A stretch of 64,000 nt of DNA from the NCBI RefSeq assembly GCF_003315245.1, contig NZ_QNRT01000001.1, positions 1,273,457 to 1,337,456 on the forward strand, read 5' to 3'. A model generated the notes under the pieces. The model was not told the origin of the DNA and did no database searches. It saw only the letters and a program-made list of their open reading frames with translations. Of this stretch, positions 1 to 64,000 are shown piece after piece. Every line of letters starts with the position of its first letter. The stretch's first letter is position 1. The translations under genes were made by a program, and so were the position numbers. This DNA is from Arenicella xantha. GTDB taxonomy: Bacteria; Pseudomonadota; Gammaproteobacteria; Arenicellales; Arenicellaceae.

Positions 1-177
1 CCAAATTAATCTATCCATCGCCTTTCGGTGATCAGCAAAGTCGTCCGCCTCGAAAACAGCACGATAGTTGCTTAGCTCAGCATCCATATCGGCCTGGCTG
101 GCGATAGTCGCTGTCGGTAGTCCAAGAATAACAAGTGCACTGGCTAGAAGTGCGGTTAGCTGACGCATGCGAAACAT
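1..177 (-). CDS. Partial secreted protein, N-terminus only
   Basis: Reading the minus strand from the ATG at 177 gives an open frame of 59 codons that runs off the left edge of the window. It begins with a basic MFRMRQ stretch and a hydrophobic core, followed by an Ala-Ser signal-peptidase-like site (TATIASQA), so the product is probably exported. An AGGGA ribosome binding site lies just upstream of the ATG. The mature part visible (DMDAELSNYRAVFEADDFADH) is acidic and too short to assign to a family. Function unknown. A second in-frame ATG at 168 is possible but has a poorer upstream context. Confidence 0.6.
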   Translation of the reverse strand, partial: MFRMRQLTALLASALVILGLPTATIASQADMDAELSNYRAVFEADDFADHRKAMDRLIW

Positions 178-349
178 AACGTTCCCTGTAAGAGTAAGTG
201 TTTGAGTCCTAACAGTATAGAAGCCTGCCTGCTTGCTGGCAAACCAACGCAGTTTTAATGAGTCTGAGCAGAAGCACTATCGGCGATCGAAAATTGAGGT
301 AAAATTTAGCTCTCTCTGACTTACAACAGCCATTTCCACAAAACGCCCT

Positions 350-1222
350 GTGACCAATCACATTAAAACTCGTGCTGTTGAACGCTTGCCCCTACTCTCG
401 ACTGAAGAGTTCACCGCCACCTATAAAGATTCAAATACGCCGGTGATTATTACCGAATTAACCAAATGCTGGCCAGCCGTGACCAAGTGGTCGGTCGATT
501 ATTTAAAACAGGTTGCTGGCGAGCAAATTGTGCCGGTATACAGCAGTAAACCAGCACAGGGCAAACAACACCAACATGCGGCGGAGAAGCAACTACCGCT
601 ACGTGAATACTTGTCGATGCTCGAAGCCGGTGAAAACGACCTTCGTATGTTCTTTTACAATATTTTGGAGAACGTGCCACAGCTATTAAACGATTTTAGT
701 TACCCGGATTTAGGCTTATCATTTTTTAAACGCCTACCGGTATTGTTCGTTGGCGGTAGAGGGGCCAAGGTTCAAATGCACTACGACATTGATTTAGCGA
801 ACCTAATTCTATGCCACTTTGGCGGCCCGAAACGTGTGCTCTTGATTCCGCCAGAACAAACACAGTATATGTACAAAGTACCGTTTTCGTTTAGCGCGCT
901 ACATTCGGTAAATTTTGACCAACCGGATTTTGCTAAACACCCAGCACTGAAACAACTCAATGGCTATGTAGCAGAGTTGCAGCATGGTGATGCTTTATAC
1001 ATTCCGTCTGGATATTGGCATTTTATTGAATACCAAGATATTGGCTTCTCTATGACGCTACGCTCTATGCCAACCAGTCTGCGCGGACGAGCAACCTTGT
1101 TGAAGAATATTTTTGTGACACGCACGATCGAAGGCCTTATGCGAAAACTCGTTGGTCAGAAGTGGAATGATCGCAATGAACGACTCGCCTTAGAACGAAC
1201 TAATCGCGGTTTCATCGACTAA
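350..1222 (+). CDS. Cupin-like / JmjC-domain protein, putative 2-oxoglutarate Fe(II) dioxygenase
   Basis: The 290-residue protein resembles the cupin_8/JmjC family. A metal-binding HxD pair is visible at MHYDID (about residues 144-149), and the second-strand histidine is in YIPSGYWHFIEY (about 223-234). A KRVLLIPP strand between them is typical of the double-stranded beta-helix. Family members hydroxylate protein or small-molecule substrates using Fe(II) and 2-oxoglutarate; the substrate here cannot be told. The predicted start is GTG, with no obvious ribosome binding site, and the next ATG lies far inside the fold. The gene ends one base before the tail of the convergent ArsR-type gene. Confidence 0.75.
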   Translation: MTNHIKTRAVERLPLLSTEEFTATYKDSNTPVIITELTKCWPAVTKWSVDYLKQVAGEQIVPVYSSKPAQGKQHQHAAEKQLPLREYLSMLEAGENDLRMFFYNILENVPQLLNDFSYPDLGLSFFKRLPVLFVGGRGAKVQMHYDIDLANLILCHFGGPKRVLLIPPEQTQYMYKVPFSFSALHSVNFDQPDFAKHPALKQLNGYVAELQHGDALYIPSGYWHFIEYQDIGFSMTLRSMPTSLRGRATLLKNIFVTRTIEGLMRKLVGQKWNDRNERLALERTNRGFID

Positions 1223-1564
1223 TTATTTGAGCTTACCGTCAAGCGCCGTAACGCCGACTTGTAGCTGACGCAACGCGGCTGGTTCGGGTTTATAAAACAC
1301 CCAGTTCTTAATTTTTTTAGCACTGACCAATCCTACGTCGGCTAGAATTTTCATATGTGATGTTACCGTAGGCTGACTCAGCTCGATTTTATCGACAATT
1401 CGCCCAACACACACACCATCTTCCACTAAGTCACCGTCTACCTGAGGCTCGAAGTGCGCGGTCGGATCTACCAACCATTGCATGATCAGTAATCGATTTT
1501 GGTTCGATAGTGCATGAAATTGCTTGGCCAGCCTAGTATTGGAAATCACCGTCGAGTCACTCAT
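1223..1564 (-). CDS. ArsR-family winged-helix transcriptional regulator
   Basis: A 113-residue protein with the ArsR/SmtB layout. An N-terminal helix contains FHALSNQNRLLIMQWL, followed by a recognition region LSQPTVTSHMKILADVGLV and a wing ending in NWVFYKP. A single cysteine (GVCVGRI) lies before the recognition helices; the classic CxC metal site is absent, so a metal sensor is not indicated. The gene is divergent from the PLP-enzyme gene at 1687 and shares a 122-bp intergenic region with it. Control of that gene and of itself is therefore the simplest inference. The effector is unknown. Confidence 0.85.
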   Translation of the reverse strand: MSDSTVISNTRLAKQFHALSNQNRLLIMQWLVDPTAHFEPQVDGDLVEDGVCVGRIVDKIELSQPTVTSHMKILADVGLVSAKKIKNWVFYKPEPAALRQLQVGVTALDGKLK

Positions 1565-1645
1565 CTTTACTCCGATTAACCATTCGCCTAATGGTTTAGC
1601 TTATTTACTGCACTTGCTATAACAAAACAAAGCCACTAGACTTTA

Positions 1646-1670
1646 CCTATATAGGAACATATAAATATAG
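1646..1670. promoter_or_regulatory. Candidate operator in the divergent ArsR / PLP-enzyme promoter region
   Basis: The sequence contains a perfect 10-bp palindrome, CCTATATAGG (1646-1655), followed closely by an AT-rich stretch ending in ATATAG (1665-1670). It lies 17-41 bp before the start of the PLP-enzyme gene, where an ArsR-type repressor would block transcription. AT-rich dyads are usual ArsR-family operators. The assignment is positional inference only. Confidence 0.35.
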
Positions 1671-1686
1671 ATAAAGGGCTATTAAG

Positions 1687-3090
1687 ATGACGAATCATAC
1701 CGTAAACCCACTGCATGAATCTATTCGCGTGATGGAATCATCGCTAAGCTCGGCAACAGCCTACCTAGATGAACTAAGCTCGCGCTCGGTGGCCCCAAGC
1801 GAGCAAGCTGTAACCGATCTAGCGCTGTTGGATACCGAGATGCCAACACAGGCCCAAGATCCAGTTGCCACAATTGAGCTACTTAGCCGGCTGGGCTCAC
1901 CGGCTACCGTGGCGACTGCTGGTGGGCGATTTTATGGCTTAGTCGTTGGCGGCTCGTTACCCGCAACGGTTGGCAGCCGAGTGCTAGCAGCGGCATGGGA
2001 TCAACTTGCCACTAGCCAAGCAACCAGTCCAATCAGCATGCAAATTGAACGCACTACATCAAAATGGTTACTGTCTCTATTTGGTTTGCCCGCTGAGTGC
2101 TCAGTTGGATTTGTATCAGGTACCACCATGGGCAACTTTATTTGCCTAGCCGCAGCTCGCACCGCGCAACTAGCAAAACAAGGGTGGGACGTTGAAACCC
2201 AGGGCTTAGTCGGCAGCCCGCCACTGCATATTGTGGCCTCCGAGGAGATTCACGTCACCGTGAGTAAAGTGCTATCGATGCTCGGCTTAGGCTCAGCCAA
2301 TGTTGAAAAAGTCAAAACTGACAGCAACGGCGCCATGCTAATTGACCAGTTACCCGAACTCACACCACACAGCATCGTGTTAACCCAAGCCGGCAACGTA
2401 AATTCCGGCGCGATCGACCCAATTGGGGCTATCGCCGAGCAAGCAAGAAAAGTTGGAGCGTGGGTTCACGTAGACGGCGCGTTCGGACTTTGGGCCGCCG
2501 CCTGCCACAATACGCGAGATCTGATAAAAGGGTTTGAACTAGCCGACAGCTGGGTCACCGACGGACACAAATGGTTAAACACACCATACGATTGCGGCAT
2601 CGCATTTTGTCGTCATCCGCAAGCCATGCATAACGCCATGTCAACCGTGGCGCCTTATCTTAGCAAAGGCTTTGAAGCAGCGCCCAAAGACATGGTTCCC
2701 GAACTCTCAAGATCAGCTCGCGCGCTAGATGTCTGGGCCGCCCTGCATAGTCTAGGTGTAGCGGGAGTGGATGACTTAATCCAACGCTGTTGTCGTCACG
2801 CACGAATGGCCGCCGCTGCACTTAGGAGCATGGGCTTCGAAATTCTCAACGAGGTAACCTTGAACCAAGTGGTTGTAAGCCATCCAAGCCAAGAGTCAGC
2901 GTTAGCAAATCTAGTTGACTCGGTGTGCGCCAGTGGCGAAGCGTGGTTTGGGGTCACTCGCTGGAAAGGCCGTGACGGTTTTCGACTTAGCTTTTCCTCT
3001 TGGGTCACGCAGGATTCTGACGTTGAGCGCCTGATATCTGCCATTGCTAAATCAGCCGATGAGTTATCTATTACCGTTTTGTCGAAGTAG
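1687..3090 (+). CDS. PLP-dependent group II decarboxylase-like enzyme
   Basis: The 467-residue protein has the fold-type I, group II decarboxylase pattern (the family of glutamate, tyrosine and diaminobutyrate decarboxylases). Visible features are SVGFVSGTTMGNFICL (cofactor phosphate region), HVDGAFG with the cofactor-contacting Asp, and VTDGHKWLN with the likely Schiff-base lysine at about residue 295. Family members remove a carboxylate or act on other amino-acid derivatives; substrate specificity cannot be read from the sequence. The gene is preceded by a weak AAGGG ribosome binding site and sits opposite an ArsR-type gene that probably controls it. There is no signal peptide, so it is cytoplasmic. 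Confidence 0.85.
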   Translation: MTNHTVNPLHESIRVMESSLSSATAYLDELSSRSVAPSEQAVTDLALLDTEMPTQAQDPVATIELLSRLGSPATVATAGGRFYGLVVGGSLPATVGSRVLAAAWDQLATSQATSPISMQIERTTSKWLLSLFGLPAECSVGFVSGTTMGNFICLAAARTAQLAKQGWDVETQGLVGSPPLHIVASEEIHVTVSKVLSMLGLGSANVEKVKTDSNGAMLIDQLPELTPHSIVLTQAGNVNSGAIDPIGAIAEQARKVGAWVHVDGAFGLWAAACHNTRDLIKGFELADSWVTDGHKWLNTPYDCGIAFCRHPQAMHNAMSTVAPYLSKGFEAAPKDMVPELSRSARALDVWAALHSLGVAGVDDLIQRCCRHARMAAAALRSMGFEILNEVTLNQVVVSHPSQESALANLVDSVCASGEAWFGVTRWKGRDGFRLSFSSWVTQDSDVERLISAIAKSADELSITVLSK

Positions 3091-3319
3091 GTAAGCAATC
3101 GCCGTGTAAACCAAATTACAACGGCGTAAACCGAGGGGTTGTTAAGCTAGCGTAGTAGAGTTCGCCAAATTTACCTGAGGTATAAACACCGCTTTTTCTC
3201 AATATTCGCTAAAGTGCACAGTTAATACCGAATGGCAAAAAATACTGGGTTGTTGCATGGATCAGGTATGGCCTTTATTCTTAATAATCACTAATTAGCT
3301 TACTCTGTCGAGGCGTTCC

Positions 3320-5020
3320 ATGACACTCAGAAACATAAACGGGCGGCCTTCGTTGCTTACCGTCATCGCCATCATCGCCATCATTGGAACGCTTTTCCTG
3401 GCATTGGCACAGTCAAGCTTAGCGGCTTCGCCGCCAACTGGGAACGGCGATTATGCGAGCTTAGTCCAACTTACAGAACGCTTCTTCGCGTGGAAGAGCG
3501 ACGGCAACGACCCGCTAAATCGATCGGCCACGCAGGCCGCTGAGCGTCTTGATGAGCTTAAGACTATGCAGCTGCAACTAAATGATATGGCCGTTGCAGA
3601 TTGGGATCGCGCCAAACAAGTTGATTACCTCGCATTGCGCGCCGCTATGGATCAGCACGATTTTATGTTGCAGGTCTCTAAGCCCTGGGAGCGTGACCCA
3701 GGTTTTTACGTTGATCGAATGAAGCGACTGACTTTTGTTGACCTTCCTGTTAGCGATGCCGAGCTTACCCAGCTGCGTACTGGACTACGTTCTACCGTGG
3801 CTCTGGTCAAGATAGCGAAACGTAACCTTAAGAATGTGCCTACTGATTTCGCTGCATTGGCAATTCACAACTTGTCGCAGCCTGATGGTGTGGGTCACGG
3901 TCAACCGTATCGTGCCACACCACCAGCCGGTGTTATCGGATGGTACGGCGATTTGCTCGAGCGAGCTCGTTCCTCGCAAGCAGAACTGGTGAGTGAAATT
4001 GAATCTGCACGAGATGCGGTCAGCAGCTTGTATGCATGGCTACTTGAAAAGCAACCTACCATGACCGCACAAGCTGGTGTCGGCAAGGAGCTGCTTGATT
4101 GGTATTTAATGCAGGTCAAATTCATGCCGTATAGCTCGGACGATATTGAAGCTCTCGGGGAGCGCGAACTTGAACGGACGTGGGCTTTCTACGCATTGGA
4201 ACAGCACCGTAACCGTAATCTTGCTCAGCTAACGCTACCAAAATCACAGCAGGAATATGAAGCTCGTATTGCTTCAGTGGATCGCGACATTCGCAAGTTC
4301 ATCAAAACTGAAGAATTCATGACTCTGCCTGATTACGTCCCGGATGACTTTCGTGAAATCGGCTTTAACGTACCTTGGATTGAGCGTGGCGGCGGGCCTA
4401 ATTATTGGGAACAAATACAATATCGCGACCCGTCTCCGGATCATTGGCACGCGCATATTCCCGGCCACAAGGTCGACGCGATTATGCTCGCGACTAACCA
4501 ACACCCAATCCGTAAATATTTCCGCGACGGTGGCCGAATGGAGGGCTGGGCTTTGTATCTCGAAGAAGCTCCACTACAGCTGGGCTTCTATGCAACGCGG
4601 CCGCGCACTCGCGAACTGATTTACAACTTCGGCATTTTTCGCGCGGCGCGAACGCTTGGCGACATCCGCTTGCAACGTAACGAAATTAGCATCCCAGAAG
4701 CGGTCTCCTTTTGGCGTTCAAAAACCCCTTGGCTTGACGCCAATGTCGCGCGCGTCGACGCAGAGATCTATCTGCGCAGACCACCAGGCTATGGGCTCGG
4801 CTACACCGTTGGCAGCTTCCAGATGTACAAGCTGCTTGCCGACCGCAAACAGCAACTACTCGATGAGTTCGTATTAGGTGAATTTCACGATCAAGTCATG
4901 GCCGCCGGTGGTATTCCGTTTGCCCTTATTCGCTTTGAAATCACTGGCCTTGATGACGAGGTCCAGCAATTTTGGGACTACCAGCCTCTTGACGAAAAAC
5001 TTGCCGAACTGGCGCGCTGA
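3320..5020 (+). CDS. DUF885-family protein, exported, with altered zinc-peptidase-like motif
   Basis: A 566-residue protein that starts with a long hydrophobic segment (LLTVIAIIAIIGTLFLAL) and an Ala-Ser-Ala-Ala processing region, so it is periplasmic or membrane anchored. The C-terminal half carries DUF885 landmarks: a PGH motif at about 381-383, then GRMEGWALYLEEA, and later RRPPGYGLGYTVGSFQ. DUF885 proteins are usually regarded as metallopeptidases with an HExxPGH motif. Here the motif reads HAHIPGH (377-383), so the usual Glu is Ala. Activity may be lost or changed. The ATG has a good GAGG ribosome binding site. The gene converges on the 5041-6144 gene. Confidence 0.8.
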   Translation: MTLRNINGRPSLLTVIAIIAIIGTLFLALAQSSLAASPPTGNGDYASLVQLTERFFAWKSDGNDPLNRSATQAAERLDELKTMQLQLNDMAVADWDRAKQVDYLALRAAMDQHDFMLQVSKPWERDPGFYVDRMKRLTFVDLPVSDAELTQLRTGLRSTVALVKIAKRNLKNVPTDFAALAIHNLSQPDGVGHGQPYRATPPAGVIGWYGDLLERARSSQAELVSEIESARDAVSSLYAWLLEKQPTMTAQAGVGKELLDWYLMQVKFMPYSSDDIEALGERELERTWAFYALEQHRNRNLAQLTLPKSQQEYEARIASVDRDIRKFIKTEEFMTLPDYVPDDFREIGFNVPWIERGGGPNYWEQIQYRDPSPDHWHAHIPGHKVDAIMLATNQHPIRKYFRDGGRMEGWALYLEEAPLQLGFYATRPRTRELIYNFGIFRAARTLGDIRLQRNEISIPEAVSFWRSKTPWLDANVARVDAEIYLRRPPGYGLGYTVGSFQMYKLLADRKQQLLDEFVLGEFHDQVMAAGGIPFALIRFEITGLDDEVQQFWDYQPLDEKLAELAR

Positions 5021-5040
5021 TCCACTAACACAAGCCTAAG

Positions 5041-6144
5041 TTACTGGTTAATTTCGGTAGACGATAATGCGCTGCGAATACGCTTTTCGCGCGCATCAAA
5101 CAACATTGCTAATAGTACTTCACCATCAACCATATCCGCTTGTACACCAAGCTCTGGATAGTGTTGCTCTAGGAGTGCTTTAAGATTAAACCCACGCGAA
5201 CCATACAAGCGCCATGTCGGCAAGCGTTCGAGGTAATCGCGTGAACGGGCAAAGACACTCGGCAAATCGGTATCAATAAGCTTAAGTCCATGCTCAATGG
5301 CACCATGCTTAACCAAGTAGTCAATCGTTTCGGCTTTTTGATTCAGATAATGCTCAATATATGCGTTAACTTGATTTGCACCTTCTTGGTTCAATGGGTT
5401 AATCCCAGACCAATCACTCAACACTTCATCATAGAGTTCGCCAAGCGCGGCATGATCCGAGTAGACATCGCCCAGAATGTATTGAAGTTCGCTGGTAAAC
5501 GGTTCGCCGTTGACGACGGTGCCATCGGTTTTAAGTTTATAGCCTGCTCGAAAAAATGCATCACAGACGCCATATTCAGACTCAGACAAAGCATTGATAA
5601 AATAAATATACCCCTCGCCTTCCAAAAGCCGAAGGTCCGCACCGTTTTTTAACAACTGCACTCTGAGACTATCTGACTCTTCAATTTCCTCCGACCAGTC
5701 GCCCTCATAGGGCTCTTGATCGTATTCTGAGAAAGGTACTTCAGTGTTAAAGACGCTTTGCAGAATTATTGGCACGCCGTCATAGACTTCATTAATGTCG
5801 ACGCCTTGCTTAAGCAAATATTGAGCGCCCGAATACAAGCCTCCACCGTCATCGTCTAATTGCCGTTTTAACAATGCTTTGGAGCGATCAACGCCCAAAA
5901 GCTCAAACATATTATCAATACCTTCGCCTTCTTCGGTATAAGAAAACTCAAGAATCAACTCATCAACATCATTTTGATCAGGATCCGCTAGAAATTTGAT
6001 TAACTCGTTTTTAGCGGATGCCTGATTGGACGCAATAAGCTGAGCCAAATCTAAAATTTCCATAGCCAGAACCCTCGTGATCGGCGTGAGTAACAAGAAA
6101 GTTGCGATCAACAACCGCCAATACAATTTGGTAGTTTTGTTCAA
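5041..6144 (-). CDS. Exported acidic protein with ankyrin-like segments, function unknown
   Basis: The 367-residue protein starts with a clear signal peptide (LLIATFLLLTPITRVLA). The mature part is acidic and contains segments that look like degenerate ankyrin repeats: YLLKQGVDINEVYDG (about 110-125), LLKNGADLRLL (about 165) and YLVKHGAIEHGLKL (about 285). These match the LL..GADIN pattern only loosely. No catalytic motif was recognised. It lies just downstream of the pigment-like operon on the same strand (61-bp gap to the ketosynthase) and may be read through from it, but nothing in the sequence links the functions. Confidence 0.65.
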   Translation of the reverse strand: MNKTTKLYWRLLIATFLLLTPITRVLAMEILDLAQLIASNQASAKNELIKFLADPDQNDVDELILEFSYTEEGEGIDNMFELLGVDRSKALLKRQLDDDGGGLYSGAQYLLKQGVDINEVYDGVPIILQSVFNTEVPFSEYDQEPYEGDWSEEIEESDSLRVQLLKNGADLRLLEGEGYIYFINALSESEYGVCDAFFRAGYKLKTDGTVVNGEPFTSELQYILGDVYSDHAALGELYDEVLSDWSGINPLNQEGANQVNAYIEHYLNQKAETIDYLVKHGAIEHGLKLIDTDLPSVFARSRDYLERLPTWRLYGSRGFNLKALLEQHYPELGVQADMVDGEVLLAMLFDAREKRIRSALSSTEINQ

Positions 6145-6205
6145 TGCAACGTCAATTCAAGGAACGAGAAAAATGCTAAATCGACTACTAGGTTTGCAGA
6201 CACAA

Positions 6206-7465
6206 TCACTCACTTGATGCCGACTTTCCGCTTCGAATAATGAGCGAAGTATTGATACCACCAAAGGCGAAATTGTTGGTCATAAACACATCAGTTTTGA
6301 TTTCACGCGGCTCATCTCGGACATAATCTAAATCGGCACATCGCTCATCAAGGTCGGTGAGGTTCAACGTTGGAGCGAACCAACCTTCGTCCATCATATT
6401 GATGCAAGTCCACAACTCAAACGCGCCACAAGCACCTAGACCGTGTCCCGTGTAGCTTTTAAGGGAATTAATCGGTTTCTTACCAACCACGTCGTAAGTA
6501 GCATGACTCTCAAATACATCGCCATGATCCGTGGCTGTGGCGTGCGCCGATACAAAGCCTATTTCATCGACAGATATTTCCGAGTCTTCCATCGCCAATT
6601 CCATCACACGCTGCATCGTAGCTTGCCGTGGTCGCACAATATGCCCACCGTCGGTATTGGTACCAAATCCAATTACCTCAGCTAAAATCTCGGCGCCGCG
6701 CGCTTTCGCATGGTCGTAAGACTCCAGAATCAGCGTGGTAGCGCCTTCGCCAAGCACCAAACCATCACGATTCTTATCGAACGGACTGGGCGAAGTTTCG
6801 GGTGCATCATTCTTTAAGCTGGCAGCGAAAATGGTATCGAATACCGCGGCTTGGGTCACACACAATTCTTCGGCACCACCCGCAATCATAACCTTTTGCT
6901 GACCGGCACGAATTGCCTCATAGGCGTAGCCCACTCCTTGACTGCCTGCGGTACAGGCACTAGAGGTTGTGTACATTCTGCCTTGTGTACCAAAATACAC
7001 GCCAATGTTAACCGCCGCAGTATGACTCATCATACGAATGTAAGTAGTGGTAGTAACATCTTCCATTGACTGACCAGCGAGGAGTTTAAAGAACTCCATA
7101 CCGGCCGCACTACTGCCTGTGGCAGACCCATAACTCACACCTAGATCACCGCTTTGAACGATGGGGTCACCCAATAGTCCGGCTTGCTCTAAAGCTCGTT
7201 CAGTTGCCAGTACAGCCATTTGGGCAACTCGGCCCATCGGCCGCTTTTGCTTGGCTCGATAATGACTCGGCAGCGCAAAATCACTAACCGGCGCGGCCAA
7301 ACGGGTACGCAATTCCGGATACTTATCCCACTCCGTCATGTAGCGCACGGCATTCTTTTGCGCGAGTAACTGCGCCCTAACCTCTGACCATGAGTCGCCC
7401 AACGGAGAGATATTGCCTGCGCCGGTAATGACTACTCGCTGCGGTGCTTTAAGATTTTTCTTCAT
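6206..7465 (-). CDS. Beta-ketoacyl-ACP synthase, FabF-like (ApeR-like)
   Basis: A 419-residue condensing enzyme with an intact Cys-His-His triad: Cys171 in TTSSACTAGSQG, His308 in SAHATATDHG and His341 in YTGHGLGACG. These enzymes extend an acyl chain on acyl carrier protein by decarboxylative condensation with malonyl-ACP. It is the last gene of the nine-gene minus-strand operon and follows the dehydratase gene by only six bases. In typical aryl-polyene clusters a ketoreductase lies between the equivalents of these two genes; none is present here. The best analogue is the ApeR-type ketosynthase, but that name rests on gene order. Confidence 0.85.
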   Translation of the reverse strand: MKKNLKAPQRVVITGAGNISPLGDSWSEVRAQLLAQKNAVRYMTEWDKYPELRTRLAAPVSDFALPSHYRAKQKRPMGRVAQMAVLATERALEQAGLLGDPIVQSGDLGVSYGSATGSSAAGMEFFKLLAGQSMEDVTTTTYIRMMSHTAAVNIGVYFGTQGRMYTTSSACTAGSQGVGYAYEAIRAGQQKVMIAGGAEELCVTQAAVFDTIFAASLKNDAPETSPSPFDKNRDGLVLGEGATTLILESYDHAKARGAEILAEVIGFGTNTDGGHIVRPRQATMQRVMELAMEDSEISVDEIGFVSAHATATDHGDVFESHATYDVVGKKPINSLKSYTGHGLGACGAFELWTCINMMDEGWFAPTLNLTDLDERCADLDYVRDEPREIKTDVFMTNNFAFGGINTSLIIRSGKSASSE

Positions 7466-7471
7466 AAAATG

Positions 7472-7933
7472 TTAGTCTTCCAGAGGTCGTCGATACACCG
7501 ACAACATTGCCGTGGCCACGGTTTGGCCGAGTGTTCGGTTGCTCTCTTGGGTACTTATTGTACAGTTAAATGTTGCTAAGCTCTCGCCAACCAGCGCCGC
7601 CTGCTCACACACCACGCGCAAGTTTTGTCCAGTAGCGAAAAATGCTGCTGAGGTTTGATACTTACGCGATCCCATTAAAAAACCAAGGTGCGGTGCGGTT
7701 AAGCCTTGGCGCTGTTGATAACCAGCAATGAGGGCAGCGGTTTGCCCCATATATTCCAAGCCAATCCAAGCTGGCACGCCCCGTTCTTCTAGCCAAAACG
7801 GGGTATCCCGATCAATTAGAACTAGGGCTTCAGAACGAGTTGCAGAAACATCTACTAATCGATTAATCAACAGCATCGGCTCTCGATGCGGTATCAATTG
7901 CAAAATTTCAGGATCAAAACGAGGGTTATTCAT
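7472..7933 (-). CDS. Hot-dog fold 3-hydroxyacyl-ACP dehydratase-like protein (ApeP-like)
   Basis: A protein of about 153 residues with the hot-dog dehydratase look: LIPHREPMLLINRLVDV near the N-terminus (His16) and the long helix WIGLEYMGQTAALIAGYQQ. The start is placed at the ATG at 7933 rather than the further upstream ATG at 7951. That gives a four-base ATGA overlap with the acyltransferase gene, matching the coupling pattern of the whole operon. The expected role is dehydration of 3-hydroxyacyl intermediates to make the conjugated polyene. In related clusters it works with a second dehydratase; the candidate partner here is the gene at 9674-10075. Confidence 0.75.
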   Translation of the reverse strand: MNNPRFDPEILQLIPHREPMLLINRLVDVSATRSEALVLIDRDTPFWLEERGVPAWIGLEYMGQTAALIAGYQQRQGLTAPHLGFLMGSRKYQTSAAFFATGQNLRVVCEQAALVGESLATFNCTISTQESNRTLGQTVATAMLSVYRRPLED

Positions 7934-8895
7934 GCGGCAGTCTCGGCCCAAAAATCATAAAAATTAAACCATTGATACGGAGCCTTAGCGCATTGCTGTT
8001 CAAGCGCCTGCGCAAATGATTGGGCGTATTGCTGAATCTGTTGCTCACGATGTTTACGATCTAAGGTAACTCGTTCGGCGAACGCAACGACTTCAAAGTG
8101 CACCGGCTTATCAGGAGCATAATAATCACAATACGAAAACATCAGTTTAACCGGGCACCCGAGACCTTTTGCCAACATATATGGACCGATTGGCAAGTAT
8201 GCAGTTTTTCCTAGAAACTCAACCGGAACCGTGCGCTCTCCGCCTGACAATGGTGAGCGGTCACCGGCAATAAACACCCATTCACCAGCATCAATTTTAG
8301 CTTTAATGGTAAGCATGGTAGGAATATCGAAATCATCCACCTGAAACACATTTAGCCGTGAATCTGGGTTCAGTTTTTGCATCATAGTGTTGTAGTTTTG
8401 CGAATGCTTATCGTGCACCAAGATATTGATGGTCTTGTTACGATAGCGATGCATAAAACCACGGCAATATTCCAGGTTGCCCATGTGTGAGCCAATAATT
8501 AGCTGCCCACGCGTATCTTCCATTAAGGCTTCAATACGCTCAGGATGCTCGATGATAAACTGATCAACATCAATATCGACACACCACGACAACAGTTTGT
8601 CGACCACCGTTTGAGCAAACACATAAAGATGTTTACAGGTATCCCACAGCTTAGGCGGCTGACGCCAGTAGTCTGGATATTGTTGATAATGAGCAGCCAG
8701 AAATTCAGCTGAGCTACGGCGCGTAGCGGGTCTAAAAAGCACGAAATAAGCCACTGTCGGTAGTAGACAAAATGATACTAACCAGCGACCAAACACCTGA
8801 TGTACAAAGCGCAGGAACTGCAAACCAAATAGTGTGCCGGCCTCACGCATCGTAGACCAGTGCGCATCTGACTTCGATAAATTAGTGGGCTTCAA
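7930..8895 (-). CDS. Lysophospholipid/lipid A-type acyltransferase (LPLAT family)
   Basis: The 321-residue protein has an N-terminal hydrophobic segment and the acyltransferase motif IGSHMGNLEYCRGF, followed by AGDRSP and FLGKTAYLPIGPYMLAKGLGCPV. This is the arrangement of the LpxL/HtrB-like and aryl-polyene acyltransferases that move an acyl chain to a lipid or sugar acceptor at the inner membrane. The predicted start is TTG at 8895, which overlaps the glycosyltransferase stop codon as TTGA. An ATG 15 codons later is the alternative. The likely job is attaching the polyene acyl chain to its membrane anchor. Confidence 0.8.
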   Translation of the reverse strand: MKPTNLSKSDAHWSTMREAGTLFGLQFLRFVHQVFGRWLVSFCLLPTVAYFVLFRPATRRSSAEFLAAHYQQYPDYWRQPPKLWDTCKHLYVFAQTVVDKLLSWCVDIDVDQFIIEHPERIEALMEDTRGQLIIGSHMGNLEYCRGFMHRYRNKTINILVHDKHSQNYNTMMQKLNPDSRLNVFQVDDFDIPTMLTIKAKIDAGEWVFIAGDRSPLSGGERTVPVEFLGKTAYLPIGPYMLAKGLGCPVKLMFSYCDYYAPDKPVHFEVVAFAERVTLDRKHREQQIQQYAQSFAQALEQQCAKAPYQWFNFYDFWAETAA

Positions 8896-9674
8896 TTTGG
8901 CTTACCGGCGATGGCTCGATATTGCTTCACTAACCAATGCCTAATAGCCCGACCGCAGCGCAATGGTAACCGGACCAACATGCCGGTCATTAGGCGTGTG
9001 TGTAGCCATATCAAGCGCAGATTATCGTCCAAATAATGAAAGTGCGACACGCTATTAGCCAAGTAGACGACTTTGGTATCGATAAACCTAATAGGAATGC
9101 CCTGCCATACCGATTTGACCAATACATCGGTATCAAAATCCATGCGCTTACCAATGTGATAGTGATCAAACACCTGTTCAAATTGATTAAGCGGATACAC
9201 TCGGAATCCACATAAACTGTCTTTGATTTGCGTTGAACCTGTTTCCAGCGCTACCCAAAAATCAGTAACTTTGCGTCCATACACGCGCGCCTTAGGTGCC
9301 GACTCGTCAAACTGTGGAGCGCCCGACACAATTGCCGTCGGATGGGCTTGGCTATCGGCAATAAAGCGCGCCACATCGGCGGTATCGTGTTGTCCATCCG
9401 CGTCGATTTGAAGCATGTGGCTGTGCCCCTGCATACGGGCTGCGTGCGCTCCGGTCCACATTGCTGCGCCCTTGCCGCGATTCTGCTGATGGTCGATTAA
9501 AGTAATGTCAGGGTACGCTTGTAAGAGTTCATAGAGCTGCTCGAGCTGGGTTGGCATACTGCCATCATCAACCACGATGCACGGTAATTCGAGCGCGGCT
9601 AAACGGGGCAAAAACTGAGCGAAGGCTTGCACATGATTGAAGTGCGGCACCACTAAGCAACACGAATACCCCAT
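8892..9674 (-). CDS. Family 2 glycosyltransferase
   Basis: A 260-residue GT-A protein. CIVVDDGSMPTQLEQL carries the nucleotide-sugar-binding Asp pair. RGKGAAMWTGAHAA and MLQIDADGQHDTADV carry the metal-binding DxD-like DAD, and SLCGFRVYPL belongs to the acceptor region. The protein resembles the dolichol-phosphate-mannose synthase-like GT2 enzymes found in aryl-polyene clusters. Its start overlaps the upstream dehydratase stop by one base (TAATG), so translation is coupled. The likely role is glycosylation of the lipid carrier or polyene head. Donor and acceptor are unknown. Confidence 0.8.
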   Translation of the reverse strand: MGYSCCLVVPHFNHVQAFAQFLPRLAALELPCIVVDDGSMPTQLEQLYELLQAYPDITLIDHQQNRGKGAAMWTGAHAARMQGHSHMLQIDADGQHDTADVARFIADSQAHPTAIVSGAPQFDESAPKARVYGRKVTDFWVALETGSTQIKDSLCGFRVYPLNQFEQVFDHYHIGKRMDFDTDVLVKSVWQGIPIRFIDTKVVYLANSVSHFHYLDDNLRLIWLHTRLMTGMLVRLPLRCGRAIRHWLVKQYRAIAGKPN

Positions 9675-10075
9675 TACAATGCCCCGGTTGAATAACTCAA
9701 TGCGCCACTTGAAAACTTATCCGTCGCATTAAAGTATTCGAAACGTAACATGGCTTTGTTTGCAGCAAACCTCAGCACCAAAGTCAGCCGAGTGTCGGGC
9801 AACACCATGCTATTAAACTTCACACTCTTAAGTTCTTGAAAATCACCAAGCGCAAAAAATTGTGCTGCCAACTCGCCAACCCAATGCACTTGCACCACAC
9901 CAGGCAATACCGCTTGTGCAGGAAAGTGACCAGCAAAGTAACTCAAGTTATCTGGCACGTAGAGCTGCAAGGTAAGTGTACCGTCGCTTTCTGAAATGGA
10001 TTCAATACGCGGCCAATCAGCGGCGCAAAGTTGTTTATTCAACTGTTCAGAAGTTACTTGAAGCATGGGGCTCAC
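9674..10075 (-). CDS. FabZ/FabA-like dehydratase (ApeI-like)
   Basis: The 133-residue protein has the diagnostic hot-dog motif YFAGHFPAQAVLPGVVQVHW, closely matching the GHFP..PVLPGV motif of FabZ-type 3-hydroxyacyl-ACP dehydratases, with the active-site His in GHFP. The predicted start is GTG at 10075, giving a GTGA overlap with the stop of the upstream membrane-protein gene. An ATG three codons later is also possible. Together with the 7472-7933 protein it probably supplies the dehydration steps of a polyene synthase. Confidence 0.75.
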   Translation of the reverse strand: MSPMLQVTSEQLNKQLCAADWPRIESISESDGTLTLQLYVPDNLSYFAGHFPAQAVLPGVVQVHWVGELAAQFFALGDFQELKSVKFNSMVLPDTRLTLVLRFAANKAMLRFEYFNATDKFSSGALSYSTGAL

Positions 10076-10665
10076 GCCGAATCGGACGGATGATTATGTT
10101 GGCGACGATAATAGCGTTTCTTATAAAAATGACGGTTGACCAGTTCCGCCATGGTGAATAGCCCAAACACGATATAGGCAATAGCGCCATTATAAAGTGT
10201 CCAGTGTGCCAACGAAAGACAACAGGCGGTATAAGCGGCGACCGTGGCATTAATCAGCAATAAACCGACCCACACCTTAGTTAGACCGCGCATATATTGT
10301 CGTTGGTGCGGTTGGATGTCTTTCACAAAAACACTAGCGAATCGTTCAATTAGCGTCTCGCTAGCACGCAAAGAGATTGCAAAGAAGCTGGCAAACCCCA
10401 AGCTCATGGCAACTGGGTAATAACGCAAGATCATTTCACTGTCTCGCCACGCCGCTAGCAAACACAAAGCGCCAACCAATAATAGCTGTGCATATTGCTC
10501 TGGTTGATGATAATCACCACGCAAGATTACACGGGCGAGCAGCAAACCGAACAGCACTAAACTTAATGCCGCCGGTCCGAATGCTGTCAGCCCACTATAA
10601 ACAATGAACGGGTAACCGGCCGTGGCTACGGCGATAACGGCAAATAGCAGTAATTGTGGGCGCAT
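10072..10665 (-). CDS. COG4648-like polytopic membrane protein
   Basis: A 197-residue hydrophobic protein with about five membrane segments (for example LLLFAVIAVATAGYPFIVY and ALSLVLFGLLLARVIL) and a basic C-terminus rich in Arg, Lys, Tyr and His. Proteins of this size and type recur in aryl-polyene and flexirubin-like clusters. Their biochemical role is not established; transport or membrane assembly of the product is a reasonable guess. The gene is packed between the oxidoreductase (three-base gap) and the small dehydratase (overlap). Confidence 0.65.
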   Translation of the reverse strand: MRPQLLLFAVIAVATAGYPFIVYSGLTAFGPAALSLVLFGLLLARVILRGDYHQPEQYAQLLLVGALCLLAAWRDSEMILRYYPVAMSLGFASFFAISLRASETLIERFASVFVKDIQPHQRQYMRGLTKVWVGLLLINATVAAYTACCLSLAHWTLYNGAIAYIVFGLFTMAELVNRHFYKKRYYRRQHNHPSDSA

Positions 10666-10668
10666 CGC

Positions 10669-12240
10669 TTAAGCCAACACACTACGTCGGTAGTCGCCTA
10701 ACACAGCGCACTCATCGTCACTTATTTGTTGGCTCGGATTGGCCCCGAGCATATCAATGGTATGCGCAGCCAAGCGCTGCAGCAGCGCCACATTATTAGC
10801 CAAGCTGTGGCTTACATCTAAGCTATCATCTTCCAATACACGGCTAAACTGTTTTAGGCAAGGAACCTCAAATTGATTCATAAAAAGACCTTGCGCTGGC
10901 AACACAATTCGCTGTTTGGCGCGCTGTCGAAACTCGCCTTGCACGCGCTCGTTTAATGCTTGAGCCTCGCGTAGATTGGGATTTAAGCTACGCATCAAAG
11001 TTACGTCAGTAACCGCATTTCGAAAGAACAATAGACTCAGCACGCCCCAATAATACGCATAGTCCCAAACCAACTTAAGCGACATCATTCGACGATCACC
11101 AAAGCCACCATACTCACCGTTATATAGTGACAAGGTGCTGGCAAAAAAGGACTGATTCATCGACTCAAATACGCGACTCTTAAGTCGAATATCGTGCCCA
11201 CTAAACGAGTCACCAACTAGTTCACTAATAAATGTATTGTTGAACGCAATAAAATCACTGCCGGGCGAATAAAACGGGTCGGCAAACACACCAGATTCAC
11301 CGGTGACGCCCCAACCTAGATCCGAGAACATTTGTTGGCAACCGTGTGAGTAATCATTAATCACTACGTAGTCCAAGATGCGCGCGCCTTCAATTGATGC
11401 AGCACACTGTGGATGGTGCTGTTGCAACCACGCGAAGGTGGCTTCAAAACAACTAAAATCACCGGCAGCGAGTGCCTGATCGTCCATTACCATGCCAAAA
11501 CTAGTCGCGCCATTATCGAGTGGAATAACCCAAATCCAATAGCCGGGCCCCATTAAATGATTGGTACTTAACCAGCGCGTGCCCGCCTGCTTAATTCTGG
11601 CTCGCCAATCAGCATCGCTCGACCAATCATCCAATTTGACCTGTTTATCGATACGAAACCACAGCGCATTGCCTTTGTGTCCGCTGTCCTGTTGCAAGCC
11701 CAGTTGGTTTTTTATCAGGGCTTGTCGACCCGCAGCGTCAATCAACCATCGACTTGAGAAACGTTGCTCACGCGCACCGTTAGTCACGGTTAACTGTTTG
11801 AGTTCGCCAGACACATCAAGATGTTTCGTTGTAACGCCGTCTAATACTTCCACACCATCAGCGGACACCGACGTGTGTAAGTAATTCTCGATTGCACCAC
11901 GATCAATTTGATAGGTTGGAATACCGAACAACTCGCTAACGCCTAATTCATCTTGTTGCGCAAAGTCAGATTGTGGCGTTCCGAAAAAACAACGTAGCCC
12001 GTGTTTACGTAAATGCCGCTCACTGAAATGCTCACGCAGACCAAGGGTATAGGTAAGATAGCGCGAGCCAATCTCGACCGTCGATTCACCGACTTTGGCG
12101 GTTTTCTCTGGCACCGGAAATTGGTTGCGCTCAACCACCAAGATATCCAACTCTGGCTTAGTCTGCTTTAACTGACGGGCAAGTGTTAAGCCAGCAAGTC
12201 CGCCACCTGCGATGATCACGTCTTTATGGATAACACTCAT
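10669..12240 (-). CDS. Flavin-dependent halogenase-like FAD oxidoreductase
   Basis: A 523-residue flavoprotein with an N-terminal dinucleotide-binding motif (IIAGGGLAGLTLARQL) and KVGEST at about 49-54. It has the WxWxIP motif typical of flavin-dependent halogenases, seen as WIWVIP at residues 235-240. A lysine at about position 79 (LRKHGLRCFF) matches the position of the catalytic lysine of tryptophan halogenases. In contrast, the usual Glu-Ser pair appears as Tyr-Ser in DPFYSPGSDF, so halogenating activity is uncertain. Related proteins sit in aryl-polyene clusters, and the brominated pigment xanthomonadin shows that halogenation occurs in this class. Hydroxylation or another oxidation is the alternative. 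Confidence 0.75.
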   Translation of the reverse strand: MSVIHKDVIIAGGGLAGLTLARQLKQTKPELDILVVERNQFPVPEKTAKVGESTVEIGSRYLTYTLGLREHFSERHLRKHGLRCFFGTPQSDFAQQDELGVSELFGIPTYQIDRGAIENYLHTSVSADGVEVLDGVTTKHLDVSGELKQLTVTNGAREQRFSSRWLIDAAGRQALIKNQLGLQQDSGHKGNALWFRIDKQVKLDDWSSDADWRARIKQAGTRWLSTNHLMGPGYWIWVIPLDNGATSFGMVMDDQALAAGDFSCFEATFAWLQQHHPQCAASIEGARILDYVVINDYSHGCQQMFSDLGWGVTGESGVFADPFYSPGSDFIAFNNTFISELVGDSFSGHDIRLKSRVFESMNQSFFASTLSLYNGEYGGFGDRRMMSLKLVWDYAYYWGVLSLLFFRNAVTDVTLMRSLNPNLREAQALNERVQGEFRQRAKQRIVLPAQGLFMNQFEVPCLKQFSRVLEDDSLDVSHSLANNVALLQRLAAHTIDMLGANPSQQISDDECAVLGDYRRSVLA

Positions 12241-12241
12241 A

Positions 12242-13045
12242 CTAGCTAAGCTTCTCGACGCGCAACGCAGTTTGACCGCTGAGCGGCATTGCTAAGGTGT
12301 CATGCTCGCCGCTCATCAATAACTGTAGGAATGGCAAGATTCGGGCCACCGGATTGGTTTCATAGCACGCTTGCAACTCGCCCCGCCAATTGCCAGCTGG
12401 CCAATCAACAGATGCTTGCGACACCGATGCACTAAACCGACTCGCACTCGGATCGGCAATCGCCGTAGGCGCAATTACGATCGAGGTAGCGAACGAAGTA
12501 TCATTCTTTAACAACGGTTTTAACACCGCGGATGCTGGTGCATCGTAGAAGGTAAGCAGCAATGCACGCTGCTCAACCTCAGCCTGAGTTAGTGCCTCCA
12601 ACAGGGTTAAAGACACCGATTCGTTAAAACCCGCTACGGAGTTAGCTGCTTGCATGCAGCCAGTGCTTATCGTCCAATAACCGGCCGCCGCATTATGTAC
12701 CGAGTTGTGAAATTTGGTTGGCGAGAGCGCTTTGTTATCACTCGCCAGTACTTTGCACATGTAGTCAGTCAGCGCGGTGTCACCAAGCCCGGACACGAAC
12801 ACACACGCCACCTCAGCCGGATCAACATCTGCCGCATCACAAGCCTGACTTGAGGCTTCCACCGCCAAACGAACGGGTAACGGTGCACGGCGACGTTCGT
12901 TGGCCGGAATCACCGCAGGTTTGGGCCCCTTTGACCCATCATCGGCCAGCTCACCACCAACCAACAAGGTACGCAAATCTTCCCAATTACGGGCATTGAG
13001 CCCCCACGCACCGACCCCTAATACTGAAAACGAAATTGGCTTCAT
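12242..13045 (-). CDS. Ketosynthase-like chain-length factor
   Basis: A protein of about 267 residues that aligns with the N-terminal half of ketosynthases: GVGAWGLNARNW at the start and KFHNSVHNAAAGYWTISTG near residue 115. No active-site Cys follows, as expected for a chain-length factor that pairs with a catalytic ketosynthase. Start chosen at the ATG at 13045. It has a GGGAGAG ribosome binding site and overlaps the ketosynthase stop as ATGA; the longer frame to 13072 lacks both. It is the likely partner of the 13042-14220 ketosynthase, which is encoded directly upstream. Confidence 0.8.
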   Translation of the reverse strand: MKPISFSVLGVGAWGLNARNWEDLRTLLVGGELADDGSKGPKPAVIPANERRRAPLPVRLAVEASSQACDAADVDPAEVACVFVSGLGDTALTDYMCKVLASDNKALSPTKFHNSVHNAAAGYWTISTGCMQAANSVAGFNESVSLTLLEALTQAEVEQRALLLTFYDAPASAVLKPLLKNDTSFATSIVIAPTAIADPSASRFSASVSQASVDWPAGNWRGELQACYETNPVARILPFLQLLMSGEHDTLAMPLSGQTALRVEKLS

Positions 13046-14220
13046 GCGACTCTCCCAAATACCAAGCAACAATTATTACCACCGAACCCAAATGAGTTCG
13101 ATAGCACATAACTTAACTCTCTTACAATATTGTCGGCTTGTACCGAAAGACTCAATTGCTGGTCCAACTCCGTTAAGTTCAATGAACCCGGAATGACACC
13201 GCGTTGCAAGGCATCCACTGCGATCAAGGCTTCGGTAATTCCTGCCGCCCCGAGAGTATGCCCCATCCACGCTTTAGTCGATGAAACCTGAGTTGTTGTG
13301 GGAAATAGTTTGGCAATCAATTGGCCCTCAATCAAATCGTTAGCGCGACTCGAGGTGCCATGCAAATTTATATAATCGATTTGCTCTGCTTGCAGGTCGG
13401 CCATCGCCAACGCTTGTTGCATCGCGAGTTCGGCGCCGAGCCCGTCGGGATGCGGATGCGACATGTGATGAGCATCGGAACTTTCGCCGTATCCGACAAG
13501 CCGAATGCCGGTGTCAGCATGGCCTTCGTCAGCACGCACCAAAATGGCGTAACCAGACGCTTCGCCCAGATTAATGCCATCACGATGCTGATCCAGCGGC
13601 ATGCACTGGTTTTCGGAGATCAGCTGTAAGGAATCAAAGCCATGCAACACGCTTAAACACAGGGTGTCGACTCCGCCAACCAACACCGCATCAACAACCC
13701 CCAACTCCAACCACCGAGCACCTGTGGCAAACACTTTAGCGCTAGACGAACACGCCGTGTTGATCGTCATCGCTGGCCCAGTAATTCCGGTCATATGTGC
13801 CACATACAAACTCGGTGCATGAGGGTTATGTACCCGAGCTTGGCGAAATGGTGGACTCAATTCATCATCTTGCAACTCTCGATAAGCCGACTCAGTACGA
13901 TCGATACTCGAGGTACTCGACCCCATCACAATACCAAGGCGAGACGGTTGATATTGTTGCTTCAGCTTATCAATATTGACGCGTAAGTCACCTTGCTGAT
14001 AACCCAACGCAGCCAACGCGTTATTGCGACTTTGCCATTCGCCCAGCGTTTGCTCACAGGCTTCGATTCCTGCGACCCGGCCGACCCAGGTATTCAAATC
14101 AGAATTAGGCAAATCGTTTTTGCGTAGCCCAGATCGCTGGGCGTCAATTGACTGCCGCAGTTCCGCCACATTTACGCCGGCGGCTGAGGTAGATTGATAA
14201 TCTAATAAACGTATGTCCAT
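13042..14220 (-). CDS. Beta-ketoacyl-ACP synthase, first gene of the polyene-like operon (ApeO-like)
   Basis: A 392-residue ketosynthase with an intact triad: Cys157 in INTACSSSAKVF, His287 in NLHGTSSRANDL and His321 in WMGHTLGAAG. The start is set at the ATG at 14220, because the first beta strand of the fold (IRLLDYQSTSAAG) begins there. A GTG at 14247 would add nine residues but has no ribosome binding site. The enzyme probably forms a heterodimer with the adjacent chain-length factor to build the polyene chain. It is the first gene of the minus-strand operon, and its promoter must lie in the gap shared with the divergent MipA/OmpV gene. Confidence 0.85.
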   Translation of the reverse strand: MDIRLLDYQSTSAAGVNVAELRQSIDAQRSGLRKNDLPNSDLNTWVGRVAGIEACEQTLGEWQSRNNALAALGYQQGDLRVNIDKLKQQYQPSRLGIVMGSSTSSIDRTESAYRELQDDELSPPFRQARVHNPHAPSLYVAHMTGITGPAMTINTACSSSAKVFATGARWLELGVVDAVLVGGVDTLCLSVLHGFDSLQLISENQCMPLDQHRDGINLGEASGYAILVRADEGHADTGIRLVGYGESSDAHHMSHPHPDGLGAELAMQQALAMADLQAEQIDYINLHGTSSRANDLIEGQLIAKLFPTTTQVSSTKAWMGHTLGAAGITEALIAVDALQRGVIPGSLNLTELDQQLSLSVQADNIVRELSYVLSNSFGFGGNNCCLVFGRVA

Positions 14221-14353
14221 AAAGGTAAGCCGCGTGCTCTCAGCCACAGTAAATTAAGGGTAGCGCCATCATCGGCGATGGCTTTCGGATTCTATCAAAG
14301 TTAGACTCCTTGTACCGAACCAAGCGGTCGATTAACTGGGAAACGTAATAAAT

Positions 14354-15232
14354 ATGAAGCTCTTAACCTTATTCAAGCGTAGCCGTACCCATCGCGCCAC
14401 TGTATTACTAGGATTACCAATCGGTCTAAGCGCATTGTTTGCTTGCAGCGCTCTGCAAGCAAAAGAACTGCCATTATGGGAATTGGGCTTAGGTTTGGGC
14501 GGTCTCCACCAGCCCTACTATGTCGGAACCAAACAAACTCGCAGTTTTGCGTTTCCGGTGCCCGTGCCGATATACCGCGGCCACATTTTCAAATCGGATG
14601 AAGAAGGAGTCCGCGCACTGCTGCTAAATAATGATCGTGCCCGTTTAGAAATGAGCCTCGATTTTAATTTAGCCATCGACAGCGGAGATGTTGACCTAAG
14701 AGCCGGTATGCCTGACATCGACAGTCGCTTACAAATCGGCCCATCTTTAGAGTTAAAGATAGCAGAGACTGACCACGACCGTTGGTTAGTAAATTTACCG
14801 GTACGCGCCAATTTTGGCGTCGGTGAAAACGGTATCGATGAATCTGGCTTCACGTTTGCTCCCAATGTGACGTACTTTCGCGACTTCGAGTGGAAACAAA
14901 AACCGTGGCGTGCAGGCATAGCCTTAGGCCCACAATTTGGTACTCGCGAGTATCAGAATGTGTATTACGGTGTTGAAGAGGAGTTTGCCACCGAAGCAAG
15001 GCCAGCGTTTGAAGCCGACAGCGGTTACTCTGGCTCGCGCCTATTGATGACCCTCCGCTCGAAAAATGCAGATCGCCTGTGGGTCTGGTTTTTACGCTAT
15101 GAAAATATCAGTGGAGCGTCATTTGAAGACTCGCCACTAGTCGAAACAAATGATGGCTTGTCGGTAGGCATAATCTACAGCCGATTTTTATTTAGATCGA
15201 AGCAAATGATTACGCGTAACAAGAGACACTAA
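14354..15232 (+). CDS. MipA/OmpV-family outer-membrane protein
   Basis: The 292-residue protein has a signal peptide (LLGLPIGLSALFACSALQA) followed by a beta-rich region typical of the MipA/OmpV family. Landmarks are WELGLGLGGLHQPYYVGT, alternating strands such as RARLEMSLDFNLAI, and a terminal strand ending in GIIYSRFLFRS. Family members are outer-membrane barrels; MipA has been described as a scaffold for murein enzymes. The gene is divergent from the polyene-like operon with a 133-bp gap, so it could export or anchor its product, but that is only positional. Confidence 0.8.
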   Translation: MKLLTLFKRSRTHRATVLLGLPIGLSALFACSALQAKELPLWELGLGLGGLHQPYYVGTKQTRSFAFPVPVPIYRGHIFKSDEEGVRALLLNNDRARLEMSLDFNLAIDSGDVDLRAGMPDIDSRLQIGPSLELKIAETDHDRWLVNLPVRANFGVGENGIDESGFTFAPNVTYFRDFEWKQKPWRAGIALGPQFGTREYQNVYYGVEEEFATEARPAFEADSGYSGSRLLMTLRSKNADRLWVWFLRYENISGASFEDSPLVETNDGLSVGIIYSRFLFRSKQMITRNKRH

Positions 15233-15248
15233 CACCCAAAACCGCTGG

Positions 15249-15608
15249 TTATTCTTTTGCAACACCCCACACCGCAAACTCATTGCCACTCGGTTCAATA
15301 AAATGGAACCGACGGCCACCCGGGAAGTCGAAAATGGGCTTATTGATAATGCCACCATTAGCGGCCACCTTGGCCAAGGTACTTTCTAAGTCGTCACTAT
15401 AGAATACCGTGAGCGCACCACCATGCTCAGTCAAGCTTGCAAGTTGCGCGTGATAAAACCCACCTTCGACACCTTGATTATCGAACGCGGTGTATTCAGG
15501 CCCATAATCAGTAAAACGCCATCCAAAGACTTTTTCAAAAAAGGCCTTAGTGGCTGCCAAGTCAAAGGCCGCGTACTCGAGATAATTAATTTTTTCGTGC
15601 TGACTCAT
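15249..15608 (-). CDS. VOC-family (glyoxalase/dioxygenase fold) protein
   Basis: A 119-residue single VOC domain: INYLEYAAFDLAATKAFFEKVFGWRF at the N-terminus, with the typical F..VFGW turn, and a closing RFHFIEPSGNEFAVW strand with a metal-ligand-like Glu. The start is set at 15608 (MSQHEK) because an AAGG ribosome binding site lies just upstream; the longer frame to 15671 adds an unlikely N-terminus. Such proteins are cytoplasmic and range from metal-dependent lyases to antibiotic-binding proteins. The substrate is unknown. Confidence 0.8.
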   Translation of the reverse strand: MSQHEKINYLEYAAFDLAATKAFFEKVFGWRFTDYGPEYTAFDNQGVEGGFYHAQLASLTEHGGALTVFYSDDLESTLAKVAANGGIINKPIFDFPGGRRFHFIEPSGNEFAVWGVAKE

Positions 15609-16105
15609 AACAGTAACCTTTTTAGATTTTCCCCAACCCGCTTGACCTATTCTAATCTCACAACCAATCAATTGTCTGCAAAAGCTTGCCGCGCTGGTAA
15701 TCTCGCCGTAAGATGCTCACATGTGAATTTGTTCTTGAACGAACACCAATAGCCCCAAAGCCACAGTCGTTAGGTTTTGTGGGCAGAAAATTGGGTAGGG
15801 AAATATAGACGTGCATACGCTTACCACGAGCGTGTGAGCGATCGGTTTAACCTCTACGCTCGTAGTTTGAGCCATCTTGGTTGTGTGTGCATACGCCACA
15901 CATATCCACAGAACATGGTCAGACCCCTCTGCTGAAATCGCCTGTATTTCTCTGACAACGCTGTCGTCCCAACTGTCTAATTGCTTGGCTTTACGCCGAG
16001 GCTATGACCGTTCCTTCATCCTCACTGTTTGCGTCTTATGAGCATCCCCCCTAATACGGATGTTTATAGACATTTGTTTTTACCCACCACAGGAGATTTA
16101 CAAGC
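15609..16105. other. Non-coding gap before the subtilase gene
   Basis: About 500 bp separate two divergent genes. I see the ribosome binding site of the VOC gene at the left end and an AGGAGA ribosome binding site at the right end for the subtilase. A GTGCATACGC motif occurs twice about 75 bp apart (near 15811 and 15885). A 60-codon minus-strand frame (15717-15899) lacks family features and is probably spurious. The promoters of both genes should be here, but I could not place them securely. Confidence 0.4.
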
Positions 16106-19100
16106 ATGAAAACACGATTTTCTAAATCGATGCTTACCGCACCTGACTCTACCCAGACTTCTCGCCTACCAAAGGCTCGAAAGTTAGCTATCTGTACGCT
16201 TAGCAGCGTTTTGATTGCTGTGTCTGGTATGACAACAGCTAGTGCACAAAACCTAACCGTTGCCGATAAGCAGCCAACTCAAAGCGTCTTGATTCCCCAC
16301 AACATGCCGGGCAATACCTATATTGTGCAGCTATCCGAGCCTTCGGTTGCAAGCTACGATGGCGGAATACAAGGTTTCGCGGCAACCAGCGCCAAAGCAA
16401 CGAATAGCAGTAAGCTACAAACCAAGTCCCCAGCGGCGCGGCAGTACACCAACCATCTACGTAAAACACAGTCTACGGCACTTGCCAACGCATCCAGCCA
16501 ACTAGGCCGACCATTAACACCAAAGTTTGAGTATCAGCACGCTATTAACGGCTTTGCCGTTGATTTGTCAGATTCTGAAGCTCAAGCTCTGGCTAAGATG
16601 CCCGGCGTAAAAAGTGTTCAACGTGAGCGCTTAGAGTACACACTTACCGATACCGGTCCGCAGTGGATCGATGCGCCAAAACTGTGGAACAACGGTAGCC
16701 GCTCTAGTCAAGGTGAAGGCATGGTTGTCGCCATTCTTGACTCTGGGATCAACAGCGACCACCCATCTTTCGCTGATGTTGGTGGCGACGGCTATAACCA
16801 CGAGAACCCGCTTGGAAGTGGAAACTATTTGCCAGGCAGTTACTGCGACACCGTCGACCCAGCATTCTGTAATGATAAACTGATCGGTGCTTGGGACTTC
16901 ATTGACCTTGACGGAACAATACCCGAAGATGATGACGGCCACGGTAGTCACACGGCATCAACCACCGCGGGTAACGTAATTGTAGGTGCGACCGCTGAAG
17001 CTCCTACTACCATCATTCAAGCCAATGTTTCGGGCGTGGCGCCACATGCGAATATTATCGCGTATGACGTATGTCAACGGACTTGCCCTGGTTCCGCACT
17101 AGTGGCTGCCATCAACCAAGTAATTATCGATGCCGGCAACCTTCCAAACGGAATCGCGGCATTAAATTACTCTATCTCCGGCGGTACTGATCCTTACAAT
17201 GATGCGGTCGAACTCGGCTTTCTTGCTGCCGTAGAAGCCGGTATCTATGTATCAGCATCTGGCGGCAACTCAGGTCCTACAGCCGGCACTGTCGCGCATT
17301 TAGGCCCATGGGTTTCGACCACTGCCGCATCAACTCATGATCGTAGTCTAGATAGCTCACTTACTGGGCTTACAAGCTCTGGTGGCGGTTTAGCAAATAT
17401 CGACGGAGCTAGCTTTACTTCTGGCTATGGACCCGCGCCGATCGTTAATTCAGCTGATTATGAAGACCAGTTCCCTGGCGCAACACTGTGCGGTATCGGT
17501 GAATCTGGTGAAGGCAACACCTCGCCATTTCCTCCCGGCACTTTTAACGGCGAAATCGTCGCTTGTACCCGTGGTGCTTATGGCCGAGTCGAGAAAGGTC
17601 AAAACGTGCTATTTGGCGGAGCTGGTGGCTATATCTTAATGGATAACGGCGCTGGACTTGTGGCTGACCCTCATGCACTACCAGCTGTTCATATTTCAGC
17701 AGCCGATGGCGCTACGTTAGCGACATGGTTAGCTGACAATAAGGACAACAATCCAATGGGGTCGATAGCGGACTTTTCGGTGTCTTATGCAGACGTCAAT
17801 GGTGATGTTATGGGCGGATTTAGTTCTCGTGGACCGAACAATGCTTTTAGTGTTTTAAAGCCTGATGTCACCGCACCCGGTGTCTCCATTTTGGCAGCAC
17901 TTAGCAATAGCGACTCGCCACCGGAATACGGCTTCCTCAGTGGCACATCAATGTCGAGCCCACACAACGCTGGTGCTGGTGCACTACTGACTGCGGCACG
18001 CCCAGATTGGACGCCTATTGAGATTAAGTCAGCGCTGATGCTGACCGCTAAAACCGAAAACACCTACAAAGAAGATGGTGTAACGCCAACTGACCCCTTT
18101 GATCTTGGTGCCGGACGTATTCAACTTGGTGAAGCCGATCTTTCCGGCCTTATTATGAGTGAGACTATTGCCAATTTTGAAGCGGCTAACCCAGCCTTAG
18201 GTGGTGACCCCAAAACCTTGAACTTGGCCAGCGTAATGGATGGCAATTGCGTCGGTACTTGTTCATGGACGCGAACCGTGACCAATGCGCTTGACCGCAC
18301 AGGTTACTGGAACGTAACCGCAACCGGTGAAGGCTTTGATGCAGACGTATCGATTACACCAAGATCGCGTAGTCGAGATTACAACTTGAAGCTTGCCCCA
18401 GGCCAAAGTGGAACGATCACCGTAACAGCGGAAAACTACACTTCTGATATCGGCTGGCAGTTCGGCGTAATTGAATTGGAATCCAAAAGCGCACGATCAG
18501 GGCATGGCTACGGGCATGACCGTCGTGGTGGAAACCGACATCGAAAGAGTGGGCCGGATTTAAGTATGCCTATGGCTGTCAACGCATCGAAAAGCACCGA
18601 CGCTGCGCTGTTTAATAAAACAGTTGATTCAGCGACAGCTTCTCGCGGTGATATTCTAACCTATGAGATAACGGTACAAAATGGTCAACTTATTGACGAA
18701 ATCACCGTAGCGGATAAGCTTCCTAAAGGTACTAAATTCGTTCGTGGTTCTGAAAATGAAGTGATAGTGGCGGGTTCTACCACCACACCGTTAAGCTATA
18801 ATTCACGCAACAAAACAGTCACTTGGACTGGTGAGTTAGAACCTGGCGCACTGCAAATTGTCAACACGCCAACATCGTCGCCATTCGGCTTTTTACCACT
18901 TAGTAATCTTGGTATCACACCGTTAACCGGTGACTGTAACGGGTCTTGTGATGAAGGTGGGTTCTATTTTACCGAACTTGATCCTTATTCATATAATGGA
19001 CAAAGCAACACTGAAATTCTTATTTCAGTAAACGGTACCGTTGAAGCGGGATCAGCCAGCCTAGATTTTTCCAACTACATTAACACTGAGTTACCCGATG

Positions 19101-19627
19101 GCGTTGAGCCGAATAACATTCTTGCACCGTTTTGGACTGACTTAAATTTAAGCGCTGGTGGAGAAATGTATTTTGCGACACTAAATGCTGGTCCAGGATT
19201 TGTTTGGCATGTCGTTGAATGGTCAAATGTTCCAATCTGGTCAGCAACCCCTGGTCCAGGCGTTCCAACCGTCAGTATGCAAGTGTGGATGGGCGTTGAT
19301 AATTCAGCGGTTGAAGGTGACATCCATTACGTTTACGGTCCAATCGGAAGTCCTATCGATTTTGCGACTGTTGGCGCTGAAGATGCAGCAGGTACTACCG
19401 GTACCAACTACTTCTTTGATGGTGTCGGCACTATGCCAGCCGCAGGAGATGAGCTGTTAATATCCTCGGTTCCAGGCGGATCAGCCACACTGAGCTTCCA
19501 AGTTGAAGCAAAGTGTCGTAACAGCCGTCGCCATGGCAAGCTGCTGATAAACCAAGCTAACTTGAGCAGTGGGGACACCAGTGAACAAGCTATAGCAGTC
19601 ACTGAATGTAGTCACCGTCACCGCTAG
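16106..19627 (+). CDS. Secreted multidomain subtilisin-like (S8) serine protease
   Basis: A 1173-residue protein. A long signal region (to about residue 48) is followed by an I9-type inhibitor propeptide (NTYIVQLSEPSV to about 175). The catalytic domain has Asp212 (AILDSGIN), His279 (DGHGSHTAS) and Ser615 (SGTSMSSPH). A protease-associated domain is apparently inserted at about 430-560. After the catalytic domain come a beta-sandwich, a linker very rich in His and Arg (about 798-815), a DUF11-like repeat (DILTYEITVQNGQLIDEITV), and a module with PNNILAPFWTDLNLS. The C-terminus ends CSHRHR. The expected role is degradation of extracellular protein. It has an AGGAGA ribosome binding site and a strong terminator downstream. 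Confidence 0.9.
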   Translation: MKTRFSKSMLTAPDSTQTSRLPKARKLAICTLSSVLIAVSGMTTASAQNLTVADKQPTQSVLIPHNMPGNTYIVQLSEPSVASYDGGIQGFAATSAKATNSSKLQTKSPAARQYTNHLRKTQSTALANASSQLGRPLTPKFEYQHAINGFAVDLSDSEAQALAKMPGVKSVQRERLEYTLTDTGPQWIDAPKLWNNGSRSSQGEGMVVAILDSGINSDHPSFADVGGDGYNHENPLGSGNYLPGSYCDTVDPAFCNDKLIGAWDFIDLDGTIPEDDDGHGSHTASTTAGNVIVGATAEAPTTIIQANVSGVAPHANIIAYDVCQRTCPGSALVAAINQVIIDAGNLPNGIAALNYSISGGTDPYNDAVELGFLAAVEAGIYVSASGGNSGPTAGTVAHLGPWVSTTAASTHDRSLDSSLTGLTSSGGGLANIDGASFTSGYGPAPIVNSADYEDQFPGATLCGIGESGEGNTSPFPPGTFNGEIVACTRGAYGRVEKGQNVLFGGAGGYILMDNGAGLVADPHALPAVHISAADGATLATWLADNKDNNPMGSIADFSVSYADVNGDVMGGFSSRGPNNAFSVLKPDVTAPGVSILAALSNSDSPPEYGFLSGTSMSSPHNAGAGALLTAARPDWTPIEIKSALMLTAKTENTYKEDGVTPTDPFDLGAGRIQLGEADLSGLIMSETIANFEAANPALGGDPKTLNLASVMDGNCVGTCSWTRTVTNALDRTGYWNVTATGEGFDADVSITPRSRSRDYNLKLAPGQSGTITVTAENYTSDIGWQFGVIELESKSARSGHGYGHDRRGGNRHRKSGPDLSMPMAVNASKSTDAALFNKTVDSATASRGDILTYEITVQNGQLIDEITVADKLPKGTKFVRGSENEVIVAGSTTTPLSYNSRNKTVTWTGELEPGALQIVNTPTSSPFGFLPLSNLGITPLTGDCNGSCDEGGFYFTELDPYSYNGQSNTEILISVNGTVEAGSASLDFSNYINTELPDGVEPNNILAPFWTDLNLSAGGEMYFATLNAGPGFVWHVVEWSNVPIWSATPGPGVPTVSMQVWMGVDNSAVEGDIHYVYGPIGSPIDFATVGAEDAAGTTGTNYFFDGVGTMPAAGDELLISSVPGGSATLSFQVEAKCRNSRRHGKLLINQANLSSGDTSEQAIAVTECSHRHR

Positions 19628-19680
19628 CAATGTGATGCACACGCTGAACATTAGGCTTACTTAGCTAGTGACTTCAGGTT

Positions 19681-19715
19681 AAAGGGAGTAGAGAGCAATC
19701 TCTGCTCCCTTTTTT
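19681..19715 (+). terminator. Rho-independent terminator of the subtilase gene
   Basis: The stem GGGAG-T-AGAGA pairs with TCTCT-G-CTCCC through a four-base GCAA loop (one T-G wobble inside the stem) and is followed by six T residues. It lies about 55 bp after the subtilase stop codon. The run of A before the stem is short, so the strong direction is the plus strand. Confidence 0.9.
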
Positions 19716-19750
19716 ATGGTTGATCAGCTGTTAAGCACTGTCAAGGTGCT

Positions 19751-20203
19751 TTAAAAACGCCCACTTGCGCCCTCGGCTGGCGATTCAGCGCGTTCCTCAG
19801 AGCAGGAAAATGGTCGACCAAATTGGCTAGCATGATAGCTATATGATTCGCCCTGCGCCGACAATATGATTCGTACGCCGGGCACCAATGCTTGAGTATA
19901 AACGCGCCCCTCAGCAGGACAACCCAAGGCACCAGACCGCCAAGTGACTGCGGTAGCCTGAGTTACTGAAACTTGCTCGAGTTCAACCCCGAGACGCTCA
20001 GCCAGCTCAGCTCGTGCGAAATCGACTTGCTGTTGCTGCTTCATTTTTTCCTTCATAGTAGATTTTTGATCCGCGTCGACGTGCAATGGGGTCGGTTCGA
20101 GTTGCTTCCCTTTCACCGTAAATTTTGGAGCCACGCTCTCTGCCGCCATCGCGTTTAGGCAGAACTGAGAAACGGCCAAGCTTGCTATGATGATACATTT
20201 CAT
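19751..20203 (-). CDS. Small secreted protein of unknown function
   Basis: A 150-residue protein with a signal peptide (MKCIIIASLAVSQFCLNAMAAE). A Gln/Lys-rich helical segment (about 45-65) leads to a compact domain: GALGCPAEGRVYTQALVPGVRIIL and YSYHASQFGRPFSC. Two cysteines (GALGC and PFSC) could form a disulfide. I recall the GCP..G..YTQALVPG pattern from uncharacterised secreted proteins of other proteobacteria, but I know no function for it. The gene is convergent with the subtilase gene. It is divergent from the TPR lipoprotein gene at 20371, with a 167-bp gap between their starts. Confidence 0.65.
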   Translation of the reverse strand: MKCIIIASLAVSQFCLNAMAAESVAPKFTVKGKQLEPTPLHVDADQKSTMKEKMKQQQQVDFARAELAERLGVELEQVSVTQATAVTWRSGALGCPAEGRVYTQALVPGVRIILSAQGESYSYHASQFGRPFSCSEERAESPAEGASGRF

Positions 20204-20370
20204 ACCTACTTACCTCATTAGATTAGGTTATCTCGCTCTCATCCACTTGCCAAAATTGGCAAACGGTAATTCGATAATCCGATATCATCATTGTAACTTT
20301 CGGCGCGAAAAAAGAGATGTTTTAGTAATTTTTGCCTATATTTGGTAATGAAACAACAACGAGGTAATCA

Positions 20371-21615
20371 ATGATGTTAGGTCGACAAACGTTGAAATCC
20401 CTTGGGCTGCTAGGCTCTATAGCTAGCCTGTTAATAGTGTCCGGCTGTACGAGCATACCTAAGGCTCAGCCACAGCAAGCCTGGATGCAGGACGTAATAA
20501 ATTACCAATTTACCCTTGGTGCCGATCATCAGGACTCGATCGAGCGCCTCTACCAAGTGACACCAGAAATGCGCGCCACCGTCGTCAAACGGTTTGGCCA
20601 CCTACCGGGCTCACGTGCAGTTCGCAAAATGGCAATGTGGTTGGTCGACGAACAAGGCAAAAAAATGGATTACGACGTGAACGCTAATTTTCGCCCAATC
20701 GAAACATTTTATAGAAATCGTGGTAATTGTTTAAGCTTTACATTATTGCTCGTTCAACTAGCTCATGAGTTAGATATAGACTTAAAGATAAATGAAGTCG
20801 ACCTGCCCAATATGTGGGGCGAAAACCAAGAAAGTGGCCTGGTTTTCTATCGCCATGTAAACGCCATCCATAAGTCTGATCGTTATACCCAAGTATTTGA
20901 CTTAGCACTTGAAGAATACGGCCCAGGCTACCCTCAGCGCTATATTTCTAAACGCGAAGCCGCAGCACTCTTGTTTAGCAATATCGGCATCCAACGAATG
21001 CTTGCCGAAGACTACCAAGTAGCTCAGCATTATTTGAAACTAGCCGTTTCACTGAGCCAAGAGAATTCTGATATGTGGATTAATTTAGCCGCCGGATATC
21101 GTCGCTCCGGCAATGACTATTTAGCAGAGAAAAGCTATCTACATGCCCAAAAATTAAACGATAAAGATAGCTTAGCAGCAAGTAATTTGGAGCGTTTGTA
21201 TCGCTCACAAGGGCGTGCATTGCTCGCTGATCGATATAAAAAACTGGCACATCGCGCACGCCAAAAGAACCCCTATTTGCACTTTCATAAAGCACAGACA
21301 GCATTTAAGTCAAAGCACTTTGCCGACGCCAAAAGAGCCATCAAGCGCGCGATCAAACTGTATGATCGAGATCCACAATTTTATGAGTTGAGTAGCCGAA
21401 TCCATCAAGTCGAAAATGACTACGTAACAGCCATAAAGAACCTAGAAACCGCACACAACATCTCACAATCAGCCGCAGAACGTGGTCGCTATGCTAGTAA
21501 AGTTGATTTGGTGATCGCTCGAGCAAAACAGCAAGCGGCCAATAACCAAGCTTCACGAGCTAATAAAAACGCCGACGCTATGCTGCTGCAAAGGAAGCTT
21601 AGGGAGCTGTTTTAA
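20371..21615 (+). CDS. Lipoprotein with transglutaminase-like segment and TPR repeats
   Basis: A 414-residue protein with a lipoprotein signal ending in IVSGC, so Cys26 or so should be lipidated. The first half has RNRGNCLSFTLLLVQLAHEL (about 116-135), where the GNCxS context resembles the nucleophile region of bacterial transglutaminase-like proteins. From about residue 205 it consists of TPR-like helical pairs (for example YLKLAVSLSQENSDMWINLAAGYRRSG and YLHAQKLNDKDSLAASNLERLYRSQG). The role is unknown; envelope-located protein binding is likely. A GAGG ribosome binding site lies before two consecutive ATG codons. Its 3' end overlaps the convergent MBL gene by four bases. Confidence 0.75.
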   Translation: MMLGRQTLKSLGLLGSIASLLIVSGCTSIPKAQPQQAWMQDVINYQFTLGADHQDSIERLYQVTPEMRATVVKRFGHLPGSRAVRKMAMWLVDEQGKKMDYDVNANFRPIETFYRNRGNCLSFTLLLVQLAHELDIDLKINEVDLPNMWGENQESGLVFYRHVNAIHKSDRYTQVFDLALEEYGPGYPQRYISKREAAALLFSNIGIQRMLAEDYQVAQHYLKLAVSLSQENSDMWINLAAGYRRSGNDYLAEKSYLHAQKLNDKDSLAASNLERLYRSQGRALLADRYKKLAHRARQKNPYLHFHKAQTAFKSKHFADAKRAIKRAIKLYDRDPQFYELSSRIHQVENDYVTAIKNLETAHNISQSAAERGRYASKVDLVIARAKQQAANNQASRANKNADAMLLQRKLRELF

Positions 21616-22682
21616 TGTCTTTCCGCGTACAGTGCCACGCCTTGCTGGTTCAGCTGCATCGCTATTTCATTGCGATGTAGCAAGAAGTTTAAATGCGCTA
21701 AGGTTTCACCGGTAGCCAACAGTGTGTCAACCTGGCTAAGTTTACGATTAAACAGCACAGACCGTGCTTGAATCGCCGAAATAGGCGCTTGCACCGCTAG
21801 CCTTAACTCATTCAACTGTTCATGATGATCGTCAATCAGGTGCTGCATGCGCTGAGCTATGCCATAAAATGGTTCCTGATGAGACGGCAATATCAAGGTG
21901 TCGTTGGGAATTGAGTCTCGCAGTTTTTCACAGGAAGTAATCCAATCACCAAGGGGGTCCGCATGGCGATTCGCTGGGTAAACACTCACGTTAGATGAAA
22001 TTCGCGGTATAGCCTGGTCGCCCGAAATCATGACACCTAGCTCTGCACAGTAAAGACAAGAGTGTTCTGGTGAATGCCCATTCCCAGTCACTACTTGCCA
22101 GCTCCGATCTCGAATAAGTACGGCATCGGCCTCTTGAATAAAAACACACTGTTCTGGCTGAACACGGTCGCTCTTGGGTTTCTCCTCACTTAGAAAGAAT
22201 GGTAAAAACCGTTCAACCACATCTTGCTCGTAGCCCAGCTCTTGAAGGTAATCGTTGACCATACTTGCCACCTGACTTTGGTCGCGGGTATGAATACTAT
22301 GGTAGAGCTCGAATTCACCCTTAGAGATCAAAATTGGACAGTCACAACGTGCCGCTAACCAAGCTGCTAAACCGATATGATCCGGATGAAAGTGCGTGAC
22401 AATAACCCGTTTTACATCATTGGGCGCAAGCATAGTATCAAACACTTGATCCCAAACCGATTTACACAAATCTGAATCGTAACCCGAATCAACTATGGTC
22501 CAACCATCATGCTCCTTTAGCAACCAAAGATTGATATGGTCGAGCGCAATTGGCAGCGGCATGCGCAACCAAAACACGCCATCAGCAACCTCAAATGGAA
22601 CGCCCGGCTCAGGGCTCCAACCACGCTTAAAAGGGTAGTCTAATGGCTCTGTCGGTCTAGTATTTCGCGAATTGTGTGTCAA
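21612..22682 (-). CDS. MBL-fold metallohydrolase
   Basis: The 356-residue protein has the metallo-beta-lactamase zinc motif THFHPDHIGLAAWL (HxHxDH, about 100-105), a later GNGHSPEHSCLY with the third metal-site His, and ISGDQAIP with the bridging Asp. A C-terminal helical region resembles the winged segment of LACTB2/GloB-like hydrolases. Such enzymes hydrolyse thioesters, lactones or phosphodiesters; no closer call is possible. There is no signal peptide. It converges with the TPR lipoprotein gene and is divergent from cysI, with a 229-bp gap. Confidence 0.85.
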   Translation of the reverse strand: MTHNSRNTRPTEPLDYPFKRGWSPEPGVPFEVADGVFWLRMPLPIALDHINLWLLKEHDGWTIVDSGYDSDLCKSVWDQVFDTMLAPNDVKRVIVTHFHPDHIGLAAWLAARCDCPILISKGEFELYHSIHTRDQSQVASMVNDYLQELGYEQDVVERFLPFFLSEEKPKSDRVQPEQCVFIQEADAVLIRDRSWQVVTGNGHSPEHSCLYCAELGVMISGDQAIPRISSNVSVYPANRHADPLGDWITSCEKLRDSIPNDTLILPSHQEPFYGIAQRMQHLIDDHHEQLNELRLAVQAPISAIQARSVLFNRKLSQVDTLLATGETLAHLNFLLHRNEIAMQLNQQGVALYAERH

Positions 22683-22911
22683 AATAACGGCCTGATAATT
22701 AGTGCTGTTGTTCAGTATAAGGACACATTCTTAGTCGGTCTGTGACACTCGCGCTCGAAAAATCGGCATTTTCTATCGCTCGATTAGTACGATTTTCTTA
22801 TATAAATATAAATGCTTATTACTTTTTTTTCTAAGACTGCGGCGCTATAGTCGCGAGTCACAGGGGCGATTTCGATTACCCAAATTTGATTAAGGCCGTC
22901 AGGTTTATTTT

Positions 22912-24570
22912 ATGTATCAGTACGACTCCATTGACAAAACCATTGTTGCGGAACGCGTTGAGCAATTTCGCGACCAGGTTAAGCGTCACCTAGCGGGCGA
23001 GTTAAGCGCGTCTGACTTACAACCACTGCGATTGCGCAATGGCTTGTATATGCAGATTCACGCTCACATGTTGCGTGTCTCTATTCCATATGGATTGCTA
23101 AGTGCCCAACAAATGCGCACCTTGGCACATGTAGCGCGCAAATATGACCGCGGCTACGGGCATTTTACTACACGGCAAAATATTCAATTTAACTGGCCTG
23201 CGCTGGCCGACGTGCCAGACATTTTGGAAGATTTGTCGAAAGTCGAAATGCACTCGATACAGACTAGCGGCAACTGCATCCGCAATATTTCATCTGATCA
23301 TTACGCCGGCGTCGCGACCGATGAAATCATCGATCCTCGTCCTTATTGTGAGATTATTCGGCAGTGGTCGACGTTACACCCAGAATTCTACTGGTTGCCC
23401 CGCAAATTCAAGATCGCCGTGACTGGCGCGACCACCGACCGCGCGGCTGTGCAGTTTCATGATATTGGTCTAGAAGTGGTCGAGCATGCGACCCAAGGCA
23501 TTGGTTTTCGCGTGTATGTAGGTGGCGGCTTAGGTCGAACGCCGGTGATTGGCAAAGTCATTAAAGAATTTCTGCCCCGCGCGGATATCCTTTCGTACTG
23601 CGAAGCCGTTCTGCGTGTTTATAATTTACACGGTCGTCGCGACAACAAGTTCAAAGCACGCATCAAAATTTTGGTTAACGCGCTAGGTATTGATGAATTC
23701 CGCGATCAAGTAGAGGCCGATTGGGCGCATTTTAAAGATGGTGAACTAAAACTACACGACACCGACTTCGAAACCATGCAGGGATTTTTCCCGCCACCGA
23801 ATTATGTTGAACTCGATGACGGTGATACGCGAGTTGAAAAATGGCGTCAGTTAGACAGCCGTTTCAAAGCATGGTACGACAACAATACTGCCGCACATCG
23901 GCAAGCTGGCTATCGCATTGTTAATGTCTCGTTGAAAGAACACGGCGTCGCACCAGGTGATGCCACTGATGCGCAAATGGACGCATTAGCTGATATCGCC
24001 GAGCAATTCAGCTTTGGCGAAATTCGCGTAACACACGAACAAAACCTAGTATTGGCCGACGTCGAAGAACGCCAACTACTCGATATATGGAAGGCACTAG
24101 ACGCAGTGAGATTGGCCACACCAAATATCGGTTCGGTTAACGATATGATTTGTTGTCCTGGGCTAGACTTTTGCTCACTTGCAAACGCTAGCTCAATCTC
24201 TATTGCCAAGCAAATTAATGAGAAGTTCAACGACTTCCAAGCGCTCTATGATATTGGCGAAGTAAAACTCAAGATGTCTGGTTGCATGAACGCTTGCGGT
24301 CATCATCATGTTGGACATATTGGTATTCTTGGCGTCGACAAAAAAGGCGAAGAGTGGTATCAGCTCACGGTAGGCGGCGATGCGTCAAATCAAGCTGCGT
24401 TGGGCGCTCGCTTAGGCCCAGCGATTGCTAAGGATAAAGTCAGCGATGCAATTGACGATATATTGAGCGTGTATCGCGAGCAACGTGACGAAGGAGAACG
24501 CTTGCTTGATACCTTCCGTCGCGTCGGGGTCGATCCGTTCAAAGACAGAGTCTACGCGGAGGAAGCGTAA
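22912..24570 (+). CDS. cysI: Ferredoxin-type sulfite/nitrite reductase hemoprotein
   Basis: A 552-residue siroheme/4Fe-4S reductase, the same length as the Pseudomonas-type CysI. It has two nitrite/sulfite-reductase repeats (first LRLRNGLYMQ to GNCIRN; second from about 340). The cluster ligands are Cys415, Cys421, Cys458 and Cys462, in CCPGLDFC and SGCMNAC. The enzyme reduces sulfite to sulfide for cysteine synthesis in the cytoplasm. The next gene, a DUF934 protein, overlaps its stop by one base, an arrangement known from pseudomonads. The upstream gap is AT-rich (TATAAATATAAATGC near 22800), as CysB-controlled promoters often are; that regulation is inference. Confidence 0.88.
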   Translation: MYQYDSIDKTIVAERVEQFRDQVKRHLAGELSASDLQPLRLRNGLYMQIHAHMLRVSIPYGLLSAQQMRTLAHVARKYDRGYGHFTTRQNIQFNWPALADVPDILEDLSKVEMHSIQTSGNCIRNISSDHYAGVATDEIIDPRPYCEIIRQWSTLHPEFYWLPRKFKIAVTGATTDRAAVQFHDIGLEVVEHATQGIGFRVYVGGGLGRTPVIGKVIKEFLPRADILSYCEAVLRVYNLHGRRDNKFKARIKILVNALGIDEFRDQVEADWAHFKDGELKLHDTDFETMQGFFPPPNYVELDDGDTRVEKWRQLDSRFKAWYDNNTAAHRQAGYRIVNVSLKEHGVAPGDATDAQMDALADIAEQFSFGEIRVTHEQNLVLADVEERQLLDIWKALDAVRLATPNIGSVNDMICCPGLDFCSLANASSISIAKQINEKFNDFQALYDIGEVKLKMSGCMNACGHHHVGHIGILGVDKKGEEWYQLTVGGDASNQAALGARLGPAIAKDKVSDAIDDILSVYREQRDEGERLLDTFRRVGVDPFKDRVYAEEA

Positions 24571-25148
24571 TGGTAGCAAATCGCAGTATTAAAGCACGCC
24601 CGAAGGCTACGCCAGATCGAATACAAGAAAACATTCAAACCGCTCAGGCGATACTCGATCATGCCATTGTCGATAACGATTTACTGCATATTGCTGAAAC
24701 CGAGGAGTTAACGATAGGTGACTTACCCGAGGGCAATATTAGCGTTCCACTCAACCTTTGGCTTGAGAATAAAGACGATCTAAAACGCCGCTCAGGAGTA
24801 CTCGCGGTGCAGATTGCTGCCGACGAAGATCCAGCCGACTTGATCGATGACTTAGCGGATATCAGCATGATCGTGCTGCCGTTTGTTAGCCACGTTGATG
24901 GTCGCTCCTACACGCACGCATCGACCTTACGCAAACGCTATAACTATACTGGTGAGATACGCGCTATCGGCGATGTTAAATTTGATCAGCTGGGCTTCTT
25001 GACTCGGGTTGGTTGTAATGCATTTGAATTACCAGAGAGCGAGAACCTCTCTACCGCTTTACGAGCATTTTCAGAGTTCAGTGAGGTTTATCAACCGTCT
25101 GCGGACCAGTCACGCTTAATTTTTTCACGACGTCGCGCCATTCACTGA
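24570..25148 (+). CDS. DUF934 protein linked to sulfite reductase
   Basis: A 192-residue cytoplasmic protein with the DUF934 pattern: NISVPLNLWLENKDDL in the middle, then LADISMIVLPFVSHVDGRSYTHASTLRKRY and IGDVKFDQLGFLTRVGCNAFEL. DUF934 genes commonly follow ferredoxin-type sulfite reductases. They are thought to help electron delivery or assembly, but the exact role is not known. Start and cysI stop overlap as TAATG, so the two proteins are probably made in coupled amounts. Confidence 0.82.
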   Translation: MVANRSIKARPKATPDRIQENIQTAQAILDHAIVDNDLLHIAETEELTIGDLPEGNISVPLNLWLENKDDLKRRSGVLAVQIAADEDPADLIDDLADISMIVLPFVSHVDGRSYTHASTLRKRYNYTGEIRAIGDVKFDQLGFLTRVGCNAFELPESENLSTALRAFSEFSEVYQPSADQSRLIFSRRRAIH

Positions 25149-25219
25149 TAAATAGTTGCTACTAAATTTAACTTAACTGAAGACTTGAAAGTCAATCTAA
25201 GCGCCTGCACATATTAGTC

Positions 25220-25525
25220 ATGACACATATTACGTTTGTTAAAAAAATATTAGCCAACGGCGAGCTTTGCAAGAAATGCTTAGAAGTCTCTGACCGGCTA
25301 GAATCCGAAGGTTTAATCGACTCGATCAACCATATTGCGATCGCTGATGAACGTGATAATGATTCCGAAGGCGCACGACTCGCGAAGAAATATGAAGTCG
25401 CACGCGCGCCGTTTTTTCTAGTCGAGGATGCTGCTGGTCATGTCGAAGTATTTGATATTTATTTCAAATTTAAGAAATTCATGGCTGAACAAGGCATTGG
25501 CTCCACGTCAAAAGTAGCTTTGTAG
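25220..25525 (+). CDS. Thioredoxin/glutaredoxin-like CxxC protein
   Basis: A 101-residue protein with a redox motif CKKC at residues 17-20 and a later VARAPFFLVED, where the Pro resembles the cis-proline of thioredoxin folds. It follows the cysI-DUF934 pair on the same strand, with a 71-bp gap. The simplest inference is a small redox carrier for sulfur assimilation or for restoring cysteines of that system. There is no signal peptide. No clear ribosome binding site precedes the ATG. Confidence 0.7.
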   Translation: MTHITFVKKILANGELCKKCLEVSDRLESEGLIDSINHIAIADERDNDSEGARLAKKYEVARAPFFLVEDAAGHVEVFDIYFKFKKFMAEQGIGSTSKVAL

Positions 25526-25540
25526 CAGGCACCGGTAAGC

Positions 25541-25642
25541 ATGGATCCAAACTTATTACTTAAAATCGGAATCGTTGTATTCGTGTTTGCGTTACCGGTC
25601 TACATTGTCTATTTGGTAATCAAGTCAAATAAAACCAAATAG
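25541..25642 (+). CDS. 33-residue single-span membrane peptide
   Basis: An ATG 15 bp after the thioredoxin-like gene opens a 33-codon frame ending in TAG. The product is MDPNLLLK, then a 19-residue hydrophobic segment (IGIVVFVFALPVYIVYLVI), then the basic tail KSNKTK. That is a clean small membrane protein with the positive end inside. The initiation context (GGTAAGC) is weak. It sits at the end of the sulfite-reductase operon and stops just before the convergent SDR gene. It could be a genuine small protein or chance; conservation elsewhere would decide. Confidence 0.5.
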   Translation: MDPNLLLKIGIVVFVFALPVYIVYLVIKSNKTK

Positions 25643-25654
25643 ACTAAACCAGTT

Positions 25655-26413
25655 TTAATTCGACTTGCTTACAGCCAAGCCGCCAGAAGCCTGACATGTC
25701 GGCATCAACTCAATTTCATTAATGTTCACGTGCTCAGGTAAGCTAACAACCCAGCGGATTGTCTCGGCGATATCTTCCGGCGTTAGGGCCTGACAATCTT
25801 GGTAAACCGCATTAGCAGAGTCCTTATCACCGTGAAAACGTACCAAGGAGAACTCCGTATTGCCGATAATGCCGGGCACCAGATTAGTCACCCGAATTTG
25901 CTTACCTAACAAATCAGCTCGCAAATTTTTAGAGAACTGCGCCACAAATGCCTTGGTTGCGCCATACGCATTGCCACCGCGGTAAGCATAGTTTCCGGCA
26001 ATTGATCCCAAATTGATGACATGTCCGGTGTTGCGCGCGACCATCGCCGGTAACACTTGGTGCGTTAAGTAGGCCAATGACACACAGTTCGTTTGAATCA
26101 TGGTCTGCCAATCACTCCAATCAGCAGTATCAGCCGGATTCAAGCCAAGTGCCAACCCCGCGTTATTCACGAGCACATCTATATCTTTAAAGGCTTGCGG
26201 TAAATTTTGTAATGCTTGGTCTAACGCCTCGTGATCATTTATATCGCAGGCTATCAAATGTGATGCTACCGACAATTCATTCTGTAACTCTTGCAACTTA
26301 TCGAGTCGTCGCGCTAGCAAGATCAGTTGATACCCTTGCTCAGCAAGTATCAGGGCAGTGGCACGTCCAATGCCAACAGAGGCGCCAGTGATAAGTGCAG
26401 TTTTAGATTTCAT
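25655..26413 (-). CDS. ydfG: NADP-dependent short-chain dehydrogenase, YdfG-like
   Basis: A 252-residue classical SDR. It has the cofactor motif TGASVGIGRA at the N-terminus, VNNAGLAL, and a catalytic Ser-Tyr-Lys set in NLGSIAG and NAYGATKAF. The sequence from VNNAGLALG through YGATKAFV to PEHVNINEIELMP closely follows E. coli YdfG, which oxidises serine and 3-hydroxy acids. The start is set at 26413, which has a GGAG ribosome binding site; a longer frame to 26452 is less likely. It converges with the sulfite-reductase operon. Confidence 0.82.
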   Translation of the reverse strand: MKSKTALITGASVGIGRATALILAEQGYQLILLARRLDKLQELQNELSVASHLIACDINDHEALDQALQNLPQAFKDIDVLVNNAGLALGLNPADTADWSDWQTMIQTNCVSLAYLTHQVLPAMVARNTGHVINLGSIAGNYAYRGGNAYGATKAFVAQFSKNLRADLLGKQIRVTNLVPGIIGNTEFSLVRFHGDKDSANAVYQDCQALTPEDIAETIRWVVSLPEHVNINEIELMPTCQASGGLAVSKSN

Positions 26414-26540
26414 TGTGACTCCAGACCATTCGGTAAAGCATAATCGTGACACTGAAAATTATCGACTTCCAAACAAAATTGGGACGACGATCAATGTCGG
26501 CTGCTAAGTTTATATGATCAAAGCGGCCTCACTGCAAGCC

Positions 26541-28376
26541 CTAAAGACAAATCATCGCCACCGCTTGATTAAGCGCCTTGAGTGCAAAGCACATCGATTC
26601 GACTGGCTCTAATTTCTGCAAGCTACCGGTATTAGCCGACACCACAAAGTCTGGACTACCGACCACATACAACTCGCCGTCTGGGCCTTCGCCAAAACCG
26701 GTAACATGCATACCCAGCGCCCGATTTAGTCTTAGCTCACGCATAGTGTCATTGGCATCAATATAGAACAGGCGACCATCAGGAGTGCCAAACCCGCGCC
26801 CCCAGTCACCAAACACATAATGACCGTTTAGCTGCGGTATTGCCGAGCCTCGATACACCTGACCGCCAATCACAGATATACCTTCACCGTGGTCGTACTC
26901 GACCACAGGGTCCATTAATGGGGGATGGGTTTGACCGTTCGGTGGCGTTTCACTTACGTAGGTTAAGCCATCGACTACGGAAAAATAGAAGCTACCCTCT
27001 TTGTAGTTCCATCCAAGGTTAGCGCCGGCGGCCGCAGATGGCACGCGGTTTATCTCTTCAATGGCGTCCTGCCCAACATCACCAATATACAAATCAAAAG
27101 CATTGCCTGTGCCTTGCTCAACGGCAAATCGATATGGGTTACGTAAACCGTAAACATAGATTTCATCTAAGCCTGTTTGTCCTACAAACGGATTATCGAT
27201 CGGTATGCCATATCGTCCATTGGCGGGCGCGGGAGCATCAATATCAATCCTAAGTATTGCCCCTAATGGCGAAGTAAAATCTCGAGCATTGCCGTCTAAC
27301 ACATGACCATCACCGGCATCGTTGGCGTTACCACCGTCGCCCAATGCTATAAATAGATAGCCTTGTGGCCCAAACTCGAGCATACCGCCATTGTGATTAT
27401 ACTGCGGCTGGTCGACAATCAATATGCTGCGCTTGTTATCTAATTGTGGCGACGCCGACATTGGACCTAACACTTGCCACTCGGTTACCACTGACATGTG
27501 GTCAGCCGCTTGCCCTGTCGGCATAGTCGAAAAATGTGCCGCTCCAGCTACATAAGGAGCTGAATAGTAAGTAATGATTTTGCGGTTATTGGCATAATCT
27601 GGATGAAAGGCAAAGCCTAATAGTCCACGCTCATCGTAGCCTGGAAAACCAGGAATTGGGCTACCATAATCAGCAACCAACTCGGCACTAAAGTCTAAAA
27701 ACAATTGCTTCTCACCGGTCGCCAACGCCACACGCCAAACCGAACCACCTTGCTCGACCACATACATGTGAGCTGGCTCATCGGGCGCGGTTAACGCTGC
27801 AACTGGCGCAGTAAAACCATTCGCAACAGTTTTCAAGCCCAGCTCCGGGCCTCCTTTAGTAATAGCCGTTGGTATTGGGTTGACGGTCGAGCAAGTTCGT
27901 TCAGTATCACCTTGATCAATCAACAAAGCGCACGGCAACGTTGTGGGCGGGCTAATTACTTTGCTTGGTGTAGCATCACCTCTAAAGCGAATTAGATTAA
28001 CCGCGCCTTGACGCCACCCGGGTTGCGCGCCGGCATTAATTTCCTGCAAAAAAGTCGGTGAGCCGCCATTATTTGGGTCACTTAACAGATCTTCAACATC
28101 TTCTAAGCTCGTCTTTAGGCGCTGCTCGAGATTAGAAATATTACTATTTAACCCATATAGTTCTCGTACTAGCCAACCATACCTATTCCAGCCATTACCG
28201 CCGCCACCGCGCTCGTGACACATCTGACAGACAGCATCATTTGATTGCGACTGACCACCGTACATGTCGCCCCACCAACCTAAATATTCATCACGCGCGC
28301 TGGCATTGTGTACACTCAATACCAATAGTAATCCGAGCGCTATAAAGCCCTTGATTATGTGCTTAAACCTACCCAT
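26541..28376 (-). CDS. PQQ-type sugar dehydrogenase-like propeller with haem c motif (module A)
   Basis: A 611-residue exported protein. The signal peptide (IALGLLLVLSVHNASA) is followed by a small haem-binding region with CQMCH (CxxCH, near residue 52). From about 190 a soluble-glucose-dehydrogenase/HHIP-like propeller begins: NHNGGMLEFGPQGYLFIALGDGG, YGLRNPYRF, GDVGQDAIEEINRV, LGWNYKEGSF. Such propellers use PQQ to oxidise sugars or related alcohols in the periplasm, and a fused or attached haem would accept the electrons. The protein ends in a cysteine pair spaced 14 residues apart, the second being penultimate (MICL). Last gene of module A; the 33-kb paralogue has the same plan. Confidence 0.8.
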   Translation of the reverse strand: MGRFKHIIKGFIALGLLLVLSVHNASARDEYLGWWGDMYGGQSQSNDAVCQMCHERGGGGNGWNRYGWLVRELYGLNSNISNLEQRLKTSLEDVEDLLSDPNNGGSPTFLQEINAGAQPGWRQGAVNLIRFRGDATPSKVISPPTTLPCALLIDQGDTERTCSTVNPIPTAITKGGPELGLKTVANGFTAPVAALTAPDEPAHMYVVEQGGSVWRVALATGEKQLFLDFSAELVADYGSPIPGFPGYDERGLLGFAFHPDYANNRKIITYYSAPYVAGAAHFSTMPTGQAADHMSVVTEWQVLGPMSASPQLDNKRSILIVDQPQYNHNGGMLEFGPQGYLFIALGDGGNANDAGDGHVLDGNARDFTSPLGAILRIDIDAPAPANGRYGIPIDNPFVGQTGLDEIYVYGLRNPYRFAVEQGTGNAFDLYIGDVGQDAIEEINRVPSAAAGANLGWNYKEGSFYFSVVDGLTYVSETPPNGQTHPPLMDPVVEYDHGEGISVIGGQVYRGSAIPQLNGHYVFGDWGRGFGTPDGRLFYIDANDTMRELRLNRALGMHVTGFGEGPDGELYVVGSPDFVVSANTGSLQKLEPVESMCFALKALNQAVAMICL

Positions 28377-28383
28377 TTAACGG

Positions 28384-30000
28384 CTAACTCAACAAGCTGG
28401 CAAACATACCGGCGGACTCAATAATTGCAGCTTCACCGATGTAGCCTGGAGCTGTACGCGGAAACACAACGCTGCCTGAATTAGGCGCAACCCAATCACA
28501 AACCGACGCGAACAGCGGATCAATGCTAGTGCGAGGATCAATATCGGGCGTATTTAGCGACAGGTCATCGTACTTATCAATTTCGGCTTCAGGGAATAAC
28601 TCTCCATACACACCACCATTAACTCGCTCGCCGATTACGAACATGATATTACCTTTACCGTGATCGGTACCACCATCCCCATTGTCGCGAATCTGTCGGC
28701 CAAATTCGCCAGCAACAGTAATCACCATTTTATCTAGGTCTAGTGAGTTCATTTCAGCCCACAATGCAGAAAAGCCACCATGTAGCGCATTGCCGTCGAC
28801 CGGAGTATTGCCGTACCGTCCACCAAAAATATCCTTGAAACCGTTTTCAATACCACGATTAAGATCGGGGTCATTAACATCTTGTGCGTTAGCACCTTGC
28901 CGCTGATCTCCATGGCTGTCCCAACCACCGTAACTCATAGACACAGCCCGAACGTCGAGTATGTGGTTAGCCGCGCACACGTCATAGAGATTGCGTATTT
29001 GTCGGCCAAATCCGTAGCCATTACGCAGTACTCGGCGTGCTTCATTATTGGCATTAGGGTTGACCGGAACGCCATCAATTGAAATAGCTCGATGCAACGC
29101 CTCTATATGCGGTGGTTCTGGTAAATCAGCCAATTGTTCTCGAATACGTCGACCAAACTCTCGGACCTTACTCTCATGATCCATGAATTTTTCGTACGCC
29201 TCACTGACCTGTTCGTTCCGTGCACCTTGATAGTAATTCTTGAGCGCCCGCGCCATTTTATCTTGTGGCCGATAAAACTGATTTTGCGTTAAATCGTACT
29301 CATTCAGCCCGATTTCGCGAGAGTTTTGCACCGCAATTAGGTCACGATTATCGATCGCATTATGATCATAGTTTGGAGCAAGCCCCTGTGGACCAAAGCA
29401 GAAACCACTAGGCGTATTAGTAACTGAAATCATATTACCGCCAGCGGAACGCGCTAACCTTCCGCCCCAACCAGAACGATCGCCATTATTCAGCCCAGAC
29501 AGTACGTTTCCTTGGTTTAGCTGCAACGTAGATAAGTCATGTGCTCGGTTAGTACCCCCCACGGCATTACACACAACCGCCACATTGCCAGCGCGAAACA
29601 TGTCGATTAACCAACCGGCCTCTCGCCAAATTCCAAACGTTACACCACTGTTGATATTCGCGGGATCTGCCAAACCACCAGTCCAGTTACCGGCACCGAC
29701 TGTGATCGGATAATAGTCATCATTCCAACGTTGCTGCCAGCTTGTTGGGTTCTCTGATAGATCATGCGATCGCCAGCGGTGACTCCAATACTGGTAACCA
29801 AAGCTATTGGTGTTACTGTCGAACTCCGGAACAATTAGATGGCGAAAATCCGGGCCGCCCTCTAACAATAGATTAACCAAGAGTCGGTTTTCTAAAGGCT
29901 CGAAACCAGCGATTGCATCGTTAACGAAACGCGGTAAAGAACCCGCTCCAAATAACAGACTTGTGTATAAAGATGATTGTAAAAATTGACGTCTATCCAT
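28384..30000 (-). CDS. DUF1501 protein, Tat-exported (module A)
   Basis: A 538-residue protein opening with a twin-arginine signal (DRRQFLQSSLYTSLLFGAG), so it is probably folded before export. DUF1501 proteins have a sulfatase/alkaline-phosphatase-like fold. Here GGWDSHGDQ and the C-terminal VAGEFGRQIRDNGDGGTDHGKG carry the Asp and His residues typical of the family metal site. The biochemical function of DUF1501 is not established. The gene lies two bases after the DUF1800 gene and seven before the propeller gene, so the three are one transcription unit. Confidence 0.88.
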   Translation of the reverse strand: MDRRQFLQSSLYTSLLFGAGSLPRFVNDAIAGFEPLENRLLVNLLLEGGPDFRHLIVPEFDSNTNSFGYQYWSHRWRSHDLSENPTSWQQRWNDDYYPITVGAGNWTGGLADPANINSGVTFGIWREAGWLIDMFRAGNVAVVCNAVGGTNRAHDLSTLQLNQGNVLSGLNNGDRSGWGGRLARSAGGNMISVTNTPSGFCFGPQGLAPNYDHNAIDNRDLIAVQNSREIGLNEYDLTQNQFYRPQDKMARALKNYYQGARNEQVSEAYEKFMDHESKVREFGRRIREQLADLPEPPHIEALHRAISIDGVPVNPNANNEARRVLRNGYGFGRQIRNLYDVCAANHILDVRAVSMSYGGWDSHGDQRQGANAQDVNDPDLNRGIENGFKDIFGGRYGNTPVDGNALHGGFSALWAEMNSLDLDKMVITVAGEFGRQIRDNGDGGTDHGKGNIMFVIGERVNGGVYGELFPEAEIDKYDDLSLNTPDIDPRTSIDPLFASVCDWVAPNSGSVVFPRTAPGYIGEAAIIESAGMFASLLS

Positions 30001-30002
30001 GA

Positions 30003-32498
30003 TTATTGGCCCTCCGCGAACACGTATGGTGTAGCAAAAATGAAGGCTATAGCTGCCTGTACACGCTCATTGGCGCGGCGCTTTTGTATCGCATCGCTAC
30101 TAGTCAGTGCTACTGGCGCAACGGCTAATTCAGCCATCAAACCTCTGAGATAAGGAAACGGATCTTGATTACTATTTTGCAACTCGTCACCACTGAAACT
30201 AAGCTCGAATGCTTGTCTTTCGTGCTCTGCGTAATTGGGCTCGCCGTCATAATTGAACAAGCAATAGTTGTTCCATGACTGAAACGACATAATATCGGCC
30301 AAACTGTTATTGGAAATACCATTTTCTCGGCGATCTTCTCGTATACACAACAAGAAATTAATATCGAAAAACGGATAACGTTGACCGATTTGCCAATAGT
30401 ATTCTGGATCTTCACCGGGAGTCGTATTTGCTAAACGGTTAGCTCCCAAAATTGCTAACAGGTGCGCGCGCTCTAATTCCGTATAGTTATCAAATGAGCC
30501 AACCGCATGCATCCATAGCCAGCGCGCCACGTAATCCGCGCTATAACCACCATTTACTGGTGGAATAATTTTGGTCCAATCCTTTTGCCAGGCCAAGCCC
30601 TGATCACAGGTTTCACATTCTATTGGTAGCTGATTTCGGAACTGCCATTCTTCAGGTGTAGCGCTACGGTTGTAGTTTTTCTCAAACGCCACCGCAGAAT
30701 CAGAGGCTTCTTGCGAGGTCTGGCCACCAAACACATTATGTAACGGCCGAAACACCTCATTTGAGTTGTCTCCCTCCAATACTCCGTCGACCTCACGACC
30801 AGCATTTCCATCGAGACCATTGTAATAATCGTTACTAAAAAACGCTTCGATATTATCAATATTGAACTTGTTAGCCGTATAAAAGGCGCGCTCAAAACTG
30901 GTTAAGTACTTGAATTGATCCGGGCTATGAAACAAGTTAGACGTCGCATAAATATGTATAAACGTGAGAAAATCCTTATTTGGCCCTAAAGCGGCCCACG
31001 CTGCCCGTATTTGATCTCGTCTCGCCTCATTCAAATTGTCATCCGCCAAATCACTGATAATGGTGACAGGTAAATTGAACAAACTTTCTGGATGCATGAT
31101 TGAAACTGGCATCAAGTTATCAATTTTGGCGCTGGCATCGCTACCAGTAATCGTCGTACCCAATATAGTTAAGTCATCTAGATGATGGCGTTCTTGCTCA
31201 AACGACACGCTGATATCAAACCCAAAGGTATCTATGTAGGGAACTCGCATATCGGTCAGCATTTTGGCTGTTTCACGAATCGTGCCATCTTCGTGATGTG
31301 GATCACTAGCGCCAAATATGCCATAGAACAATTGGTGAATTTCTCGCGCAAAGTCGTCATTGCACTCACAGACCCACTCACCATCTCGTTGTACCCACTG
31401 ATTCCGACGGTGGCCGTACTGCATAGCGACTGCCGCTGACTTAGCCGCCACACCCATTACTTCGTGATAAGGCAAGCGTGCCTCATGAGCCTGCATAATC
31501 TCATCATAGTACTGAACCATCTGCCGACGACTAACGCCTGCATCTAAGTTCGTGGCGAGGTGATAGTTGGTCTCCCAAAAACCAATGCGTTGGCGAAATG
31601 GATTTAATCCGCGCATAGCGATCATGCGACTAAACGTTGAATCGAAGCGATATCCATCAATCGACAGATACTCTCGTTGCTCAACCGGGATCGGGATATT
31701 TGAAGTGCTGGAACCGATGTAGTCAAAGAACCCGCGTAGCGTGCCATGTGAGTGTGCTGTCTCAGTATAGGTTTCACCGCGCGACATAGGGGATAAGCGC
31801 TGGTTATGCTCGTTGAAGTTCAGCATTTGAGTAATCGCCACTCGCGGCCGCATGTATGACCACTCGAGAATTTGGGCATCACTCGCATGACCACCAAAAG
31901 CAAATATCTTTAATACTTTGCGCACCGCTTGCTCATCCCAACCACTGCGCGTTAGCCTTTGGAGTCCGAGGCGTGTTTGCACTGCAGGCTCAATTCCAAC
32001 CCGCGATAGCCGTACCGTTGTTCCTGGGTTAACTGCGAATAGAAGCGTATTGGTGGCAAGCTGTTGATTAACCGGTAGCAGATAACAATTTTCACCGAGG
32101 GTCGCTTGGTTATCGGCCAATTGCGGTACACCATTAATGCTAAAACTGAAGTTGCCTGGGTTAAACGCACCGCTACGTTGCAATATAAAACAAACCTCAA
32201 TGTCGTGCGCCTGCGCGTCGAAAGTGGCTTCGAAATCACTACTAATGCTTACCGACGAGGACTCGAGCTGCCCTAGAGTGAGTTGGTAGGACGAAACTTG
32301 ATCTAGTAGATACAAGTTTATCACGCTCATGACTGCGGTTATTTTTTGCCGCTCGGCGTGATTGAGCTGAGCACTGGCAGGCAAAGTCGCTACCAGCATC
32401 AACATAATGATCAAAACCAATACCGTTGTTTTCAACCAGCGAATAGATAGATACACCGAAGACCAACCAACCCGCTTAGGGGCTAACATAGTAAGCAT
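30003..32498 (-). CDS. DUF1800 protein, exported (module A)
   Basis: An 831-residue protein with an N-terminal membrane/signal segment (TTVLVLIIMLMLVATLPASA). The DUF1800 core is recognised by FAFGGHASDAQILEW, NPFRQRIGFWETNYHLAT and the family-specific NDDFAREIHQLFYGIFG, followed by DGTIRETAKMLTDM. Cysteines fall in WVCECND (CxC) and CETCDQG (CxxC). The C-terminus is FIFATPYVFAEGQ. No enzymatic role is known for DUF1800; it is nearly always encoded next to DUF1501. This is the first gene of module A. The longest start is used; a shorter one after MLTML is possible. Confidence 0.85.
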   Translation of the reverse strand: MLTMLAPKRVGWSSVYLSIRWLKTTVLVLIIMLMLVATLPASAQLNHAERQKITAVMSVINLYLLDQVSSYQLTLGQLESSSVSISSDFEATFDAQAHDIEVCFILQRSGAFNPGNFSFSINGVPQLADNQATLGENCYLLPVNQQLATNTLLFAVNPGTTVRLSRVGIEPAVQTRLGLQRLTRSGWDEQAVRKVLKIFAFGGHASDAQILEWSYMRPRVAITQMLNFNEHNQRLSPMSRGETYTETAHSHGTLRGFFDYIGSSTSNIPIPVEQREYLSIDGYRFDSTFSRMIAMRGLNPFRQRIGFWETNYHLATNLDAGVSRRQMVQYYDEIMQAHEARLPYHEVMGVAAKSAAVAMQYGHRRNQWVQRDGEWVCECNDDFAREIHQLFYGIFGASDPHHEDGTIRETAKMLTDMRVPYIDTFGFDISVSFEQERHHLDDLTILGTTITGSDASAKIDNLMPVSIMHPESLFNLPVTIISDLADDNLNEARRDQIRAAWAALGPNKDFLTFIHIYATSNLFHSPDQFKYLTSFERAFYTANKFNIDNIEAFFSNDYYNGLDGNAGREVDGVLEGDNSNEVFRPLHNVFGGQTSQEASDSAVAFEKNYNRSATPEEWQFRNQLPIECETCDQGLAWQKDWTKIIPPVNGGYSADYVARWLWMHAVGSFDNYTELERAHLLAILGANRLANTTPGEDPEYYWQIGQRYPFFDINFLLCIREDRRENGISNNSLADIMSFQSWNNYCLFNYDGEPNYAEHERQAFELSFSGDELQNSNQDPFPYLRGLMAELAVAPVALTSSDAIQKRRANERVQAAIAFIFATPYVFAEGQ

Positions 32499-32769
32499 TT
32501 GCAGTTACCACTGTAGTTTGTAATTACATACACGAGCCAATACGGATGCTCGCATGAGTTATTTGTTAGTTCCCTACCACAGCAACCCCAAACTAAAACC
32601 AAATATAGTTTACCTTTAGTTAATAATTGACACCTGTCTGCTTTTCATCGACTGCACTGACGCTATGTGTCAATAGCGCAAAACTGCATAAACACTCGGT
32701 TTTTAGCACACATTCCATAGCGCTACTGGTGTTCGCCCTAGCGACAGTCCTATTTAGTGACAAAATCCG

Positions 32770-34584
32770 TCACAGACAAACCAGTGAAACGGCTTGTGTC
32801 TTAGTAATTATTGGGACGCAAAAATCTGGGTCTGCAGGGCAAACTGAGGTCTCTTCGACGGCGCTTGGAAAAGTGTGAGCCACCGAAGGATCAATCAGAC
32901 GAAGCAGTTTCCCATCAGCGCCAGCAGGACTGGTGAGATTGTTTGTGACCACATATAGCTCGTTTTCATTGTCTTGACCGAAACCAGTTATGTATCCAGA
33001 CAACTGATTCACCAACCGGAACTTACTAATCTGATTGTTTGACGGATTCAAATACAGCAACGGTTTAAGAAAATCACCGAATACATACTGACCAGCTAGC
33101 TCGGTGATTTCGGAACCTCGATACACATAACCACCAATCACGGAAATACCTTCATCATGATCATATTGACCAATTGGGTCGATTAAATCGTTGGGCGAAT
33201 TCGGGGAAGCTACCGAGCTTACATACGCATCAATACCAATAGTGGGCGTGTAGAAAAAGAAGCTGCCCTCCTTCCAATTCCAGCCATAGTTCCCGCCTTT
33301 AATGACCTTATTGATCTCCTCAACTTCGTATTGCCCCACGTCACCGGTATACAACTCACCAGTTGCCGCATCAAATGAGATGCGATAAGGATTACGAAAC
33401 CCATAAGCAAAAATTTCATCGATACCGGCGTTACCGTTGCCGACAAATGGGTTGTCAGCGGGGATTCCGTATTGACCATTGGCGGCATTATTGCTCAATG
33501 GCGCAATGCGCAAAATACTGCCCAGTATAGTGGTATTGTCACGCCCATTACCGAGTACACCATGCCCTGGCCCTAAGTCATTTCGGTTACCACCATCACC
33601 TAATGAGATGTACAGATGACCGTCGGCGCCGAATGCTATATCACCACCATTGTGGTTATTTTGCGGCTGATCAATACTCATCACGGTTCGGGTTTTACGA
33701 ATAGCTGAGTTGCAACTCGCATTTGAGGCGCGGTACTCGACCACCTTTGACCGGTGCAGTATCTCGCGGCCTGGCGGCATAGACACAGTAAAGTCAGCAC
33801 TCTCAGACTGATCGACCGGTTCCGACTGATACGTATAGAACAGGCCATTATTTTGATAATTTGGATGAAATGCTAAACCAAGTAGACCGCGTTCATCACC
33901 ATTTTGATTGATTGGCACCAAGTCGGCTTGCACAGTGTGAAATAAAGTTTTTTGCCCAGTTGCTAGCTCAACTCGATAAATACGACCAGTTTGTTCCACC
34001 ACAAAAATACTGCCGTTGATGCCTGGTGCACTAACGGCCCTGACCGGCGCATTAAAGCCACTGGCAACCTCGACTAAACCCAGGTCAATCGCACCGACTG
34101 GAATGTCTTCGGGGATCGGGTCTTCTAGCTTTGGTGGAAAATCGTAAGCGGTTGTTCCGGTCATCGGTAACGGTGCTGGTTGCTGATTGGTTGTTTCTAT
34201 TTCAGCATCACCAGCTTGATGGAACACTGAGTTGACCGCACCGTCACTCCAACCCGGTTGAAAATTACTGATAATTTCATCATACACCTCGGCTCCCAAA
34301 GGGTTGTTATCCAGCACCAATGCTTCGGTTAATATAAATGCCTCTTCAATGGTCGTTGCGTCATTACCTAAGAAGATTTCCCTTAGTTCCCAACCATAGG
34401 CATTCCAAGGAGAGCCCCCGTCAGCATTTTGATGACATAACTGGCACTGAATATCATCTGACGTAGAAGTCGGATAGTAATTTTGCCACGCGCCCAGATA
34501 GGCTAAACGGGCTTGAACCGTTGGGCTGGTGGTAAACATGGTTGAGCCAACAGCGATCGACAAGCACAAACAACGAAGTTTCAT
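32770..34584 (-). CDS. PQQ-type sugar dehydrogenase-like propeller with haem c motif (module B)
   Basis: A 604-residue paralogue of the 26541-28376 protein. It has a signal peptide, then CQLCH (CxxCH) near residue 47, and a propeller with NHNGGDIAFGADGHLYISLGDGG, YGFRNPYRISFD, GDVGQYEVEEINKV and YGWNWKEGSF. The C-terminal cysteine pair is again spaced 14 residues apart and ends VCL. The order haem motif, propeller, cysteine tail is identical in both copies, so it is probably functional. The start ATG is at 34584, 42 bp after the DUF1501 gene. The substrate is unknown; a PQQ-linked sugar or alcohol dehydrogenase is inferred. Confidence 0.8.
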   Translation of the reverse strand: MKLRCLCLSIAVGSTMFTTSPTVQARLAYLGAWQNYYPTSTSDDIQCQLCHQNADGGSPWNAYGWELREIFLGNDATTIEEAFILTEALVLDNNPLGAEVYDEIISNFQPGWSDGAVNSVFHQAGDAEIETTNQQPAPLPMTGTTAYDFPPKLEDPIPEDIPVGAIDLGLVEVASGFNAPVRAVSAPGINGSIFVVEQTGRIYRVELATGQKTLFHTVQADLVPINQNGDERGLLGLAFHPNYQNNGLFYTYQSEPVDQSESADFTVSMPPGREILHRSKVVEYRASNASCNSAIRKTRTVMSIDQPQNNHNGGDIAFGADGHLYISLGDGGNRNDLGPGHGVLGNGRDNTTILGSILRIAPLSNNAANGQYGIPADNPFVGNGNAGIDEIFAYGFRNPYRISFDAATGELYTGDVGQYEVEEINKVIKGGNYGWNWKEGSFFFYTPTIGIDAYVSSVASPNSPNDLIDPIGQYDHDEGISVIGGYVYRGSEITELAGQYVFGDFLKPLLYLNPSNNQISKFRLVNQLSGYITGFGQDNENELYVVTNNLTSPAGADGKLLRLIDPSVAHTFPSAVEETSVCPADPDFCVPIITKTQAVSLVCL

Positions 34585-34626
34585 CTATTCTTCTCGGTAA
34601 TCAAAATTGAAGTGAGGCATAAGCCG

Positions 34627-36258
34627 CTAGCTCATCAAGTTGTCAAACAAACCGGGTAACTCTAGCAATGGCGCCTCTCCGGCATAGCTCGAGGCCATAC
34701 GCGGAAACACAGCATTAGCCGAACCCGGCGCAACCCAATCACTGACCTTCGAAAAGAATGTGTCGATCTCACTGCGTGGGTCGATATCTGGTGTGCGTAA
34801 ACTAGTATTGTCGTATTTATCGACTTCGTCATCTGGAAACATTTCGCCATATACGCCACCACGCACACCTTCGCCCAATACCAACATTAGATTGCCTTTG
34901 CCATGATCCGTTCCAGCATCTCCGTTGTCGCGGATTTGTCGGCCAAACTCACCAGCGATAGTAATCACTATTTTATTGCGATCCGCTTGAGGTAAGCTCG
35001 CATATAGCGCAGAAAAGCCACTGTGAAAGGCTGACGCATCACTTGGGTTATTACCGTATTGACCACCGAAAATGTCTTTAAGACCATTCTCGATACCACG
35101 ACCAACATCAGGGTTGTGTGGATCTGAGGCCAAAATTGATGGCACTTGGCGTTGATTTCCGTGGCTATCCCAACTGCCATAACTCATCGACATTACACTC
35201 GGGGTTAACAAGTCATTGGCTGCCACAATGTCGTATAAATTACGGATTTGATAGCCCAAGTGCCGTTGACGTAATACGCGGCGCCCGGTACTACCTGAAT
35301 CATTCGGATCAATATTAATACCATTGATATTGCTGTATAACGCTTGAACTACATCAGGGATCGGAACCGTAACAAGTCGACCTTGAATGAGCTCACCAAA
35401 CTCGCGAACCTTGGCCTCATGGTCCATGAATTTTTGATACACACTGGCTACACGTTCTTGACGAAGTCCAGCGTAATAACTCTTCGCTGCACGCGCCATT
35501 TTGTCATCAAAATCGTAAAACTGATTTGACTCGATATTAAAATCAAACAAGCCTATATCACGCGAATCTTCTACAGAAATAAGATCAAAGTTGTCTATAG
35601 CATTTGGATTATAGTTTGGAGCTAACCCTTTAGGGCCAAAACAAAATGAACTTGGCGTGCTAGTCAAAGAAATAGAATTTCCGCCAGCTGATCGAGCTAC
35701 TCGGCCGCCCCAACCTGATCGGTCTCTATCGTTTAGCTCTGACAGAACATTGCCCTGACTCAACATTAAACTCGATAAATCGTGAGCCCGGTTGGTGCCG
35801 CCTACGGCATTGAATATTAACGCCCCATTACCGCTCCGCACCATATCGATTAACCAACCGGCTTCACGCCAAATACCAAACGTGGTGCCACCGTTGAGAT
35901 TGCCGGGGTCAACCATGCCGGACGACCATCCTTGGCCACCAACAGTAATTGGATAGTAATCTTGCTCCCATCGTTGTTGCGCGGTTACGCCGGTTGATGC
36001 TAGCTGGTGCGCACGATCTCGGTGTTTCCAATACTTTGCACCAAAACTATCCGGCGTTGAGTCATACGCCGGCACGATCAAATGCCGCAAATCTGGTCCG
36101 CCGCTTAAGTTCAAATTGACTAATAAGCGATTTTGTAACGGCGCTGGTAGCGCGCTGGCCGATGAAATCACCGATGGTAAGGCGCCAGTACCATACAATA
36201 GACCACTGCAGAGCGCAGATTGAAGAAACTGTCTTCGACTAAAATTGTTCGTATTCAT
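34627..36258 (-). CDS. DUF1501 protein, Tat-exported (module B)
   Basis: A 543-residue paralogue of the module A DUF1501 protein. The twin-arginine signal is SRRQFLQSALCSGLLYGTG. Shared blocks include AGWLIDM, NAVGGTNRAHDLS, RDRSGWGGR, the GSWDSHGNQRQ block and VITIAGEFGRQIRDNGDAGTDHGKG. Its start overlaps the stop of the DUF1800 gene by one base, so translation is coupled. Whatever the metal-dependent activity is, it is duplicated along with its partners. The two copies are clearly related along their full length by eye. Confidence 0.88.
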   Translation of the reverse strand: MNTNNFSRRQFLQSALCSGLLYGTGALPSVISSASALPAPLQNRLLVNLNLSGGPDLRHLIVPAYDSTPDSFGAKYWKHRDRAHQLASTGVTAQQRWEQDYYPITVGGQGWSSGMVDPGNLNGGTTFGIWREAGWLIDMVRSGNGALIFNAVGGTNRAHDLSSLMLSQGNVLSELNDRDRSGWGGRVARSAGGNSISLTSTPSSFCFGPKGLAPNYNPNAIDNFDLISVEDSRDIGLFDFNIESNQFYDFDDKMARAAKSYYAGLRQERVASVYQKFMDHEAKVREFGELIQGRLVTVPIPDVVQALYSNINGINIDPNDSGSTGRRVLRQRHLGYQIRNLYDIVAANDLLTPSVMSMSYGSWDSHGNQRQVPSILASDPHNPDVGRGIENGLKDIFGGQYGNNPSDASAFHSGFSALYASLPQADRNKIVITIAGEFGRQIRDNGDAGTDHGKGNLMLVLGEGVRGGVYGEMFPDDEVDKYDNTSLRTPDIDPRSEIDTFFSKVSDWVAPGSANAVFPRMASSYAGEAPLLELPGLFDNLMS

Positions 36259-38732
36259 TATTGACCCTCCGCGAAAACGAATGGCGTAGTAAAAATAAAT
36301 CCAAGTGCATTACTTATGCGTTCTCGAGCGTGTTTGCGGAGTTCTGCACCGCCATTGCTACCATCTGTGGTTTCCAACGGTAAGGTCATATTCCCTAGTT
36401 GGCTTAATAAGTCTTGTGCGGTTGGGTTTTCCATGATTTGTTGACCGCTATACACACGATTAAGTGCCGCACGCTCAACACTACTGTAGCCACTTACATC
36501 GTCGTCATTCTGACGACAATAATTGTCCCAATTTCCTTGATACAACATGTCTGAGAGCGGTACAGAGTTGGTCTCTTCTTTGACCTTGTAGTCCTCAGCC
36601 ATACACATGAGTAGATTGAAATCCATCGCGTAGTCACCGTCGCTAGTTTGGTTAGGATTATTCCTTGCCGCGCCCAAAAAGGAATAGAGATGCGCTTTTT
36701 CTAGCTCAGTGTAATTATCAAAGTTTCCTACCGCGTGGTTCCACAACCAAGCCGCCACATCGGCCACATAAAACTGATTGTCGGCACGGCGTGGTAATAC
36801 GGTACTCCACTTTTTCTCCCAGGGCTGGCCTTGGTCACAACTACTACACGACACGGCATCGCGAATTCGATACTCATCATCGGTAAGCAGATTGAAATTA
36901 TTCTCAAAGGCCAATGCCGAATCTGATGCTTCATACGATGTTTGCGCCCCGAAAACGTTGTGCAATGGTCGAAAAAACTCTCCTGCGGCGTCATCGGATA
37001 TTACCGACCCAACCGACTTGCCCGCTCTACCGCTGTAGCTTGCGCCACCGAAAAATGCTTCTAGATTATCGAGGTTGTGCTTGTTTGCCATATACAAAGC
37101 ACGTTCGTGTGAAGTGAAGTACTTAAATTGAGCTTTACTATGAAATAACGTAGATATTGCGTAGGCGCGAATAAAATCCAGAAAGACTTTGTTTTGCCCC
37201 ATACCAGCCCACGCAGCTCGAATCTTATCAGCCTTCGCATCAGACATGTTGTCGTCAGCTAGTACTGAGATAATCATTACCGGCAAATTCTTCAGACTCT
37301 CTGGATGCATAATCGAGATCGGCATTAAGTTGTCGATTTTTTGACTAGCATCAGTGCCGCTGATTGTGTGACCTAAAATAGTTAAATCGTCAGTGTGATG
37401 ACGGCTAGTGCCGAATACCACGGCAATGTTGTCGTTTGGTCCATCGGTATTATCAATCGGCATATCCGTTAGCATTTTAGATGTCTCGCGGATTGTTCCA
37501 TCTTCGTGGTGCGGATCGTCTACCCCAAAGATTCCGTAAAATAGCTGATGAATCTCACGCGCAAAATCATCGTTACACTTACAAATATAGTCATCAAGGT
37601 TTCGATCATAAACCCATTGATTGCGGTCATGACCATACTGCTCAGCAACCGCCGCAGACTTGGCCGCCACGCCCATTACCTGGTGATAAGGAATTCCTGA
37701 CTCATGAGCGTCCATGATAATGTCGTAGTAGGCAGCAATTTGGTCACGATCCACGCTGGCATCACGGTTAACCGCCAAATGATAATTGGTTTCCCAAAAC
37801 CCAATTCGCTGACGAAATGGGTTTAGTCCACGCACGGTAATCATGCGACCGTAAGCATCATCAAAGTTATAACCATTGAGCCCATATTGAGTTCGGTTTG
37901 CTACCGGAATAGGTAAATTTGAACTCGAGCTAGACAGGTAATTTTGAAACCCAAGGAGTGTACCAATTCCTGGTTCGGTGGTTGTTTCAGTGTAGTTTTC
38001 ACCAACGGCAAGCGGTGAAAGCTTTAAGTTATGCTTGTCAAAATTAAGCATCTCTACAATCGCTAACTCCGGATCCAGATCGGCCCACAAACGAATTTGC
38101 GCGTCGCGCGCATGACCACCAAAGGCAAATATCTTAAGAACTTTACGCACCGCCCTTTCATTCCATTGTCCACGTGTCAGTCGATTAAAACCACCAACTG
38201 ATTGTGCGGTAGCGGCGAGTTCAACGCGCGACACAGAGATTGTTACGCCAGGTGTTGAGGTTGAAATAACAATGTAATTGATCAGCCGCTGATCGGGCTC
38301 GGTAATCAGGTAACAATTATCCTTGCCGATAACGCCAAGCGCCGGTTCGCCATTAACGGCAACCGAAATATCAGCATTGTTGGCATTACTGGAAGTTAAA
38401 TCAAAACACAGTTCAATCGCTTGATCTTGCAGCTCAAACTGTGCGAACACTGGCTGAGTATTGGAAACCTGAAACGTTCCATTCACTAACTCGTTCAAAT
38501 CCAACTCGACAGCCGTACCAATTGGCCTAGCAATTGGCTCTTCTCGCCCAATGAGTAGATAGGAGTTGATGACACTCATAATAGCGGCTAATTGCTTGTC
38601 TTGATCACTAGCTTGCGCATGTGAAGTCGACGCAAAACTGATGGAGATCAGCAATAACAAAGCGGGTCGACTGAGTAGCCTAAGCAGTTGCCTATAGTGG
38701 GTCAAGCGACCGCGAACCAGCAAACTTTTCAT
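36258..38732 (-). CDS. DUF1800 protein, exported (module B)
   Basis: An 824-residue paralogue of the module A DUF1800 protein. The signal region is LLLLISISFASTSHA. It shares FAFGGHARDAQIRLW, NPFRQRIGFWETNYHLAV, YICKCNDDFAREIHQLFYGIFG, CSSCDQGQPWEKKW and the C-terminus FIFTTPFVFAEGQ with that copy. The CxC and CxxC cysteines are conserved between the copies while nearby sequence has changed, which suggests structural or metal-binding importance. It is the first gene of module B; the 235-bp region between it and pepN should hold the promoter. Confidence 0.85.
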   Translation of the reverse strand: MKSLLVRGRLTHYRQLLRLLSRPALLLLISISFASTSHAQASDQDKQLAAIMSVINSYLLIGREEPIARPIGTAVELDLNELVNGTFQVSNTQPVFAQFELQDQAIELCFDLTSSNANNADISVAVNGEPALGVIGKDNCYLITEPDQRLINYIVISTSTPGVTISVSRVELAATAQSVGGFNRLTRGQWNERAVRKVLKIFAFGGHARDAQIRLWADLDPELAIVEMLNFDKHNLKLSPLAVGENYTETTTEPGIGTLLGFQNYLSSSSSNLPIPVANRTQYGLNGYNFDDAYGRMITVRGLNPFRQRIGFWETNYHLAVNRDASVDRDQIAAYYDIIMDAHESGIPYHQVMGVAAKSAAVAEQYGHDRNQWVYDRNLDDYICKCNDDFAREIHQLFYGIFGVDDPHHEDGTIRETSKMLTDMPIDNTDGPNDNIAVVFGTSRHHTDDLTILGHTISGTDASQKIDNLMPISIMHPESLKNLPVMIISVLADDNMSDAKADKIRAAWAGMGQNKVFLDFIRAYAISTLFHSKAQFKYFTSHERALYMANKHNLDNLEAFFGGASYSGRAGKSVGSVISDDAAGEFFRPLHNVFGAQTSYEASDSALAFENNFNLLTDDEYRIRDAVSCSSCDQGQPWEKKWSTVLPRRADNQFYVADVAAWLWNHAVGNFDNYTELEKAHLYSFLGAARNNPNQTSDGDYAMDFNLLMCMAEDYKVKEETNSVPLSDMLYQGNWDNYCRQNDDDVSGYSSVERAALNRVYSGQQIMENPTAQDLLSQLGNMTLPLETTDGSNGGAELRKHARERISNALGFIFTTPFVFAEGQ

Positions 38733-38925
38733 TGATCAGATACCAGGTAGGGTTAATTCACCTGTATGACCTTACGTTTGAGTCGAATCGGCCACACACT
38801 ACACCCCTAACCTAACAACACCAAAAACCCGATAAAATATTAACCCAACGGTAATGCAATAAGTTAAATTTATTTTAGTTATTGCAAGAGCCTCATATAA
38901 GACACACCGAAAAGCCTTATTTTAA

Positions 38926-38956
38926 GCGGTGTTGACGGTTAAACCAGCAACACCGC
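38926..38956. terminator. Strong hairpin after pepN, candidate terminator
   Basis: A perfect 9-bp stem, GCGGTGTTG and CAACACCGC, encloses a second small stem (GGTT/AACC). It lies just beyond the pepN stop codon on the minus strand, between pepN and module B. The sequence after the stem in the pepN direction (TTAAAATAAG) is A/T-rich but not a clean T run, so termination strength is uncertain. Confidence 0.45.
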
Positions 38957-38967
38957 CGACAACAAAA

Positions 38968-41571
38968 TCACTTCAAAGCTTTGCTGACAATTTCTGTCAC
39001 GTCACTGGCTAAGCCATTCTCATTCGCCAACCTCTCGAGTTGAGTGCACATCAAACTCTGATAAGGTTGCGCATAACGCCGCCAATTATTTATTGTGCTT
39101 ATCAAGCGCGCCGCGACCTGTGGATTGATCGTGTTCAATTGAATTACACAATCTACCAAGAACTTGTAGCCCGCTCCATCTTGTTGGTGAAACGCTAACA
39201 AGTTGCTAGTAAATGCCCCAATCAACGATCTAACCTTGTTTGGATTATTGATAGAAAAAGTCGGGTTGCTCATTAGTTGCTCAATATCGGGCAATAAATT
39301 ATCGCGTGGTGCGATCGCTTGCATAGCAAACCACTTATCCATGACTAACGGATCATCTTTCCATTGTTGGTAAAAATGGTCTATCAAAGCCTGCCGATCA
39401 GGATAAGAAGAATGCACTAGCGCGGTAAAGGCCGAAAGCCGATCTGTCATCGTGTTAGCGGCGTGATACTGGTGACTGGCGAGCGCATAATAGGCTGGCT
39501 GTCCAGTAGCAACCAAATACATTAATGTTCGATTCTTTAACGACCGGCTTGCCATCGACTCAGCATCGAGCGAGAAATCAGTGTTCTGCCCTTGTTGTGC
39601 GTATACCGTGTGAAATGGTGACTCCAAGTCTTTTGCTAAGCGCTGAACACATTGCTGGCGAATCAAACTAATTTGACGCGGTTCAATGGCCTCACTCAAC
39701 TCAGCTAAGTAGCTAGCAGTCGGCAACGACAGCATTTCTGCCAGCATCGCTTTGTCATGACATGGCTCAGTCAATAATTTCAAAAATGCGTCGCGGACTC
39801 GCGAATACGCTGCTTCATTTATACTGCCATTCTCGACAGCCGGTAGTAAAAGCTTTAGGCATAACCGTTGCATCGCCTCCCACCGCACAAACCCGTCATC
39901 ATCAAAACTGACCAATGTAAGTAGTTCGTCGTCAGACTGGTTATATTCCAATTTTACCGGAGCCGAGAACCCGCGTAGCATCGAAACTACCGGTTGCTCC
40001 GGCAAACCACTGAATTCAAACGATTGCTCATCTTCAGTTAACACCAGAGTTTGTTGCAACACTTTTTCACCAGATGGCAGCAGTAGTGCAATACATAATG
40101 GCATTTGAAATGGGCGTTTGCGATCTTGGCCTGGTGTTGCTGGACAGCTTTGCTGAATCGTCAAGGTTAGGGTTTGATCAGTATACGATTGCTGCACACG
40201 AATACTCGGTGTACCGGACTGGGTATACCACAAGCGGAATTGAGCCAGATCAATGTCATTAGCCTGCTCTATCGAGGTAACAAAATCTTCGGTGGTAACG
40301 GCCTGCCCATCGAAGCGGTCAAAATACAAGTCGGTACCACGACGGAAGCCTTCGACTCCAACCAACTCTCGCATCATGCGAATTACTTCCGCGCCCTTTT
40401 GATAAATGGTGGATGTGTAGAAGTTATTAATCTCTTGATATGAGTCGGGTCGCACCGGATGAGCCATGGGCCCAGCATCCTCTTTGAACTGAAACGCTCG
40501 TAATGATTGTACGTCACGAATTCGCTTTACCGCTCGAGAACCCATATCGGCACTAAACTCTTGATCGCGAAATACCGTAAAGCCTTCTTTGAGACTCAAT
40601 TGAAACCAGTCGCGACAGGTAACTCGGTTACCCGACCAATTATGGAAGTATTCGTGTGCGATCACACTCTCAATGCCTTCGTAATCTAAATCGGTGGCTG
40701 TATCTTGGTTTGCAAGTACGTATTTTGAGTTGAAAACATTGAGGCCTTTGTTCTCCATCGCGCCCATATTGAAGTCATCGACTGCAACAATATTATAAAT
40801 ATCTAGATCATACTCGCGACCGTAAACGTCTTCGTCCCACCGCATCGACTTTTTTAGCGACGCCATTGCATGGTCGCATTTCTCAATATTGTGTTGCTGT
40901 GCGTAAATATTCAGCTCAACCTTATTACCTGACGCGGTCGTAAAATGGTCGGTTACATGCTCTAAGTTTCCTGCCACTAGAGCAAATAAATAGCTTGGCT
41001 TGGGATGCGGGTCGAACCATTCTGCCCAGTGCGTATTATCGTCATTACGTCCGCTGGCGACCGGATTACCGTTAGACAGCAATACTGGGCAATCCACAAC
41101 ATCGGCGGTGAGACGAACGCGATACACCGACAATACGTCGGGCCGATCCAGAAAATAAGTTATCCGCCGAAACCCTTCTGCCTCACATTGTGTGCAAAAG
41201 TTACCGCTCGATTGATACAAACCAGACAACTCCGTATTCAAGTGCGGAAGTAATTCAGTTTGCACTTCTAACTCGAAGGCGTCAGGCACGTTTAAGATTG
41301 TCAGTGACTCAGCGTCTATTTGATACTCAGCGTCACTCAAGGTCTTGCCATTAATTGCTAGCGAAACCAACTGCATCTTTTCACCGTGTAACACCAACGG
41401 CGTGCCTGACCCGCTAGATCGCTTTACTTGCATCGTTGCAACTACAAGGGTCGAGGCCTGGTTTAAGGCAAAATCCAACATCACCTCGGGTATTAAAAAT
41501 TCTGGCTTTTGATAATCCTTTAAATAGATTGTTGGGTTTATATTTGTTGGTGACACGTCAGTTTCCAGCAT
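38968..41571 (-). CDS. pepN: Aminopeptidase N (M1 family)
   Basis: An 867-residue zinc aminopeptidase, close to the E. coli length. The exopeptidase motif GAMEN is at residues 270-274. The zinc site is HEYFHN (His306, Glu307, His310) with Glu329 in LKEGF. It removes N-terminal residues from peptides in the cytoplasm. Domain order (N-terminal beta domain, catalytic domain from about 190, C-terminal helical domain with LRAFQFKEDAGPMAHPVRP before it) is that of the gammaproteobacterial PepN. The rnm gene upstream on the same strand ends 22 bp before the pepN start, so the two may be co-transcribed. Confidence 0.95.
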   Translation of the reverse strand: MLETDVSPTNINPTIYLKDYQKPEFLIPEVMLDFALNQASTLVVATMQVKRSSGSGTPLVLHGEKMQLVSLAINGKTLSDAEYQIDAESLTILNVPDAFELEVQTELLPHLNTELSGLYQSSGNFCTQCEAEGFRRITYFLDRPDVLSVYRVRLTADVVDCPVLLSNGNPVASGRNDDNTHWAEWFDPHPKPSYLFALVAGNLEHVTDHFTTASGNKVELNIYAQQHNIEKCDHAMASLKKSMRWDEDVYGREYDLDIYNIVAVDDFNMGAMENKGLNVFNSKYVLANQDTATDLDYEGIESVIAHEYFHNWSGNRVTCRDWFQLSLKEGFTVFRDQEFSADMGSRAVKRIRDVQSLRAFQFKEDAGPMAHPVRPDSYQEINNFYTSTIYQKGAEVIRMMRELVGVEGFRRGTDLYFDRFDGQAVTTEDFVTSIEQANDIDLAQFRLWYTQSGTPSIRVQQSYTDQTLTLTIQQSCPATPGQDRKRPFQMPLCIALLLPSGEKVLQQTLVLTEDEQSFEFSGLPEQPVVSMLRGFSAPVKLEYNQSDDELLTLVSFDDDGFVRWEAMQRLCLKLLLPAVENGSINEAAYSRVRDAFLKLLTEPCHDKAMLAEMLSLPTASYLAELSEAIEPRQISLIRQQCVQRLAKDLESPFHTVYAQQGQNTDFSLDAESMASRSLKNRTLMYLVATGQPAYYALASHQYHAANTMTDRLSAFTALVHSSYPDRQALIDHFYQQWKDDPLVMDKWFAMQAIAPRDNLLPDIEQLMSNPTFSINNPNKVRSLIGAFTSNLLAFHQQDGAGYKFLVDCVIQLNTINPQVAARLISTINNWRRYAQPYQSLMCTQLERLANENGLASDVTEIVSKALK

Positions 41572-41593
41572 AGTTGGATTATTAATATTGGGG

Positions 41594-42421
41594 TTAAAAT
41601 TGCGACCAAACTGGGGTCAATTGCTTAGATAATGGTTGCGCTGCGCCGAGCCGAGCCCACGGTTGGTCGTTGGCATGAAAATCAGAACCTACAGACGCTA
41701 GTAAACCAAACTGCATTGCAAGATCCCCCAACATAGCGGTTTGTTGCTTGTCAGTGATCGGAGTTGATACTTCAATACCTTGAATCCCCGCTTCCATCAT
41801 CTCTGCAATCAGTCGTGATAACTTGGTTCGCGTTAGTTTGTAGCGCGTTGGATGAGCTAACACGGCAACTCCACCAGCGGCCGTAATCCACTGCCCAACC
41901 TCACTTAGATTTGGCCATCGCATAGGTATGTATCCAGGCTTACCGCGCACTAGATATCGCTTAAATGCTTGCTTCTTATTTTTAGCTAAACCTTTTTGTA
42001 TTAAGGCATCGGCAAAGTGAGGCCGAGTCGGTACGCCACGTTCAGATAACATCGCTTGAACTTCGTCTCTAAGGTCAATATTGTGCTGCTCGAAATCCTC
42101 ATACATCGCTTCAGCGCGCGCGATTCGACTACGCTTATTCCGCTCTACTCCTTCTCGTAGCAAACCATTACTACGGTCGACATTAAGTCCTACCACGTGA
42201 ATAAGTTGGTTCTCCCAAGTGCACGACAACTCCAACCCGTCAATTATCTGTAAGTTGGGGAATTGTTTCGCAGCAAAATGCGCTTCGGGTAAGCCATCCA
42301 AGGTGTCATGATCGGTCAACGCGAGATGCGTTAAACCCGCCGCGTCCGCCAGAGCTACTAACTGAGCAGGGCTTAACTCGCCATCAGAAAAATGTGAGTG
42401 ACAATGCAAATCGTATGTCAT
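41594..42421 (-). CDS. rnm: PHP-domain phosphoesterase, YciV/RNase AM type
   Basis: A 275-residue PHP-domain protein. It begins YDLHCHSHFSDGELSP, the first PHP motif, followed by HLALTDHDTLDGL, then VLAHPTRY and SVGSDFHAND, which give the remaining metal ligands. This is the pattern of YciV (RNase AM), a 5'-3' exonuclease and 3',5'-nucleoside bisphosphate phosphatase. It shares a strand with thpR and pepN, and the gap to thpR is seven bases. Cytoplasmic. Confidence 0.85.
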   Translation of the reverse strand: MTYDLHCHSHFSDGELSPAQLVALADAAGLTHLALTDHDTLDGLPEAHFAAKQFPNLQIIDGLELSCTWENQLIHVVGLNVDRSNGLLREGVERNKRSRIARAEAMYEDFEQHNIDLRDEVQAMLSERGVPTRPHFADALIQKGLAKNKKQAFKRYLVRGKPGYIPMRWPNLSEVGQWITAAGGVAVLAHPTRYKLTRTKLSRLIAEMMEAGIQGIEVSTPITDKQQTAMLGDLAMQFGLLASVGSDFHANDQPWARLGAAQPLSKQLTPVWSQF

Positions 42422-42428
42422 TTAAACA

Positions 42429-42998
42429 CTAACCATGCTGTTCTGGGTCAAATTCATCTAATGGATACCGATATATTGGTTCATATTCAGCCCCGCTACT
42501 GGTTAGGACGCTTTCGTAAAGCACTACTTCTTCAAACCGACACTCATAGGTCGCGTTCATGGGTATAGACCCAGTGAAAGGTTTTTTACTATGGCGATAG
42601 CGACCAAGTGTGACGTGCGGAAAAAATTTGCGCTTGTCATACAACATGTCTGCGGCCTTAATCCCCGATATCACCTGTTGGTGTACGCGCCGCACAGCAT
42701 CACTCTTCTCAAGCATCGCCGCCAATAGCTTAGGCCGGGTTTCAGGAAATGGGCTTAAGTGACTAAAAACGCCGGCAAACTCTGGCTCGATTAAAAACTG
42801 GTCTAGCTTTTCGGCCAAAATCTCTAATTCATCTTCTTCTTGTTCTCCTAAAAACGCCAAGGTGATGTGATAATTTTCTTGATCAACCCATCGTACCGCA
42901 CCACTTTTGTCTTGATATGACATCTTCGCGGCAACGTCACCTAACTCATTTGCGGTGTCTTTGGGGATCGGGAGGGCAATAAAACTTCGTACTGTCAT
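42429..42998 (-). CDS. thpR: RNA 2',3'-cyclic phosphodiesterase (2H family)
   Basis: A 189-residue protein of the 2H phosphoesterase family with two HxT motifs: YHITLAFLGE and FPHVTLGRYRH, which hold the catalytic histidines. The start is set at 42998 (MTVRSFIALPIP) because this is the family's N-terminus; the longer frame reaching 43139 would overlap the divergent gene at 43122. The enzyme hydrolyses 2',3'-cyclic phosphate ends of RNA. It probably forms an operon with rnm. Confidence 0.85.
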   Translation of the reverse strand: MTVRSFIALPIPKDTANELGDVAAKMSYQDKSGAVRWVDQENYHITLAFLGEQEEDELEILAEKLDQFLIEPEFAGVFSHLSPFPETRPKLLAAMLEKSDAVRRVHQQVISGIKAADMLYDKRKFFPHVTLGRYRHSKKPFTGSIPMNATYECRFEEVVLYESVLTSSGAEYEPIYRYPLDEFDPEQHG

Positions 42999-43121
42999 GG
43001 TGTGTAACCGAGTCTGTTCGACAATAAGAATAACACCTGTAATGAAGACACACAGCAAATTTGATGACCTGTTTGCGCTGAATGCTATAGAATGATTTAT
43101 AAACCGGTTGAGCACGGATAA

Positions 43122-43346
43122 ATGCCACCAACTATGCAATTAGTCAAAGCTGAAAAACACGTTTTAATGACCGCACTCGCTGAGCTCAAACAAGAGCATC
43201 GAGAGCTTGATATTGCGATTGAGGAGATGATGCAACAAGCCATATCCAATCAATTTGAAGTTGGCCGCATGAAGAAGAAAAAATTACGACTCAAGGATTC
43301 GATCGCCAAGATTGAAAGCCGGCTCATTCCGAACCTACACGCTTAA
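43122..43346 (+). CDS. YdcH/DUF465-like small coiled-coil protein
   Basis: A 74-residue charged helical protein with the DUF465 pattern LKQEHRELDIAIEEM...MKKKKLRLKDSIAKIE. Family members are small cytoplasmic alpha-helical hairpins of unknown function. The first ATG (43122) has GGAT upstream; the ATG at 43134 (MQLVKAEK) is an alternative. It is divergent from thpR and 35 bp upstream of the peptidase gene, so a common plus-strand transcript is possible. Confidence 0.8.
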   Translation: MPPTMQLVKAEKHVLMTALAELKQEHRELDIAIEEMMQQAISNQFEVGRMKKKKLRLKDSIAKIESRLIPNLHA

Positions 43347-43381
43347 CGCGTCCAGACTCACAAATACTAGGAGCCCCATCA

Positions 43382-44707
43382 ATGCGTTTATCATCCTTAT
43401 ATCTTGCCATGGCGTTGTCACTCGCTGGCCTACCAGCTAACGCCCATGCCGAGAGCCTTGCTACCGTGATTAACAATGATTACGATAGTTATCTGGACTC
43501 TCTGTTTAAACACTTTCATGCCAACCCTGAACTCAGTCTGGTAGAAAATCAAACCGCCGCGCGCATGGCGCAAGAGCTTACCGATGCTGGTTTTACCGTT
43601 ACCACTGGCGTTGGTGGAACCGGCGTAGTGGCTATACTGAATAATGGCGAAGGCCCGCTGGTTAGCATGCGAGCCGACATGGATGGCCTACCAGTTGAAG
43701 AAAAGTCTGGCTTAAGTTACGCCTCTAAAGTCATGCAAGCCGACCCCATTACTGGCAACGAAGTACCCGTAATGCATGCCTGCGGTCATGACGTACATAT
43801 TACTAGTTTGGTCGGCACCGCGCGTCGCATGCAAGCAATGAAGGACCAATGGTCTGGTACCTTAATGTTGATAGTACAACCCGCTGAAGAACGTGTGCTA
43901 GGCGCTAAAGCAATGATGGAAGACAGTCTGTATAAACGCTTTGGGCAACCAGACTTTGGCTTAGCGTTCCACGTTTCCAGTGGTGTCGAGGCAGGCAAAA
44001 TTAGCGTTACCGATGACAGCCCCTATGCTGGTGCCGATACCGTAGATATTATTATTCATGGAGTAGGCGCACATGGTGCTAGCCCGCATGCCGGTAAAGA
44101 CCCAATAGTGCTTGGCGCGCAAATAGTCATGGCCTTACAGACCTTGGTGGCTCGTGAATTACCACCTCGTGACCCTGGTGTAGTTACCGTGGGTTCGTTC
44201 CACTCTGGCACCAAACACAATATTATTTCGGATCGCGCTGTACTGCAGTTAACGGTGAGAAACACCAGTGTGGAAACCCGCAAAACGTTATTAGACGGCA
44301 TCCAACGAATCGCCGAGAATATGGGCCGCGTAGCCGGTTTACCTGACGATAAGCTGCCAGAAGTAATTATTTCAAATGAAAGCGTTCCCCCGACTATCAA
44401 TGACACAGCACTGGCACAACGCTTACGCCAAGTTTGGGTTGATAATATGGGCGAGGAAATACTCTCAGATCGACCAACCAAGGGGATGGGCGCTGAGGAC
44501 TACCCGTTTTTCACCACCGAGCCCTATATCCCGAGCGTATACTTCGGAATTGGTGGCACACCTGAAGCAGACTTTAAGGTTGCCGATGCTGGCGGGCAAC
44601 CAGTTCCTAGCCATCACAGTCCGTTATTCAAAATAACACCGAAACCGGCGGTAACTAGCGGTGTCGAAGCAACCGTGCTGGCTCTGATGGAATTAATGAA
44701 GAAATAG
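43382..44707 (+). CDS. Exported M20-family amidohydrolase
   Basis: A 441-residue protein with a signal peptide (YLAMALSLAGLPANAHA). M20D/hippurate-hydrolase motifs are visible: MRADMDGLPVEE, VMHACGHDVHITSL (metal ligands), QPAEERVLGAKAMMED (catalytic Glu) and later GMGAEDYPFF. These enzymes cleave N-acyl amino acids or small peptides using two metals. The signal peptide puts this one in the periplasm, unlike many cytoplasmic relatives. A strong hairpin follows the gene. Confidence 0.88.
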   Translation: MRLSSLYLAMALSLAGLPANAHAESLATVINNDYDSYLDSLFKHFHANPELSLVENQTAARMAQELTDAGFTVTTGVGGTGVVAILNNGEGPLVSMRADMDGLPVEEKSGLSYASKVMQADPITGNEVPVMHACGHDVHITSLVGTARRMQAMKDQWSGTLMLIVQPAEERVLGAKAMMEDSLYKRFGQPDFGLAFHVSSGVEAGKISVTDDSPYAGADTVDIIIHGVGAHGASPHAGKDPIVLGAQIVMALQTLVARELPPRDPGVVTVGSFHSGTKHNIISDRAVLQLTVRNTSVETRKTLLDGIQRIAENMGRVAGLPDDKLPEVIISNESVPPTINDTALAQRLRQVWVDNMGEEILSDRPTKGMGAEDYPFFTTEPYIPSVYFGIGGTPEADFKVADAGGQPVPSHHSPLFKITPKPAVTSGVEATVLALMELMKK

Positions 44708-44716
44708 TTTTGCACC

Positions 44717-44742
44717 TGTGCGCCAATGTTAGTTGGCGCACA
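44717..44742. terminator. Bidirectional terminator-like hairpin between convergent genes
   Basis: A perfect 10-bp stem, TGTGCGCCAA and TTGGCGCACA, with a six-base loop, lies between the 3' ends of the M20 hydrolase (plus) and the S41 protease (minus). The plus-strand tail GTTTAAGTT is only moderately T-rich, so it is a likely but not classical Rho-independent terminator. Confidence 0.6.
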
Positions 44743-44759
44743 GTTTAAGTTAAACGGTA

Positions 44760-46109
44760 TTAACTTCGTTTAAATAGAATCAACCCTTGCATCAAGTTAA
44801 ACGCCTCGTTTAACTGGTAGTCGCGCTCTAATAATTCGGCAATCTCACTCGATTCAGGCCGTTTAGTCGACTCATTACGGCGCGAATCATTTTCTAGATG
44901 ACCAGGTAAATCATTCTCAGAGATTCGCTTAATTCCTTTTTTGGTCTCGCTAAACTCTCGATACTCTACCGCCACATCGGGGCTAATTCCGGCCGCTTGT
45001 ATGGATGTACCGTCTGGCGTGTAGTATCTAGCGGTCGTTAGCTTGATCGCCTCTTTTTCACCAATATTAATAACCGTTTGCACCGAGCCCTTACCAAACG
45101 AAGGGGTACCAATAACGAGTGCTCTATTATGGTCTTGGAGTGCTCCTGCAACAATTTCAGCAGCACTGGCGGTGCCCGCGTTAATTAGTACTATTACCGG
45201 CTTACCGTCCAATAAATCAAACTCCGTGGCATTGTAACTTTGATCATTTTGCGCCAATCGACCTTTGGTGGTGACTATAGTGCCGCCAGGTAGCAAGGTA
45301 TCCGCAATTGAAACTGCGCTGGTTAACAAACCGCCGGGGTTATTGCGTAGATCGAGAATAAGGCCTTTAAATTTAGGCTCATCCCGTAACATTTTGAGTT
45401 CTTTTCTAAAATTCTCGGCAGTGGCAATTTGAAATTGAGAAACTCGTAAATAACCTATTTCATCGTTTAAACGTTTACGTTTCACCGACTGCAACCGAAC
45501 CACAGCTCGCTTAATAGTGATATCGAAGGGCTCTACCTCATCTTCACGAACAATGGTTAATTTAATGCTCGTACCCGGCTCACCGCGCATCTGTTCAGTA
45601 GCGTCTTCTAACGAGAGTCCTGATACCGTTTGGTCATCAATCCGAATAATCAAGTCGCCGGTTCGAATACCGGCTTTGTCTGCCGGTGTATCATCAATCG
45701 GAGCGACTACTTTGACAAAACCATCCTCCATAATGACCTCCATACCGAGACCGTTAAACGCGCCGCGTGTTCCCTCATTGAGTTCCTCGAAGCCTTCATC
45801 TTTGAGATACGAGGAATGCGGGTCTAAACCGTTTAGCATTCCTTCGATTGCGTAGTTCAGCAAGTCTTCATCACTAACTGGTTCTACGTAATTGAGCTTG
45901 ATACGAGTGAATATATCCGCAAAAGTGCGTATTTGATCCAGCGGTAACGGTGTAGGTTCTAGCTCTTTAACCGCGTTTGAATCCGGCTCAGCTGCTGGTA
46001 ATTCTGCCGCGTTTTGGTCGATCACATCAAGGTCTTGCGCCAAGCTAAGAGCCCCCGTAACAGATAGGCTTAGCCCAACCAGTAGAGAAACGAACGTAGA
46101 TTTATTCAT
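44760..46109 (-). CDS. S41-family C-terminal processing protease
   Basis: A 449-residue exported protease. After the signal peptide (VGLSLSVTGALSLAQ) come a helical region and a PDZ domain (GLGMEVIMEDGFVKVVAPI through GIRTGDLIIRIDD, about 120-200). The S41 catalytic core follows, with the Ser in NAGTASAAEIVAG and the Lys in FGKGSVQT. CtpA-type enzymes trim C-termini of periplasmic proteins and often control murein hydrolases. The neighbouring envC gene upstream on the same strand is a regulator of murein amidases, so linked function is plausible. Confidence 0.9.
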   Translation of the reverse strand: MNKSTFVSLLVGLSLSVTGALSLAQDLDVIDQNAAELPAAEPDSNAVKELEPTPLPLDQIRTFADIFTRIKLNYVEPVSDEDLLNYAIEGMLNGLDPHSSYLKDEGFEELNEGTRGAFNGLGMEVIMEDGFVKVVAPIDDTPADKAGIRTGDLIIRIDDQTVSGLSLEDATEQMRGEPGTSIKLTIVREDEVEPFDITIKRAVVRLQSVKRKRLNDEIGYLRVSQFQIATAENFRKELKMLRDEPKFKGLILDLRNNPGGLLTSAVSIADTLLPGGTIVTTKGRLAQNDQSYNATEFDLLDGKPVIVLINAGTASAAEIVAGALQDHNRALVIGTPSFGKGSVQTVINIGEKEAIKLTTARYYTPDGTSIQAAGISPDVAVEYREFSETKKGIKRISENDLPGHLENDSRRNESTKRPESSEIAELLERDYQLNEAFNLMQGLILFKRS

Positions 46110-46199
46110 AATAGTTAACAGATCTTGTCAGTGTTTATGCCAGTCGACATTTAGCTGGTTGTTGTCAGAAATACTCGCGATAGAAATGGGCATACCAAA

Positions 46200-47438
46200 C
46201 TATCGACACCAAATTGCAGGGTCAACTGGCTCAGTATTATTGCGTATCTCAAAGTATAGTCCAGGCGATCTCAAACCACCTGTCACGCCGGTTTTAGCGA
46301 TCATTTCCCCGGTTGTGACAGTGTCGCCCACACGCTTGTAGAGTAACTCATTGTGACCATACAAACTAATGTGATCGTCGCCGTGATCAATAATTATCAG
46401 TAAGCCGTAACCTTTCAAATAGTCAGCAAATAGAACCCGCCCATGAAATATGGCCTGCACCGGCTGAGATTTTTTGGTCTCGAAATACACACCATCGGAG
46501 CGCATACCTGATTCGGGTAGCCGTGCTCCATATTTCACCTTGGCAGCACCTGCTAGTGGATAGGCTAGTCGACCTTTTTGTTTTAAAAACCCGCCCTTAA
46601 CTGGCAGTCTGACTACTGGTGTTGTTGCAGTCGCGTTAGACCGCTGCTGTTCAGCTAACTCTTTGGCTCTTTGTTGCTCTAAGCGCTTTAATTCAGCCGC
46701 TTGTTTCGCTATTTGTTCTAAAAGCGAATTTAATCTAGCTCGATCTTTCTTAAGTCGATCAAGCTTCTCGGTTGATGAACCTACCTTTTCACTTAGTCGA
46801 GCCACACTCTTAGCACGGTCCGCGCGCGCACTATTGAGTTGCTTACTTAGTAGCGTGTGTTGATCTCGCTCCTTGACAAGTTCAAATATGGCCTGTTGCA
46901 GGACTGTGTGAATGGAACGTGTTTCTTCTATTTGCTTTTCAAGTTGCTGGTAACGCTGCTGCAGTGCCTCTGAAAAATAGCCGTGATAGTGATTAAGACG
47001 CCCCACTGCATAGGGGTTCTGTTGATTCAAGATTTTTTGGATATGGTCTACATTGCCCTGTTTAAAACGCGATGCTATTAAGCGTGATAAGGCCGCTTTG
47101 TTATCTTGCTGAGCTTGTTTGGCGGTTTCTAATGATTGAGTAAGTTCTTCTATTTGCGTTTGTTTTGCCTCTATCGCCTTGGAATTGTCTGCCATATCAG
47201 CTTTCAATTTTAGTAATTTTTGCTCAGTCTCAAGCAACCGGTCTTGCTCGGTCTTCAATAATTTTTTATTCGCGTTTAGATTCTTGCTAATACTGTCGAT
47301 TTCACCGGCTATACGCTGGATAGACGCTCGATATTGGTCGCTACTCTTGTCCGCAGCATTGGAATACACCGAGTAGCTAGATGCTAAACAATAAAGTAGA
47401 AAGATCGCTGGTGTGGCCCAACGTTTTGGAGTTTGCAT
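46200..47438 (-). CDS. envC: EnvC-like murein hydrolase activator with degenerate LytM domain
   Basis: A protein of about 412 residues: signal region, two long coiled-coil helices (about 30-270, dense in Lys, Glu, Gln) and a C-terminal M23/LytM fold. In place of the active HxH motif of M23 peptidases (HLHFE) it has GLYFEIR, and the N-terminal metal His/Asp are also missing. This is the EnvC situation, in which the domain activates amidases rather than cutting. The ATG at 47438 is preferred; a TTG at 47450 is possible. Divergent from the rhodanese gene, as in E. coli. It acts at the division septum. Confidence 0.87.
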   Translation of the reverse strand: MQTPKRWATPAIFLLYCLASSYSVYSNAADKSSDQYRASIQRIAGEIDSISKNLNANKKLLKTEQDRLLETEQKLLKLKADMADNSKAIEAKQTQIEELTQSLETAKQAQQDNKAALSRLIASRFKQGNVDHIQKILNQQNPYAVGRLNHYHGYFSEALQQRYQQLEKQIEETRSIHTVLQQAIFELVKERDQHTLLSKQLNSARADRAKSVARLSEKVGSSTEKLDRLKKDRARLNSLLEQIAKQAAELKRLEQQRAKELAEQQRSNATATTPVVRLPVKGGFLKQKGRLAYPLAGAAKVKYGARLPESGMRSDGVYFETKKSQPVQAIFHGRVLFADYLKGYGLLIIIDHGDDHISLYGHNELLYKRVGDTVTTGEMIAKTGVTGGLRSPGLYFEIRNNTEPVDPAIWCR

Positions 47439-47567
47439 AAAGGAATTCAAATTAGCCCAATTTTTTATTAAGGTTTCGACTTACTCTAACGTTTCATTGG
47501 ATGGTGGGTACTGTATAATTCGCAGCTGTTTCGATTATAGCTCGAGCTTGAATAGCTCACATGGTTT

Positions 47568-48002
47568 ATGTTCGCTGAATTTTTTAACCAGAATATCTGG
47601 TTGTTTGCTGTGTTGGCCACCATCGTGGTGTTGCTGATTTTTTCCTTCTTAAATAGCTCTGTCAAAGGCGCCAAATCGGTGTCTGTGCTTGAGATGCCTG
47701 CGCTTCAACGCAAGGGTAAATCGATCATTATCGATGTTAATAAACCGGAGCATTTTACCGCTACTCACATACCGCAATCGGTAAATTTTCCTTTAGAGGA
47801 GTTGAATGCGGAGAATTCGGCCTTACTGAAGCATAAAGACAAGACCGCGATACTTGTGTGCCAGACCGGCTCTCGTAGTAATAACGCAGCCAAAAAATTG
47901 GTTGAGCTTGGATTCACCAACGTTAATATTTTGCGTGGTGGCCTAATCTCATGGACAAAAGAAAACCTCCCAATAGCAAGCACTCGTCCGTCTAATAAAT
48001 AA
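47568..48002 (+). CDS. Membrane-anchored rhodanese-like protein (YibN type)
   Basis: A 144-residue protein with an N-terminal membrane helix (LFAVLATIVVLLIFSFL) followed by a rhodanese domain: DVNKPEHFTATHIPQSVNFPL and the active-site loop VCQTGSRSNNAAKKL with the sulfur-accepting Cys. It is located directly before secB, the same relative position as E. coli yibN. The glutaredoxin gene grxC, which lies between them in E. coli, is absent here. YibN has been linked to membrane-protein insertion and sulfur transfer; the precise role is unclear. Confidence 0.85.
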   Translation: MFAEFFNQNIWLFAVLATIVVLLIFSFLNSSVKGAKSVSVLEMPALQRKGKSIIIDVNKPEHFTATHIPQSVNFPLEELNAENSALLKHKDKTAILVCQTGSRSNNAAKKLVELGFTNVNILRGGLISWTKENLPIASTRPSNK

Positions 48003-48043
48003 TCCAACTAAAACTCATTTAATTCGTTGTAAGAGAGATAACT

Positions 48044-48592
48044 ATGGCCGAAGAGCAACAAGCAAACGCTTTCGATATTCGTAAAATCTATTTGAAGGAC
48101 TCCTCATTAGAAAGCCCAAATTCGCCAGGCGTTTTTCTTAAGGACCCGTCTAAGCCTGAAGTTGCTATCGAAGCCAGCATTCGCGCCACTAGCCTAGAAC
48201 AGGAAAACTTCTACGAAGTCGTATTAGGAATGACGGTTACTTCAAAAATCGGTGATGAAACCGCATTTTTGGTAGAAGTACATCAAGCCGGTATTTTTCA
48301 AATCGTTGGCCTAGCACAGGCAGATTTACCGCTAGCGTTGGAGATTGCATGCCCTAATGTATTGCTGCCATTCGCTAGAGAAGCGGTGTCTGATCTAGTC
48401 GCTAAGGCTGGTTTCCCTCAGTTGTTACTATCACCGATCAACTTTGAAGCTCTCTATAATGCCAAGTTACAGCAACAAGCTAAAGCAGCCGACGGATCTG
48501 GCGCGGCTAGTGCAGATGCGGCTTCGGAAACTAAACACCAACTTTCATCTGAGAGTGAAACGAACTTAGCTTCGGACGACACCTCACACTAG
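48044..48592 (+). CDS. secB: Protein-export chaperone SecB
   Basis: A 182-residue SecB: an FDIRKIYLKDSSLESPNSP start, then EVVLGMTVTS, the IFQIVGLAQADLPLALEIACPNVLLPFAREAVSDL core and LLSPINFEALY. It keeps preproteins unfolded and passes them to SecA. The C-terminal tail after about 150 is long and rich in Ala, Ser and Glu compared with E. coli SecB (155 residues). An AAGAGAG ribosome binding site precedes the ATG. It follows the rhodanese gene by 41 bp and is likely co-transcribed. Confidence 0.95.
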   Translation: MAEEQQANAFDIRKIYLKDSSLESPNSPGVFLKDPSKPEVAIEASIRATSLEQENFYEVVLGMTVTSKIGDETAFLVEVHQAGIFQIVGLAQADLPLALEIACPNVLLPFAREAVSDLVAKAGFPQLLLSPINFEALYNAKLQQQAKAADGSGAASADAASETKHQLSSESETNLASDDTSH

Positions 48593-48735
48593 ACACTTTT
48601 CGATACTAGACTACTTACCGCAGACACCATCACGTTTGCCGTTTTATTAAACTGTCAGTAGTGTATTACTTCTGGGCTTTGATTTTCACAGAGCCCAGTT
48701 ATAATTGATTCGTAACGGAACATTTGGATCACACC

Positions 48736-49494
48736 ATGCTGCAAACTTCGGCAAACTCAAAATTTATCCGATTGGCGTTTATTGCCAGCGGCCTACTGTT
48801 TCTAACAAGTTGCTCCACACTGTCTAGTAAAGACAGTCCAAGTAAACATATTAGCAGCGACCCGTTTGAACGTTTCAATCGCACGGCATTCGCGTTTAAT
48901 GATAAAGCTGACAAGATCGTACTGCGCCCTACTGCTAAGGTATATGACGCAGTGTTGCCTGATCCAGCGAAAAAAGGGGTCAGCCATTTCTTCAGTAATC
49001 TAGGCGAACCTATCAATATAATCAATAACTTACTGCAAGGTAAGGTTGATGGTGCATTGAATTCGACCTACCGATTCGTAGTCAATAGTACTGTCGGTGT
49101 GTTAGGCTTGTTTGATGTGGCAAGATCATACGATGTACGCAAGAAGCCTGAAGATTTTGGTCAGACTTTAGCGGCTTGGGGAGTCAAACCCGGCCCGTAC
49201 ATCGTTGTACCGTTTTGGGGTCCATCGAATTTACGCGACAGTTTTGCTGGTGCTGCCAGTAACCTAGTTATTTATCCAATCAACGAAGTATCTGACGAGT
49301 CCGATACTCGTTTAGGTCTTACTGTGTTAAATGTGATTAACACACGCGCACGACTGCTTGACGCCGATGCCGTGCTTGCCAATCAAGTAGATCCCTATTT
49401 ATTTCTAAAGACTGCTTATGAGTCGAATCGAGTTCGTGCGATCTATGATGGTAACCCTCCACAGCTAGATGACGACGATGAGTTTGACTTTTAG
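48736..49494 (+). CDS. mlaA: MlaA/VacJ lipoprotein of the phospholipid-retrograde pathway
   Basis: A 252-residue lipoprotein with the lipobox LTSC (about residue 27). The MlaA signature DPFERFNRTAFAFNDKADK is followed by HFFSNLGEPINIINNLLQGK and YRFVVNSTVGVLGLFDVA. The product is an outer-membrane lipoprotein that removes phospholipids from the outer leaflet with the Mla transporter. The start is at the ATG at 48736; a TTG four codons earlier is also open. The genes for the rest of the Mla system are not in the window. Confidence 0.9.
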   Translation: MLQTSANSKFIRLAFIASGLLFLTSCSTLSSKDSPSKHISSDPFERFNRTAFAFNDKADKIVLRPTAKVYDAVLPDPAKKGVSHFFSNLGEPINIINNLLQGKVDGALNSTYRFVVNSTVGVLGLFDVARSYDVRKKPEDFGQTLAAWGVKPGPYIVVPFWGPSNLRDSFAGAASNLVIYPINEVSDESDTRLGLTVLNVINTRARLLDADAVLANQVDPYLFLKTAYESNRVRAIYDGNPPQLDDDDEFDF

Positions 49495-49512
49495 TCTGGG
49501 TTAATTCTACCT

Positions 49513-50352
49513 ATGGCCTATTATGCTGTTGGGGATATCCAAGGTTGTTACGATCCTCTAGCGCGGCTTTTGGAGCAGGTGAACTTTGATCCAAGCATTG
49601 ACACTCTGTGGTGTGTCGGTGATATGGTTAATCGTGGTCCTAAATCGTTAAAGACCATAAGACTACTAAAAAGTCTTGAAAAACAATGTGTTACCGTTCT
49701 AGGTAATCATGATATCCACCTATTAGCGATGCTATATGGTGTTCGAGAGCCACGCCCCGGTGACACTCTTAAAAAGATACTTAACGCACCAGATGCCTCT
49801 GAGATAGCGGATTGGCTTCGCAATCGCCCACTACTCGCTGTTGACCCAAAGCGTAAGCTGGTTATGAGTCACGCGGGTATCTATCCATGGTGGACACTTG
49901 AGCAAGCTCAAGAGCGTGCTTTGGATGTAGAGAAGGTGTTTCAAAAAGAATATAAATGCATTAAGTTGCTGCACCAGATATACAGTAATACACCGAGCCG
50001 CTGGAGTGACGACCTGGGTAAGGTTCAACGACGGCGGTTTACCATCAACTCATTTACCAGAATGCGTTTTTGCAGCCCGAAGGGACACTTAAACCTAGTT
50101 GAAAGTGGCTTTTCCGGAAAACGGCGCAAAAACCGCTTACCGTGGTTTGAATATGACAATCCAAGCTTGATCGACTATCGAGTTATATTTGGTCACTGGT
50201 CAGCACTAGGTTTGCTCAACACCGGCGACTTCCTAGGCTTAGATACCGGATGCGTGTGGGGCAAGGATTTAACAATGGCCAAAATTCCCAAAACTAAAAA
50301 CCAATCAGTAACAATCTATCAACAACCAAATCAACTGGGTACAACAGCGTAA
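49513..50352 (+). CDS. apaH: Symmetrical diadenosine tetraphosphatase
   Basis: A 279-residue phosphoesterase of the calcineurin fold with the ApaH motifs GDIQGC (start), CVGDMVNRGP and VLGNHD, plus MSHAGIYPWWTL. It cleaves Ap4A and related dinucleotides to two ADP. It precedes apaG by eight bases, the opposite order to the E. coli operon (apaG-apaH). Cytoplasmic. Confidence 0.92.
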   Translation: MAYYAVGDIQGCYDPLARLLEQVNFDPSIDTLWCVGDMVNRGPKSLKTIRLLKSLEKQCVTVLGNHDIHLLAMLYGVREPRPGDTLKKILNAPDASEIADWLRNRPLLAVDPKRKLVMSHAGIYPWWTLEQAQERALDVEKVFQKEYKCIKLLHQIYSNTPSRWSDDLGKVQRRRFTINSFTRMRFCSPKGHLNLVESGFSGKRRKNRLPWFEYDNPSLIDYRVIFGHWSALGLLNTGDFLGLDTGCVWGKDLTMAKIPKTKNQSVTIYQQPNQLGTTA

Positions 50353-50360
50353 TTATTCGT

Positions 50361-50759
50361 ATGACTGTCACTAACAGCAAAATCCCAGAAATAGAAATTG
50401 TTACCGTAACCGATTACGTACCTCAGCAATCAGATCCGAAAAATAAGCGTTTTGTGTTTTACTACACAATCACCATTCGAAATCATTCTCCTATTGCTTG
50501 TCAGCTAATGTCACGACACTGGGTAATCATCGATGCCAATCGCAAGGTTGAAGAAATTTATGGTGAAGGAGTTATCGGCGAACAACCAGTGATCGCGCCC
50601 GGAGGAGAATACCAATACTCAAGTGGCGCGGTTTTAGAAACCGAGATCGGCACCATGGAAGGACGATACTTTATGATTGTTAGCGATGCTAGCACGACAG
50701 ATGAATTTGAAATACCTATCCCTAAATTCACGTTAACGGTGCCACGAGTTTTACACTAA
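50361..50759 (+). CDS. apaG: ApaG-like protein (DUF525)
   Basis: A 132-residue beta-sandwich protein with the ApaG pattern: FVFYYTITIRNHSPIACQL, HWVIIDANRKVEEIYGEGVIGEQPVIAPG and YQYSSGAVLETEIGTMEGRYFM. ApaG has been tied to Co/Mg tolerance, but its molecular role is not settled. It is the last plus-strand gene before the minus-strand replication block, and it converges with gyrB. Confidence 0.92.
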   Translation: MTVTNSKIPEIEIVTVTDYVPQQSDPKNKRFVFYYTITIRNHSPIACQLMSRHWVIIDANRKVEEIYGEGVIGEQPVIAPGGEYQYSSGAVLETEIGTMEGRYFMIVSDASTTDEFEIPIPKFTLTVPRVLH

Positions 50760-50783
50760 CACCTCGATTTTTGAATCCACATC

Positions 50784-50824
50784 AGATAAAAATAGGCTAC
50801 AAAACACGGTCATTTTGTAGCCTA
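50784..50824 (-). terminator. Terminator of gyrB
   Basis: A perfect 12-bp stem (TAGGCTACAAAA and TTTTGTAGCCTA at 50793-50824) with an eight-base loop. In the minus direction it is followed by ATTTTTATC, a T-rich tail, so it should terminate gyrB transcription about 110 bp after its stop. On the plus strand it follows apaG but has no T run, though it may still slow that transcript. Confidence 0.8.
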
Positions 50825-50931
50825 GAGACGGCTAATCACCCGAGTATTTAAAAAAGATTCGCGTGAGCAGCCCGTTTTTTTCCTAAAATCATCAAAAAAC
50901 CTTAATAAGCTGTTGAAAATAAAGGGCTTTA

Positions 50932-53319
<2,388 letters not shown>

Positions 53320-53410
53320 CTATCAGGGGGCAATTAGCTAACGCCTAATAGTATCAAATTTTACCCTTTTACGCAGTAAATCAAACGTTTAAGTTTAGCC
53401 GAAAGATTAA

Positions 53411-53426
53411 TGTTCCACGTGGAACA
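53411..53426. promoter_or_regulatory. parS-type centromere site 1
   Basis: A perfect 16-bp palindrome, TGTTCCACGTGGAACA. It agrees with the known chromosomal parS form recognised by ParB (Bacillus consensus TGTTTCACGTGAAACA; Pseudomonas TGTTCCACGTGGAACC). It lies in the dnaN-gyrB gap, close to the origin, as parS sites do. ParB binding is inferred from the match. Confidence 0.9.
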
Positions 53427-53516
53427 AATAAGAGCAGATGAGTGCCATATTTGTTTAGATATTAATCAGTAGGCTATTCTAAATTAGTGCTCACAAATGA
53501 TTATGAAGTATGAGAT

Positions 53517-53532
53517 TGTTCCACGTGGAACA
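53517..53532. promoter_or_regulatory. parS-type centromere site 2
   Basis: A second identical copy of the 16-bp palindrome TGTTCCACGTGGAACA, 106 bp from the first, just beyond the dnaN terminator. Two identical sites in a short non-coding gap next to the origin strengthen the parS call and suggest a local ParB nucleation centre. Confidence 0.9.
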
Positions 53533-53543
53533 ACTTTCGTCAT

Positions 53544-53575
53544 AAAAAAGGCCGCTATTGATAGCGACCTTTTTA
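53544..53575 (-). terminator. Terminator of dnaN (probably bidirectional)
   Basis: The stem GGCCGCTA/TAGCGACC (one wobble pair) with the four-base loop TTGA is flanked by A6 on the left and T5 on the right. It therefore works in the minus direction for dnaN and could also stop plus-strand transcription. It separates dnaN transcription from gyrB and lies 11 bp from parS site 2. Confidence 0.85.
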
Positions 53576-53591
53576 ATAAGTCTTATTGTAA

Positions 53592-54698
53592 TCACAAACG
53601 CATTGGCATGATGAGATATAGCGTGTCGTTCGATTCGGCCGCATGGAATGTACAACTAGTGTTAGGGTCCAATAAGCCGAGGTCAATTTTATCGGACTCA
53701 CAGGCTTTAAGGGCTTCTAACAGATAATTTACGTTGAACCCTATTTCGATAGCTGGACCCGCGTAGTCGACTTCCATTTCATCTTTAGCGTGTTCTTGGT
53801 CAGGGTTATGCGATCTAACCTCGAGAGTATGATTATCAACGCTTAAAGAAACACCTCTGAACTTTTCATTACTAAGGATCGCTGCCCTACCGAGTATGTC
53901 TATCAAGTTCGATCGATCGATAATGATATGTTTATCAAGGTTTGCTGGAATTACTTTTTCATAGTCAGGGAATCTACCGTCGATTAACTTAGAAATAAAC
54001 AGGAAGTTGCCAGAAGCAATAGAGATATGGCTAGCATTTAGTTTAACGTCAACAATGTCGTCGCTGTTGGCATCAAGGAACTTACCTATTTCGAGTACTG
54101 CTTTACGCGGCACAATACTTTGTACCATTTCAACACCCAGTGATTCAACCATCACTTGTGTCTTTGCTAGGCGATGTCCGTCAGTCGCTACTGATACGAT
54201 ATGGTCGTCATGTATCTCAAGTAGCAATCCGTTTAAGAAGTACCGAACATCTTGTTGTGCCATTGAGAACGAGGTTCTGGTTAATAGCTGATTCAAACTC
54301 TTCTGTGACAACGAAAATTCATGTTTCCAATGTGTTTCTTCTAACCTTGGATAATCTTCTGCTGACAATGTTTGTAGTGTGAACCGACTTTTCCCGGCTT
54401 TAACAACCATTTTATTGTCTTGTTCAACAATTAATGACAATAAAGATTCTTTTGGTAGTGATCGACAAATATCGTAGAGCTTACGAGCAGAAACAGTGGT
54501 TCTACCGTTGTCCCCTTCTATGTTGTCCACTCTTGTGGTTATTTCAGTTTCTAAGTCAGAACCAACAAGAGTTAGTTGTCCATCTTTTAAGTCTAAATAC
54601 ACATTTCCTAAAATAGGTAGCGTCTGTCTTTTTTCTACTACGCCTATGATTTGAGACAGTGGTTGCTCCAATGTTTCCTTTTGTATTTTAATATTCAT
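53592..54698 (-). CDS. dnaN: DNA polymerase III beta sliding clamp
   Basis: A 368-residue clamp of normal length, with three similar domains and the typical C-terminus (TLYLIMPMRL). It starts MNIKIQKETLEQPLSQIIGVVEKRQTLPIL. It encircles DNA and tethers polymerase III. It lies downstream of dnaA across the DnaA-box region. No recF follows. Instead a terminator ends its transcript. Confidence 0.97.
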   Translation of the reverse strand: MNIKIQKETLEQPLSQIIGVVEKRQTLPILGNVYLDLKDGQLTLVGSDLETEITTRVDNIEGDNGRTTVSARKLYDICRSLPKESLLSLIVEQDNKMVVKAGKSRFTLQTLSAEDYPRLEETHWKHEFSLSQKSLNQLLTRTSFSMAQQDVRYFLNGLLLEIHDDHIVSVATDGHRLAKTQVMVESLGVEMVQSIVPRKAVLEIGKFLDANSDDIVDVKLNASHISIASGNFLFISKLIDGRFPDYEKVIPANLDKHIIIDRSNLIDILGRAAILSNEKFRGVSLSVDNHTLEVRSHNPDQEHAKDEMEVDYAGPAIEIGFNVNYLLEALKACESDKIDLGLLDPNTSCTFHAAESNDTLYLIMPMRL

Positions 54699-54842
54699 GT
54701 GTGTTTATCTATTAGTTATTGTTATTACTAGTGCGGTACATAACTATAAAAAGTCTTAAATAACTTTATTTATCAATGACTTAGAGTTGTTTCTGCCTGT
54801 TGATAAATATGTCCTGGTCGGCTGGACAAGCTGTGGACGAAT

Positions 54843-54851
54843 TGTGGATAA
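54843..54851 (-). promoter_or_regulatory. DnaA box, perfect consensus
   Basis: The 9-mer is TTATCCACA on the minus strand (TGTGGATAA as written). It is one of two consensus boxes in the dnaA-dnaN gap, and could serve initiation or dnaN/dnaA control. Confidence 0.85.
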
Positions 54852-54887
54852 CATTTATCCAATAATCATACCGTAATTATACAGAAG

Positions 54888-54896
54888 TTATCCACA
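54888..54896 (+). promoter_or_regulatory. DnaA box, perfect consensus
   Basis: TTATCCACA as written, 36 bp from the other perfect box and in opposite orientation. The inverted pair with weaker boxes around it is a normal origin arrangement. Confidence 0.85.
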
Positions 54897-54939
54897 GGCT
54901 ATTAAGCTACCGATTAAAATCACTATTTATCTACTTAGT

Positions 54940-56280
54940 TTAGACCGATAAGATCTTAAGTAGACCGTTGTAGTCTTCGTTAATCTTCGAGTCGGTTTTA
55001 GTCAGTTCTACTACTTTCTTGCAAGCGTGAATCACTGTTGTGTGGTCTCTGCCACCAAAAGCGTCGCCAATGTCCGGTAAACTCATATTAGTAAGTTCTT
55101 TCGCTAACGACATTGCAACCTGCCTAGGCCGCGCGATTTGCCGATTACGACGTTTAGATTTGAGGTCGGACACTCGTATACCGTAATAATCAGCGACGGT
55201 TTTTTGAATGTTCTCGATCGAGATCTTTCGCTCTTGGAATAGCGTCAGATCCTGTAAGGTGTCTTTGGCTAGGTCTAGGTCGATTTCACGCCCAGTGAAC
55301 CGTGAGCTAGCAACCAGTCGATGTAGGGCCCCTTCTAGCTCACGTACATTAGAGCGAATCTTCTTGGCCACCATAAATGCCACATCGTCGTTTAGGTCGA
55401 TGTTGTTCTTACGAGCTTTGTTTTTGAGAATGGCGACACGCGTTTCAAGCTCCGGTGGATCAATTCTTACCGTCAAGCCGCTTTCAAAGCGTGATGTTAG
55501 GCGTTCCTGAAGGTTATTAATCTCTTTAGGGAATTTGTCTGACGTCAGAATTATTTGGGCGCCGGTTTCTAACAAGGTGTTGAAGGTGTGAAAAAACTCT
55601 TCTTGTGACTTGTCTTTATCAGCGAAAAACTGAATATCATCGATTAATAGTGCATCCAACGAGCGGTAATAGTTTTTAAACTTATTCATGCTGTTGGTTT
55701 CAATCGATTTAACCATATCGCTGACAAACCGTTCAGAGTGCACATACGCAACTTGCGCGTTTTGCCTGGTTTGTTGGATTAAATTACCGGCGGCGTGCAT
55801 TAAGTGAGTCTTGCCAAGACCAACGCCGCCATAAATAAACAACGGGTTGTAAGCAACACCAGGGTTTTCACTCACCTGTTTGGTCGCAGCTCGCGCAATC
55901 TGGTTAGACTTGCCTTCAATATGGTTTTCAAAAGTGAAACTGCTATTGAGCACGTTTGTGCCAAACGGGTTGCGAGAAGGCAGTTCGTCCGCCAAGGTAT
56001 CGTCGGAAGCGGCGGGTTCTTTCAGCAAAGCCGCGCGATGATCGTTCAACTCGACCGACAATTGAATGTCGCCACCACCAAAATGCATGGCCGTTTTAGT
56101 CAGTTGATCAATTAAGTTATCGGTTAGCCAATCCTTAATAAAACGGTTTGGGGCATACAACTTAAACGTTGCATCCGAATCTTTAGTCATTAGAGGGCGA
56201 ACCCAGGTATGAAAGTCGTGATCGTCGACTTCATCTTCTAATTTCTTTAAACATTTATCCCAAAGGACTGTGTTCTGCAT
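54940..56280 (-). CDS. dnaA: Chromosomal replication initiator DnaA
   Basis: A 446-residue DnaA. Domain I starts LWDKCLKKLEDEVDDHDFHTWVRPL. A short variable linker is followed by the AAA+ domain, with Walker A GGVGLGKTHLMHA and Walker B LLIDDIQFF. Domain IV has the DNA-binding signature GGRDHTTVIHACKKV. It binds DnaA boxes and opens the origin. It is divergent from rpmH with a 560-bp gap. Confidence 0.97.
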   Translation of the reverse strand: MQNTVLWDKCLKKLEDEVDDHDFHTWVRPLMTKDSDATFKLYAPNRFIKDWLTDNLIDQLTKTAMHFGGGDIQLSVELNDHRAALLKEPAASDDTLADELPSRNPFGTNVLNSSFTFENHIEGKSNQIARAATKQVSENPGVAYNPLFIYGGVGLGKTHLMHAAGNLIQQTRQNAQVAYVHSERFVSDMVKSIETNSMNKFKNYYRSLDALLIDDIQFFADKDKSQEEFFHTFNTLLETGAQIILTSDKFPKEINNLQERLTSRFESGLTVRIDPPELETRVAILKNKARKNNIDLNDDVAFMVAKKIRSNVRELEGALHRLVASSRFTGREIDLDLAKDTLQDLTLFQERKISIENIQKTVADYYGIRVSDLKSKRRNRQIARPRQVAMSLAKELTNMSLPDIGDAFGGRDHTTVIHACKKVVELTKTDSKINEDYNGLLKILSV

Positions 56281-56840
56281 GGTTTTCGACCGATTGGTAG
56301 TTCGATTTATGAAACTGCGTAAGCGATTCTAGGGGCAAAAGAGAATCAACCAAATACGCTAGTGATGTGATTCCATTGCGCCGTTTATAAGAACGGTGGA
56401 TGATCTCGTTGTGGCGACTAAATTATCGTTATGGAAGGCGATAACTGTGATTTTCTAGCCCTGCTAGCGACGTTACTGCTATTCGCCTAGGTTGCTGTAA
56501 AGTGTCAACAAACACAACTGGTAGGCGGTCGGTTAATATACCGCCGCGGTAGCGCACAATACAATAACAAATGGCGCTTATCGAATAATAAAATAAGTCA
56601 AAGAATAGCGTTATCGTGTTGACTATGAACAACAAAGTCAGTACCTTTGCAGCCCGTATTTTGGTCAGGTCTCCCTGCAGCGTAATTAACTGCTTTTGTT
56701 GTAGAGAATACTCGGTAGGCGTACAAAGACGCGGTTTGCGTCACGACTGCAAAAGTGATCTCACACAAGCTTGATCAACGGCAAACTAGTTAGCAACACC
56801 AGCACTAATACTGTCTGGTACTTATATAAGGTTATTTAAA
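56281..56840. other. Non-coding gap between dnaA and rpmH
   Basis: 560 bp without a convincing gene. It must contain the promoters of dnaA (leftward) and rpmH (rightward). In many bacteria this gap is the origin, but I found no consensus DnaA box here; TTATCG-type 9-mers near 56424, 56578 and 56611 differ from the consensus at two or more positions. A 68-codon minus frame (56429-56635) has a hydrophobic start but no family features and is probably chance. Confidence 0.5.
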
Positions 56841-56975
56841 ATGAAACGTACTTTTCAACCAAGTCAAGTTAAGCGCAAGCGCACACACGGCTTTCGAGCC
56901 CGTATGGCTACTAAAAGCGGCCGCGCTATCATCAATGCTCGTCGAGCAAAAGGTCGCGCAGCACTAACGGTTTAA
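56841..56975 (+). CDS. rpmH: 50S ribosomal protein L34
   Basis: A 44-codon gene giving [20 protein letters not shown] followed by [24 protein letters not shown], a full-length and near-universal L34 sequence. It is first in the plus-strand run rpmH-rnpA-yidD-yidC-mnmE. The upstream TATATAAGGTTATTTAAA contains an AAGG ribosome binding site. Part of the large ribosomal subunit. Confidence 0.98.
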
Positions 56976-56994
56976 TCCCGTTAAGCTACTCAGT

Positions 56995-57060
56995 AACCGG
57001 TTTACACTATTCTAAATATAGACATAGACAAACCGGTTGCTGTAGCGATGCTTTTACAGC
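56995..57060 (+). other. Stem-loop pair between rpmH and rnpA
   Basis: Two inverted repeats follow rpmH: AACCGGTTT (56995) with AAACCGGTT (57030), enclosing a 26-base loop, then GCTGTA (57039) with TACAGC (57055). No T run follows, so a terminator is not clear. The 278-bp rpmH-rnpA gap is longer than in most genomes; RNA processing or attenuation between the two genes is a possibility. Confidence 0.4.
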
Positions 57061-57253
57061 AGCTAAAAATGTATTAGACATCACGGCACCGAAGTTTAAG
57101 CTTCTGCCACGATAAAATGACATACAAATAGGTCGACACAGCAACGTCGCCGACAACCAAGTTTCAAGTTTCCATCAGCCGAGCAATTTGGCGTTTATAC
57201 TTGAAGAATAAGCTTGATCAATTCCTAGCAACAAGTAACTCCCCAAACCAGCG

Positions 57254-57658
57254 ATGCAAGACACACGGCTTAATTTTTCTGCAGCACAGCGATTAAAAAC
57301 GCCAAAGCAGTTCCAAGCGGTGTACCAAAGTAAGCAATGGGGCGGTTCCGCACATTTCACCTACAATGTATTAGCCACTGACATTGAAACGGCTGTGTTG
57401 GGAGTAACGGTGTCTAAAAAGGTTTCTAAAGCAGCCGTGCATCGAAATCGAATAAAGCGCCAAATGAAGGAATTCTATCGTCTACGACAGCACCAACTGA
57501 CAGGAGCGCATGTGGTAATTACCGCAAAACCATCGAGCCTAAAAGCAACCGATGAGCAGCGTCAAGCGTCACTTACAGAGTTGTGGGACAAGCTTATGCG
57601 CTGGCAACGTTGGCAGCGTAAACAACAGGCCAAGCAGCCTAGTAGTAAGTCGCCATAA
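57254..57658 (+). CDS. rnpA: Ribonuclease P protein component
   Basis: A 134-residue basic protein with the RnpA fold: [19 protein letters not shown] at the N-terminus and the RNA-binding RNR motif [17 protein letters not shown]. It assists the RNase P RNA in maturing tRNA 5' ends. The stop overlaps the yidD start by one base (TAATG). The C-terminus is Gln/Lys-rich and slightly longer than in E. coli. Confidence 0.95.
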
Positions 57659-57903
57659 TGGTCTGGTTTTTACAAAAACTGTTTAAGCTTTATTATTGGA
57701 CCATCAGCCCATTATTGGGAACGCGATGCCGCTATGTACCGACCTGTTCGGAGTACGCGCATCAAGCCCTTGAGATACACGGTCCGGTAAAAGGCTTGGT
57801 TTTAACCATAAAACGACTAAGTCGTTGCCATCCTTGGGGAGGGCATGGAATGGACCCAGTACCAGGCTCAGAATTAGAGCAAGCATTAAAAGACCAACAA
57901 TAA
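57658..57903 (+). CDS. yidD: Membrane protein insertion efficiency factor
   Basis: An 81-residue Yid[36 protein letters not shown], then [18 protein letters not shown], with the conserved cysteines CRYVPTCS and RCHPWG. It is a small amphipathic membrane-associated protein that aids YidC-dependent insertion. Encoded between rnpA and yidC, as is usual. Confidence 0.95.
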
Positions 57904-58007
57904 GGCCGCTTTTGCCTCAATGAGATAGTTAAACTGTTAACTATTAAGGTTAGAATACGCCACCATATAAAAGCATTTACGCAAACGCTAAGCGACAAGC
58001 CATTAAA

Positions 58008-59723
58008 ATGGAAAATCAACGACACATACTCTTAATCGGACTCATAGCGATACTCGCTGTGTTGTATATAAAATGGACCGAGTTTTCAACCGATCCAGCA
58101 AATGCAATACAGACGCAAGCGACGCAACAAGCCGTGCAAAGCGATCTACCCGATTTACCGGTGGACGCCAACTCTCAAACTAGTGACGAACTACCCAGTT
58201 TAGATGTGGCCACTAGTGAATCGTTGCCAGCTATTCCAGAGTTGCAGGTGGTAAATGACTTATCTACCGTGATTACGGTTGAGACCGACATGATTGTCGC
58301 TCACATTAATACAGTTGGCGGAGTGATCGAGCGATTAGAACTTAAGGAAGAGCCGGTTTCGTTAGAGCAGCCAGATCAGGGTTTTCCGTTATTACATAAA
58401 ACCAGTAATGATATCTTTGTCGCGCAAGATGGCTTGTTGTCGGCACGTAAGGCGCCATCGCACCAAACGCATTATCGGTCGTCTCAAAGTAATTATGTCT
58501 TGGGCGCAGCAGAACAAGTTAAAGTTCCGCTAACGTACGTGTCTGAAGAAGGTATAACGTTTACCAAAACACTGACATTTAGCAGCAATAGCTATGTAGT
58601 CGCTATCGATTACGCGGTCCTTAACGGCAGTGACACGGCTTGGACTGGCTATCAATATGCTCAATTCAGTCGTTCAATCCCGGAAGATAGTGGTGGTGGT
58701 TTCGGCCGTTTGCCGAGCTATACCGGTGCGGCGATTTACAGCACCGAAGAGAAGTATCAAAAAATTGATTTTGACGACCTCGACGATCTACAAAAGAAAC
58801 CGGTCAATGGGAAAATTGGCCTGCAAGTCGAAACGGATAATGGCTGGGTAGCCATGTTACAACACTACTTCGTCGGGGCATGGATACCCAACGATGGCGT
58901 TAAAAAGTTTTACAGCTCGATTTCAACCGACGGTACCAAGCAATATCGAGTTGGTTTGAAGGACACGCAGGCGACCGTGGTTCAACCTGGCGAGGTAGGT
59001 CAATTCAGTGTGCGAGCATATTTAGGTTCGAAGCAGCAATCACGTTTAAAGCAATTAGAAGATGATGGTGTGGACGGTCTAGCGTTGACCGTAGACTATG
59101 GCATGTTGACCTTTATTGCTGACCCGTTATTCACTGCATTAACCTGGTTTCATAAAGTTGTTGGCAATTGGGGTTGGGCTATTATCTTGTTGACCATTGC
59201 GATCAAGGCCTTGTTCTACCCTCTTTCGGCAGCGAGTTACCGCTCGATGGGTAAGATGCGAAAATTGCAACCGCGATTACAGACTTTGAAAGAACGCTAC
59301 AAAGATGACCGTCAAAAGTACCAAATGGAAATGATGGCGCTTTACAAAAAGGAAAAGGTCAACCCAGCCGGCGGTTGCTTGCCGATGTTGATTCAAATAC
59401 CAGTTTTTATTGCGTTGTATTGGGTTCTACTCGAAAGTGTTGAAATGCGCCAAGCGCCGTTCGCACTATGGTGGCAAGACCTATCGGCTAAAGACCCGTA
59501 CTATGTATTGCCGGTGTTGATGGGTTTGTCGATGTTTTTCATGCAAAAACTAAACCCTGCACCAATGGACGACATTCAGAAGAAAGTCTTCATGATTATG
59601 CCGTTCGCGTTAACCTTCTTGTTTATGACTTTTCCACAAGGCTTGGTGTTGTATTGGGTAGTGAACAACCTACTCACCATGGCACAACAGTGGTTCAACT
59701 ATAAGCAACAAGAAAGCAAATAA
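58008..59723 (+). CDS. yidC: Membrane protein insertase YidC
   Basis: A 571-residue Gram-negative YidC. An N-terminal membrane helix (ILLIGLIAILAVLYI) is followed by a large periplasmic beta domain (about 80-345). The conserved insertase core of five helices includes NWGWAIILLTIAIKALFYPLS, the coiled C1 loop (MGKMRKLQPRLQTLKERY), and the final NNLLTMAQQW. It inserts and folds inner-membrane proteins alone or with SecYEG. The stop is followed 11 bases later by the proposed CTG start of mnmE. Confidence 0.96.
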   Translation: MENQRHILLIGLIAILAVLYIKWTEFSTDPANAIQTQATQQAVQSDLPDLPVDANSQTSDELPSLDVATSESLPAIPELQVVNDLSTVITVETDMIVAHINTVGGVIERLELKEEPVSLEQPDQGFPLLHKTSNDIFVAQDGLLSARKAPSHQTHYRSSQSNYVLGAAEQVKVPLTYVSEEGITFTKTLTFSSNSYVVAIDYAVLNGSDTAWTGYQYAQFSRSIPEDSGGGFGRLPSYTGAAIYSTEEKYQKIDFDDLDDLQKKPVNGKIGLQVETDNGWVAMLQHYFVGAWIPNDGVKKFYSSISTDGTKQYRVGLKDTQATVVQPGEVGQFSVRAYLGSKQQSRLKQLEDDGVDGLALTVDYGMLTFIADPLFTALTWFHKVVGNWGWAIILLTIAIKALFYPLSAASYRSMGKMRKLQPRLQTLKERYKDDRQKYQMEMMALYKKEKVNPAGGCLPMLIQIPVFIALYWVLLESVEMRQAPFALWWQDLSAKDPYYVLPVLMGLSMFFMQKLNPAPMDDIQKKVFMIMPFALTFLFMTFPQGLVLYWVVNNLLTMAQQWFNYKQQESK

Positions 59724-59734
59724 CGGAGAGTTCT

Positions 59735-61054
59735 CTGAGCGCAAATCAGCCGGATACGATTGTTGCGATCGCCACACCACCAGGTAAAGGTGGTGTGGGG
59801 GTAATCCGTTTATCTGGCCCCAAAGCATTAGCGTTAGGACAACAACTAACGGCCAAAACGCTACCAGCACGTACAGCGGTATTCGCGCACTTCAAGGATG
59901 CTAACCAGGAGGTGATCGACACAGGGCTAGCGCTTTATTTTGCGGGACCACGATCCTTTACCGGCGAAGACGTAGTCGAAATTCAGGGTCACGGCGGCCC
60001 AGTCATACAAGATTTGTTACTAACTGAACTAATTCGACTGGGCGCACGTCAAGCTCGAGCTGGAGAGTTTTCAGAGCGTGCTTTCTTGAATGACAAGATC
60101 GACCTAACTCAAGCCGAAGCAATTGCTGATTTGATTGACAGTAGCACCGCGCAAGCAGCAAAAGGCGCAATGCGCTCGTTGCAAGGCGATTTTTCACGAC
60201 ATGTAAATGCGCTACTGAAGCAGTTGATCGAGTTACGAATGTATGTCGAAGCCGCGATCGATTTTCCAGATGAAGAAATAGACTTTCTGGCTGACGAAAA
60301 ACTGCGTCAACGTATTGACCAACTACAAACGGATTTGCAACAAACCATTAAACAAGCTGGCCAAGGAGCTATTTTGCGCAATGGTTTGAGTTTAGTGATA
60401 GCCGGTAAACCCAATGCAGGGAAATCCAGTTTACTAAATGCGCTTTCAGGCCATGAAGCGGCAATCGTTACGGATATACCAGGAACCACCCGTGATGTGG
60501 TCCGAGAAACGATCGACATAGATGGCTTACCGGTTCATATTATTGATACGGCGGGTTTACGCGAGAGTGATGATACGGTAGAGAAAATAGGCATAGAACG
60601 CGCGCGAAAAGCCATCAATGAAGCCGACCATGTGCTCATTATTGTCGATGCCAGCGACGCTGATGAGCCACCGATTAGTGTCGACCATAAAGCCACAACG
60701 TTGGTTTACAACAAAATAGATTTAGTTCCACCGACAAACCTTGGCGCTGCCCTGCAGGTATCGGCTAAACACGGTACCGGTATTACAGAGCTACGTGACT
60801 ATATTAAGCAGTTGGCAGGTTATTCCCAAGAAGGAGAAACGTTGTTTACTGCACGTCGCCGTCATTTAACGGCATTAGAGCAAGCGCGCGATGCGGTTAA
60901 ACGTGGCATAGATCAGCTAAAGATAAACAATGCCGGTGAGTTGTTGGCTGACGAACTATTGCAAGCGCAGCAGTCATTGAACTCAATTACTGGTGAGTTT
61001 AGTGCAGATGATTTATTAGGCGAGATATTTAGTGGTTTCTGTATTGGTAAATAG
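59735..61054 (+). CDS. mnmE: tRNA modification GTPase MnmE, apparent CTG start
   Basis: A 439-residue MnmE. The N-terminal folate-binding domain has NQPDTIVAIATPPGKGGVG and FTGEDVVEIQGHGG. The G domain contains AGKPNAGKSSLLNAL (P loop), TTRDVVRE, DTAGLRES and NKIDLV. The C-terminus is the conserved FCIGK. With MnmG it makes cmnm5U at tRNA wobble positions. The conserved N-terminus is in frame only from 59735 (CTG), with GGAGAG four bases upstream. The first canonical start (GTG, 59795) would delete that conserved motif. No frameshift is visible. Confidence 0.9.
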   Translation: MSANQPDTIVAIATPPGKGGVGVIRLSGPKALALGQQLTAKTLPARTAVFAHFKDANQEVIDTGLALYFAGPRSFTGEDVVEIQGHGGPVIQDLLLTELIRLGARQARAGEFSERAFLNDKIDLTQAEAIADLIDSSTAQAAKGAMRSLQGDFSRHVNALLKQLIELRMYVEAAIDFPDEEIDFLADEKLRQRIDQLQTDLQQTIKQAGQGAILRNGLSLVIAGKPNAGKSSLLNALSGHEAAIVTDIPGTTRDVVRETIDIDGLPVHIIDTAGLRESDDTVEKIGIERARKAINEADHVLIIVDASDADEPPISVDHKATTLVYNKIDLVPPTNLGAALQVSAKHGTGITELRDYIKQLAGYSQEGETLFTARRRHLTALEQARDAVKRGIDQLKINNAGELLADELLQAQQSLNSITGEFSADDLLGEIFSGFCIGK

Positions 61055-61150
61055 TCCAGTGACGCTAGTCTCTTTAGCTGGGTCGGGAATGTTAGATTAA
61101 ACATTCATCACAAAGACTAATTGTTTGCGAGCCCTGATTAAGATTCATCG

Positions 61151-61801
61151 ATGTTAGGTATAGGTGCTCCCAAACTCAGGCTGATGTCTGCCGCATTTGT
61201 TGCGGTAGTTCTGCATGGATTGATTCTCAGCCAAACAATAATCACACCGACACAATCAAACTTAGCAAGTAGCCCTCCCCTTTCGGTACAGTTGCTTACC
61301 CAGAAGCCAGAACTGCAGGAGCTCAAACAAGACGTTCTCCCGCCAGAGCCTGAGTCGCTTACAGAGCCAGTCAAGCAAGAGGATCCTTCCGCTGTGACGC
61401 CAACAACCGTGCTTGTGGCGAATGCGAAAGATGACCCTCAGCCCATACCAACCGTTCGCTTACCGACCACTGTTGTCAGTTCTGAGTTTAGATCTTTTCT
61501 TCAAGAGGAAACTAAACAGCACGCAAATTCGAATCAACAAGAGGTCAACGCGTTTAGTCAAACCTTTGAAACCGTTTATGTGCCGGATGAGTCACCGACA
61601 GAAATTACTCGAGATATGCTGCCAACTGATAGTGGAGTGTTCATGACAGTGGTGAATGGTAAGCGTGTTTGTGGTACTAAAATCATTCAATTGTTGAGTA
61701 GCGACGGATTGGGAGTTGATACAGAGGGATCCTACCTAATTAAGGATTGCGCGCCGAAGGAAACATTTGTACTGGATATGAATAAACCAAACAACGGATA
61801 G
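61151..61801 (+). CDS. TonB-like N-terminus protein, function unknown
   Basis: A 216-residue protein with a TonB-type N-terminal anchor (RLMSAAFVAVVLHGLIL), then a Pro/Glu/Thr-rich spacer (QKPELQELKQDVLPPEPESL). A small C-terminal domain has two cysteines: KRVCGTKIIQLLSS and YLIKDCAPKE. It lacks the TonB C-terminal domain. The N-terminus suggests inner-membrane anchoring with the rest in the periplasm. It lies 96 bp after mnmE; no ribosome binding site is obvious. Confidence 0.65.
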   Translation: MLGIGAPKLRLMSAAFVAVVLHGLILSQTIITPTQSNLASSPPLSVQLLTQKPELQELKQDVLPPEPESLTEPVKQEDPSAVTPTTVLVANAKDDPQPIPTVRLPTTVVSSEFRSFLQEETKQHANSNQQEVNAFSQTFETVYVPDESPTEITRDMLPTDSGVFMTVVNGKRVCGTKIIQLLSSDGLGVDTEGSYLIKDCAPKETFVLDMNKPNNG

Positions 61802-62085
61802 AATTTTTAGTAATACCTTATATTCTTTTTGGTTATATCCAATATTGCGCCTATAATAGACATTCAGTCTGGTTTGGTATGAATAAGTTTGTTAAAAGTA
61901 AGCGCGTTTTAGAAAAATGCAAATTAACCGATAAGAGCAGTCTACCGTAGATAGTTCAATTAACCTTAATCCCGATAGCGGCAAATGAAGCTAAGTGCAT
62001 CTATATTGTATTGGAGTGCATCCTCTAATATTAATCGGCGATACCGACGTGTGTTTGGTAGCGTAATATTGGCTGGCGCAGTTCA

Positions 62086-63243
62086 ATGAAACATTGGCAG
62101 CTAGCGGGTCTTGTGGTGTTGCTATTGATCGTTGTGTCGTATGCCTTTTGGCCGACCGGTCAAACACCAGACCCAGAGTTAGATATTAAGACTCGATCGC
62201 AAGCTCCACTTACGCAAGCGATTAACAAAACCGTAAAAGCCCGTTCGCCAATCACCACTGCTGAGTTTAGTGCTGATGATCAAATAGACCCCTACCAAGA
62301 TGCAGCAATGCGTGCGCAAATGTTACAGGTAGCGGACTTGTATGAAGCGGCATCAAAATACCCACATTTTTCTCAACCTATCACCAATCCAGATATGGTT
62401 CGCGAGCCGCTACCGTTCGAGGAGACCGAGGTCGATTTGCCATTTCCGGTGGAAGGAAGCGATGCGCCTATTCGTTTGTCAGCAGCGGTCGATCGATATC
62501 AATATTTCCAAGGGGATGTCATGACCGTACGACTGTTGGTAACCGGCGCGCCAGCAGACACGTTTGTGCAAGCTAATGCTGAGTTAAGTTCTGCGGTGGG
62601 CGCTACACCTTTGGTCACAGAACTAACCGCCACGGATGCAAGTCTTAGTAATTTTGTCGGCAATTTTGATACGCGTGTGGCGCCACCGGGTAGTTTGAGC
62701 ACCGAGATGTTGGTCAAAATTGTGGTGTCGATTGGAGAACAGCAATTATTCACCACCGTGCCGTTGCGCTATACGCAAGCGGCGGCGCAGCTAGTGGCAG
62801 TACCGTATGTACGCCAAGAAGCAGAATATCTACTTATACCGTTGCAATATTCAGTTAATCAGCCGGGTTACTATTTTGCCAATGCCGTGTTAGCCGATGC
62901 AGCTAGCGGGCAACCATTGTTGCAGCTTCAAACTGAAGGCCAATTGCCATTGGGTAATGGTGTATTGATGTTAAAAGCACACTTTCAGGCCTTGCGCGCG
63001 ATGGGGTCTGAAGGCCCGTATATACTGAGAAATATCAATACCTATCGCGGGGCGGCTAGTGGCGAAACATTCGATGTGCCTGCTGGTAGTGTTCAACCTC
63101 AGTTTGAAATTCAAGGGTTTCCGTTCTCACAGTATGACGATGTGCCCTATCAAGATGAGCTAGCAGGCGAGCGATTAGAATTTTTACGAAACCTAGGAGG
63201 AGTCGATGATTCCTCAGATGAAGAACCTAATGAAGCGAGGTAA
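62086..63243 (+). CDS. Anchored periplasmic protein, function unknown
   Basis: A 385-residue protein with an N-terminal membrane helix (LAGLVVLLLIVVSYAFW). A disordered segment is followed by two beta-rich, Ig-like stretches (IRLSAAVDRYQYFQGDVMTVRLLVTG and YLLIPLQYSVNQPGYYFANAV). No catalytic motif was seen. It is on the same strand as the downstream secreted alpha/beta hydrolase, 128 bp away, so it may be its partner or foldase. The C-terminus is very acidic. Confidence 0.65.
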   Translation: MKHWQLAGLVVLLLIVVSYAFWPTGQTPDPELDIKTRSQAPLTQAINKTVKARSPITTAEFSADDQIDPYQDAAMRAQMLQVADLYEAASKYPHFSQPITNPDMVREPLPFEETEVDLPFPVEGSDAPIRLSAAVDRYQYFQGDVMTVRLLVTGAPADTFVQANAELSSAVGATPLVTELTATDASLSNFVGNFDTRVAPPGSLSTEMLVKIVVSIGEQQLFTTVPLRYTQAAAQLVAVPYVRQEAEYLLIPLQYSVNQPGYYFANAVLADAASGQPLLQLQTEGQLPLGNGVLMLKAHFQALRAMGSEGPYILRNINTYRGAASGETFDVPAGSVQPQFEIQGFPFSQYDDVPYQDELAGERLEFLRNLGGVDDSSDEEPNEAR

Positions 63244-63371
63244 CGTAATGATGTAGTACCCGGAACAGTTGTGATGTTGGTTCCAATAATAAAAGACTAA
63301 AAAGTGCCAACGCACCATAGAGTGCGGCGCTAAATATCAACATAGCAGTTACTATCACCAGAGGATAAATC

Positions 63372-64000
63372 ATGAAAACAAAAGTACTTATTGTACTGTC
63401 CGCACTCCTATTCAGTGTCGCCGCACAGGCAACATTGGGCGGCAAAAATGTGATCTTAGTTCATGGCTTTCAGCCCACTGACTTGAAGAGCAACCCCAAC
63501 GCCAGTGCTCAACAAAATAATGCAAATGCCTATTGGCAGGCGTATTGGCAGAACCGCGCGGAGCGCAGTTTGTACTGGCCATCGACTGGTCGCGTTACCG
63601 GTAATATCAAAGATACCATTGAGAGTCAGATCAAGAGTTTAGAAGCCGCAAGAACATGCGCTAATGGATGTGTGTTCGTTACGCATTCTACCGGTGACCT
63701 GGTGCTGCGCGATGCGCTTACCCGGCTCGGCCAATGGGGCGTAAATCAAAATAACTTTAAGGTAATCGCGGTGCTGGATTTTGCTGGTGCCGGTGGAGGT
63801 ACTGAACTAGCCGATGTGGCCGTTAATATTGCCAATGGCAGCGGCGTTGTGAATGCAGTACAAAAGGCAGCGATTCGAACCTTTTTAGGCTTTGACCCGA
63901 CCCCCGCTGCATTAGGCGTATTGAATGACCTGCGACCTGCCGCAGCGCGCAATATCGCTCGCAGTAATAATGCCGTGCCACGTTTACGCTTTGTCGGTGA
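63372..64000 (+). CDS. Secreted alpha/beta hydrolase, C-terminus cut by the window edge
   Basis: An open frame of 209 codons to the window edge, starting at an ATG with a GAGG ribosome binding site. The signal peptide (VLIVLSALLFSVAAQA) leads to GGKNVILVHGFQP, the oxyanion-hole region of lipase-like hydrolases, and to CVFVTHSTGDLVLRD, a nucleophile elbow with Ser. The elbow reads THSTG where GHSxG is usual. A lipase or esterase is the likely activity. The catalytic Asp and His are not visible in this partial sequence. Confidence 0.75.
   Translation, partial: MKTKVLIVLSALLFSVAAQATLGGKNVILVHGFQPTDLKSNPNASAQQNNANAYWQAYWQNRAERSLYWPSTGRVTGNIKDTIESQIKSLEAARTCANGCVFVTHSTGDLVLRDALTRLGQWGVNQNNFKVIAVLDFAGAGGGTELADVAVNIANGSGVVNAVQKAAIRTFLGFDPTPAALGVLNDLRPAAARNIARSNNAVPRLRFVG

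Follow-up and report, generated by a model that had tools for sequence, protein, structure and literature searches.

Two DUF1800–DUF1501–monohaem propeller triads in Arenicella xantha and their restriction to one lineage

Results

Locus layout

The window, a 64,000-nucleotide stretch of the Arenicella xantha contig NZ_QNRT01000001.1, holds two triads on the minus strand between positions 26,541 and 38,732, each with the gene order DUF1800, DUF1501 and a monohaem protein with a GSDH-type propeller (Table 1). The original prediction of two such modules (A, 5,958 bp; B, 5,963 bp) was borne out by six open reading frames at exact positions, with neighbouring genes within the triads spaced from a 1-base overlap up to 42 bp. 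All three families passed their curated Pfam cut-offs in both modules (DUF1800, PF08811, 31.0/33.6 bits, cut-off 26.1; DUF1501, PF07394, 47.6/51.7 bits, cut-off 27; GSDH, PF07995, 105.2/129.2 bits, cut-off 25), and the scores of 31–52 bits mark the DUF1800 and DUF1501 proteins as divergent family members. The predicted export signals agree with the N-termini as read by eye, with Tat-like leaders (RRQFL) on both DUF1501 proteins and Sec-type leaders on the other four, and each haem protein carries the single CxxCH motif ascribed to it. Consensus scans gave no excess of promoters (13; shuffle mean, 19.8) or terminators (13; shuffle mean, 12.5), and a Pfam search of four flanking proteins in the window revealed no polysaccharide gene.

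Table 1. Genes and features of the two triads, in window positions.
Feature	Position	Strand	Basis
DUF1800 protein, module B (P0006, 824 aa, Sec-type leader)	36258..38732	-	ORF + Pfam
DUF1501 protein, module B (P0005, 543 aa, RRQFL Tat-like leader)	34627..36258	-	ORF + Pfam
Monohaem-GSDH propeller protein, module B (P0004, 604 aa)	32770..34584	-	ORF + Pfam
CQLCH haem-attachment motif, module B (P0004)	34432..34446	-	CQxCH invariant in 7-row alignment
C-terminal tail CVPI...SLVCL, module B (P0004)	32773..32820	-	Sequence
Gap between modules A and B, 271 bp	32499..32769		Promoter/terminator scan no better than shuffles
DUF1800 protein, module A (P0003, 831 aa, Sec-type leader)	30003..32498	-	ORF + Pfam
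DUF1501 protein, module A (P0002, 538 aa, RRQFL Tat-like leader)	28384..30000	-	ORF + Pfam
Monohaem-GSDH propeller protein, module A (P0001, 611 aa)	26541..28376	-	ORF + Pfam
CQMCH haem-attachment motif, module A (P0001)	28215..28229	-	CQxCH invariant in 7-row alignment
C-terminal tail CFAL...AMICL, module A (P0001)	26544..26591	-	Sequence

The modules are diverged, as first proposed, with A and B sharing 53% identity in DUF1800, 62% in DUF1501 and 44% in the haem-GSDH protein; their near-equal length means little because the genes are homologous. A and B are old paralogues and form separate clades in the trees of all three genes. A third triad lies outside the window in the same genome (G000; L039:6293-12327(-), contig C2 at about 184.8–190.8 kb), and a triad from genome G002 groups with A in the DUF1800 tree and with B in the haem-GSDH tree.

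Distribution of the haem gene

Across the genus and its relatives, the haem gene lies 3′ of DUF1501 in 25 of 29 loci, counting DUF1501 genes that are followed by 1.1 kb of DNA or more. The full DUF1800–DUF1501–haem order occurs in 20/22 loci of the window's subfamily and 5/7 of the classic one, and the haem gene is absent at the four exceptions (L052, L053, L054 and L058). Three relatives (L004, L006 and L055) encode a propeller-free haem protein of 165–175 aa, and at one locus (L111 of G003) a haem-GSDH gene stands without DUF1800 or DUF1501 alongside. The constant component of the third gene is the haem domain, the propeller being optional, and inside the lineage this gene is a genuine partner of the pair.

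Class-wide, DUF1800 was found in at least 26 of 185 sampled genomes, a lower bound because this profile search did not detect the divergent copies in the window itself. An adjacent DUF1501 gene was present at 33 of 35 DUF1800 loci, which were drawn from 26 genomes and hence are not all independent, and a haem or haem-GSDH gene at none of the 35 (E 1e-3). No haem gene lay 3′ of DUF1501 at the 28 of these 33 pairs where the downstream sequence reached 1.1 kb. The 50 proteins just downstream of class-wide pairs had no recurrent partner among the 25 of 79 Pfam families listed, apart from a sigma-70 region-4 domain in two; a weaker single GSDH match could be hidden among the families beyond these 25. 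The original prediction held that the pair is constantly coupled to a PQQ-type propeller, a claim to be abandoned if the propeller proved rarely adjacent in other genomes. The survey of neighbourhoods found exactly this (0/28 class-wide against 25/29 in the lineage, where some third genes lack the propeller), and constant coupling across the class was rejected. The triad layout itself stands, but as a variant confined to one lineage and not as a general rule. Because the pair manages without a haem partner across the wider class, its core function is probably not redox chemistry.

Propeller residues and PQQ

Active-site residues were compared among 21 distinct propeller proteins using YliI numbering. 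The catalytic Arg214 is kept in all 21, His147 in 20 and Asn215 in 20; both window propellers have the catalytic His and the neighbouring Arg, and in the propeller of the third triad Asn replaces the catalytic His and Asn215 is also lost. The residues K314, R341, R343 and D358 of YliI, which we take to be PQQ-ligand positions by analogy with sGDH, are absent from both window proteins, with K314 and D358 kept in 0/21 and R341 and R343 in 1/21 each. The PQQ biosynthesis marker pqqC (TIGR02111) matched in 0/18 genus genomes, 1/41 of all genomes searched and 0/14 controls, though synthesis by the host is not strictly required for a PQQ-dependent enzyme. The closest solved relative of the window propellers is HHIP (E 5.8e-46), from which the Arg-Asn kept in the window propellers is absent in the alignment. 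The earlier assignment to PQQ-type dehydrogenases agrees with the GSDH match and with the mostly kept catalytic residues, but not with the YliI ligand positions, the His of the third copy or pqqC in the genus, and PQQ use is at most a candidate function.

Haem domain and C-terminal tail

CxxCH is invariant across the 7 rows of the haem-domain alignment and the genome has CcmF, which acts in c-type cytochrome maturation, a combination that points to a c-type cytochrome; no second axial His or Met is conserved in the same 7 rows. The haem domain is weakly homologous to two multihaem proteins (L159 and L161), P0012 and P0013 match a dihaem family below that family's cut-off, and haem domains also cap PKD-repeat proteins. 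The same type of tail (16–17 residues; C-x-P-[IV]...[IV]CL-stop) closes every one of the 23 complete haem proteins of triad type. It recurs on secreted proteins of the genus that are otherwise unrelated, among them propellers, a TSP3 protein and a metalloprotease-like protein, and in those tagged proteins that were scanned neither Pfam nor NCBIfam gave a match covering it. The tail resembles a C-terminal sorting tag, as yet without a name, and a literature search combining Arenicella with C-terminal sorting found no paper joining the two. Some genomes with DUF1800–DUF1501 pairs yielded no tail, and in one genome (G028) the tail is present with no DUF1501 detected.

DUF1501 and DUF1800 proteins

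Six DUF1501 residues (H159, D364, H366, R440, D451 and H452) are invariant in 60 rows and form a metal-site-like set. In a Foldseek search with the DUF1501 model, 33 of the 50 matches listed were sulfatases, phosphopentomutases or members of their superfamily (best E, 0.4), with mean pLDDT values for this model (44.1) and the DUF1800 model (56.5) too poor for a fold call. Profiles of both families had no match among the sequences of solved structures (PDB), even at E 10. The DUF1800 model of module B has an N-terminal beta-sandwich (about residues 73–174) followed by helices. The sandwich matches jelly-roll-like domains (best E, 3.5e-3); among the 50 matches listed, the top ones were the receptor-binding domain of clostridial enterotoxin, 8 were carbohydrate-related (BcsB, rhamnogalacturonan lyase, CBM36 and xylanase-CBM6) and others were collagen-binding, GOLD or CUB domains. 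DUF1501 adjoins planctomycete-type PSCyt/PSD cytochromes; a search for PSD1 (PF07587) matched 0/150 genomes but also 0/14 controls, so that it carries no weight either way. The excerpts of PMC5122149, PMC5615132, PMC4452313, PMC4982196, PMC4133262, PMC6881789 and PMC6881810 contain no tested function for DUF1800 or DUF1501.

Discussion

The reading we favour, at a probability of roughly 30%, is an extracytoplasmic saccharide-modifying DUF1501/DUF1800 pair that recruited a surface haem-propeller redox protein. A widespread exported pair (Tat DUF1501 and Sec DUF1800) would have gained a third gene in this lineage, encoding a putative c-type monohaem protein. In most cases this protein is joined to a six-bladed GSDH/HHIP-type propeller, and the shared C-terminal Cys-Leu tail would probably display it at the surface. 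The DUF1501 protein would most likely be an alkaline-phosphatase-like, metal-dependent hydrolase or transferase with an extracytoplasmic saccharide as its substrate, the DUF1800 protein may bind or present the same saccharide, and the haem-propeller protein may oxidise or bind the same class of glycan, with electrons passing through the haem. Consistent with this are the gene order at 25/29 loci, the separate A/B clades, the invariant DUF1501 residues, the carbohydrate-related DUF1800 matches, CxxCH with CcmF, Arg214/His147 and the tail on 23/23 proteins. The excerpts of two papers add that DUF1800–DUF1501 is found beside bacterial chitin synthases (PMC5122149) and that verrucomicrobial PSCyt genes carry CBMs and lie near sulfatases (PMC5615132). 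Arguing against it are the poor models and lack of a PDB match, the majority of DUF1800 matches that are not carbohydrate-binding, the lack of a conserved second axial ligand, the loss of the YliI Lys/Asp and of the third-copy His, HHIP as closest relative, the class-wide pair without haem and the lack of a flanking polysaccharide gene.

Slightly less probable, and likewise tentative, is that the haem-propeller protein is a non-enzymatic, HHIP-like surface adhesin or scaffold, with DUF1800 and DUF1501 as maturation or assembly factors for it and for other surface proteins. HHIP as closest solved relative, a tail common to other large secreted proteins, the haem domains capping PKD-repeat proteins and the His lost from the third copy all fit such a role, but the Arg-Asn absent from HHIP is kept in the window proteins, the pair is present in genomes without a detected tail, and G028 has the tail without a detected DUF1501.

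It seems improbable that the propeller works as a genuine PQQ-dependent sugar dehydrogenase, with the haem as built-in electron acceptor as in fungal AA12 pyranose dehydrogenase and with DUF1800 and DUF1501 serving the same oxidation. The GSDH match exceeds its cut-off, YliI His147, Arg214 and Asn215 are largely kept, and AA12 enzymes, according to the excerpts of PMC4133262 and PMC6881789, use PQQ without several sGDH PQQ ligands, the fungal pyranose dehydrogenase CcPDH carrying a haem (cytochrome) domain. Set against these are pqqC in 0/18 genus genomes, the Lys314 and Asp358 positions lost in all 21 propellers with Arg341 and Arg343 nearly so, a third copy without His and Asn, HHIP as best solved relative and a pair that runs without a propeller across the class. 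Least likely of all is a lineage-specific passenger functionally unlinked to the pair, which would suit the 28/28 class-wide loci where no third gene was found, the four lineage loci missing it, the solitary haem-GSDH gene of G003 and the discordant G002 triad, but which sits poorly with adjacency to DUF1501 at 25/29 loci in two subfamilies, A/B separation in all three trees and the tight spacing in the window.

DUF1800 and DUF1501 are exported families without known function, the former in at least 26/185 sampled genomes of the class, and a lineage that ties both to a haem protein, with three divergent copies in one genome, offers a redox handle and a genetic test. The tail, if a true sorting tag, raises a new question on how these bacteria build their surface. 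A bolder and rather doubtful extension of the saccharide-modifying reading is that an undescribed tag (roughly C-x-P-[IV]-x(9-10)-[ILV]-C-L-COOH), which may form a disulfide clasp, brings about six or more proteins per genome to the surface in Arenicella and a few other gammaproteobacteria, and that the triads are a surface redox module in which a tagged haem-propeller electron carrier works with a DUF1800–DUF1501 glycan-modifying pair.

Compared with known systems, the triads share families, order and a Tat-like DUF1501 with the two-gene DUF1800–DUF1501 operons (PF08811 and PF07394), but the window members are divergent and the third, haem gene has no counterpart at the class-wide loci. HHIP is the best solved sequence match to the propeller, whereas the Arenicella proteins add an N-terminal haem domain and keep Arg-Asn. 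GlyGly-CTERM and MYXO-CTERM tags are tripartite, with a signature, a hydrophobic helix and a basic end. Like these tags, the tail is short, C-terminal and carried by many secreted proteins of one lineage that are otherwise unrelated; unlike them, its 16–17 residues end in Cys-Leu without the helix and basic end. Fungal AA12 CcPDH also joins a haem domain to a six-bladed GSDH-like propeller with a His and Arg-Asn site, but in the excerpts of PMC4133262 and PMC6881789 its haem domain is a cytochrome b (AA8) and its PQQ use is proven, whereas the Arenicella proteins have CxxCH and PQQ as a candidate only. Planctomycete PSCyt/PSD proteins likewise couple c-type haem to exported proteins of unknown function in a CBM and sulfatase context, whereas in Arenicella the haem resides in a separate third protein.

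Gene order and distribution of the triads

The triad of DUF1800, a Tat-like DUF1501, and a haem protein with one CxxCH motif and a GSDH propeller (haem-GSDH) is a real, well-conserved, lineage-specific operon variant. ORFs and Pfam matches placed two minus-strand triads (modules A and B; Table) in the window, exactly as the original prediction described them. Gene spacing is tight in both: in module B, DUF1800 and DUF1501 overlap by one base and the haem gene starts 42 bases past DUF1501, and in module A, 2 bases separate DUF1800 from DUF1501 and the haem gene starts 7 bases past DUF1501. A strongly diverged third triad occurs in the same genome, where haem domains (n = 3) equal in number the DUF1501 genes of the window's subfamily (n = 3), one of two subfamilies of DUF1800-DUF1501 loci, the other being the classic subfamily.

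Related loci (n = 7) were found in three Arenicella and four other gammaproteobacterial MAGs, and all 18 Arenicella genomes searched had at least one DUF1501 match. Gene order was scored in the genus and its relatives for 31 DUF1501 genes; two at contig ends (L002, L008) were dropped, and each of the remaining 29 had 1.1 kb or more of downstream sequence. A haem gene occurred within 600 bp of DUF1501 in 25/29 loci, counting for both pairs the gene that lies between two convergent pairs at L006. By subfamily, this amounted to 20/22 for the window's, to which L052 and L053 were assigned despite a slightly higher score with the mixed profile, and 5/7 for the classic. No haem gene was found within this distance at L052, L053 (both genome G031), L054 (G003), and L058 (G029). 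Across a class-wide sample (n = 185 genomes), DUF1800 was detected in at least 26 genomes; in a six-frame search, DUF1501 adjoined it at 33 of 35 loci, the remaining two stopping at contig edges, while a haem or haem-GSDH gene was found at 0/35 (28 of the 33 paired loci had at least 1.1 kb downstream). The pair is therefore general and the third gene lineage-specific, and the constant coupling to a propeller originally proposed as a rule fails in this survey of gene neighbourhoods.

Coordinates of triads, haem-domain proteins, tails, and long ORFs (unprefixed positions, window; L-numbers, stretches fetched from genomes)
Feature	Coordinates	Strand	Content
Module B	38732-32770	-	DUF1800, DUF1501, haem-GSDH genes
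Module A	32498-26541	-	DUF1800, DUF1501, haem-GSDH genes
Third triad, window's genome	L039:6293-12327	-	DUF1800-DUF1501-haem-GSDH
Haem domain capping PKD-repeat proteins	L156:9045-10940; L157:8755-10920; L158:7362-9248		Other gammaproteobacterial families
Multihaem protein	L159:1697-4741		24 CxxCH
Multihaem protein	L159:8244-10718		10 CxxCH; weak haem-domain match
Multihaem protein	L161:4546-8826		14 CxxCH; weak haem-domain match
Tail, module A haem protein	26544-26591
Tail, module B haem protein	32773-32820
Tail-bearing proteins elsewhere	L039:13873-16458; L055:12985-16311; L163:199-1728
Adjacent ORFs with similar tail layouts	L110:950-6240		Three ORFs, 500-530 aa
Very long DUF1800 ORFs	L123:8042-12499; L135:4746-9596		1,485 aa; 1,616 aa

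Origin of the tandem modules

In trees of DUF1501, DUF1800, and haem-GSDH, module A grouped with G015, G013, and G011 (and G005 where the gene was present) and module B with G008, G012, G003, G014, G004, G001, and G010. Support for the A grouping was only moderate for DUF1501 (87/82 and 91/91). This separation into multi-genome groups indicates an old split and rules out recent duplication as the origin of the tandem. Among the genomes in the trees, only the window's has both modules, though drafts may miss copies. The long-branched triad of G002 was discordant, placed with A by DUF1800 and with B by haem-GSDH, and haem-GSDH genes adjoining classic pairs formed a separate clade.

The haem domain and the C-terminal tail

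The constant part of the third gene is the haem domain. Three loci (L004, L006, L055) encode proteins of 165-175 aa that carry the domain and a tail without a propeller. The domain occurred in six of the 185 class-sample genomes, of which four were not Arenicella; for G166, G121, and G085 among those four, the best match caps a PKD-repeat protein without the tail, and neither DUF1800 nor DUF1501 was found within the fetched stretches. CQxCH, W39-N40, Y42-G43, and P89-G90-W91 were among the invariant positions of a seven-row alignment, in which no second axial Met or His was invariant. Weaker matches in multihaem proteins (L159, L161) support haem attachment by homology.

All 20 complete haem proteins of the fetched loci, both window proteins, and a lone copy (L111) finish with a motif of 16-17 residues that contains two Cys and has Leu as its last residue (rough pattern across tagged proteins, C-x-P-[IV]-x(9-10)-[ILV]-C-[LI]-stop); two further proteins are cut by contig ends (L042, L048). 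When 41 genomes were searched with a profile built from 21 tails (A8), 105 matches reached E <= 1e-3, though many training tails came from the searched genomes and some matches lie within very short open frames. Arenicella accounted for 102 (17/18 genomes; eight in the window's; the G014 haem gene is cut by a contig end) and G028 for three; at this threshold, none of the remaining 22 non-Arenicella genomes had a match. The full two-Cys tail ended an ORF in 18/20 stretches fetched around matches; L099 lacked the first Cys and L098 a called ORF ending in the tail. In the class sample, matches were confined to two Arenicella genomes and G163 (3/185 in all), and the G163 tail has CI as its last two residues.

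The tail is common to unrelated secreted proteins across the genus, including a delta-60 propeller, PD40 propellers, a TSP3-repeat protein of reprolysin-like type, and a 'choice-of-anchor Q' protein. In those scanned, it lay outside every Pfam and NCBIfam match; we infer a putative role in sorting. The tagged delta-60-repeat protein of the window's genome lies ~1.5 kb from the third triad. Tail and pair are probably separable, since G028 has the tail but yielded no DUF1501 in a search that divergent copies could escape, and in G031, which has the pair, no tail match was better than E = 0.667. Two of the three adjacent L110 ORFs lack the Cys-Leu end; the tail layouts of the three are perhaps relatives of the tag.

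Predicted folds and comparison with known dehydrogenases

Invariant residues were H159, D364, H366, R440, D451, and H452 in DUF1501 (60 rows; numbering of the module B protein) and R392, E393, and L397 in DUF1800 (54 rows). AlphaFold models were weak (pLDDT 44.1 and 56.5, respectively). Among the best 50 Foldseek rows listed for DUF1501, 33 belonged to the alkaline-phosphatase superfamily (best E = 0.4). The sandwich part of DUF1800 resembled jelly-roll-like domains, with the receptor-binding domain of an enterotoxin as top rows and eight carbohydrate-related among the best 50 listed; none of the 50 had E < 3.5e-3. Together with published gene neighbourhoods, these matches tentatively hint that both proteins may be saccharide-related. 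Extra domains are suggested to be fused in the very long DUF1800 ORFs of L123 and L135.

The best solved relative of the propeller is HHIP. Compared with YliI of E. coli, which is annotated as an aldose sugar dehydrogenase, 21 distinct haem-GSDH proteins kept Arg214 (21/21), His147 (20/21), and Asn215 (20/21), the sole exception being the third copy in the window's genome, with Asn at the catalytic His position and Ser at that of Asn215. Gln82 was replaced by Glu (21/21), Arg341 and Arg343 were kept in one protein each, and Lys314 and Asp358 in none. PqqC was detected in 0/18 genus genomes by a search that found it in G021 but in 0/14 controls. The PQQ reading of the propeller does not stand as given, with Arg214 and His147 in its favour and Lys314, Asp358, and PqqC against it. 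The genus could still scavenge PQQ, and in AA12 enzymes, according to two reports (PMC4133262, PMC6881789), missing sGDH ligands do not exclude PQQ.
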